Shown here piece after piece: positions 1 through 33,815 of a stretch of 33,815 nucleotides of DNA. The notes below the pieces were generated by a model. The model was not told where the DNA came from. It saw only the letters and a list, made by a program, of their open reading frames with translations, and did no database searches. The number at the start of each line of letters is the position of its first letter. Within the stretch, counting starts at the first letter, position 1. Source of the stretch: Chitinophagales bacterium (lineage in GTDB: Bacteria; Bacteroidota; Bacteroidia; Chitinophagales; Chitinophagaceae); the NCBI GenBank assembly GCA_030832645.1, contig JAURIR010000016.1, forward strand, positions 1-33,815, given 5' to 3'. Made by a program: the position numbers and the translations under genes.

Positions 1-1171
1 ATCGTTTGTCGATTCCTGCTTCGCCAAAAAAGGTGCCTATTTTAGATGCAAAAATAAAATCACTACTGATATTATACCATACTTTTCCATTGATGCTATA
101 AGTATTGTACGGCAGATTGCGTTTTTGAATAGGGGTGTTGAACTGCGTATATAATCCATTCAGGCCAATATGTCCTTTTTGAAAAGAGTGTGTGAGGGTG
201 AAGCCACTCTGAATCGCTTGCAGTGTATGTTTATCCACTATTTCATTTTGGGTTCGATGCAATCCCGAGACTAAAAGCGAGCTAACCCATTTACTGTTCG
301 TACTGCTGTCATAGACAATATTGGCATCAATCTTTTTCATACTCAAAAAATACGTAAGTGAAAAAGACTTTCGTTCAACAATAAACGCCAGGCCTCTTTG
401 AAACCTATTTTCCTCAGTGCCTGTATGTGGCTGAAGCTGCCTACCTTGTCTCACTAAGGTTAATAAGTTTGTACTTTTTCCAAATGCATATCCTTGCCAA
501 TGAATCAATCCTTGTCCCATCTTAACTAGATAATCTCCTACAACCAATTGTTTGAAATATTTTAGGTTCGAGAATTGTGCAAACAGGCCAATAAAATCTG
601 CCACACTCTTTTCGCCCGCATCTTTCTCTGCTGAGAATCCCATGGAAATATTTCTAAGCGTTGTATTCCTATAGTAAACTGTTTGTTTGATCCCATTCCA
701 ATAATGCTCGCCCGAAGTAGCGCTGCTGGCCGATCTCCCCATTCTCAAGCTAATTTGTTGGTAGCCCTTTTCTTTTGGATCGCTGATGGTATTGGAAAGT
801 GCAGGAGTTTCATTTAGTTTCAAGACTTGCAAGAACTTCTTGATGGTTACTATATCCCAATAGGGAATCGCCTGTAACTCGAATATGCTAATGAATACTC
901 CGTTTCTCTGTTTGTAGTGAAAAAAAGATAGTATTTGTTGAGGGCTCAATAGTCCCAGTTCTTCTAAATTTTCTTTGGTTATGTTATTGAGGGTGTAACT
1001 ATGCTTGTTTACTGCTCCGATTGTTTTAGTGAAATCATTTTCAGCTTCAGACGACCCCTGGTCAATGGCTTCCATTTGCTCATACATAACTTCCTGTTCC
1101 TGTGCAGTAACACACTGTTGTAACATGACGTTGGTCGCTAATAAAATAATATATACGTATTTAAAATACAC
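1..1171 (-). CDS. Exported helix-hairpin-helix (ComEA-like) plus beta-barrel protein, partial (3' end off window)
   Basis: The minus-strand frame stays open from about position 1171 to the window edge, so the C-terminus is missing. The chosen start is a GTG at 1171-1169. It gives a hydrophobic leader (VYIILLATNVMLQQ, then TAQ) that fits a signal peptide; the first ATG, at 1126, would lose most of it. The GTG start overlaps the upstream gene by 11 nt, which suggests translational coupling. After an acidic linker, roughly residues 54-110 contain a helix-hairpin-helix-like segment (LNNITKENLEELGLLS, then YKQRNGVFISIFELQAI), the pattern of ComEA-type DNA-binding domains. The rest alternates polar and hydrophobic residues and is rich in aromatics (KYFKQLVVGDYLVKMGQGL), as expected for an outer-membrane barrel. 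Exported HhH-barrel proteins are common in Bacteroidota, but I know of no established function. A DNA-binding or uptake role is inference. Confidence 0.75.
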   Translation of the reverse strand, partial: MYFKYVYIILLATNVMLQQCVTAQEQEVMYEQMEAIDQGSSEAENDFTKTIGAVNKHSYTLNNITKENLEELGLLSPQQILSFFHYKQRNGVFISIFELQAIPYWDIVTIKKFLQVLKLNETPALSNTISDPKEKGYQQISLRMGRSASSATSGEHYWNGIKQTVYYRNTTLRNISMGFSAEKDAGEKSVADFIGLFAQFSNLKYFKQLVVGDYLVKMGQGLIHWQGYAFGKSTNLLTLVRQGRQLQPHTGTEENRFQRGLAFIVERKSFSLTYFLSMKKIDANIVYDSSTNSKWVSSLLVSGLHRTQNEIVDKHTLQAIQSGFTLTHSFQKGHIGLNGLYTQFNTPIQKRNLPYNTYSINGKVWYNISSDFIFASKIGTFFGEAGIDKR

Positions 1172-1958
1172 GATAGAACATGATGTAGCTGGAATTGCCC
1201 AAAAAACTATGGTTGGAAATACCTGCGCTCAGACTCACGCGTTGGAATTGTCCATGAAAACCCAATTGTAATTCATTGCTGATCGTTTTATACAGTAAAA
1301 ATGCTTTTATCCTTTTGCTTGCCGTCCATTCTGCATATATTTTACTCCAGGCTGGAAGCCTGAATTCATTTATGATTTCGATTGAAGTATATACACGCTC
1401 GTCAATTTTATATCCAATACCAGTTATAATGCGATCAATTTGTTTATACGCTTGTTCTTTGATGTAAGAGGCAGTAATGGATTTATGCACGTGAAACCCG
1501 ACACAGAATTTTTGATCAATGAAATAAAGAAATCCAACCTGGGGATTTGCAGACATCAATGGAGCATACCCTCTGATTTGATCTCTGTTCAGTCGTATTC
1601 CGGTTCCAATACCAAATGATTTTGACAATCGAATACCATATCCGAGGCCACCAGTAATGCCATTCATCACTTCGTTTCCGAAAGCACTTCCAAATACACC
1701 CCATCCACCATTGTTTGTTTTTAGTTTCAACGCTGCGTGTGCCGTTGATAATCCTCTGATCGAATACCTGTTTTCTGCAGAAATTCCTATTGCGCCGCTG
1801 TCTGTAAAAGCAAGGCCGGCATTGGTATGTATAAATGCAAGTGGGGCTAATACAACTAATTGATAGTGTAAACTTCCACTTGGCTGAACTAAGCCAGGCC
1901 ATTCATTTTGCGCATGACAATAAATTGGGAAACAAACCCACAGTATCCATCTCCACAT
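1161..1958 (-). CDS. Small outer-membrane beta-barrel protein (PorV/PorQ-like fold suspected)
   Basis: 265 residues from an ATG at 1958. The N-terminus MWRWILWVCFPIYCHAQ is a signal peptide, with cleavage likely after HAQ. The mature protein has repeated glycine-rich strand pairs (GITGGLGYGIRLSKSFGIGT) and ends in aromatic Phe (FYRVF), a typical barrel C-terminus. No enzyme motif is visible. The strand pattern resembles the PorV/PorQ/UPF0164 barrels of Bacteroidota, but I cannot assign it to one family. It lies immediately upstream of, and overlaps by 11 nt, the exported HhH-barrel gene, so the two are probably co-transcribed and may work together at the outer membrane. It is divergent from folD, with 86 nt between the two starts. 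Confidence 0.7.
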   Translation of the reverse strand: MWRWILWVCFPIYCHAQNEWPGLVQPSGSLHYQLVVLAPLAFIHTNAGLAFTDSGAIGISAENRYSIRGLSTAHAALKLKTNNGGWGVFGSAFGNEVMNGITGGLGYGIRLSKSFGIGTGIRLNRDQIRGYAPLMSANPQVGFLYFIDQKFCVGFHVHKSITASYIKEQAYKQIDRIITGIGYKIDERVYTSIEIINEFRLPAWSKIYAEWTASKRIKAFLLYKTISNELQLGFHGQFQRVSLSAGISNHSFLGNSSYIMFYRVF

Positions 1959-2008
1959 CAGGTAAAAATGCCACTTGATTTATTCATGGCATTGTTCAAA
2001 ACAACATA

Positions 2009-2040
2009 TTTGGGTGTCATTTTTCTCAAGTGTACCTTTG
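2009..2040 (+). promoter_or_regulatory. folD promoter: TTTG (-33) and TACCTTTG (-7)
   Basis: TTTG at 2009-2012 and TACCTTTG at 2033-2040 are separated by 20 nt, matching the Bacteroidota TTTG/TAnnTTTG promoter. The -7 box ends 4 nt before the folD ATG, so the predicted transcription start is at or next to the start codon. Confidence 0.75.
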
Positions 2041-2044
2041 ATCC

Positions 2045-2926
2045 ATGGAAATCTTGGATGGAAAACTCGTTTCTCAGGCAGTCAAAGACAAATTAAAAGC
2101 TCAAACCGAAGAACGAAAAAAACAAGGTAAAAAGCTACCTCATTTGGCTGCTGTTCTCATAGGGAACAACGGCGCAAGTGAAACCTATGTTGCTTCCAAA
2201 GTAAAATCTTGCTCAGAAATTGGTTTTACTTCAACCCTTATCAGATTCCCTCAAGAGGTTACAGAAGAGGAACTTTTGTTCAAACTAAATGAATTAAACG
2301 ACGATTTTGACGTAGATGGAATTTTAGTTCAGCTTCCCTTACCCAGTCATATTTCTGAACAAAAAATCATAGAAACCATTTACCCAACAAAAGATGTAGA
2401 TGGTTTTCATCCCGAAAGTGTAGGGCGTATGGTGCAAGGCTTACCTGCTTTTTATCCTGCCACACCTTATGGAATTTTACTGTTGTTAGAGCATTACAAG
2501 ATTGAAACAAAAGGAAAACATGCAGTAGTGATTGGAAGAAGCAATATTGTCGGCCGTCCTATTAGCATCATGCTGAGTAAAAACGACTACCCGGGTAATT
2601 GCACCGTTACTGTTTGTCATTCGCATACACCCAATCTTGCAGAAATTTGTTTACAGGGGGATATCATCATAGCCGCTTTAGGTAAACCTGAATTCTTAAA
2701 AAGTAACATGGTGAAACCGGGTGCTGTCGTTGTAGATGTCGGCATTACACGCATAACCGACTCAACGAAGAAATCTGGATTTTCAATCAAAGGCGATGTA
2801 GATTATGATGATGTAGCTCCTAAATGCAGTTACATAACTCCAGTCCCTGGCGGTGTGGGTCCTATGACCATTGCTGCTTTATTAATGAACACCTTCAAGG
2901 CTTGTATTGCCAAAGACATTGCATAA
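2045..2926 (+). CDS. folD: Bifunctional methylenetetrahydrofolate dehydrogenase / methenyltetrahydrofolate cyclohydrolase
   Basis: FolD interconverts 5,10-methylene-THF, 5,10-methenyl-THF and 10-formyl-THF in the cytoplasm. It supplies formyl groups for purines and for fMet-tRNA. The 293-residue length is normal. Hallmarks are the catalytic Tyr/Lys segment ([15 protein letters not shown]), the active-site stretch [24 protein letters not shown], the dinucleotide-binding [16 protein letters not shown], and the C-terminal [15 protein letters not shown] signature. The ATG at 2045 has no Shine-Dalgarno but sits 4 nt after a -7 box. queE follows after one base, so the two genes probably share a transcript. 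The formyl-group link to def (peptide deformylase) and purS in this window is functional only, not operonic. Confidence 0.98.
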
Positions 2927-2927
2927 C

Positions 2928-3536
2928 ATGAATAAAACAACTTCGTTGCCAGTGATGGAGCAATTTCTTACTCTCCAAGGGGAAGGTAGGTATACTGGTC
3001 ATGCAGCCTATTTCATTCGTTTGGGTGGATGCGATGTGGGATGTGTATGGTGTGATGTGAAAGAGAGTTGGGACATGGAAAAACATCCTCGTATTGAAAT
3101 CAACCAATTGGTTGAAAATGTACTAGCATCCAATGCTACCATCGCTGTTATCACCGGGGGGGAACCATTGATGCATTCCTTGGATGTTCTTACATCCGAA
3201 TTGCAATCGAAAGGTATACGAACACATATTGAAACATCTGGTGCTCATCCTGTTTCAGGTAAATGGAATTGGATCACACTTTCACCTAAAAAATTCAAAG
3301 CTGCTTTACCGGATGCTATTCAGTTGGCGGATGAATTAAAAGTAGTTGTTTATAACAGATCAGATTTTGACTGGGCCAACCACTATGCCGGTATGGTGAA
3401 GAACGAATGTTTGCTTTATCTCCAGCCTGAGTGGAGTAAGTCGAGTGAGTTGAATCCGTTGATCGTGGAATACATCAAGCAACATCCGCAATGGCTGCTC
3501 TCCCTGCAAACGCACAAATTCCTTGATATTCCTTAA
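2928..3536 (+). CDS. queE: 7-carboxy-7-deazaguanine synthase (radical SAM)
   Basis: QueE converts 6-carboxy-tetrahydropterin to 7-carboxy-7-deazaguanine, a step in the queuosine/preQ0 pathway. The radical SAM cluster motif CxxxCxxC is present at Cys35, Cys39 and Cys42 (GGCDVGCVWCD), preceded by LQGEGRYTGHAAYFIRLGG, the QueE substrate and cluster region. A GGEP motif (ITGGEPLMH) follows. The chosen start is the ATG at 2928, one base after the folD stop, giving 202 residues. An in-frame start at 2907 would only add a tail overlapping folD. No other queuosine gene (queC, queD, queF) is in the window. An OmpA-type gene follows 2 nt after the stop. Confidence 0.95.
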   Translation: MNKTTSLPVMEQFLTLQGEGRYTGHAAYFIRLGGCDVGCVWCDVKESWDMEKHPRIEINQLVENVLASNATIAVITGGEPLMHSLDVLTSELQSKGIRTHIETSGAHPVSGKWNWITLSPKKFKAALPDAIQLADELKVVVYNRSDFDWANHYAGMVKNECLLYLQPEWSKSSELNPLIVEYIKQHPQWLLSLQTHKFLDIP

Positions 3537-3538
3537 TC

Positions 3539-5176
3539 ATGCTGAAACAGTTCTTGATCATCTGTTTTATGTTGGCAGGATTCATTGGTGCTGCACAGCA
3601 AAAAATTTCTCCGAGCAGTCAGAAAAAATCTTCAAAGTTCTACGAAGCAGGTAGAGTACAGCTAGATCTTCAGGAGTTTGAAAAAGCCCGTGAATACTTT
3701 CTTCAATCACTGCAGTTCAATCCATCCAATACAAATGCTCTGTTGTCATTAGCAGAAATGAATTTGGATACGCGCGAGTATTCTTCTTGTGTATTTTACA
3801 TTGAGCGCGCACTTTTATTGGATTCCAATTTATTGAGTAAAATATACCGACCTCTTACAAGGGCTTATTTGGGGGATGGACAGTTCGGTAAAGCAAAGTT
3901 ATTTCTTGAAAAAATCAGCAACCTTGATTTTGCCAATCAGAAATTTATTACTGAACATCGAGCTCTTATAGATTTTTCTCAGCAAGTTTCAAATCAGAAT
4001 ATACAAGAAGGCCTGAGCATTAAAAACCTTGGTGAGGAAATTAATTCTCCTTCTTCCGAATATTTTCCCTCTGTATTCATGAACGACAGTTCAATGATAT
4101 TCACGAGAAGAATAGATCAAGAACGTAACGAAGATTTTTTTATTTCTGCATTTAAAAATAACCAATGGTCGAGGGCACTTCCATTGAGCGGACAAGTGAA
4201 TACACGTTATAATGAAGGGGGACAAAAAATATCCAACGATGGTTCATTAATGGTTTTTACAGGGTGTAATTATCCTGAGGGAAGAGGAAGTTGTGATATC
4301 TATTTTGCATTCCAGGAGAATGGAGTATGGAGCGAACGGCAACCCATGGGGAGTACTATCAACAGTGAATTTTGGGAGTCTGCGCCTTGTCTATCTCCAG
4401 ATAAATCTACTCTTTACTTTTCTTCGAATCGTCCTGGTGGATATGGTGGAATGGATATCTATGTGGCGTATTCAACTGGAAAAGGAAAATGGAGTGAGCC
4501 TAAAAACCTAGGATCGTCCATCAATACGAGTGGCGACGAAATGTTTCCTTTTCTTCACTCCGATAACACCAGTTTCTATTTTACCTCCAATGGGTGGCCC
4601 GGAATGGGAGGTTCAGATATTTTTGTTGCGAGAAAACTCCAAAACGGTTTTTCTGCGCCAGTCAATCTAGGATATCCTATCAATACAATTGACAACGAAT
4701 CAGGATTGGTTGTAAGCACAACCGGGAAAACTGCATATTTCTCCAGCGATCGAACAGGCGGCTTGGGGAAAATGGATATTTATGCATTTACACTTGCTCC
4801 ACTCGTGCAGGCCTTCCCCATTGTAAAAGAAGAAAAAATTATTCTGCAAAATATTCAATTTGAAACAGGGAAATGGCAGCTAACAGTAGCTTCTATTGAT
4901 CCATTGAATGCACTTGCTTATTACCTTATTCAGAATCCAGCTATTAAGGTACAGATCAATGGACATACAGATTCTATTGGAAAAGAGGACGATAATCTGC
5001 AGCTCTCAACACAAAGAGCAAAAGCTGTAGTTGACTTTTTAATCGCTAAAGGCATAAACTCCGATCGACTTTCCTACAAAGGATTTGGTGCTACTCAACC
5101 GATCAGCGATAACACGACCGAAGCAGGCAGAGCGAAGAACCGCCGAACGGAGATGTTGATTTTATCTGATAAGTGA
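3539..5176 (+). CDS. Exported TPR / PD40 beta-propeller / OmpA-domain protein (PorE-like architecture)
   Basis: 545 residues. A signal peptide (MLKQFLIICFMLAGFIGAA) is followed by TPR-like helices at about residues 30-150. Residues ~175-420 hold four or five PD40/WD40-like blades; the repeating element is S-D/P-x-x-x-x-x-FSSNRxGGxGGxDIY, for example LYFSSNRPGGYGGMDIYVA. An OmpA C-terminal domain spans ~434-545 with NGHTDSIG, LSTQRAKAVVDFL and a terminal RRTE. OmpA domains bind peptidoglycan, so the protein probably tethers an outer-membrane or periplasmic assembly to the wall. The order TPR-propeller-OmpA resembles PorE of the type IX secretion system, but no carboxypeptidase-regulatory-like domain is evident between propeller and OmpA. 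sprA lies in the same window. A T9SS role is inference; the family has many paralogs in Bacteroidota. Confidence 0.85.
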   Translation: MLKQFLIICFMLAGFIGAAQQKISPSSQKKSSKFYEAGRVQLDLQEFEKAREYFLQSLQFNPSNTNALLSLAEMNLDTREYSSCVFYIERALLLDSNLLSKIYRPLTRAYLGDGQFGKAKLFLEKISNLDFANQKFITEHRALIDFSQQVSNQNIQEGLSIKNLGEEINSPSSEYFPSVFMNDSSMIFTRRIDQERNEDFFISAFKNNQWSRALPLSGQVNTRYNEGGQKISNDGSLMVFTGCNYPEGRGSCDIYFAFQENGVWSERQPMGSTINSEFWESAPCLSPDKSTLYFSSNRPGGYGGMDIYVAYSTGKGKWSEPKNLGSSINTSGDEMFPFLHSDNTSFYFTSNGWPGMGGSDIFVARKLQNGFSAPVNLGYPINTIDNESGLVVSTTGKTAYFSSDRTGGLGKMDIYAFTLAPLVQAFPIVKEEKIILQNIQFETGKWQLTVASIDPLNALAYYLIQNPAIKVQINGHTDSIGKEDDNLQLSTQRAKAVVDFLIAKGINSDRLSYKGFGATQPISDNTTEAGRAKNRRTEMLILSDK

Positions 5177-5232
5177 CGTGAAATTCTATTCTATCTTGAT
5201 TGTTTAATCTTCCTTTCATTGCCCTCAGAAAA

Positions 5233-5240
5233 TATTTTCG
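5233..5240 (+). promoter_or_regulatory. Possible -7 box (TATTTTCG) upstream of dprA
   Basis: TATTTTCG is one mismatch from TAnnTTTG and ends 12 nt before the dprA ATG, in the 76-nt gap after the OmpA-type gene. No clear TTTG lies at the right distance upstream, so the call is weak. Confidence 0.3.
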
Positions 5241-5252
5241 ATTTATTTTCTA

Positions 5253-6356
5253 ATGGACGAAGAGCAATTATTTTATCACATTCTGCTTACTCAAATTCCT
5301 CATATTGGAGATGTTCATATTGGAGTGCTATTAGAATATTTCAAAGAACCCAAAGCTGTCTTTGCAGCTAGAAAAAGAGAATTGGAATCCCTCAATGGTA
5401 TTGGAACCATTCGAGCACATGCCATCAAGAGTTTCAAAGGGCAAGATAGTGTTTCAAAGGAGTTGAGTTTTATGATCAAGAATAATATTCGTGCTCTGGT
5501 AAAGGGATTCAAAGGGTACCCTCAGAAAATGGAAAACTATCCTGATGCACCACATGTGTTGTATTTTAAAGGCAATGCTGATCTATGTAATGCTAAAGTT
5601 GTAAGTATAATCGGAACCAGATCGCCTACAGAGTATGGAAAGGAAAGAGTGGTACAATTGATCGAAAGTCTTTGTCAGTTGAATATATTGGTAGTAAGTG
5701 GATTGGCCTATGGTATTGATACTTGTGTGCACAGAGAATCTTTGCGGCAACAGTTACCAACTCTTGGTGTGCTTGGCCATGGCCTTGATCAAATCTATCC
5801 CCACGCCAATCGCTCGTTAGCAATTGAAATGTTGCAGAACGGTGGATTGATCACTGAATTTACAAAAGGAACAAAACCGGATAAACAAAATTTTCCCCTG
5901 AGGAACAGAATAGTATCTGGCATTGCTGATGCGGTGGTAGTAATTGAAAGCGGACAAAAGGGTGGAAGTCTTATTACAGCCAATATGGCCAATGCTTATA
6001 ATAAAGATGTGTTTGCATTTCCTGGAAGGTCTATTGATCAACAAAGCATGGGCTGCAATGAGCTAATCAAATCTCAACGAGCGCATCTGATAACAAAGGG
6101 AGAAGATTTATTGCAGATGATGAATTGGCAATCACTGCCCCTGAAAAAAAATGCTTTTCAGTCAAGCTTATTTGAAGCACTTGGTCTGGAGGAAAGAAAG
6201 ATTATCGACTTGTTGAGTACTCATCGTACCCTCTCTGTGGATGACATTACCGGATTATCTATGCTCAAGCCAAGTATTGTTTCTTATCAGCTTTTGTCCT
6301 TGGAAATGAAGGGCTTATTAAAGGTTTTGCCGGGGAAACGTTACACCCTGCGCTAG
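5253..6356 (+). CDS. dprA: DNA-processing protein DprA/Smf
   Basis: DprA loads RecA onto incoming single-stranded DNA during natural transformation. The 367 residues show an N-terminal helix-hairpin-helix region (about residues 1-70, including LESLNGIGTIRAHAI). The central Rossmann-like domain contains SIIGTRSPTEYG, the signature VVSGLAYGIDTCVHRESL, and GSLITANMANAYNKDVFAFPG, followed by GCNELIKSQRAHLI. A C-terminal winged-helix-like segment ends the protein. Length is normal. dprA is widely conserved, so its presence does not by itself prove competence. The exported HhH protein at the left edge is the only other candidate DNA-handling envelope gene here. guaB starts 36 nt downstream. Confidence 0.96.
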   Translation: MDEEQLFYHILLTQIPHIGDVHIGVLLEYFKEPKAVFAARKRELESLNGIGTIRAHAIKSFKGQDSVSKELSFMIKNNIRALVKGFKGYPQKMENYPDAPHVLYFKGNADLCNAKVVSIIGTRSPTEYGKERVVQLIESLCQLNILVVSGLAYGIDTCVHRESLRQQLPTLGVLGHGLDQIYPHANRSLAIEMLQNGGLITEFTKGTKPDKQNFPLRNRIVSGIADAVVVIESGQKGGSLITANMANAYNKDVFAFPGRSIDQQSMGCNELIKSQRAHLITKGEDLLQMMNWQSLPLKKNAFQSSLFEALGLEERKIIDLLSTHRTLSVDDITGLSMLKPSIVSYQLLSLEMKGLLKVLPGKRYTLR

Positions 6357-6360
6357 CCGG

Positions 6361-6389
6361 TTTGAATTTTGTATTTTTTCATACCTTCG
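6361..6389 (+). promoter_or_regulatory. guaB promoter: TTTG and TACCTTCG
   Basis: TTTG at 6361-6364 and TACCTTCG at 6382-6389 (one mismatch to TAnnTTTG) are separated by 17 nt. The -7 box ends 3 nt before the ATG at 6393, again predicting a very short or absent 5' leader. Confidence 0.55.
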
Positions 6390-6392
6390 CAT

Positions 6393-7868
6393 ATGGCAAC
6401 AAGAAGTCAATCCCCCAAATTTTTCGGTGAAGGCTTAACCTTCGATGATGTTTTGCTGGTTCCAGCATACTCAGACGTATTACCAAGAGAGGTAAACACC
6501 TCTTCTCGTCTCACCAAAGACATTGTATTGAATATTCCAATGCTCTCAGCTGCAATGGATACTGTAACAGAAGCAAACTTGGCTATTGCATTGGCCAGGG
6601 AGGGAGGAATAGGAATTCTGCATAAAAACATGTCGATTGAGCAACAAGTTGAGCAGGTAAGAAAGGTAAAAAGGAGCGAAAGCGGAATGATCATTGACCC
6701 TGTTACACTGCAAGAGGATGCCATCATCGAAGATGCACTCCGTTTGATGAAAGAAAATAAAATTGGCGGCATTCCCATTGTTGATAAATCAAATAAACTG
6801 GTTGGAATCCTCACGAATAGAGATCTCCGCTTTGAGACCGACAGAAAAAGAAAAGTAAAAGAGGTGATGACCAGCGAGAACCTCGTTACAGCACCCGAGG
6901 GAACCGATTTGAGAAAAGCGGAAAAGATTTTACAGAATTATAAAATTGAAAAGCTACCTGTTGTAAAAAAGAATGGTCAATTGATGGGGTTGATTACCTA
7001 CCGTGATATTCTTCAATTGCAAAGTTTTCCAAACGCAGCAAAAGATGAATTTGGAAGATTGAGGGTAGGTGCTGCATTGGGTATCACTACCGATATGCTA
7101 GACCGAACAGCTGCTTTACAACAAATTGGAGTAGACATCGTTTGTTTAGACAGCGCACACGGTCATACCAAAGGAGTGATACAGTCGCTCAAATTAATCA
7201 GAAAAAATTTCAAAGGAATTCGCATCATCGCAGGTAACGTGGCTACCGCTGCTGGTGCAAAAGCCTTGGCGGAAGCAGGTGCAGACGGTGTGAAAGTTGG
7301 TATCGGTCCGGGTTCCATTTGTACAACCAGGATTGTGGCGGGTGCCGGGGTACCTCAGATAACTGCCATCATGGAAGCCTCTTCGGCGTTGAAAAAATTA
7401 AATGTTCCGGTGATTGCCGATGGCGGAATCAGGTACACGGGCGATTTGGTGAAGGCACTTGCTGCTGGCGCATCTACCGTTATGATGGGAAGTATTTTTG
7501 CGGGTGTGGAAGAGAGTCCGGGTGAAACCATTATTTACGAAGGAAGAAAATTCAAGCAATACAGAGGCATGGGTTCCATTGGTGCAATGCAATTGGGTAG
7601 CAGCGATCGATATTTTCAAGATGTCGAAGACGGTATTAAAAAATTGGTTCCTGAAGGAATCGAAGGAAGGGTTCCTTTCAAAGGAAATCTGAGTGAGGTG
7701 ATTACTCAATTTGTAGGGGGGCTCAGAGCTGGAATGGGATATTGTGGTGCAAAAAATATTCAGGCATTGCAATCTGCACAGTTTATCAGAATAACCAATG
7801 CTGGAATTAAAGAAAGCCATGCCCATGATGTAGTTGTTACCAAGGAAGCTCCTAACTACAGCAGATAA
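6393..7868 (+). CDS. guaB: IMP dehydrogenase
   Basis: GuaB oxidises IMP to XMP with NAD+, the committed step to GTP. From the ATG at 6393 it has 491 residues, the usual size. A TTG further upstream at 6369 is in frame, but it lies within the promoter and is rejected. The barrel begins with [18 protein letters not shown]. Two CBS domains are inserted at about residues 90-210 ([20 protein letters not shown] and [18 protein letters not shown]), a regulatory Bateman module. The catalytic loop is [16 protein letters not shown] with nucleophile Cys310. The flap carries [11 protein letters not shown] with the conserved Arg. An Lnb-like gene starts 9 nt after the stop, so the two are probably on one transcript. 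Confidence 0.98.
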
Positions 7869-7877
7869 TTGAACGGC

Positions 7878-9041
7878 ATGAAGAGGCTACTGATTATTCT
7901 TGTTGCACTTTTCTCTATTTCATATTCCTCCACGTCACAGACTGAGTTGGATAGCAGTAAGCTAAGAATAAGTTTACTTACCTGCACTCCGGGTGCTGAA
8001 TTGTATTCTGTATTCGGACACAATGCGTTGCGCATCGTTGATTCTTCAGCAGGCACCGATATCGTTTACAATTTTGGAACTTTTGATTTCAATGATCCTG
8101 ATTTTTATACCAAGTTCGTCAGAGGAAAACTGTTGTATTTTGTAAGCCAGGTGGCTTATCCGGATTTTCTTTTCGAGTATCAATATTTTAAAAGAGGAGT
8201 AACAGAGCAAGTGCTTCAACTACCTCCAGACGAAAAGAAAAAAATTCAATCCGATCTTTTTGAAAATGTCCGAGAGGAAAACCGCTACTACAAATACGAT
8301 TTTCTCTACGATAATTGCAGTACTCGTTTAAGGGATATTATATTTAAAAGATTTACCAGTAAGGCTTTTGATCCACCCCCCATCGTTGAAAGCAGTACAA
8401 CATTTAGAGATCATTTGCATAGTTATCTCGACAGAGCAGAAATGGACTGGACTGCATTAGGTATTGATTTATTGCTGGGTGTGGGTGCTGATTTTCCTAT
8501 GAGTGTAAGCGAATCCATGTTCTTGCCAGATTACCTTTTCAAGGGCGTTGCACTTGCCCGAACTCCATTGGGTAAGTTAGAGCAAGAACAGATTATTGCA
8601 GTAAGCGATGCACAACCGACACCTGAAAAAAATCCTTTTTATGCAAGTCCGCTATTTGTGATTGGTTTGTTTTCTCTGTTATTATTATTGCCATCACTCT
8701 TACCTTCCAAAGGCAAAGGTTTACAGGTATTTTGCGATAGAATTTTACTGATTGTAACCGGTGTGCTTGGGATTTTTCTTCTGTTCATGTGGTTCGGTAC
8801 CGATCACCAAAGCTTTTCAAAAAATATTAATTTGGTATGGGCATTTCCTCTGAATATATACATTGCTTTTAGATTGGATGATGTTCAGAATTGGATTAAA
8901 AAGCTTTTAAGAATATGGAGTGTATTGCTAGTAGTACTCATTGCGGTTTCTTTGGTCTATGCAGGTATTATTAACACAGCGCTCTATCCGTTGATGTTTT
9001 TATTGTCTTACAGGTATTGGCTTCTCTCAAAAAATAATTGA
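7878..9041 (+). CDS. DUF4105 / Lnb-type membrane protein (candidate lipoprotein N-acyltransferase)
   Basis: 387 residues from the ATG at 7878 (an in-frame TTG at 7869 is less likely). The N-terminus MKRLLIILVALFSISYSS is a signal sequence or anchor. A periplasmic DUF4105 domain follows, with YSVFGHNALRI (His48) and FLYDNCSTRLRDI (Cys147), arranged as in NlpC/P60-like Cys-His enzymes. From about residue 256 there are roughly four hydrophobic membrane segments. Members of this family have been described as the Bacteroidota lipoprotein N-acyltransferase Lnb, which transfers an acyl chain to the N-terminal Cys of lipoproteins in organisms without Lnt. Assignment here rests on the domain and the Cys/His pair. 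Bacteroidota genomes carry several DUF4105 paralogs, so this copy could have another role. Confidence 0.8.
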   Translation: MKRLLIILVALFSISYSSTSQTELDSSKLRISLLTCTPGAELYSVFGHNALRIVDSSAGTDIVYNFGTFDFNDPDFYTKFVRGKLLYFVSQVAYPDFLFEYQYFKRGVTEQVLQLPPDEKKKIQSDLFENVREENRYYKYDFLYDNCSTRLRDIIFKRFTSKAFDPPPIVESSTTFRDHLHSYLDRAEMDWTALGIDLLLGVGADFPMSVSESMFLPDYLFKGVALARTPLGKLEQEQIIAVSDAQPTPEKNPFYASPLFVIGLFSLLLLLPSLLPSKGKGLQVFCDRILLIVTGVLGIFLLFMWFGTDHQSFSKNINLVWAFPLNIYIAFRLDDVQNWIKKLLRIWSVLLVVLIAVSLVYAGIINTALYPLMFLLSYRYWLLSKNN

Positions 9042-9044
9042 ATC

Positions 9045-9800
9045 ATGAAAAAGAAAGTATTGATCACAGGTGCAAGTTCAGGATTTGGAAAAGCAATGGC
9101 AGAGCGCTTTGCAAAAGAAGGTTGGAATCTCGTTATTACCGGTAGAAGAAAAGACCGTTTAGAAAAAATTGCTGCTACACTTACCGATTTGTATGGTACA
9201 GAAGTTCATATCAAATTATTTGATGTGCAAGATCGAAAACAAGTATTTGCTGCTTTGGAAAACGATGCTGCTATTGAGAACTTAGATATATTAGTAAACA
9301 ATGCAGGATTGGCCTTAGGGAGGGATTATTTTGATGAGGCAAATTTGGATGATTGGGAAACCATGATTGATACAAATCTGAAGGGATTACTGTACGTTTC
9401 CAAAGCTGTTTTGCCTTCATTTATAAAAAGTGGAAAAGGGCATATCATCAACATTGGTTCAACTGCTGGCAAAGAAGTTTATGAGAAGGGAAATGTGTAT
9501 TGTGCTACCAAAACTTCGGTAGAAGCTATAAGTCAGGCGATGCGAATTGATATGTTGCGACATAAAATAAAGGTTACTGCTATTCATCCGGGTGCTGCAG
9601 AAACAGAATTCTCCATTGTACGATTCAAGGGCGACGAAGCAACAGCTAAAACTGTTTATGATGGCTACCAGCCTTTGAAAGCAGAAGATGTTGCAGATAC
9701 CACTTATTATTGTGCTACGCTGCCAGAACATGTTTGTATCAATAGTTTGGTAATGACTTGTACCTCTCAGGCCAATTCCTTTTATTTATTGCGCCAGTGA
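9045..9800 (+). CDS. Short-chain dehydrogenase/reductase (YdfG-like)
   Basis: A 251-residue classical SDR. It has the NADP-binding TGASSGFGKAMAERF at the N-terminus followed by the basic GRRKDR, which favours NADP(H). NNAG (ILVNNAGLALG), the catalytic Ser region (INIGSTAGKEVY) and YCATK (catalytic Tyr-x-x-x-Lys) are all present. The sequence pattern is closest to YdfG-type 3-hydroxy acid / serine dehydrogenases, but the substrate cannot be read from sequence. It starts 3 nt after the Lnb-like gene. Its 3' end overlaps the convergent sprA 3' end by 15 nt (9786-9800), leaving no room for a terminator between them. Confidence 0.92.
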   Translation: MKKKVLITGASSGFGKAMAERFAKEGWNLVITGRRKDRLEKIAATLTDLYGTEVHIKLFDVQDRKQVFAALENDAAIENLDILVNNAGLALGRDYFDEANLDDWETMIDTNLKGLLYVSKAVLPSFIKSGKGHIINIGSTAGKEVYEKGNVYCATKTSVEAISQAMRIDMLRHKIKVTAIHPGAAETEFSIVRFKGDEATAKTVYDGYQPLKAEDVADTTYYCATLPEHVCINSLVMTCTSQANSFYLLRQ

Positions 9801-12800
9801 TATCCTGATTTGTAAACCACCCCTGGTGTTTACTGATGGTGCTGAGTTCGATATATAGGGGCTCACTCTTCTCTGGTCAAAATAGAGTTGAATATTGATG
9901 CGATTGCTCAATACATAATCCACTGTTGGTCGAATACTGATTACTTTTTGTCCACCTGTTGCAAAAGCATTTTTCTGATCCAATCTGGAATTTGAATTGA
10001 TATCATCTCGGATGCTGAAATCGAGTGCAAACGTAATATCGTTTCCTGCAGGTGTTGATTGTCCGGGTGCTGGTTCTTTTTTGCTTGCGTTTAAATTGAA
10101 TGGCAGGTTTACTCCTCTTTTTCTCCAACGCATCCCAAAAGTAATTTCAGTTGAATGAACTTCACTCAATTGAAAATCTGCTAAACTAAGGCTGAGCTGA
10201 CGCGATTTTTTATATTCAAATCTTCCTGAAAGTTGACTGACAGTTGTGAAATCTATACCAATCAATGGGGCAAATTGTTCCGAGATCAATAGATTTGGAA
10301 CCAAAAAATAGGGAATGAAATTTCCTGTAAGTGTATCTACAAATGATGGAAAACCATACAGCAAAGTATCCTGAAACAACAGCGCAGAGTTGAAGCTGTT
10401 CATACTCAGCGTTGAATTATATCCATGCGATACAGTGAAATTGCTCAGCACATTTTCAATGCCAGGAATTTTACTCAAGCCATTGTACGTGACTCTCCAA
10501 TTGGGCTTGGGCATGTATCCCTTGAAAGGATTTGTTTTTACAGTGCCTGTTTCACCGGTATTCAACAACCCAATAGTGTTCGCGTCTTTCTTGGTATAAG
10601 CTGCAATGAACGAAGGAACCAAAACGTCTTGCGCATACCTGCCATATCCTTTGTAATAACCATCTGCACCTTGTGTTTTGCTGTAGGGGTTTCTTTCTCC
10701 TAGCCGCTTCGAAAGTGTCAATCGATTTTCTTCAAAGGTTTTGAACGTTTGACTTATGGAGTTCGGATCAAATTTCCCAAACAAGGTTTGGAAGGAGATA
10801 TAGCTTACACTAAAGCCTCCACCCGAATAAGGATTTAGTGCAGAAAATTGTCCTGTATTCGCAGTGTCTTTGAAAAGGGTAGAGAAATTTTTGTTCAAGG
10901 TTCTATCGAGATTAACATCAATCATAAAATCTTTGAACGGCTCTAATTGGGCAGTAAGGTTTAATTTTTGATCATAGTTCTGCAAAAACAAATTATTCAA
11001 TAGCGGGTCGCTGGTAATCAATCCTTTTTTTGCAATGGATTGCAACCATGCTTGGTTGGGTTGTTTACCTGTAATGAAATCAATACCAGGTGACAAACTC
11101 TTCCAGTTTTGTCCGAATGCTTGTGTACTGTCTTTATATCCTGGTAAAAATGTCGTTCCTCCTTCGTTGTAAGAAGCCCCTACACGTTTCAATGCAGTGA
11201 TGATTCTTAAAATTGTTTTTTCTGCTCCAGACAGAACAATTTCTTTTTTCTCTTTTGGTTCTTTCTCTGCTTTTACTTTGTCCTCAATGATGTTGCCGTC
11301 CTTATCTTTCTTTATTTTTTTCTTTTTGCTAGTTGATTTCTGCTTGGGTTGAGGTGCTGTGGCAGCCCCGCTTCCATCAATCGCTCTTAAAAATCTTACT
11401 TTGGTGTAGAGCTGTGTAAAATTCAGTTCGGCGGTTGCTCCTGCCTGGTTGCTGTTTTGAATGGTATTTCCTAAGTTAACTGCAAGTCTCGAGGCTCCCA
11501 CCCAGTTGTAGGTTGTTCGATAAGCAAGATTCAAGGAGGTCCAATCCAACAATGGAAAAGATGCAAGAGGTACATTGTACGTTAAATCTGCGTTGTGTGA
11601 ATAGAGTGTATTTCTTCCTCCCTTGAGAAAATTCCTGAGTAAAGAATCCTGTTTCGCCTTGGTATCGATTCTGCCAAATGGCTCATCCACTCTGGAATTA
11701 TTGGTAGCACGAAAATCAAAATTTAAGGACTTCGACAAATCCCATCTCAAATTATAATTGCGGTCTACCACAAAATACTTGTCGTATGTTTCGGGGATTT
11801 TATATTTTCCTCCACCAACGTTTCGTGGACGAAAGGCGCCAAATTGTCGTCTTGTATCCATCCGAAATCCAATCAGCGATGGCATAAGATTGAAGTTTAC
11901 GTTCTTGATAAAATCGACCCATTTGCTTTGGATTGGAATGATTTTCTTGAACGGCTCAATATATTTTGGTTGTTTACTGTAATTATATCCTACGCCTCCC
12001 TGTGTTTTTGCTACTTCGTTGTTTTCGGTAAGTGGATTGTGCTGTTTGGTTTGGGTAAGCGAGTAGCTGAAATCAAAATTTGATAAACTCCACAACTGAA
12101 TTTTTTTATCTTGACGTTGTGCAAAACGAACATTTGTAAAGTTGATGGTTTTGATTCCAGTATAATCCACTGCATCCGCATTGATCGAATCTCTTTTATT
12201 TCTGTACAAGGAAAATTTATCTTTCAGCAATATATCGCGGTCGTAGGGGTCATATTGCGGAGCACTGGCCATTTCAGAGAGATTCAAAAAGAAAGGAATC
12301 TCCAAGCCAAATTCTTTGGGCAATAATTTTCCTAACTGAAGATTTGCTGAAAGATCGTATTGTTTCAAGTCGTTTCTGTAACGTTCGTTAACTCTTTGTT
12401 CCAATTGTCCAAATCCAACGGTATGCATATTGGCCGAAACAGATACGGAACCTAAATCCGCCAATTGAATATTCATCTGTCCTACTGCCGCCCATGCACT
12501 GTTTTCGTTGATACCCGATAACCTTAACTCATTGATCCATACTTCTGCACTCAGGGGTCTTCCTCCGGAAATATCTTTTGGATTTTCTACACCTGCGAGT
12601 ATCCCTTTGATTTCTGCAAGATTAGGATTACCAAATATGGAGAATATTTTTCCGTTGATTCTCTTACGGTAAATCGCAGTGGGGTTATTTGTTTTTAAGT
12701 TTCGTTCGTTTTTTAATTCAATCAATGTCTGTAAATCAAAATTGAGTTCGTTCTCACTTGGCCAGATCAATTTTTCATCGGACGTTCCAAACGAAGTTAT

Positions 12801-15800
12801 TTTCAGTGGATACTTTATCTCGTAATAATGGTTGATATAATCTGTACCCAATCTAACCACTGCATAAATTTCTCCATCATTGACTTTTGCATATTGTTTC
12901 AAACTCTCTGCATGATAGAACATGGAGATGGATTTGTATTGTCGCAGGTCATGATTAAATCCTTTAAAGACTGCTCTATTTTTTCCGTCCTCCAAATTCA
13001 GCACTGTCATACTCAATGCCTGTTCGTTCTGCAATATGTTTATGCCGCCGTTACTCAAGGTTTGCACTCTTTCAATACCTGGCGGCGTTCTGTAGGGTAT
13101 AGGATCTCTTTTATCGTTCTCTTCAATGTTTACAGCTGTCACATTAAAAAAGGTATTGTCTCCACTTTTACTGAGAGGAATATAGGTTCCTGCAGTATCC
13201 AGCTCGTAAGCAAAACTTCTCCAGTTGTTTCTTACCAATTCTAATTTTGCAAATCTCAATACAGCAGAGTCGGCAAAATCTGTCAAGAACATTCTGATGA
13301 ATCGGATCGATTTGAAATCAGGAATTTCTCCCACTTTACTCGTGTATGCATTTATTGGAACTCGGAACTGATACCAGATTTGATCTTGCTTTGTTCCATC
13401 GGAAAGATTTACGTTCACTACCTTTTTATCTGCAATAAAATTTTTACCTACTTGCATAATCGGGTCGCCCGATGGCTTCAACTCAATTCGATATTGAAAA
13501 TATTCTTCCGCCTCGTTCAAGGTGTTATCCCTGTTCAAATCTTCACCGTCTGGGTATAATGTAAAAGCCGATGCAAAGGCATCTCCAGCTTTTGCAATAG
13601 GAGAATTTCCTTGTGGGTTATTGAAATTTTTATAGCGTTTTAGAATTCCAGCATTTTCTTTGTCGTAATCTGCATCTCTGTAATATTTAAAATTATCAGA
13701 GGAAGGATCTGCACTGGCTTCTTTGTAAGCATTGTTTGCTACACCTAATCTGCCTGCCAAATCGTTCAAATAATCTTTTCTTTTTGCAACTTCTGCCGAA
13801 TCCGTCAATCCATCCAGTCCAACATCTTGGTAAGGACGATCGGTAGGTTCATTGCTGAAACCGGTTGTGATCTGTGTTGGATTCAATGGAACTTTGCCCC
13901 AATTCGAAGTGGCCACGCTTGAAGGGATGGTAGGCGTAGGCAATCCGTTTTCATAAAATCTTCTGGAATCTTTCAAAATGTCTTCTGAGATATTTCCCAG
14001 ATTGATATACATGGAACCTCCTGCTGGATTGGTGTTTTTTATAAACGGATCCAGCACCCAGAAATCAATAAATTCAATATTAGCAGTTTCGAAATCAGTT
14101 TGATCGATGTTCCGCATGATGCCTCCCCAACGTTTGTTCGGATTTTTCAGCAATCCATTGGATTCAATATTGGTGGCATCATAATTGTACGGGCCTCTTT
14201 CCTTTGGATAATACGCCATGTCGAATGTTACCAACTGACTTTGTCCGAAGTCGGGTGTTCTTCTTGGAAATATTTCCTGTTGTCCAACACTTCTCACTCT
14301 CGGATCGGAAAGTTGTTCGATATCGTTTTTAAGCGGGTTGTTTAAATTTCTTTTCTCTTGCAGTACAGGTTCGATATTGTACCAGGCAAGTTTTGCTCTG
14401 TTCTTTCCGTAATTAATGTCGTCGAATGCAGTCGCTTCCGGAAACATGGTGTTTCCATTTCTGTCTTTTGATCCTGCCGGGGTAGAGGCCAGTGTCCAGC
14501 TGATGATAGGGAAGCGCAAATCTATGCTTGATTTCGTTCCTTCAAAATCATCCAGGTATACCAATCCAGCTCCTCCCTTTCCAATTTGAGGTGCATGGCC
14601 TGGTTTCAATTGTGCCACTTCCGCCGATGCATTGATGCTCGATGTTCCAGTGGCTTCATAAAAAGGAAGTTTACTCAACCACTTACTCAATCGGGGCACT
14701 TCACTATTGTACGACATGTCAAGACCTGCCATGCTGTTTTTTATCGGATCAGATCCGTATTCCATTTTGGTAAAAAACGGACGCTCACCCAATCGTACCA
14801 TGTTTCCTCCCACTGAGAATTTATCGCTGAAGAGATAGTCCCATCTTAAACCGGTGTACGTTCTTTGTTGAACTCCAAATGTGGCATTGTTTTCAAACTG
14901 AACATTGACGGGCACTCCCGATTGTTTGATTGAGCTGTTGATGATACGCAGTGTACCCGATAAATAGTCAATTGTGTAATCAACGTTCTCGGTCAACTTC
15001 TGTCCACCTGCTGTAACCGTTACCGAACCCTGTGGAATATTAAAGGCATTCAAAGAAATTTCTCCTGATGATCCTCCAGATGATTTGGAACTTCCCTTCA
15101 TAATAAACCTGTTCAGGTTGGCATAGGTTTGTGCAATTGCCTTGATGGTATCGTAAAGTGGATAGAACAAATATTTATCGCGCAACTTCTGATCTGTAAA
15201 TGCAAAATCTAAATCGTGTCCGAACGGTTCAAGCACTGGAAACATCACACGGCTTTGAAAGGAGTTGATGGTGAAGCCTTCTACATAGTCGAATACACCA
15301 TCGGGTTGCGGATCGTTTTGATTGTTCAGTCGATCCAGGTTCAATAAAGTAATCAATGGTACACCTGCTTGATCACCTTCAGTGATATATCTTTTTTCAC
15401 CACCACCCGGCTCTTGGTATAATACGTTGAATTGGAAATCTTGGCGTTCCAGTTGTCCAGATCCTACTGCATACACATTCTTCATCATTAAATCCCACAT
15501 GGGTAGAGAAGTTCTCTGCGAGGTAGCCTTTAATAATTTTAGGAAAAGAATTTTTGAAACACCACTTGTAGAATCAACAGGAACATCTTGTGCAAATTCA
15601 CCCACCTGAAATACTTTTCCATTTACCGTGTATTGATAGGCAACACCCAACACTTCATCGGGCTGCAATGTTACATTAAGGGATATGAAACCGAGTTGTC
15701 TGTTGAAATAATATTGCGATGAGTCTAATTTTCTTGCATAGGTTTTTTCGAAGTCTCTGATGGGTTGTAAGCCGATGGAATTCATAAAATTCACTACCTG

Positions 15801-17021
15801 CGCTGGATTGCGGCTGTTTGGACTGCTAGTGATTTTACTGTACAGATCGTTTGATTGGTTCGAAGGATACACCGAACCAGGACGTGGGTTGATTACAGGA
15901 GGTTGTTGGTAGGGTTTGTCCTCCGCGAGGTCCATCAAACCAACCACATCCCTTGCATTGGTGGTGGTACCATATCGGTTGGTAACCCATACCTCTAATC
16001 GCAATAGTTGTACTTGAGAATTTACAATGGGTAAATTTTTCATTCCCTTATTGAATTCTCTTCTAAAATGTTGTGCCAATAAGAAGTGTCTGTTCTCTTC
16101 GTATTCGTCTGCTTTGATCTCAAATGGCATCGAAGTAGATCCGCCCTTGAATGCACTGGATTGACGTTGTGAACGTTGACTGGCAAATACGGTTGTAAGC
16201 CAAAGTTTTCCAAATTGCATTTGTGCTTTGATACCAAACAATTGTTGCGCGCCCGGAATCAAACTTCCTTTGGTGGCAAATGAAGTGTTTCCCACTTCTA
16301 CTTTTTTAAATACATCCTCTGCGCCACCTGTATAATCCAGTTTGAGCTTGTTTTCAAAATCAAATGTGGAGAGGGTGTTGTAGCTGATGGGAAATTTCAT
16401 TTTGTCTCCAATGTTTCCCAGTACATTCAAATTAGCAGCCATGTCAAAATCCAACCCTCCGTTTTTTCTTGCTCTTTCCGGTAATGTCGGATTCTTGATA
16501 TTTTGGCCTTGATACCCAGTGGTGATGTTCACCTCACCTTGTGGACGAATATCTACCACACCCGTGCCGAAGAGGCGGTTGAACAATTCCTCTCCCATGC
16601 TCAATCTCGGCTTCACCAATTTTCGATTCAATAGACTGATGGTATTCGATCTTTTCTGAAAATAATCTTGTTCTGCTTTTCTGGATTGTAATCTCAGGTA
16701 TTCATCGAATGTTAGTGTGGTGGGCTTTCTGAAATACCGGTTGCCTATTTTTTCAACGATATAATATTCTTTGGTTTTGTAGTCGTATACAAAAGAGTCT
16801 TTGAGATTGGAGGGATCTTTTAAATCGAAGGGATTTTTACGGGGTGTAGAAATTTTATCGCTTCTTCTGTCATTGATTGGATAGAGCAATGAGTCGTTGA
16901 AAGGCACCGTATCTCTGGAGACAGTAGCTTGTTGATAGGGAATAGAAGTTTCTGCGCGTCCAAAAGAGACACACAGAACAAGGGTAGTCAGTAGTGTTAT
17001 CCTATGCGATAACCGTTTCAA
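9786..17021 (-). CDS. sprA: Cell-surface protein SprA, type IX secretion outer-membrane translocon
   Basis: SprA (Sov in Porphyromonas) is the giant outer-membrane barrel through which T9SS cargo leaves the cell; in gliding Bacteroidota it is also needed for motility. The 2411-residue length matches the family (about 2,400). The signal peptide is MKRLSHRITLLTTLVLCVSFGRA. The rest is very long, Asn-, Tyr- and Phe-rich and strand-like, ending in GGLQIRISLAQ. Residues ~1893-1927 form a lysine/glutamate-rich low-complexity stretch, likely a loop. No ATG lies near the N-terminus. The start appears to be TTG at 17021-17019, preceded by AGAAGGAAATA, an unusual Shine-Dalgarno for this genome. ruvA lies 34 nt upstream; ruvA-sprA adjacency is a known Bacteroidota arrangement. 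Secreted cargo with T9SS C-terminal domains is not seen in this window. Confidence 0.97.
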   Translation of the reverse strand: MKRLSHRITLLTTLVLCVSFGRAETSIPYQQATVSRDTVPFNDSLLYPINDRRSDKISTPRKNPFDLKDPSNLKDSFVYDYKTKEYYIVEKIGNRYFRKPTTLTFDEYLRLQSRKAEQDYFQKRSNTISLLNRKLVKPRLSMGEELFNRLFGTGVVDIRPQGEVNITTGYQGQNIKNPTLPERARKNGGLDFDMAANLNVLGNIGDKMKFPISYNTLSTFDFENKLKLDYTGGAEDVFKKVEVGNTSFATKGSLIPGAQQLFGIKAQMQFGKLWLTTVFASQRSQRQSSAFKGGSTSMPFEIKADEYEENRHFLLAQHFRREFNKGMKNLPIVNSQVQLLRLEVWVTNRYGTTTNARDVVGLMDLAEDKPYQQPPVINPRPGSVYPSNQSNDLYSKITSSPNSRNPAQVVNFMNSIGLQPIRDFEKTYARKLDSSQYYFNRQLGFISLNVTLQPDEVLGVAYQYTVNGKVFQVGEFAQDVPVDSTSGVSKILFLKLLKATSQRTSLPMWDLMMKNVYAVGSGQLERQDFQFNVLYQEPGGGEKRYITEGDQAGVPLITLLNLDRLNNQNDPQPDGVFDYVEGFTINSFQSRVMFPVLEPFGHDLDFAFTDQKLRDKYLFYPLYDTIKAIAQTYANLNRFIMKGSSKSSGGSSGEISLNAFNIPQGSVTVTAGGQKLTENVDYTIDYLSGTLRIINSSIKQSGVPVNVQFENNATFGVQQRTYTGLRWDYLFSDKFSVGGNMVRLGERPFFTKMEYGSDPIKNSMAGLDMSYNSEVPRLSKWLSKLPFYEATGTSSINASAEVAQLKPGHAPQIGKGGAGLVYLDDFEGTKSSIDLRFPIISWTLASTPAGSKDRNGNTMFPEATAFDDINYGKNRAKLAWYNIEPVLQEKRNLNNPLKNDIEQLSDPRVRSVGQQEIFPRRTPDFGQSQLVTFDMAYYPKERGPYNYDATNIESNGLLKNPNKRWGGIMRNIDQTDFETANIEFIDFWVLDPFIKNTNPAGGSMYINLGNISEDILKDSRRFYENGLPTPTIPSSVATSNWGKVPLNPTQITTGFSNEPTDRPYQDVGLDGLTDSAEVAKRKDYLNDLAGRLGVANNAYKEASADPSSDNFKYYRDADYDKENAGILKRYKNFNNPQGNSPIAKAGDAFASAFTLYPDGEDLNRDNTLNEAEEYFQYRIELKPSGDPIMQVGKNFIADKKVVNVNLSDGTKQDQIWYQFRVPINAYTSKVGEIPDFKSIRFIRMFLTDFADSAVLRFAKLELVRNNWRSFAYELDTAGTYIPLSKSGDNTFFNVTAVNIEENDKRDPIPYRTPPGIERVQTLSNGGINILQNEQALSMTVLNLEDGKNRAVFKGFNHDLRQYKSISMFYHAESLKQYAKVNDGEIYAVVRLGTDYINHYYEIKYPLKITSFGTSDEKLIWPSENELNFDLQTLIELKNERNLKTNNPTAIYRKRINGKIFSIFGNPNLAEIKGILAGVENPKDISGGRPLSAEVWINELRLSGINENSAWAAVGQMNIQLADLGSVSVSANMHTVGFGQLEQRVNERYRNDLKQYDLSANLQLGKLLPKEFGLEIPFFLNLSEMASAPQYDPYDRDILLKDKFSLYRNKRDSINADAVDYTGIKTINFTNVRFAQRQDKKIQLWSLSNFDFSYSLTQTKQHNPLTENNEVAKTQGGVGYNYSKQPKYIEPFKKIIPIQSKWVDFIKNVNFNLMPSLIGFRMDTRRQFGAFRPRNVGGGKYKIPETYDKYFVVDRNYNLRWDLSKSLNFDFRATNNSRVDEPFGRIDTKAKQDSLLRNFLKGGRNTLYSHNADLTYNVPLASFPLLDWTSLNLAYRTTYNWVGASRLAVNLGNTIQNSNQAGATAELNFTQLYTKVRFLRAIDGSGAATAPQPKQKSTSKKKKIKKDKDGNIIEDKVKAEKEPKEKKEIVLSGAEKTILRIITALKRVGASYNEGGTTFLPGYKDSTQAFGQNWKSLSPGIDFITGKQPNQAWLQSIAKKGLITSDPLLNNLFLQNYDQKLNLTAQLEPFKDFMIDVNLDRTLNKNFSTLFKDTANTGQFSALNPYSGGGFSVSYISFQTLFGKFDPNSISQTFKTFEENRLTLSKRLGERNPYSKTQGADGYYKGYGRYAQDVLVPSFIAAYTKKDANTIGLLNTGETGTVKTNPFKGYMPKPNWRVTYNGLSKIPGIENVLSNFTVSHGYNSTLSMNSFNSALLFQDTLLYGFPSFVDTLTGNFIPYFLVPNLLISEQFAPLIGIDFTTVSQLSGRFEYKKSRQLSLSLADFQLSEVHSTEITFGMRWRKRGVNLPFNLNASKKEPAPGQSTPAGNDITFALDFSIRDDINSNSRLDQKNAFATGGQKVISIRPTVDYVLSNRINIQLYFDQRRVSPYISNSAPSVNTRGGLQIRISLAQ

Positions 17022-17034
17022 TATTTCCTTCTGA
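17022..17034 (-). promoter_or_regulatory. Shine-Dalgarno-like ribosome binding site for sprA (TTG start)
   Basis: On the minus strand the bases just before the sprA TTG read CAGAAGGAAATA. AAGGA lies 4 nt from the start codon. Genes here otherwise lack such a site, so it supports the TTG as a genuine start that needs help from base pairing. Confidence 0.5.
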
Positions 17035-17055
17035 TTTGGTTGGGTAGAGTTCTAA

Positions 17056-17637
17056 TCAAATGAGTTGAAGGGATTTTTTGATGAGTGATTCGAGGGTATC
17101 TTCAGTGGAATTGAATGTCGATTTTTTTATCGCAGATTCGGCGGCATTTCTTGGAATGCCGAGTGCAACAAGGGCTTGCAGTGCTTCCTCTTCTATACTA
17201 TGATGTGCAAATCCGATCTGTGTTGTGGCAGCACCCGACTTTACCATCTTGTCTCTTAATTCCAAAATAATTCGCTCAGCAGATTTTCTGCCAATGCCTT
17301 TTATTTTTTCCAGCGCTACGGTATTTCCTGAAGCAATGGCATTGCTCAATTCATTTGGTTGCATGGCGGAGAGCATCATTCTGGCAGTTGATGCACCCAC
17401 TCCATTTACATTGATCAGTTGTTGAAAAAGAATTTTTTCAGTGACTTCCGAAAATCCAAAGAGGGTATGACTGTCTTCTTTGATTTGCAGTATTGTCAAT
17501 AAAGTCCCCTTCTGTAAATCTTGAATTTTCGTGTAGGTATTCAGGCTTATTTGTACCTCATAGCCCACTCCTTGCACGTCCATTTGAACGTACGAAGGTG
17601 TTTTTATTGTATATGTACCTGTTAAGCTGGCGATCAT
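17056..17637 (-). CDS. ruvA: Holliday junction branch migration protein RuvA
   Basis: RuvA binds four-way junctions and recruits RuvB for branch migration. From the ATG at 17637 it has 193 residues, the usual length. An upstream in-frame start at 17847 would add 70 residues lying antisense to fabH and is rejected. The N-terminus MIASLTGTYTIK and GVGYEVQISLNTY form the OB-fold domain I. Helix-hairpin-helix motifs of domain II are INVNGVGASTARMML and IKGIGRKSAERIILELRDK. The C-terminal domain III (EEALQALVALGIPRNAAESAIKK) contacts RuvB. ruvB and ruvC are not in the window; the RuvX-type resolvase gene at 26669-27085 is unlinked. sprA follows downstream. Confidence 0.97.
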   Translation of the reverse strand: MIASLTGTYTIKTPSYVQMDVQGVGYEVQISLNTYTKIQDLQKGTLLTILQIKEDSHTLFGFSEVTEKILFQQLINVNGVGASTARMMLSAMQPNELSNAIASGNTVALEKIKGIGRKSAERIILELRDKMVKSGAATTQIGFAHHSIEEEALQALVALGIPRNAAESAIKKSTFNSTEDTLESLIKKSLQLI

Positions 17638-17656
17638 GAGGTTTGAATATGCCGAA

Positions 17657-17664
17657 CGAAGATA
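17657..17664 (-). promoter_or_regulatory. Possible -7 box (TATCTTCG) for ruvA
   Basis: On the minus strand TATCTTCG lies 19 nt before the ruvA ATG. It differs from TAnnTTTG by one base, and no well-spaced TTTG is found upstream, so the call is tentative. Confidence 0.35.
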
Positions 17665-17684
17665 AGAACACCCGTCAAAATAGT

Positions 17685-17692
17685 TACATTTG
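17685..17692 (+). promoter_or_regulatory. -7 box (TACATTTG) for fabH
   Basis: A perfect TAnnTTTG ends 17 nt before the fabH ATG, in the divergent ruvA-fabH gap. No TTTG is found at the expected -33 distance. It predicts a leader of roughly 10 nt. Confidence 0.55.
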
Positions 17693-17709
17693 TGGTCCAA
17701 TTGAATCAT

Positions 17710-18699
17710 ATGCAAAAAATCACTGCAGCGATCACTTCTGTTGGCGGTTACGTTCCTGAGGATCTTCTCACGAATGAAGATCTGGAAAAAATGGTGGATA
17801 CCAACGACGAGTGGATCAGAACTCGCACAGGAATTGTTGAAAGGCATATTTTAAAAGGAGAGGGTAAAGCGACTTCCGATTTGGTGGTTCCTGCCGTCAA
17901 AGACCTTTGTGCCAAAAGAGGGATCGACCCCGATGAAATTGATTGTTTGATTGTAGCAACCGTTACACCCGATATGTTGTTTCCCAATACAGCTAATGTG
18001 AGTTGTGATAAGCTGGGAATCAAGCATGCATGGGGTTTTGACATTCTCGCTGCATGCTCAGGATTTCTCTATGCCCTTACTACAGGTGCTGCATTGATCG
18101 AAAGCGGAAGGTACAAGAAGGTTGTAGTTGTAGGGGCTGATAAAATGAGTTCTATAACGGACTATACCGATCGTACCACCTGTATTTTATTTGGCGATGG
18201 AGCAGGTGCGGTTTTATTGGAACCCAATACAGAAGGATACGGTGTATTGGACAGCATTTTGAAAAGCGATGGTAGTGGTGGGAAATATTTACACATGAAA
18301 GGCGGTGGGTCGCTGAACCCTCCATCTGCTGAAACAGTTGCCAGAAAGGAGCATTTCATCTACCAAGACGGGCAACCTGTATTCAAATTCGCTGTCACTG
18401 GTATGGCCGATGTAAGTTATGAATTGATGGAGCGTAATCATCTTAAATCAGAAGATATTGCATGGTTGGTTCCTCACCAAGCCAATAAAAGAATCATTGA
18501 TGCTACAGCAAGGCGAATGGGATTGTCCGACGAAAAAGTCATGCTCAACATTCAACGTTACGGAAATACAACCGCAGCTACTATTCCTTTGTGTTTGTGG
18601 GATTTTCAATCCAAGTTGAAGAAAGGAGATAATATTGTTTTAGCTGCCTTTGGTGGTGGTTTCACTTGGGGCGCTACATGGGTGAAATGGTTCATGTAA
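17710..18699 (+). CDS. fabH: 3-oxoacyl-ACP synthase III (KAS III)
   Basis: FabH condenses an acyl-CoA primer with malonyl-ACP to start fatty-acid synthesis; in Bacteroidota it often sets branched-chain primer use. From the ATG at 17710 it has 329 residues, the normal size. A GTG at 17692 is in frame, but its first base is the last base of the -7 box. The catalytic triad is visible: Cys116 ([12 protein letters not shown]), His256 ([12 protein letters not shown]) and Asn286 ([13 protein letters not shown]). The N-terminus has the KAS III pattern [19 protein letters not shown] with WIRTRTGI. The trans-sulfuration enzyme starts 32 nt after the stop. No other fab gene is nearby, so this may be one of several FabH paralogs. 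Confidence 0.95.
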
Positions 18700-18731
18700 A
18701 AGAATCAATAGATTAGAAGACATCAGTAAGA

Positions 18732-19949
18732 ATGAAAAAAAATAACTACAAAGGTTTCAGCTCTCTTGCAATTCATGCAGGACATGAGAAAGATCCCATG
18801 TATGCGCATTTAACTCCCATCTATGCCTCGTCTACTTACGTTTACGACGAAGCAGAGCAGGGAAGCAGGAGATTCTCCGGACAGGAAAAGGGATACATCT
18901 ATTCCAGATGGGGCAATCCAACTATGAGCGAGGCAGAAGAGAAAATTGCTGCCATGGAAACCTTTCAGTTGGAAAAAGACGGGAAGCCGTTGGAAGCAAA
19001 AGCAATTTTGCATGCATCAGGTATGGCTGCAATCAGCTCATTGTTATTGGCCACTTTAAAAAAAGGCGATAAAATTCTTACGCATTATTCGCTTTACAGT
19101 GGAACACAGGATTACATGAAATCCCTGTTGGAGCCACTTGAGCTCGACTCCATCATTGTTGATCTGCGAAATCTTGCGTTGGCAGAAAAACACTTGAAGG
19201 AAGACGCAAGCATCAAATTAATTTATCTTGAAACGCCCGCCAATCCTACGTTGCAGTGTGTTGACCTGCAAGCACTGGCAGGTCTTGCAAAGAAATACGG
19301 GAAAATAACAGCCTGCGATAATACATTCGCCACTCCCTATTTGCAACAGCCTTTTAAACATGGAATTGATTTTGTCGTACACAGTACCACCAAGTTTTTA
19401 AACGGACACGGAACAGCTATCGGTGGTGTATTGGTAGGAACAGATCTTGATTTTATGAATACCCGTGCAACCAAAACACATCGATTGTTAGGAGGTAACA
19501 GCAATGCATTTGAAGCTTTCTTGCTTATAAATGGAATGAGAACTTTGGAATTGAGAATGCAACGTCATTGTGAAAATGCAATGCGTGTTGCACACTTTCT
19601 TTCTAATCATTCCTCTATTGAAAAAGTTAATTACAATGGATTGCCCTCTCACCCCGATTATGCTGTTTCTCAAAAGCAAATGACACATCCCGGAGCCATG
19701 ATGAGTTTTGAACTCAAAGGTGGTTTCGATGCTGGAGTGAAATTCATGAACAAACTTCAGATGTGTACTCGAACGGTTTCTCTGGGAACATGCGATACAT
19801 TGCTATCACATCCAGCTTCTATGTCGCATTCAAACATTCCTAAAGAAAATAGATTGGAGTATGGCATTACAGATGGCTTGATTCGTTTGAGTGTGGGCAT
19901 CGAAAATGGCGACGATATTCTAAACGATTTTGAACAGGCATTGTCATGA
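18732..19949 (+). CDS. Cys/Met-metabolism PLP enzyme (cystathionine gamma-synthase / gamma-lyase family)
   Basis: A 405-residue PLP-dependent trans-sulfuration enzyme. The N-terminal AIHAGHEKDPMYAHLTPIYASSTY, YIYSRWGNPT, ASGMAAIS and the PLP-anchoring VHSTTKFLNGHG (Lys221) are family hallmarks, as is the C-terminal GLIRLSVGIEN. Candidates are cystathionine gamma-synthase, O-acetyl/succinyl-homoserine sulfhydrylase, or cystathionine/methionine gamma-lyase. The position where methionine gamma-lyases carry a Cys (YGCT) reads YSGT here, which argues mildly against methionine gamma-lyase. Exact substrate is undetermined. The stop overlaps the next gene's start by 4 nt (ATGA), so the two are translationally coupled. 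Confidence 0.9.
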   Translation: MKKNNYKGFSSLAIHAGHEKDPMYAHLTPIYASSTYVYDEAEQGSRRFSGQEKGYIYSRWGNPTMSEAEEKIAAMETFQLEKDGKPLEAKAILHASGMAAISSLLLATLKKGDKILTHYSLYSGTQDYMKSLLEPLELDSIIVDLRNLALAEKHLKEDASIKLIYLETPANPTLQCVDLQALAGLAKKYGKITACDNTFATPYLQQPFKHGIDFVVHSTTKFLNGHGTAIGGVLVGTDLDFMNTRATKTHRLLGGNSNAFEAFLLINGMRTLELRMQRHCENAMRVAHFLSNHSSIEKVNYNGLPSHPDYAVSQKQMTHPGAMMSFELKGGFDAGVKFMNKLQMCTRTVSLGTCDTLLSHPASMSHSNIPKENRLEYGITDGLIRLSVGIENGDDILNDFEQALS

Positions 19950-20401
19950 AATTGCGCAGAGCAGAAAGAAGGGATGTAACTGCCATGTTGGGATTGATAA
20001 AAGAATTGGCAGTATACGAGAAAGCTCCCAACGAAGTAACAGTCGACCCCTCCCATTTTGAAGAATCCGGATTTGGCCCAAAACCCGTTTGGTGGGCGTT
20101 TGTTGTGGAGGACGATGGCCAGCCATCAAATCCCGTTGTAGGGTTTGCCCTTTACTACATTCGATACAGTACGTGGAAAGGCCAGGTTATGTATCTGGAA
20201 GACATCCTCGTTACAGAGAGCTACAGAGGACAAGGAATAGGTAAAATGTTGATGGACAAACTGATAGAAGAGGCCAGGGAGAAGGGTTTCAAGCGAATCA
20301 CCTGGCAAGTCCTGGAGTGGAATGAACGGGCTATTCATTTTTACAAAAAATACCGTGCAAACTTCGATCCAGAATGGGTAAATGTTATCCTCGATCTGTA
20401 G
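19946..20401 (+). CDS. GNAT acetyltransferase of the spermidine/spermine (SSAT-like) type
   Basis: 151 residues with the GNAT acetyl-CoA loop YRGQGIGKMLMDKL. Preceding elements are those of SSAT/thialysine acetyltransferases: ALYYIRYSTWKGQVMYLEDILV, then VLEWNERAIHFYKKY. These enzymes acetylate polyamines or thialysine-like amines with acetyl-CoA in the cytoplasm. The gene is coupled by a 4-nt overlap to the trans-sulfuration enzyme. Because thialysine is a sulfur amino acid analogue, a sulfur-amino-acid-linked substrate is possible but purely inferred. The C-terminus is clean (WVNVILDL). Confidence 0.85.
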   Translation: MKLRRAERRDVTAMLGLIKELAVYEKAPNEVTVDPSHFEESGFGPKPVWWAFVVEDDGQPSNPVVGFALYYIRYSTWKGQVMYLEDILVTESYRGQGIGKMLMDKLIEEAREKGFKRITWQVLEWNERAIHFYKKYRANFDPEWVNVILDL

Positions 20402-20421
20402 AGATTTACCCCTTATTTTCT

Positions 20422-20429
20422 TAACTTCG
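20422..20429 (+). promoter_or_regulatory. Possible -7 box (TAACTTCG) for atpG
   Basis: TAACTTCG, one mismatch from TAnnTTTG, ends 19 nt before the atpG ATG in the 47-nt gap after the acetyltransferase gene. No good -33 TTTG is visible. Confidence 0.35.
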
Positions 20430-20448
20430 CGCTCAAATTTTACGCCCA

Positions 20449-21336
20449 ATGGCAGGCCAATTAAAGGAAGTTAGGAACAGGATCAAATCGGTGCAATCCA
20501 CCCAGCAAATAACCAAGGCAATGAAAATGGTGAGCGCTGCCAAACTCAGACGTGCTCAGGATGCTATCATTCAAATGCGTCCTTATGCCCAAAAGCTGCA
20601 GGAAATGCTTAGCAACATCGTGAGTAATGTAGATGGCGGATCTCAAATTGCATTGGCAGAAGTTCGGCCAGTGAAAAAAGCATTGTTGATAGTAGTAACA
20701 AGTGACAGGGGTCTTTGTGGTGCATACAATGCCAATATTCAAAAAGCAGCAATCGCTGCCATTCAGCAACGGTTCGCACAAGTGCATGCCAATGGAAACT
20801 TGGTGATATGGGCCATTGGAAAAAAAGGCGCTGAATTTTTTCAGAAAAGAGGATATACGGTAGACACTCGATTCAGAGATACTTTTTTGAAATTATCTTT
20901 CGAAGGAGTACAAGCATGTGCCCAAGAAGCTGTTAAAGCCTTTACCAATAAGGAATTTGATGCTGTAGAAATAGTATACAGCGAATTTAAAAATGCTGCT
21001 ACTCAGCGATTTGCCTCGGAACCTTTCTTGCCAATTCCGAAACAGGAAAATACGAAAGGAGAGAAGGTGCAAAAAGCAGATTTTATCTTTGAACCTGAAA
21101 AGGATGTTCTCATTGCAGAACTCATGCCAAAGATTTTAAATACACAACTTTACAAAGCAGTGTTGGATGGCAATGCTTCTGAACATGGGGCCAGAATGAC
21201 AGCCATGGACAAGGCATCTGAAAATGCCAACGAGTTGTTGAAAACACTCAAGATTTCTTATAACCGTGCTAGACAAGCCGCCATCACCACCGAACTCACC
21301 GAGATCGTAAGTGGTGCAGCTGCGTTGCAGGGCTAA
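20449..21336 (+). CDS. atpG: F1F0 ATP synthase gamma subunit
   Basis: AtpG is the central rotor shaft of F1. The 295-residue protein has the N-terminal coiled helix (LKEVRNRIKSVQSTQQITKAMKMVSAAKLRRAQ), the Rossmann-like middle with TSDRGLCGAYNANI, and the C-terminal helix MTAMDKASENANELLKTLKISYNRARQAAITTELTEIVSGAAAL. All are canonical. No other atp gene lies on either side (acetyltransferase upstream, scpB downstream). In many Bacteroidota atpG directly follows atpA, so here it appears to have moved out of the operon. A possible own promoter lies in the 47-nt gap upstream. Confidence 0.97.
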   Translation: MAGQLKEVRNRIKSVQSTQQITKAMKMVSAAKLRRAQDAIIQMRPYAQKLQEMLSNIVSNVDGGSQIALAEVRPVKKALLIVVTSDRGLCGAYNANIQKAAIAAIQQRFAQVHANGNLVIWAIGKKGAEFFQKRGYTVDTRFRDTFLKLSFEGVQACAQEAVKAFTNKEFDAVEIVYSEFKNAATQRFASEPFLPIPKQENTKGEKVQKADFIFEPEKDVLIAELMPKILNTQLYKAVLDGNASEHGARMTAMDKASENANELLKTLKISYNRARQAAITTELTEIVSGAAALQG

Positions 21337-21398
21337 GATTTCTTGAAATCCCTTACATTTACTACCCTTTCGGGGGTTAAAAAAAGAGTTTATTATCA

Positions 21399-22067
21399 AT
21401 GGAAATAGCCAATCTTATCAATCATGTAGAGGCACTCATTTTTGCAAGTGAAAAACCTTTGACTGCTGTTGAAATAACCGAGTTGGTCAACCACGCATTT
21501 GGATTCATGGACGATAAAGTGGTCATGGATCAGGTGGAAACATGTATTGATGGTATCAATGAAAAATACCAATCCGAATTTTATCCATTCGAACTAAGAC
21601 AAAGTGGAGGTGGATGGCAGTTCCTTACCAAGAAAGAATACCATTCTACCATTGCTCAACTAAACGGAGATAAATTTTTAAAGCGGTTGTCTACGGCTGC
21701 ATTGGAAACATTGGCTATCATCGCTTACAAGCAACCTATCACTAAGTCCGAAATTGAAGCGATCAGAGGAGTAAACTGCGATTATTCTATTCAAAAATTA
21801 TTGGAAAAAGAATTGATCATCATAAGTGGAAGAAACGAGCAACAAGTAGGCAAACCATTGATCTATGCTACTTCTCGTCATTTCATGGATTATTTTGGAA
21901 TCAACTCCTCCGAGGAATTGCCTAAAATAAGTGAGGTATTGGCCGAACAAATGGTATTGCCAACCCTGGTGAATGCCGAACATTTTGAAGTAGAAGTTGA
22001 AACCAATATCTCTATTGAAGAAACTACTGCAACAACTGACGAAGCCGAATCAACCGATGAAAATTAG
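21399..22067 (+). CDS. scpB: SMC-Scp complex subunit ScpB
   Basis: ScpB is a winged-helix kleisin partner in the chromosome-condensing SMC-ScpA-ScpB complex. The 222 residues show the family core: HVEALIFASEKPLTAVEI at the N-terminus, LRQSGGGWQFLTKKEY, and LSTAALETLAIIAYKQPITKSEIEAIRGVNCDYSIQKLLEKELI (split here only for description). The C-terminus is an acidic Thr/Glu-rich tail (EVETNISIEE, then TDEAESTDEN). scpA and smc are not in the window. It starts 62 nt after atpG; the gap holds no convincing terminator. Confidence 0.95.
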   Translation: MEIANLINHVEALIFASEKPLTAVEITELVNHAFGFMDDKVVMDQVETCIDGINEKYQSEFYPFELRQSGGGWQFLTKKEYHSTIAQLNGDKFLKRLSTAALETLAIIAYKQPITKSEIEAIRGVNCDYSIQKLLEKELIIISGRNEQQVGKPLIYATSRHFMDYFGINSSEELPKISEVLAEQMVLPTLVNAEHFEVEVETNISIEETTATTDEAESTDEN

Positions 22068-22122
22068 TTTGATCGGTCTTTTTCTCGAAGGGATATTACA
22101 CTAATCTCAACCATTTGAGTAC

Positions 22123-23331
22123 ATGGCTCCAACAATTTCAAACGAAATACTATTAGCTGCAACAAAAGAATTTGCAACTCCTTTGTATGTATACGACGAA
22201 GAAAGGATCCGCTATCAATATGCCACACTTTCTCGCGCATTTAATAAATTAGATGTCAATATTTTTTATGCCTGCAAGGCATTGAGCAACATCAATGTAT
22301 TGCGAATTTTTCAACAACTCGGTGCAGGTATCGACTGTGTGAGCTTAAACGAAGTGCAGTTTGCACTCAGAGCAGGATTCGACCCCGCAAAAATTATTTT
22401 TACTCCCAACAGTGTTTCCATTGAGGATTATGTTGAAGCACGATCTCTCCAGGTCAATATCAATATAGACAACCTCCATATTCTGAAACAATTCGGTGAA
22501 TTGTATGGTAATACCTATCCAGTGGTTGTGCGTATCAATCCACATATTTTGGCAGGGGGAAATATTAAAATTTCTACCGGTCACATCGATTCTAAATTTG
22601 GAATATCAATCGATCAGGCAGAACAAATTCTTGATATCGTAACTGAAACCGGTGTGGTGGTAAAAGGACTGCATTTGCATACGGGAAGCGAAATCAAAGA
22701 AGTAGAGGTATTTTTAAATGGATTGAACTTGATTTTAGAATTGAGTAAAAAATTCAAGGACCTTGATATCATTGATTTGGGAGGGGGATTCAAAGTGCCC
22801 TACAAACCAAATGAAACAGGTGTCAATATCCAAGAATTGGGCACAACGCTTTCAGAAAAAATCACTGCGTTTGAAGCATCCCAACACAAAAAAATTCAAG
22901 TTTGGTTTGAACCAGGTAAGTATTTAGTAAGCGAAGCAGGATATTTTCTAACAAAAGCTACAATTCTCAAAGAAAATCCTACACGTAGTTTCGTAGGTGT
23001 CGACAGTGGTTTCAATCATTTGATTCGTCCTATGTTTTATGATGCGTATCACATCATCCAAAATATTTCAAATCCAAACGGCGCTTTGAAAACATACAAC
23101 GTGGTTGGTAATATTTGTGAAACCGATACGTTTGCATGGGACAGGGAATTGAATGAAGTCCGTCCAGGTGATATACTCTGCTTTAAAAATGCAGGTGCTT
23201 ACGGATTTGAAATGAGCAGCCGATTCAACTCAAGGGTTCGCCCTGCTGAAGTGCTTGTAAACAAAAACGGCATTCAATTGATACGCAGAAGAGAAACGCT
23301 GGAAGATTTACTGGAAGGCCAGGTGCTGTAA
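22123..23331 (+). CDS. lysA: Diaminopimelate decarboxylase
   Basis: LysA decarboxylates meso-diaminopimelate to lysine, the last step of lysine synthesis, using PLP. The 402 residues have the normal fold-type III pattern. PLP-binding Lys52 is in FYACKALSNINVL. HIDSKFGI, the phosphate loop DLGGGFKVPY, EPGKYLVSEAGY, NICETDTFAWDREL and the C-terminal GAYGFEMSSRFNSRVRPAEVLV follow. The start ATG is 55 nt after scpB; CATTTG ends 5 nt before it, a partial -7-like box without the TA. The convergent lipoprotein gene ends one base away. Confidence 0.97.
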   Translation: MAPTISNEILLAATKEFATPLYVYDEERIRYQYATLSRAFNKLDVNIFYACKALSNINVLRIFQQLGAGIDCVSLNEVQFALRAGFDPAKIIFTPNSVSIEDYVEARSLQVNINIDNLHILKQFGELYGNTYPVVVRINPHILAGGNIKISTGHIDSKFGISIDQAEQILDIVTETGVVVKGLHLHTGSEIKEVEVFLNGLNLILELSKKFKDLDIIDLGGGFKVPYKPNETGVNIQELGTTLSEKITAFEASQHKKIQVWFEPGKYLVSEAGYFLTKATILKENPTRSFVGVDSGFNHLIRPMFYDAYHIIQNISNPNGALKTYNVVGNICETDTFAWDRELNEVRPGDILCFKNAGAYGFEMSSRFNSRVRPAEVLVNKNGIQLIRRRETLEDLLEGQVL

Positions 23332-23332
23332 T

Positions 23333-24280
23333 TTATTTTTTTGTTTTCTTTCGCTGCTTGGAATACCTGCCATCAAAACTGCATCTCACTGATCTGTGAT
23401 TTCCACAAGCCTCTAACTCCTTTATTTGTAAACCGCTGCTGGAAAAAGTAAATTCCAATACGCAATGGTCGTCGGCTTTGTTGTATTGAAATACCTTCGG
23501 CTTCACTTGTGTGATGTCTCCTCTCAGACTACCAGTACACGCTTTGTTGTATTTGTCAACGTTGATAAAGAATAATAATTTTCCTGGCTTACCGCCATCC
23601 CTGACGGAGATAAAATTCTTTTTGTCTTGCACATAGTCTCCGCTCAATGGCTCTTTCATGGCAAGGGTATCAATAGGATTGTATACTTCTTTTTCTACCA
23701 CGGGTTCATTGCTCTCTGTCATGATCAATGTAAAAACACCTTCGGTATTGTAAACGTATACACTCTTGTTGTAATACGCTTTGCCGGTTCCAATGCTGCT
23801 GTTTTTTAATTTGGTGATCGTAAGACGTCTATCCATTGTTCCTTCAAACGCAGTACTTGGATTAAAACTTTTTTCGCTCAGCATCATACCCGTTTTGAAC
23901 AGTTCTTCTTTGTCAAAACAGATGATATAGACAAACTTCTTTTCTTTTTTGTGAGCAACTAAAAAAAGATACGTTTCACCTGTCTCCTCCGCTGTATACC
24001 TGCCCTTTCTGTAGAATTTTACATCTTTTATCTTTCCGAGTTCATTTTTAAAAATACTGTCGGGTATGAATTTTGAAACAACACTCGATTTGATATAGTT
24101 GCTATCGGATTCTTTTTTCTCAAAGTATTCTTCTTTGAACTGAACAGGCAACTCCACGAGGGTGAAAGCCTGAATGAAATCACTCGTCACTAAATCCTGC
24201 TCATTATTGATGTCTTTTTGCTTTTTGCTGCAAGAAAAAAATGAAATAATCAGGAATAAAAAAGGGAAAAATTTTCTCAT
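23333..24280 (-). CDS. Unrecognised lipoprotein with a four-cysteine C-terminal region
   Basis: 315 residues from the ATG at 24280, which gives a clean lipoprotein signal, MRKFFPFLFLIISFFSC (lipidation at Cys17) followed by SKKQ. Earlier in-frame starts at 24298/24295 are rejected because the first is part of the -7 box. I do not recognise a family. The middle is mixed strand-like sequence with a two-residue TGETYLFLVA core. The last ~80 residues carry four cysteines (ACTG, DHCVLEF, ELEACGNH, RSVRCSFDG) that could form two disulfides, and the C-terminus is basic (SKQRKKTKK). The product is probably anchored to the periplasmic face of a membrane or to the cell surface. It is convergent with lysA with a one-base gap and divergent from the GT35 gene. 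Confidence 0.75.
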   Translation of the reverse strand: MRKFFPFLFLIISFFSCSKKQKDINNEQDLVTSDFIQAFTLVELPVQFKEEYFEKKESDSNYIKSSVVSKFIPDSIFKNELGKIKDVKFYRKGRYTAEETGETYLFLVAHKKEKKFVYIICFDKEELFKTGMMLSEKSFNPSTAFEGTMDRRLTITKLKNSSIGTGKAYYNKSVYVYNTEGVFTLIMTESNEPVVEKEVYNPIDTLAMKEPLSGDYVQDKKNFISVRDGGKPGKLLFFINVDKYNKACTGSLRGDITQVKPKVFQYNKADDHCVLEFTFSSSGLQIKELEACGNHRSVRCSFDGRYSKQRKKTKK

Positions 24281-24295
24281 GATGATGGGATCCAT

Positions 24296-24303
24296 CAAAT
24301 GTA
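24296..24303 (-). promoter_or_regulatory. -7 box (TACATTTG) for the lipoprotein gene
   Basis: On the minus strand a perfect TAnnTTTG ends 15 nt before the ATG at 24280, predicting a leader of about 10 nt. No well-spaced TTTG at -33 was found. Confidence 0.5.
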
Positions 24304-24433
24304 GTTTTTTTCCGCAAAAACCACCCTTGATCCTCGGGAAACCAAAGTTTTCAACACATTGTGTAAAAAATACATATTAATTTCTTTCGCTAAATTTTTG
24401 GGGCTATATTGCGGCCTCATTAAAAGATGGATC

Positions 24434-26095
24434 ATGTCTGTTTTTAGAAACTATGCACTCCCGTACTCAATTGATTCCAGGTTTTCAAAGAAAATAGCTT
24501 ATTTCTCCATGGAATTTGCAGTGCACCAGCCTCTAAAAATATATAGTGGCGGATTGGGTTTTTTGTCTGGCTCTCATTTGAGAAGCGCCTACGAGTTACG
24601 TCAAAATTTAATTGGAGTAGGCATTCTTTGGAAATACGGTTATTATGATCAGGCACGTAACCAAGACCAAACTTTGCAGGTACAGTGGAATGAAAAAATT
24701 TATAATTTTCTAGAAGATACCGGCATCAAGTTTCAAGTTATGATTCATGATGCACCTGTTTGGGTAAAAGCTTTTTACCTCAATCCGGAAACGTTTAAAT
24801 CTGCTCCTCTCTTTTTATTGAGTACCGATCTTCCGGAGAATGATTATGTATCGCAAACCATCACACATCGTTTATACGACGCCAACGTTGCTACGAAAGT
24901 TGCTCAATTCATTTTATTGGGTGTAGGTGGTGCAAAATTGATTGATGAATTGGGGTATAAACCCGACGTATATCACCTCAACGAAGCACATGCCATTTCA
25001 TCGGCCTTTTATTTGTTAAGCAAGAACGGTGGTGACCTTGATGCATTGAAAAGACAATTGGTCTTTACCACACATACACCCGAGGAAGCAGGCAACGAAA
25101 AACACGATATTTATCTGTGCGATAAAATGTCCTATTTCTGCGGTATGCCGCTCGCAAAAGTAAGAGCTATCACAGGAATGGAAGATGATCAATTCAATCA
25201 TTCATTGGCAGCACTAAGGTTTGCACGTTTATCAAATGCTGTTTCTGAGTTACACGGACATGTAAGTCGCAAGATGTGGGGAAAATACGAAGATGTTTGT
25301 CCAATCATCCATATCACCAATTCTCAAAACTGGAGGTATTGGGCAGACAAGCAATTGTATTTTGCAATGGACGAACAAAACGATGAGAAATTTATCGATC
25401 GAAAAAGATATTTAAAGAAAAGAGCGTTTGATCTCGTGGCTGATCAAACAGGTAAATTATTGGACCCAGACGTTTTCACTATTGTTTGGGCAAGACGTTT
25501 TGCAGGATATAAACGTGCTGACTTGTTAACGAGAGATAGAGAACGTTTTGATGCCATGCTCTCAAATGCAAAATATCCAGTACAAATTATTTGGGCCGGG
25601 AAACCTTATCCTGTCGATTATCCTGCCATTACCGAATTCAATCATCTTGTACACCTTAGCAAGAGTCATAAGAACATGGCGGTTTGCACAGGCTATGAAT
25701 TGGGATTGAGCAAACGCCTCAAGCAAGCAGCTGATATTTGGTTGAATAATCCACGCGTACCAAGGGAAGCATCGGGTACCAGTGGAATGACAGCAGCCAT
25801 GAATGGTGCAGTGAACGTGTCCACAAACGATGGATGGATTGTTGAATTTATCAATCACGGTAACAATGGATTTGTAGTGCCGCCCCAGGATTACGATAAC
25901 ATGCACGTGCACGATCAGGACGAATACGACCTCAACGAACTATATAGAATACTTCAGCAAGAAGTACTTCCTCTATATTATGATGCTCCCCATACCTGTA
26001 GACAAATCGTTCAAAACGGCATGAAAGATGTTCGTTTCAGGTTCGATTCCAACCGTATGGCTACTGAATACTACGAACTTCTTTACAACGGCTAG
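24434..26095 (+). CDS. Short GT35 alpha-glucan phosphorylase-like protein lacking the PLP lysine
   Basis: 553 residues from the ATG at 24434; a longer reading from 24359 adds an unconvincing leader. The N-terminus matches alpha-glucan family phosphorylases (KIAYFSMEFAVHQPLKIYSGGLGFLSGSHL). The phosphate-site motif WARRFAGYKRADLL is intact. The PLP motif, normally EASGT-x-x-MK in GT35, reads EASGTSGMTAAMNGAVN with codon ACA (Thr453) in place of the Schiff-base Lys. GT35 phosphorylases need PLP as a catalytic phosphate, so this protein may not be a normal phosphorylase; it could be a glucosyltransferase, a regulator, or use another mechanism. At 553 residues it is also shorter than classical GT35 enzymes (about 800). 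No glycogen gene is adjacent. def follows 19 nt downstream with its own promoter. Confidence 0.85.
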   Translation: MSVFRNYALPYSIDSRFSKKIAYFSMEFAVHQPLKIYSGGLGFLSGSHLRSAYELRQNLIGVGILWKYGYYDQARNQDQTLQVQWNEKIYNFLEDTGIKFQVMIHDAPVWVKAFYLNPETFKSAPLFLLSTDLPENDYVSQTITHRLYDANVATKVAQFILLGVGGAKLIDELGYKPDVYHLNEAHAISSAFYLLSKNGGDLDALKRQLVFTTHTPEEAGNEKHDIYLCDKMSYFCGMPLAKVRAITGMEDDQFNHSLAALRFARLSNAVSELHGHVSRKMWGKYEDVCPIIHITNSQNWRYWADKQLYFAMDEQNDEKFIDRKRYLKKRAFDLVADQTGKLLDPDVFTIVWARRFAGYKRADLLTRDRERFDAMLSNAKYPVQIIWAGKPYPVDYPAITEFNHLVHLSKSHKNMAVCTGYELGLSKRLKQAADIWLNNPRVPREASGTSGMTAAMNGAVNVSTNDGWIVEFINHGNNGFVVPPQDYDNMHVHDQDEYDLNELYRILQQEVLPLYYDAPHTCRQIVQNGMKDVRFRFDSNRMATEYYELLYNG

Positions 26096-26102
26096 TCTTC
26101 AG

Positions 26103-26110
26103 TATCTTTG
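26103..26110 (+). promoter_or_regulatory. -7 box (TATCTTTG) for def
   Basis: A perfect TAnnTTTG overlaps the short gap after the GT35 gene and ends exactly 4 nt before the def ATG. A weaker TTTA lies at 26082-26085, 17 nt upstream. It predicts a leaderless or nearly leaderless def mRNA. Confidence 0.65.
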
Positions 26111-26114
26111 CACC

Positions 26115-26693
26115 ATGATTCTTCCAGTTGTTGCATACGGACACCCTGTACTTAGACAGGTAGGCGAAGACATTCCTTCCGACTTCCCTCATTTGGATGT
26201 ATTGATTGCAGATATGTGGGAAACCATGTACAATTCTCATGGAATGGGTCTGGCCGCTCCTCAAATCAACAAATCTATTCGTCTTTTCGTGATCGACACC
26301 GAGCAAGTATACAACAACAGCGAGGAGGAAGAGCTCGAGCAATTCGAAGGTGAAGTAGGTATGAAGAAAGTGTTTATCAATGCCCGCATTACAGAGCGCA
26401 GCGGCCATGCATGGACCTGCGACGAAGGATGTTTAAGCCTGCCCGGGTTTAGAGAAGAAGTTACAAGAGAGAATATCATTACCCTTGAATATTTAGATGA
26501 ACAATTCGTTCAAAAGAAAGAAACGTACCGCGGACTCAATGCACGTGTTATTCAACACGAATACGATCACATCGATGGAAAACTTTTTATCGATCGTATC
26601 TCTCTCATCAAAAGAAAACTGCTCAAGAAAAAATTAGATGATATAAGCGCAGGCAGGGTTAAACCTGGTTATAAAATGTTGTTTGCTAAATAA
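26115..26693 (+). CDS. def: Peptide deformylase
   Basis: PDF removes the formyl group from N-terminal fMet of nascent proteins, using a bound metal. From the ATG at 26115 it has 192 residues; a longer reading from 26028 overlaps the GT35 gene and adds an unlike N-terminus. Motif 1 is GMGLAAPQINKS, motif 2 EGCLSLPG (metal ligand Cys106), and motif 3 QHEYDHIDG (His148, Glu149, His152). An acidic insertion (NNSEEEELEQFEGEVG) between motifs 1 and 2 is longer than in E. coli. The usual partner fmt is not adjacent. The 3' end overlaps the convergent ruvX gene by 25 nt. Confidence 0.97.
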   Translation: MILPVVAYGHPVLRQVGEDIPSDFPHLDVLIADMWETMYNSHGMGLAAPQINKSIRLFVIDTEQVYNNSEEEELEQFEGEVGMKKVFINARITERSGHAWTCDEGCLSLPGFREEVTRENIITLEYLDEQFVQKKETYRGLNARVIQHEYDHIDGKLFIDRISLIKRKLLKKKLDDISAGRVKPGYKMLFAK

Positions 26694-27085
26694 TCTTGCA
26701 ACATCATCGTTGCTGCTATCAAGTCAATATTCGACTTTTCCTGACGTTCCTTTTTTTTCATCCCCATCTCTAACATCGCTCTGGTAGCCATTTTGGAAGT
26801 ATATCGCTCATCTACCGATACGATAGGAATTTCCGGAAAGAGATTCTTTAATCTTCGGATGCAATGATGAACTGCTGGGGTACTGTCGGTTGGACTTCCA
26901 TCCAGGTTAACGGGATCTCCTATAATGATTTTTTCAAGAGGCTCTTTGATTGCATACTCTTTGAGGAAATCAAACAGTTTCTCTGTTTCTATGGTTTGCA
27001 GTCCGGTTGCAATGATCTTTAGAGGATCGGTTACGGCAATGCCCGTTCTCTTTTTCCCATAATCCAATGCAAGTATTCTTCCCAT
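26669..27085 (-). CDS. ruvX: RuvX/YqgF-family Holliday junction resolvase
   Basis: A 138-residue RNase H-fold protein of the RuvX/YqgF family, implicated in Holliday junction resolution and/or 16S rRNA 5'-end maturation. The catalytic acidic motifs are visible: ILALDYGKKRTGIAVTD at the N-terminus (Asp8), IIIGDPVNLDGSPTDST, VDERYTSKMATRAML, and DLIAATMMLQDYL near the end. The ATG abuts the TAA of the upstream prenyltransferase gene (TAAATG), so the two are co-transcribed. Its last 25 nt overlap the def 3' end on the other strand. Confidence 0.93.
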   Translation of the reverse strand: MGRILALDYGKKRTGIAVTDPLKIIATGLQTIETEKLFDFLKEYAIKEPLEKIIIGDPVNLDGSPTDSTPAVHHCIRRLKNLFPEIPIVSVDERYTSKMATRAMLEMGMKKKERQEKSNIDLIAATMMLQDYLANNIL

Positions 27086-27991
27086 TTATCCAAAATAAAC
27101 TAAGTCCATTATCGTAAAATATGCAAAGGCAATGCTGGCAGCTCCATTTGAAGTCATAAAAGCGATATTCACCTTACTCAGATCATTCACTTTTACAATA
27201 CTCTGCTGGTAGATCAAAAGTCCAACATAAATTACAAGTCCAATAAAATACACAAAGTGCATTCCTTGCAGCAATCCAACAGATATCAAAAAAACAGCAG
27301 TTGCTGCATGCAAACATCTTGAAATAAACAACGCATTTTTTCTACCAAAAAAACTAGGTATAGAATACAATCCCTGTTTTATATCAAACTCATCGTCTTG
27401 CAGTGCATAAATAATATCGAACCCACTTACCCATCCAATGACAGCGGCCGACAGACAAATTACGGCTGCAGAAACATGCTCGGTTACAGCAATAAACGCA
27501 CCAGTGGGTGCCAACGAAAGTCCCAAGCCCAATATCAAATGACAGAGTGGAGTAAACCGTTTGGTGTAACTGTATCCAAGGATGACCAGCAGCGCAATAG
27601 GAGAGAGTAAGAAGCAGCTGATATTGATCATCCATGCGCTCCACATAAAAACGATCGAGTTGGCAATGGTAAATCGAAGTGCACTAGAGGGACTGATAAT
27701 TCCTTTTGGAATTTCTCGAATGGCAGTTCGTGGATTTTTCGCATCAAATTCTCTGTCGAGGTAACGATTGAATGCCATGGCCGCGCTTCTTGCAGTCACC
27801 ATACAAATCACAATAAATAAAAACACCTCTCCGTGATTGGAAAAATACTCCTTGGTTTTTTGCCATCCATTCAACGGGCTGTTCTGCTCAGCTTGCATCA
27901 CTCCCATGAAAAAACCAATCAATGCAAATGGCATTGCAAAAATGGTATGTGAGAATTTCACCAGTGAGAGATAATGACGTATTCTTTTCAT
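27086..27991 (-). CDS. UbiA-family prenyltransferase (4-hydroxybenzoate/MqnP-like)
   Basis: 301 residues, with roughly eight or nine hydrophobic membrane segments. The two Asp-rich motifs of UbiA enzymes are present: NRYLDREFDAKNPRTAIRE (Asn75, Asp79, Asp83) in the first half and YALQDDEFDIKQGLYSIP in the second. These bind Mg2+-prenyl diphosphate, and the enzyme prenylates an aromatic ring at the inner membrane. Bacteroidota use menaquinone, and this UbiA subtype occurs in futalosine-pathway organisms as MqnP. That assignment is inference, as no other mqn or men gene is in view. It overlaps the upstream methyltransferase gene by 4 nt and abuts ruvX downstream. Confidence 0.88.
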   Translation of the reverse strand: MKRIRHYLSLVKFSHTIFAMPFALIGFFMGVMQAEQNSPLNGWQKTKEYFSNHGEVFLFIVICMVTARSAAMAFNRYLDREFDAKNPRTAIREIPKGIISPSSALRFTIANSIVFMWSAWMINISCFLLSPIALLVILGYSYTKRFTPLCHLILGLGLSLAPTGAFIAVTEHVSAAVICLSAAVIGWVSGFDIIYALQDDEFDIKQGLYSIPSFFGRKNALFISRCLHAATAVFLISVGLLQGMHFVYFIGLVIYVGLLIYQQSIVKVNDLSKVNIAFMTSNGAASIAFAYFTIMDLVYFG

Positions 27992-28524
27992 TTTCCGGTC
28001 TTCAATTGTTTATATATTTCCCAAAGTACAATTCCAGCTGAAACACTGATATTGAAAGAATGTTTACTGCCGAATTGGGGAATTTCTATGCAGCCGTCAC
28101 ACAACCCAATTGTGCTGCTACTAACCCCCTCAGCTTCGTTTCCAAAAACCAGCGCAATGGCCTTGTTGTTTGAAAGTGTAAACTGACCCAATAACGTACT
28201 TCCGTGCACTTGTTCCACAGCGAAAATGCTGTATCCATCTTTTCTTAGGGCCGATATGCATTCACCAATGTCCTCTACTCCTTCCCAGGCAACCGTTTCG
28301 GTAGCACCCAATGCTGTTTTCTGAATATCGCGGTGCGGAGGTTTAGGGGTATATCCACACAAATAAATTTTTTGTACCAGAAAGGCATCGGAGGTTCTAA
28401 AAACACTTCCTACGTTGTGCATGCTCCTGACGTTTTCCAAAACCACGGCAATGGGCATTTTTTGAGCATCCTGAAATGCAGATTTGCTCAATCGGCCCAA
28501 TTCGTCCATTTCTTTCTTCAGCAT
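27988..28524 (-). CDS. TrmH/SpoU-family RNA 2'-O-methyltransferase
   Basis: A 178-residue knotted SPOUT methyltransferase. The three SpoU motifs are clear: LENVRSMHNVGSVFRTSDAF, ALVFGNEAEGVS, and IEIPQFGSKHSFNISVSAGIVLWE. These bind S-adenosylmethionine in the trefoil knot. The likely substrate is a ribose 2'-OH in tRNA or rRNA, but the target nucleotide cannot be told. It is the first gene of a three-gene minus-strand unit with the UbiA-family gene and ruvX. The start ATG at 28524 sits 4 nt after a perfect -7 box, divergent from the kinase-RapZ fusion. Confidence 0.92.
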   Translation of the reverse strand: MLKKEMDELGRLSKSAFQDAQKMPIAVVLENVRSMHNVGSVFRTSDAFLVQKIYLCGYTPKPPHRDIQKTALGATETVAWEGVEDIGECISALRKDGYSIFAVEQVHGSTLLGQFTLSNNKAIALVFGNEAEGVSSSTIGLCDGCIEIPQFGSKHSFNISVSAGIVLWEIYKQLKTGK

Positions 28525-28528
28525 TTGT

Positions 28529-28536
28529 CAAAGATA
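28529..28536 (-). promoter_or_regulatory. -7 box (TATCTTTG) for the trmH-family gene
   Basis: On the minus strand a perfect TAnnTTTG ends exactly 4 nt before the ATG at 28524. It is one of two outward-facing -7 boxes in this 54-nt divergent gap. Confidence 0.65.
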
Positions 28537-28566
28537 CAACCTGATCTATCTTTTCTGAATAAAGAA

Positions 28567-28574
28567 TAACTTTG
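28567..28574 (+). promoter_or_regulatory. -7 box (TAACTTTG) for the kinase-RapZ fusion gene
   Basis: A perfect TAnnTTTG ends exactly 4 nt before the ATG at 28579. It mirrors the box for the divergent methyltransferase gene 30 nt away. Confidence 0.65.
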
Positions 28575-28578
28575 CAGC

Positions 28579-30036
28579 ATGCACAATGCGTTTGAAAAAA
28601 TTACCGATGCTGTTAGTAAGTGGGATGATGATAAGTCAATTGAAATCAATTCCCTCAAACAGGCAGGCAGCAACCGACAATATTTTCGCTTGAACAAAGG
28701 AGCAGAATCTTTTATTCTCACCTACAATCCCCTCAATATTCCTGAAAACAATGCGTTTGTTTCATTTACAAAACATTTTTCTGATCAGGGATTGTATGTT
28801 CCAAAAATTGAATTTGTCGATCCGCAGTGGCAGTTTTATGTGCAGTCGGACCTGGGAGACCTTTCATTGTTTGATGTGATGCAAAAAGAAGGGTTCTCTG
28901 AAAACGTTAAAAATCTCTTTAAGAAAACCTGTGCTTCCCTTGCGCAATTGCAAATAGTGGGCGGAAAGAATATTGATTATAGTAATTGCATTGCCACCAG
29001 ATCGTTTGATAAGCAGGCTATTTATTCAGACCTTCTTTATTTTCTCTACTACTTTGTAAGAGCGCTTGATCTTCCGTACGATAAAAATTTATTGCTGAAC
29101 GACTTTGAGATGCTGAGCAGTTATTTGATGCAGGAAGAGCACCAGTATTTCATGCACCGCGATTGCCAGAGCAGAAATATAATGATCAAAGACGACAGCG
29201 TTTGGTTCATCGACTACCAGGGTGGAATGCAAGGCGCGCTTCAATATGATATTGCTTCACTTTTATGGCAGGCACGTGCTCAAATGCCCTATGAGTGGAG
29301 AGATGAATTGGTAGAGTACTATTTTACTCAGGCCAATCAATTGCTTGAGGGGGCATTGAGTAAACAAGATTTTTTAGCCAACTACGATGGATTTGTTTTG
29401 ATTCGTATGTTGCAAACACTAGGCGCTTACGGGTTTCGTGGTTTGTTTGAAAGAAAACCACATTTCATTGCCAGTATTCCTTTTGCACTTCATAACCTGA
29501 AATGGTTTTTGGAAAACAAAAAGCTTCCAATCCGATTACCTGCATTGCAAAAAGTATTGAATGAAATTGTATCTGATGATGTGCTTGCAAAATTTGCAAC
29601 TGTAACCGCTGCACCCGATTGCAAGTTGACCGTTCATATCAACAGCTTCTCTTATAAAAAAGGAGTTCCCGACGATCAGTTTGGAAACGGGGGAGGATAT
29701 GTTTTCGATTGCAGAGGCATATTGAATCCGGGGAGAATTGAAGAATACAAAACACAAACGGGACGCGATAAATCTGTGCAAGAATTTCTTTTACATAAAA
29801 CCAGTATGCCTTCCTTTCTTCAGCATGTATTTGGACTCATCGATATTTCAGTTGAAGATTATATCAAAAGAGATTTTGAAGGACTCACCATAAGCTTTGG
29901 TTGTACGGGTGGTCAGCACAGAAGTGTTTTTGCAGCAGATCGTTTGGCAGAGCACCTGAAAGACAAATACAAGGTAAATACCGTTGTTCGGCACATAGAA
30001 CAAGATGCTAAAAATTGGATCAATGAACGGTATTGA
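28579..30036 (+). CDS. AmgK-like sugar kinase fused to a RapZ C-terminal domain
   Basis: 485 residues in two parts. Residues ~1-330 are an aminoglycoside-phosphotransferase-fold kinase, with Brenner motif HRDCQSRNIM (His193, Asp195, Asn200) and metal-binding FIDYQGGMQGALQYDIASLL (Asp212). This second motif and the downstream helices resemble AmgK, the N-acetylmuramate/N-acetylglucosamine kinase of cell-wall recycling. Residues ~348-485 match the C-terminal domain of RapZ (SFSYKKGVP, VFDCRGILNPGR, then FGCTGGQHRSVFAADRLAEHL), the part that in E. coli senses glucosamine-6-phosphate and binds small RNA. The RapZ N-terminal P-loop kinase domain is absent and replaced by the APH kinase. The next gene is a MurU-like nucleotidyltransferase, overlapping by 14 nt, which matches the Pseudomonas amgK-murU pairing. 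Substrate and any RNA role are inference. Confidence 0.88.
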   Translation: MHNAFEKITDAVSKWDDDKSIEINSLKQAGSNRQYFRLNKGAESFILTYNPLNIPENNAFVSFTKHFSDQGLYVPKIEFVDPQWQFYVQSDLGDLSLFDVMQKEGFSENVKNLFKKTCASLAQLQIVGGKNIDYSNCIATRSFDKQAIYSDLLYFLYYFVRALDLPYDKNLLLNDFEMLSSYLMQEEHQYFMHRDCQSRNIMIKDDSVWFIDYQGGMQGALQYDIASLLWQARAQMPYEWRDELVEYYFTQANQLLEGALSKQDFLANYDGFVLIRMLQTLGAYGFRGLFERKPHFIASIPFALHNLKWFLENKKLPIRLPALQKVLNEIVSDDVLAKFATVTAAPDCKLTVHINSFSYKKGVPDDQFGNGGGYVFDCRGILNPGRIEEYKTQTGRDKSVQEFLLHKTSMPSFLQHVFGLIDISVEDYIKRDFEGLTISFGCTGGQHRSVFAADRLAEHLKDKYKVNTVVRHIEQDAKNWINERY

Positions 30037-30763
30037 TCAATGCAAGGCCATGATTTTTGCTGCTGGATTGGGCACCCGTCTCAAACCTTTCACAGATCAA
30101 CATCCCAAGGCATTGGCTCCTGTAAATGGGAAAACCTTGTTGCAACGAAATCTTGAATATTTATCCTCGTTTGGTATTTCTGAGTTTGTTGTAAATGTTC
30201 ATCATTTTGCTGATCAAATATTCGAAGAGTTAAAACGCTTGCAGTCGGATAAGATCAGTTTCCAAATCTCTCACGAAATCGATGGGCCATATGAAACAGG
30301 TGGTGGATTATCTTTTGCCTCCACTTACTTGCGCGAAGGTGATCAGCCTTTTGTTCTAATGAATGTAGATATATTGACCAATCTTGATTTGACGGGGATG
30401 TTTGATTATCACCAGAAGATCAATCCATTGGCAACGCTAGCGGTTAGCGAACGAAAAAGTTCAAGACAATTCTTGTTTGACGAAGAAATGAAATTGGTCG
30501 GCTGGAAAAATAATACTTCGAATGAAGTCAAATGGGTAGATGGAGAAGTCAAGGAGGTAAGCGCGCTATCATTTTCAGGTATTCACATCATCCATCCTTC
30601 AATATTTAACTACCTCCCTTCAAGTGGTAGTTTTTCCATTGTAGATAGTTATTTAAAAATTGCAAAAGAAGAATTGATCATTGGATATGATCATTCCGGG
30701 GATCTAATTTTGGATGTGGGAAAGCCAGAATCGTTGGCAAAAGCAGCAACGATGTTTCTCTGA
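30023..30763 (+). CDS. Sugar-1-phosphate nucleotidyltransferase (MurU-like)
   Basis: 246 residues from an ATG at 30023, which overlaps the kinase fusion by 14 nt; a start at 30005 or 30050 is also possible. The signature AMIFAAGLGTRLKPFTDQHPKAL is the NTP-binding loop of NTP_transferase enzymes. VLMNVDILTNLDL carries the metal-binding Asp, and ILDVGKPESLAKA closes the protein. The length and absence of an acyltransferase repeat domain fit MurU (MurNAc-1-P uridylyltransferase) rather than GlmU. With the AmgK-like kinase upstream it would convert MurNAc to UDP-MurNAc without going through GlcNAc-6-P. This is inference from the pair. Its TGA abuts the convergent rsmI stop. Confidence 0.85.
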   Translation: MNGIDQCKAMIFAAGLGTRLKPFTDQHPKALAPVNGKTLLQRNLEYLSSFGISEFVVNVHHFADQIFEELKRLQSDKISFQISHEIDGPYETGGGLSFASTYLREGDQPFVLMNVDILTNLDLTGMFDYHQKINPLATLAVSERKSSRQFLFDEEMKLVGWKNNTSNEVKWVDGEVKEVSALSFSGIHIIHPSIFNYLPSSGSFSIVDSYLKIAKEELIIGYDHSGDLILDVGKPESLAKAATMFL

Positions 30764-31438
30764 TCAGGCCTTGTAGTTTTTCCCTGCAATCACCAATACA
30801 ATTTCTCCTTTTACTCCTTTCTTACTGAAATGTTCGTGCACTTCTTTGAGTGTGCCTCTTGCATTTTCTTCAAATTTTTTCGTCAGCTCCCTGGAAACGC
30901 AGCAGCGTCGATCTTCTCCAAAGTATTCCATCAATTGATGTAAGGTTTTTACCAATCGCATGGGCGATTCATACAATACAATGGTGCGATTTTCCTCAGC
31001 CAATGCTGTTAACAATGTATGACGTCCTTTTTTTAACGGCAAAAATCCTTCAAAGCAAAAACTATCTGTTGGGAGTCCGCTGTTCACCAAAGCAGGAATC
31101 AATGCAGTTGCTCCTGGAAGACATTCTACTCTGATAGTGTGTTGGATACATGCACGAACGATGTAAAAGGCAGGATCCGAAATTCCGGGAGTGCCCGCAT
31201 CAGTCAGCAAGGCCATTTTTGAACCGTTCAGCATTTCCTGAACAAGTCGTTCTGTAATTTGATGTTCGTTGTGTTGATGATAGGATTGAAGAGGTTTGCT
31301 GATTTCATAATGCTTCAGCAAAACGCCCGACGTTCTGGTGTCTTCTGCTAAAATTACGTCTACCTCCTTTAGAATGGCTACTGCCCGAAAGGTCATGTCG
31401 CCCAAATTACCAATGGGAGTAGGAACGATATAAAGCAT
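30764..31438 (-). CDS. rsmI: 16S rRNA (cytidine-1402-2'-O)-methyltransferase
   Basis: RsmI methylates the ribose of C1402 in the ribosomal P site, using S-adenosylmethionine. Hallmarks are YIVPTPIGNLGDMTFRA at the N-terminus, LAEDTRTSGVLLKHY, LLTDAGTPGISDP, LPGATALIPALVNSGLPTD, FEGFLPLKKGR and VLYESPMRLVKTL. The 224 residues are shorter than the E. coli enzyme (about 286): the protein ends with GEIVLVIAG and lacks the C-terminal extension, as is usual in this phylum. It is the last gene of the pepP-pssA-purS-rsmI unit, 29 nt after purS. It abuts the convergent nucleotidyltransferase gene, sharing a TGATCA palindrome of back-to-back stops. Confidence 0.96.
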   Translation of the reverse strand: MLYIVPTPIGNLGDMTFRAVAILKEVDVILAEDTRTSGVLLKHYEISKPLQSYHQHNEHQITERLVQEMLNGSKMALLTDAGTPGISDPAFYIVRACIQHTIRVECLPGATALIPALVNSGLPTDSFCFEGFLPLKKGRHTLLTALAEENRTIVLYESPMRLVKTLHQLMEYFGEDRRCCVSRELTKKFEENARGTLKEVHEHFSKKGVKGEIVLVIAGKNYKA

Positions 31439-31467
31439 GTAGATTTATTTAGGAAGAAGGATCCTGC

Positions 31468-31713
31468 TTAGAGAATGCTGATCTCAAAATGTTCCATGAC
31501 CTGGTTGGCCAACAATTTTGTCGCAGCTTCTTCGGCTATTTTCTTTGCTTCGTTTTCATTGGCTGCATCTAATTGCAAAGTAATTCTCTTACCAATTCTA
31601 ACATCCTCTACAGATTTCAAACCCAGGTTATGCAATCCACCAAGCACTGCTTTTCCCTGTGGATCGAGTAAGTCTTTTAGCGGCATAACATTGATGGCAA
31701 CTGTATACGTCAT
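31468..31713 (-). CDS. purS: Phosphoribosylformylglycinamidine synthase subunit PurS
   Basis: 81 residues. PurS is the small subunit of the FGAR amidotransferase complex with PurL and PurQ, in purine synthesis. The fold is visible in TYTVAINVMPLKDLLDPQGKAV, LHNLGLKSVEDVRIGKRI and ANENEAKKIAEEAATKLLAN. The length is typical (about 80). No purQ or purL gene is nearby. It overlaps the upstream pssA by 4 nt, so it is translationally coupled to a phospholipid gene rather than to purine genes. Confidence 0.93.
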   Translation of the reverse strand: MTYTVAINVMPLKDLLDPQGKAVLGGLHNLGLKSVEDVRIGKRITLQLDAANENEAKKIAEEAATKLLANQVMEHFEISIL

Positions 31714-32471
31714 GTGAGCTCTTTTTTAAAAAGCAAAGATACTAGAATATAGCTGATCAGAATGGCAAAGCCTGAAACCCATCCCAGAAGGGCAACAGAG
31801 AGGATACTGAGGATGATTAGGATGTATCTTGATTTATTCTCTTGCCATCCGTAATGGTTGAATTTTAAATTGAGTAAGCGGATGTTGGAAATCATCAAAT
31901 AGGAAATGAGTAACGAGATGGTGTACAAAGTCCACTTATTTGCCAACAACGTTTGGAGATCAAAAAGATTGTAAAACAAAATCATCGGGAGGGTTGCAAT
32001 GAATAAACCAGCAGCAGGACTCGGTAGTCCGGTGAAATGATGGTGCGAAGAAGTTTCCAAATTAAAACGTGCTAGTCTCCATGCCGCCGCCAATGGAATG
32101 AGCAATGCAGGTAGTAAGAAGATGGATGATTTTTCCATTCCAAGTGGTTCGGCTGCTATGGCGATGCGCAATAATTGATACATGATTGCACCCGGGGCCA
32201 CACCAAAAGAAACGACATCTGCAAGAGAATCCAATTGCTTCCCCATTTCAGAATCTGCTTTCAACATACGTGCGATGAACCCATCAAAAAAATCAACAAC
32301 AGCAGCACCAAAGAGGCAGAGGGCAGCCCATGTTATTTTCTCAGGAAAATAAATTTTCCATTCTCCGCTCTCGAGGTTTACAATAGTTTCTCCCGTTTGC
32401 AACGTAAACACAATCGCTGCACAACCAAAGCAGAGATTTAATAATGTAACAAAGTTTGCAAGCTGCTTCAT
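31710..32471 (-). CDS. pssA: CDP-diacylglycerol--serine O-phosphatidyltransferase
   Basis: PssA makes phosphatidylserine, the precursor of phosphatidylethanolamine, at the inner membrane. The CDP-alcohol phosphotransferase motif is complete: DFFDGFIARMLKADSEMGKQ, then LDSLADVVSFGVAPG, with Asp60, Asp63, Asp81 and Asp85. The 253 residues have about six to eight hydrophobic segments, typical of the Bacillus-type membrane enzyme. The phosphatidylserine decarboxylase gene psd is not in the window. Its ATG overlaps the pepP stop by one base (TAATG), and its 3' end overlaps purS by 4 nt. Confidence 0.94.
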   Translation of the reverse strand: MKQLANFVTLLNLCFGCAAIVFTLQTGETIVNLESGEWKIYFPEKITWAALCLFGAAVVDFFDGFIARMLKADSEMGKQLDSLADVVSFGVAPGAIMYQLLRIAIAAEPLGMEKSSIFLLPALLIPLAAAWRLARFNLETSSHHHFTGLPSPAAGLFIATLPMILFYNLFDLQTLLANKWTLYTISLLISYLMISNIRLLNLKFNHYGWQENKSRYILIILSILSVALLGWVSGFAILISYILVSLLFKKELT

Positions 32472-33769
32472 TATTTTTTGGCGGATTTCATGAGTTGCTC
32501 AATATCTTCTGCAGTTATTGGAATATTCGACATCAAATCTTTGTTCCCATTTTTAGTGATCCATACGTTGTTTTCAATCCGCACCCCCATTTTTTCTTCT
32601 TCGATGTAAATACCTGGCTCTACCGTGAGTACCATGCCTGCTTGCAATGGTTCGGTTTTGGTTCCTAGATCGTGTACATCAATACCCAGGTGATGTGAGA
32701 TGCCATGATAGAGGTATTTTCTGTACGCACGGTTTTCGGGAGTTTCATTTTTAACATCTGATTTTTTTAGTAACCCGATTTTCAAAAACAATTGTGTGGC
32801 TTCATCGCCTACCATATCATGGTACTTTAGAATAGTTGTACCAGGCTTTAGTAAGCTTTTTGCATAATTATGTAAATGTAGACATGCATTGTAAACAGTT
32901 TTTTGTCTTCGGGTGAATTTTCCATTTACGGGAATGGTTCTTGTAAGATCCGCACAGTAACTTCCGTATTCGGCCCCAAAATCCATCAATACCAATTCAC
33001 CGTCTTTGCATTCCTGGTTATTTGCAATATAGTGCAGGGTTCTTGCTCTGTCACCACTTGCTATTATAGATGAATAGGCGGGCCCTGCAGATCCTTGCAT
33101 CATGAAGTCGTGGTAGATTTCTGCCTCTATTTGATGTTCCCATACACCTGGACGAACAAACGACAACAATCTTCTAAACGTATGTTCGGTAATATCCATT
33201 GCTTTTTGCAAAACAGCAACTTCGAGCGGTGATTTGATTGCACGAAGATCTCTCATGATGCGAGCGGCTCTTTTGTATTGATGCAATGGATACCTGCTTT
33301 GCATCTCTTTTGCAAAGCGGTAGTCTCTTACTGCCATAAGGTTTGCCTTCCTGTCGTTCTCGTTGGTGTTTAAATAAATGGTATCGGCCAAATGAATCAT
33401 CGGTTGAAGCAAGCCGTCCAACACATCCAGCCAGATAATTGTTGAGATACCCGAGAGAGCGGTTGCTTCATGTGCACGGTGTCTTTTTCCGTCCCATTTT
33501 TCTTTCAACTCATTGGGTCTTACCAATACCAGCACCTCCCTGTATTTTTTATCTGGGTTATCCGGATACAAGATCAACATACTGTCTTCCTGACGAATAC
33601 CCGTAAGCCAAAACAAGTCTGTATTTTGTTTAAATACAAAAAGTGCATCGCCGTTGCTTGGAATTTCGTCGTTGCTGTTGAAAATGGCAATGCTGTTTTT
33701 TTCCATCTTGGAAATAAACCTTTTTCTATTATCAATGAATATCTGTGGGTTGATGTTCGCGGAATGCAT
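32471..33769 (-). CDS. pepP: Xaa-Pro aminopeptidase (aminopeptidase P)
   Basis: A 432-residue M24 metallopeptidase that removes N-terminal residues ahead of proline. An N-terminal creatinase-like domain (about 1-170, including LFVFKQNTDLFWLTG) precedes the pita-bread catalytic domain. The dinuclear metal ligands line up with E. coli PepP: Asp263 (LMDFGAEYG) and Asp274 (YCADLTRTIPVNG) with the same spacing of 11, His359 (GISHHLGIDVHD), Glu in TVEPGIYIEEE, and Glu in GVRIENNVWI. It is the first gene of a four-gene minus-strand unit. The ATG at 33769 has no Shine-Dalgarno; a degenerate box (TACC) lies just upstream. Confidence 0.95.
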   Translation of the reverse strand: MHSANINPQIFIDNRKRFISKMEKNSIAIFNSNDEIPSNGDALFVFKQNTDLFWLTGIRQEDSMLILYPDNPDKKYREVLVLVRPNELKEKWDGKRHRAHEATALSGISTIIWLDVLDGLLQPMIHLADTIYLNTNENDRKANLMAVRDYRFAKEMQSRYPLHQYKRAARIMRDLRAIKSPLEVAVLQKAMDITEHTFRRLLSFVRPGVWEHQIEAEIYHDFMMQGSAGPAYSSIIASGDRARTLHYIANNQECKDGELVLMDFGAEYGSYCADLTRTIPVNGKFTRRQKTVYNACLHLHNYAKSLLKPGTTILKYHDMVGDEATQLFLKIGLLKKSDVKNETPENRAYRKYLYHGISHHLGIDVHDLGTKTEPLQAGMVLTVEPGIYIEEEKMGVRIENNVWITKNGNKDLMSNIPITAEDIEQLMKSAKK

Positions 33770-33785
33770 TGAGGTATGTTTTTGG

Positions 33786-33813
33786 GTTGTAGGTTCTAAG
33801 TTATAAGTTGTGA
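33786..33813. repeat. Degenerate 7-bp tandem repeat (four units)
   Basis: Four consecutive heptamers, GTTGTAG, GTTCTAA, GTTATAA and GTTGTGA, share the pattern GTTNTRR. They lie 17 nt upstream of pepP and run up to the window edge, so the array may continue. Confidence 0.65.
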
Positions 33814-33815
33814 AT

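Follow-up and report, generated by a model that had tools for sequence, protein, structure and literature searches.

An AmgK-like sugar kinase fused to the C-terminal domain (CTD) of RapZ, and followed by an overlapping MurU-like nucleotidyltransferase gene, is encoded in the window, the whole 33,815 nt stretch of Chitinophagales DNA analysed here. The leading interpretation, unproven and given a probability of about 0.42, is that this fusion is a two-enzyme salvage protein, in which the CTD would act as a MurNAc-6-phosphate phosphatase feeding the AmgK-like kinase and then MurU. Under this scheme, an AnmK or MurK-like kinase would make MurNAc-6-phosphate; the CTD, as a cysteine (C-X5-R) sugar-phosphate phosphatase, would convert it to MurNAc, which in Pseudomonas is the job of the HAD enzyme MupP; the fused kinase would then phosphorylate MurNAc at C1; and the product of the overlapping gene would make UDP-MurNAc, returning recycled wall sugar to peptidoglycan synthesis. 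The domain make-up, the conservation, the strict co-occurrence of the genes, the candidate 6-phosphate-forming kinases and the frequent absence of MurQ were observed directly; the MurNAc substrate, the phosphatase activity and the channelling are inferred.

More tentatively, the RapZ CTD may define a so far unrecognised family of sugar-phosphate phosphatases that depend on cysteine. In Bacteroidota it would supply the phosphatase that wall recycling lacks for MurNAc-6-phosphate, and its fusion to the kinase would let a single protein shift phosphate from the C6 to the C1 position; E. coli RapZ would descend from a phosphatase that became a GlcN6P sensor and RNA adapter. The analysis links a widely conserved and poorly understood domain with a single metabolic step in Bacteroidota of gut and environment; if the CTD is an enzyme, a gap in wall recycling would be filled, with a bearing on the findings for C247 and GlcN6P in E. 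coli RapZ, which have been puzzling.

The kinase fusion and its overlapping partner gene

The features of the locus are listed by position in the window, strand and identity, with the supporting evidence in brackets.

28579..30036, + strand: AmgK-like kinase fused to RapZ CTD, 485 aa (ORF, Pfam, NCBIfam, AlphaFold model)
28579..29616, + strand: APH-fold kinase domain, aa 1-346 (Pfam APH; best NCBIfam kinase model AmgK, below cut-off; fold match PDB 3csv)
29155..29184, + strand: catalytic loop HRDCQSRNIM, with D195 and N200 (R194, D195, R199 and N200 invariant in 34 fusion rows)
29206..29226, + strand: metal-binding motif FIDYQGG, with D212 (D212, Q214 and G216 invariant in 34 fusion rows)
29623..30009, + strand: RapZ C-terminal domain, aa 349-477 (PF22740, E 1.4e-33; fold match E. 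coli RapZ CTD 5o5s)
29683..29697, + strand: GNGGG insert (GGGxxFD pattern in 38/38 Bacteroidota CTDs and 0/7 full-length RapZ)
29731..29733, + strand: G385, in the position occupied by H190 in the E. coli pocket (Gly in 38/38 Bacteroidota CTDs)
29902..29925, + strand: C-X5-R-S oxyanion loop CTGGQHRS, C442-S449 (C-X5-R-S/T in 45/45 CTDs; strand-loop-helix in the model)
30005..30763, + strand: MurU-like nucleotidyltransferase gene (ORF, Pfam, NCBIfam; best PDB sequence match 4y7t)

The 485 aa reading frame contains HRDCQSRNIM, FIDYQGG and FGCTGGQHRSV, and its AlphaFold model has a mean pLDDT of 90.1. The MurU-like frame may begin at either 30005 or 30023, which gives an overlap with the kinase gene of 32 or 14 bases, respectively. 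The other genes in the window, which include RuvX, UbiA, SpoU, TP_methylase and Xaa-Pro aminopeptidase, gave no functional hint on the basis of their Pfam and NCBIfam matches.

The kinase domain matches Pfam APH at aa 30-249 (E 1.3e-12; 48.4 bits, cut-off 23.2), with the catalytic Asp and Asn and the metal-binding Asp that are hallmarks of the fold (D195, N200 and D212) all kept. AmgK is the best NCBIfam kinase model for the fusion, at scores far below the equivalog cut-offs (52.6 bits against 550 for NF045759, and 45.9 against 500 for the second model, NF045698), and PDB 3csv is a fold match (Z 30.5 across 309 residues, with an rmsd of 2.5). The CTD matches PF22740 at aa 350-473 (116.1 bits, cut-off 27) and superposes on the E. 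coli RapZ CTD with Z 19.7 and rmsd 1.6 over 123 residues; PF03668, the N-terminal P-loop domain of RapZ, has no Pfam match in the fusion protein, and the full-length RapZ model NF003828 scores 101.8 bits, below its cut-off of 244. The partner gene matches Pfam NTP_transferase (PF00483; E 2.2e-14), and of the matches listed among 28 NCBIfam models the best is the MurU model NF045761, at 116.8 bits far below its equivalog cut-off of 250, followed by a second MurU model at 99.4 bits and the best other model at 68.5. Its nucleotidyltransferase signature G-x-G-T-R-x-x-P is kept, with G9, G11, R13, P16 and K23 invariant in 26 rows and T12 present in at least 90% of them. Its best PDB sequence match is 4y7t (5.9e-21), which we take to be MurU of P. 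putida, and the next is 8hhd, the chain of which is named MurNAc-1-P uridylyltransferase. The first-pass annotation, which had described an APH-fold, AmgK-like kinase joined to a RapZ CTD and overlapped by a MurU-like gene, is therefore upheld on all three counts.

The kinase fold also resembles that of N-acetylhexosamine 1-kinase (4ocj; Z 20.4), which, like the shortfall of both genes against the AmgK and MurU equivalog cut-offs, would suit a pair that activates some other free sugar, to UDP-GlcNAc or UDP-GalNAc for example, in a pathway that the CTD would also serve. This is considered unlikely, in view of AmgK and MurU being the top-scoring curated models for the two genes, of the identity of the two best PDB sequence matches of the partner, and of the presence of a NamZ muramidase-type gene beside the pair in family f16, described below.

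The arrangement resembles the AmgK-MurU system of Pseudomonas in having the same kinds of kinase and uridylyltransferase encoded by adjacent genes, and would share its pathway logic of AnmK, phosphatase, AmgK and MurU, as given in PMC5371407. It differs in that the kinase carries a RapZ CTD, in that both enzymes diverge from the curated models, and in that the phosphatase step would fall to this CTD rather than to a HAD protein such as MupP.

Co-occurrence of the CTD with AmgK and MurU

A named collection of 41 related loci comprised 24 with an intact fusion, three with a fusion containing frame breaks (L020, L021 and L027, the last lacking MurU on its short contig) and 14 in which the CTD stands as an independent gene, including one (L039) with frame breaks in both kinase and MurU. 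Similarly, in a sample of 198 genomes from across the phylum Bacteroidota, the CTD was found in 24, fused in 20 and as a separate gene in four; a separate CTD gene is also present in Chryseobacterium and Epilithonimonas. This recurrence means the fusion is no assembly accident, and the earlier expectation that it would be found in other Bacteroidota was confirmed by relatives including Bacteroides and Parabacteroides, in which it is annotated as 'RNase adapter RapZ'. In Parabacteroides distasonis, for instance, the fusion lies beside a MurU-like gene; this species belongs to the Tannerellaceae, as does Tannerella forsythia, in which AmgK and MurU reportedly take the place of MurA/B (PMC7670621).

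All 24 CTD-bearing genomes also hold AmgK-like (at least 250 bits) and MurU-like (at least 190 bits) genes, in favour of a phosphatase role; these limits were set after seeing gaps in the scores, from 253 to 156 bits for the kinase and from 192 to 148 bits for MurU. The MurU-like gene is near the CTD at 18 of the 24 loci and elsewhere in the genome for the other six. In one further genome, G009, the kinase and MurU are present and the CTD is missing. The co-occurrence of CTD and kinase gives a Fisher p of 5e-30, uncorrected for kinship. The RapZ N-terminal domain scored above cut-off in none of the 198 genomes, and hence the CTD here goes only with the AmgK-MurU pathway.

The CTD frequently stands alone as a gene, at times unlinked from that of the kinase, which favours an enzymatic role and fits less well with a self-regulating module acting in cis. 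Across genomes, the distribution is explained by an enzymatic conversion of MurNAc-6-phosphate to MurNAc no less well than by a sensor.

Supply and removal of MurNAc-6-phosphate

AnmK is encoded by 17 of the 24 CTD-bearing genomes and by 119 of the 174 others, such that AnmK alone was rejected as an explanation of the CTD; Bacteroides ihuae, a control genome, has AnmK yet no CTD. The remaining seven CTD-bearing genomes all have a strong match to a BadF-type kinase (PF01869, searched in 21 genomes), in support of a phosphatase role. This gene adjoins an AmpG-like gene in six of the seven and is one gene away in the seventh, and the best match of the one protein searched is a solved MurNAc/GlcNAc kinase (8zo3; 4.6e-40). 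The only close NCBIfam model for these kinases is NagK (102.9 and 128.3 bits, cut-off 370), and they could instead be GlcNAc kinases, which would argue against the phosphatase proposal. Two strong PF01869 matches also occur in G048, a genome without the CTD, although these appear to be BadF proteins of a different kind. With AnmK or a kinase of the NagK/MurK type encoded in all 24 CTD-bearing genomes, each may plausibly form MurNAc-6-phosphate.

The usual outlet for this metabolite, MurQ, is absent from 13 of the 24 CTD-bearing genomes (no match better than 1e-11); it was scored as present in G091, G130, G001, G006, G011 and G016 on strong matches below the curated cut-off. Seven of the 198 genomes have AnmK without MurQ, and all seven have the CTD, as would be expected of a phosphatase. 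MurNAc-6-phosphate need not be a dead end, however, since 11 of the 24, including the genome of the window, do have MurQ. Two further markers do not discriminate: Gph/MupP-like HAD proteins (TIGR01449) matched in 30 of the 30 genomes examined, none above cut-off, and NamZ was found in 29 of 30. A MupP of the HAD type may thus still be present in these genomes, which counts against the phosphatase proposal.

The genomes with a kinase and without the CTD, namely G009 and 42 of family f16, provide a comparison in which AnmK is found in 0 of 43. This again favours a phosphatase, although independent contrasts are few because 42 of the 43 represent a single family. The f16 kinases (91-156 bits) were left out of the AmgK count above and kept for this comparison; G056, also of f16, has no kinase match. 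In the two f16 loci that were read, L104 and L106, the kinase-MurU pair is followed by a NamZ-type gene, assigned by Pfam in L106 and by the place of a match in L104, and a sodium:solute symporter, an order that suggests import of free MurNAc.

The RapZ pocket and the C-X5-R-S loop

The CTD was compared across 38 Bacteroidota sequences and seven full-length RapZ proteins (45 CTDs in all; E. coli numbering), with the Bacteroidota sequences forming a clade apart from full-length RapZ (support 100/100). Relative to RapZ (YhbJ/YvcJ), the GlcN6P-sensing RNase adapter, the CTD fold, the oxyanion loop GCTGGxHRSV and most polar residues are shared, whereas here a kinase replaces the N-terminal P-loop domain, the GNGGG insert has been added and RNA contacts are only partly kept. 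C247, T248, G249, G250, H252, R253, S254, D182, R184, N188 and H276 are identical in 38/38 Bacteroidota CTDs, consistent with catalysis.

The first-pass annotation had proposed comparison with the E. coli GlcN6P pocket as a check on amino-sugar phosphate sensing. Four of the five proposed GlcN6P/oxyanion positions (T248, G249, H252 and R253) stood in 38/38, while the fifth, H190, did not, being Gly in every Bacteroidota CTD and His in five and Tyr in two of the full-length proteins. The retained residues, and the physical joining of CTD and kinase in 20 of 24 genomes, are what would be expected of a non-catalytic CTD binding GlcN6P, MurNAc-6-phosphate or a related phosphate and switching the kinase on or off, in cis when fused to it and in trans when encoded separately. 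This is a close rival and quite possible, if doubtful, explanation; it sits less easily with the loss of H190, the Gly-rich insert and the separate, at times unlinked, CTD genes. Furthermore, a simple binding site would, in our judgement, seem to need neither the conserved cysteine of the loop nor so many polar residues, and the link with AnmK or MurK-like kinases would be unpredicted unless the ligand were their product.

That the protein regulates through RNA binding or serves as an RNase adapter, as implied by the annotation in Bacteroides and Parabacteroides, appears very improbable. Three of the seven RNA-facing basic residues of E. coli RapZ do remain basic in Bacteroidota CTDs (K170 in 35/38, R184 in 38/38 and R196, as Lys or Arg, in 34/38), but R238, basic in 7/7 full-length RapZ, is F, W or Y in 38/38, K194, R211 and K251 are mostly non-basic, although also variable among full-length RapZ, and the basic C-terminal tail is not kept. 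It is these partial contacts, together with the missing N-terminal domain, that set this explanation low. The analysis as a whole suggests that the annotation in public records of Bacteroidota is misleading. The net charge of the CTD, 0 here against +6 in E. coli, is weak evidence, as full-length RapZ of Priestia has just +1.

As for the proposed phosphatase, the C-X5-R-S motif of the fusion model lies between strand 435-442 and helix 448-464 (DSSP), the placement seen in PTP-type phosphatases, which share the C-X5-R-S/T signature. Against this, the motif is short and drawn from one conserved family, and confident fold matches of the CTD were to RapZ only: there is no significant match to C-X5-R phosphatases, the dual-specificity members appearing at noise level among ties (Z 5.2; E about 1 in Foldseek) and ranking lower than phosphofructokinase. 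To our knowledge, no RapZ CTD has been described as having phosphatase activity. The Pfam matches of the fusion protein include no HAD domain, unlike MupP, yet the CTD could do the same job through another fold.

In E. coli RapZ, the C-X5-R-S loop has been found to bind sulfate or malonate (PMC5737377), a further likeness to PTP-type enzymes. The authors of PMC9841335 report that C247A and C247S abolish function, that the C247 thiol may have a catalytic function and that density was seen for a likely 'chemically transformed product' of GlcN6P. The same paper describes loss of RNA binding by all variants tested in a pull-down and includes C247 in the residues important for that binding, and the mutant phenotype can therefore be explained without catalysis.

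No earlier proposal of such a phosphatase came up among the matches listed in searches of the PMC open literature. There, no paper was found on AmgK and RapZ together; RapZ with Bacteroides returned only E. coli phage resistance; AmgK and MurU with Bacteroidetes returned only T. forsythia; and no match listed combined YvcJ with p-nitrophenyl phosphate. Among the matches listed for MupP with Bacteroid literature, PMC9790009 is the only one plainly on wall recycling by its title.

Architecture and distribution of the kinase-RapZ domain fusion

The first-pass annotation described an AmgK-like kinase joined to a RapZ C-terminal domain (CTD), with a MurU-like nucleotidyltransferase as partner, and the three motifs on which it drew are all present in one ORF:

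28579-30036, + strand, AmgK-like kinase-CTD fusion ORF, 485 aa

By Pfam, residues 30-249 of this protein form an APH kinase domain and residues 350-473 the CTD (PF22740), both above cut-off. The following gene is an NTP transferase, and its overlap with the fusion gene is 32 or 14 bases according to which start is taken. The top-scoring NCBIfam kinase models were two AmgK models for the fusion, and two MurU models scored highest for the partner, in each case far under the curated cut-offs, which marks the predicted kinase and transferase as distant relatives of AmgK and MurU that fall outside both families by that criterion. The parts were rightly named, and together they form a real, recurrent three-part system.

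A named collection of 41 related loci includes 24 with the fusion intact, three with frame breaks and 14 in which the CTD is its own gene, these being from Chryseobacterium and its relatives, two Flavobacteriaceae MAGs and Epilithonimonas; in four Epilithonimonas genomes the CTD adjoins MurU and the kinase lies elsewhere. Among 198 genomes sampled from the window's phylum, taken as Bacteroidota from the named relatives, none had the RapZ N-terminal domain at cut-off and 24 had the CTD (20 fused, four stand-alone). Each of these 24 carries a strong AmgK-like kinase and a strong MurU-like gene, the limits (250 and 190 bits, respectively) having been chosen post hoc, once the score gaps were known, and the MurU-like gene is near the CTD at 18 of the 24 loci. 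G009 additionally has both kinase and MurU but no CTD. Two congeneric species differ in arrangement: G124 (locus L050) has a fused CTD, and in G031 (L051) a single stop, with no change of frame, parts it from the kinase.

The CTD was not found in the control genome of Bacteroides ihuae, and is therefore not universal in Bacteroides. Plasmid-collection records from Bacteroides finegoldii and Parabacteroides distasonis (L099 and L100) encode the same fusion, 476 aa long, with an adjoining nucleotidyltransferase gene; its public annotation, 'RNase adapter RapZ', conceals the kinase. Records without gene tables from Prevotella sp. oral taxon 299 and Phocaeicola massiliensis, in the same collection, encode the fusion too, followed by a MurU-like ORF in the latter; a short scan downstream of the Prevotella fusion found no such ORF. 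Short 'Bacteriophage sp.' records from human faeces (H26-H30), possibly bacterial DNA within a phage collection, encode CTDs 49-52% identical to that of the window.

Conserved residues and predicted fold of the CTD

In a tree of 45 CTDs, a single branch (100/100) parts 38 Bacteroidota sequences from seven full-length RapZ. Seventeen positions (E. coli RapZ numbering) are identical in all 38: S166, F167, F181, D182, R184, N188, P189, G200, C247, T248, G249, G250, H252, R253, S254, V255 and H276; all are also constant in the full-length proteins, bar T248 (six of seven). The pocket expected of the amino-sugar-phosphate sensor first proposed is thus kept in part: T248, G249, H252 and R253 are among these invariant positions, but H190, described in excerpts of PMC5737377 as part of the E. 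coli pocket binding sulfate or malonate, is Gly in 38/38. The Bacteroidota CTDs further differ from full-length RapZ in a GNGGG-type insert ahead of the conserved FDxR (38/38 versus 0/7).

Seven basic residues face RNA in E. coli RapZ, according to excerpts of PMC9841335. Among the 38 Bacteroidota CTDs, K170, R184 and R196 are basic in 35, 38 and 34, respectively, R238 is aromatic in all, and K194, R211 and K251 are mostly non-basic, although these three also vary among the seven full-length RapZ. As these residues are only partly kept, the basic tail of E. coli RapZ is not retained and the net charge of the window CTD is 0 (E. coli +6, Priestia +1), RNA binding appears less likely from sequence.

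C247-X5-R253-S254 of E. coli RapZ corresponds to C442-R448-S449 of the window fusion. A C-X5-R-S spacing is typical of PTP-type phosphatases, and the CTD loop shares both this spacing and, in the AlphaFold model, the flanks, running from strand through loop to helix. In the E. coli protein, oxyanions bind to the C247 loop, and the substitutions C247A and C247S cause loss of activity; the authors raise thiol catalysis and note a transformed product of GlcN6P within the pocket, and the variants that they tested in pull-downs also lost RNA binding (PMC5737377 and PMC9841335, in excerpt). This loss is sufficient to explain the inactivity of C247A and C247S without catalysis.

The kinase part of the fusion model (mean pLDDT 90.1) most resembles PDB 3csv (Z 30.5 and rmsd 2.5 over 309 residues); N-acetylhexosamine kinase scored Z 20.4. 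Modelled alone (pLDDT 92.5), the CTD matches that of E. coli RapZ (Z 19.7, rmsd 1.6, 123 residues). Dual-specificity phosphatases reached no better than Z 5.2 or a Foldseek E of ~1, level with unrelated folds and under phosphofructokinase, and the fold search counts neither for nor against a phosphatase.

Candidate source and outlet of MurNAc-6-P

In Pseudomonas, AnmK generates MurNAc-6-P, the HAD protein MupP removes its phosphate, and AmgK and MurU yield UDP-MurNAc (PMC5371407, in excerpt). We lean slightly towards the CTD of the three-part system being a phosphatase, which would do the work of MupP; a sensor, as the first-pass annotation proposed, is the other of two live options.

AnmK is present in 17/24 CTD genomes and 119/174 others. 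In each of the seven CTD genomes without it (G019, G031, G116, G124, G140, G156 and G188), PF01869, run on 21 genomes, gave a strong BadF-type kinase match, so that a candidate MurNAc-6-P source is predicted in 24/24. At their loci (L130-L136) this MurNAc/GlcNAc-kinase-like gene adjoins an AmpG-like permease gene in six and is one gene off in G156; for the G031 and G116 permeases, the top-scoring model was that of the AmpG family, under cut-off. The one BadF-type kinase searched against solved structures had a MurNAc/GlcNAc kinase as its best match (8zo3, 4.6e-40), with NAGK 2ch5 at 2.7e-11; for it and the G156 kinase, however, the sole close NCBIfam model was GlcNAc kinase, under cut-off, which argues against a MurNAc kinase. 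At the four loci searched for them, GH3 genes adjoin the permease in G031, G116 and G124 and lie one ORF farther in G140; these four loci have a GH3 plus beta-lactamase-domain gene near the kinase and permease.

MurQ is absent from 13/24 CTD genomes. AnmK without MurQ occurs in 7/198 genomes, from five families, and all seven have the CTD, with a chance of 1.6e-7 assuming independent genomes, which these are not; their kinship weakens the statistics. The window's own genome has AnmK, NamZ, and MurQ alongside a NagK-like kinase gene (L114:4637-6299), so its MurNAc-6-P is no dead end, and HAD phosphatases, potential MupP, were found in 30/30 genomes tested.

In 43 genomes, 42 from the single family f16 plus G009, the kinase occurs without CTD; AnmK is found in 0/43. 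PF01869, tried on six of these, gave two strong matches in G048, apparently another kind of BadF protein, and one weak match in G052. At the two f16 loci inspected (L104:4462-9077 and L106:641-5245), an AmgK-like gene is followed by MurU-like, NamZ-type and sodium:solute symporter genes, with no RapZ CTD, a gene order consistent with use of free MurNAc; the L106 MurU-like protein has a hexapeptide tail. A MurNAc-6-P phosphatase would produce the pattern across these genomes as a whole, as would a sensor of the same compound. In Tannerella, AmgK and MurU are said to replace MurA/B (PMC7670621, in excerpt). Elsewhere in the window, two stretches of a 2411-aa ORF (9786-17021, - strand) match SprA_N, a motility related/secretion protein domain.
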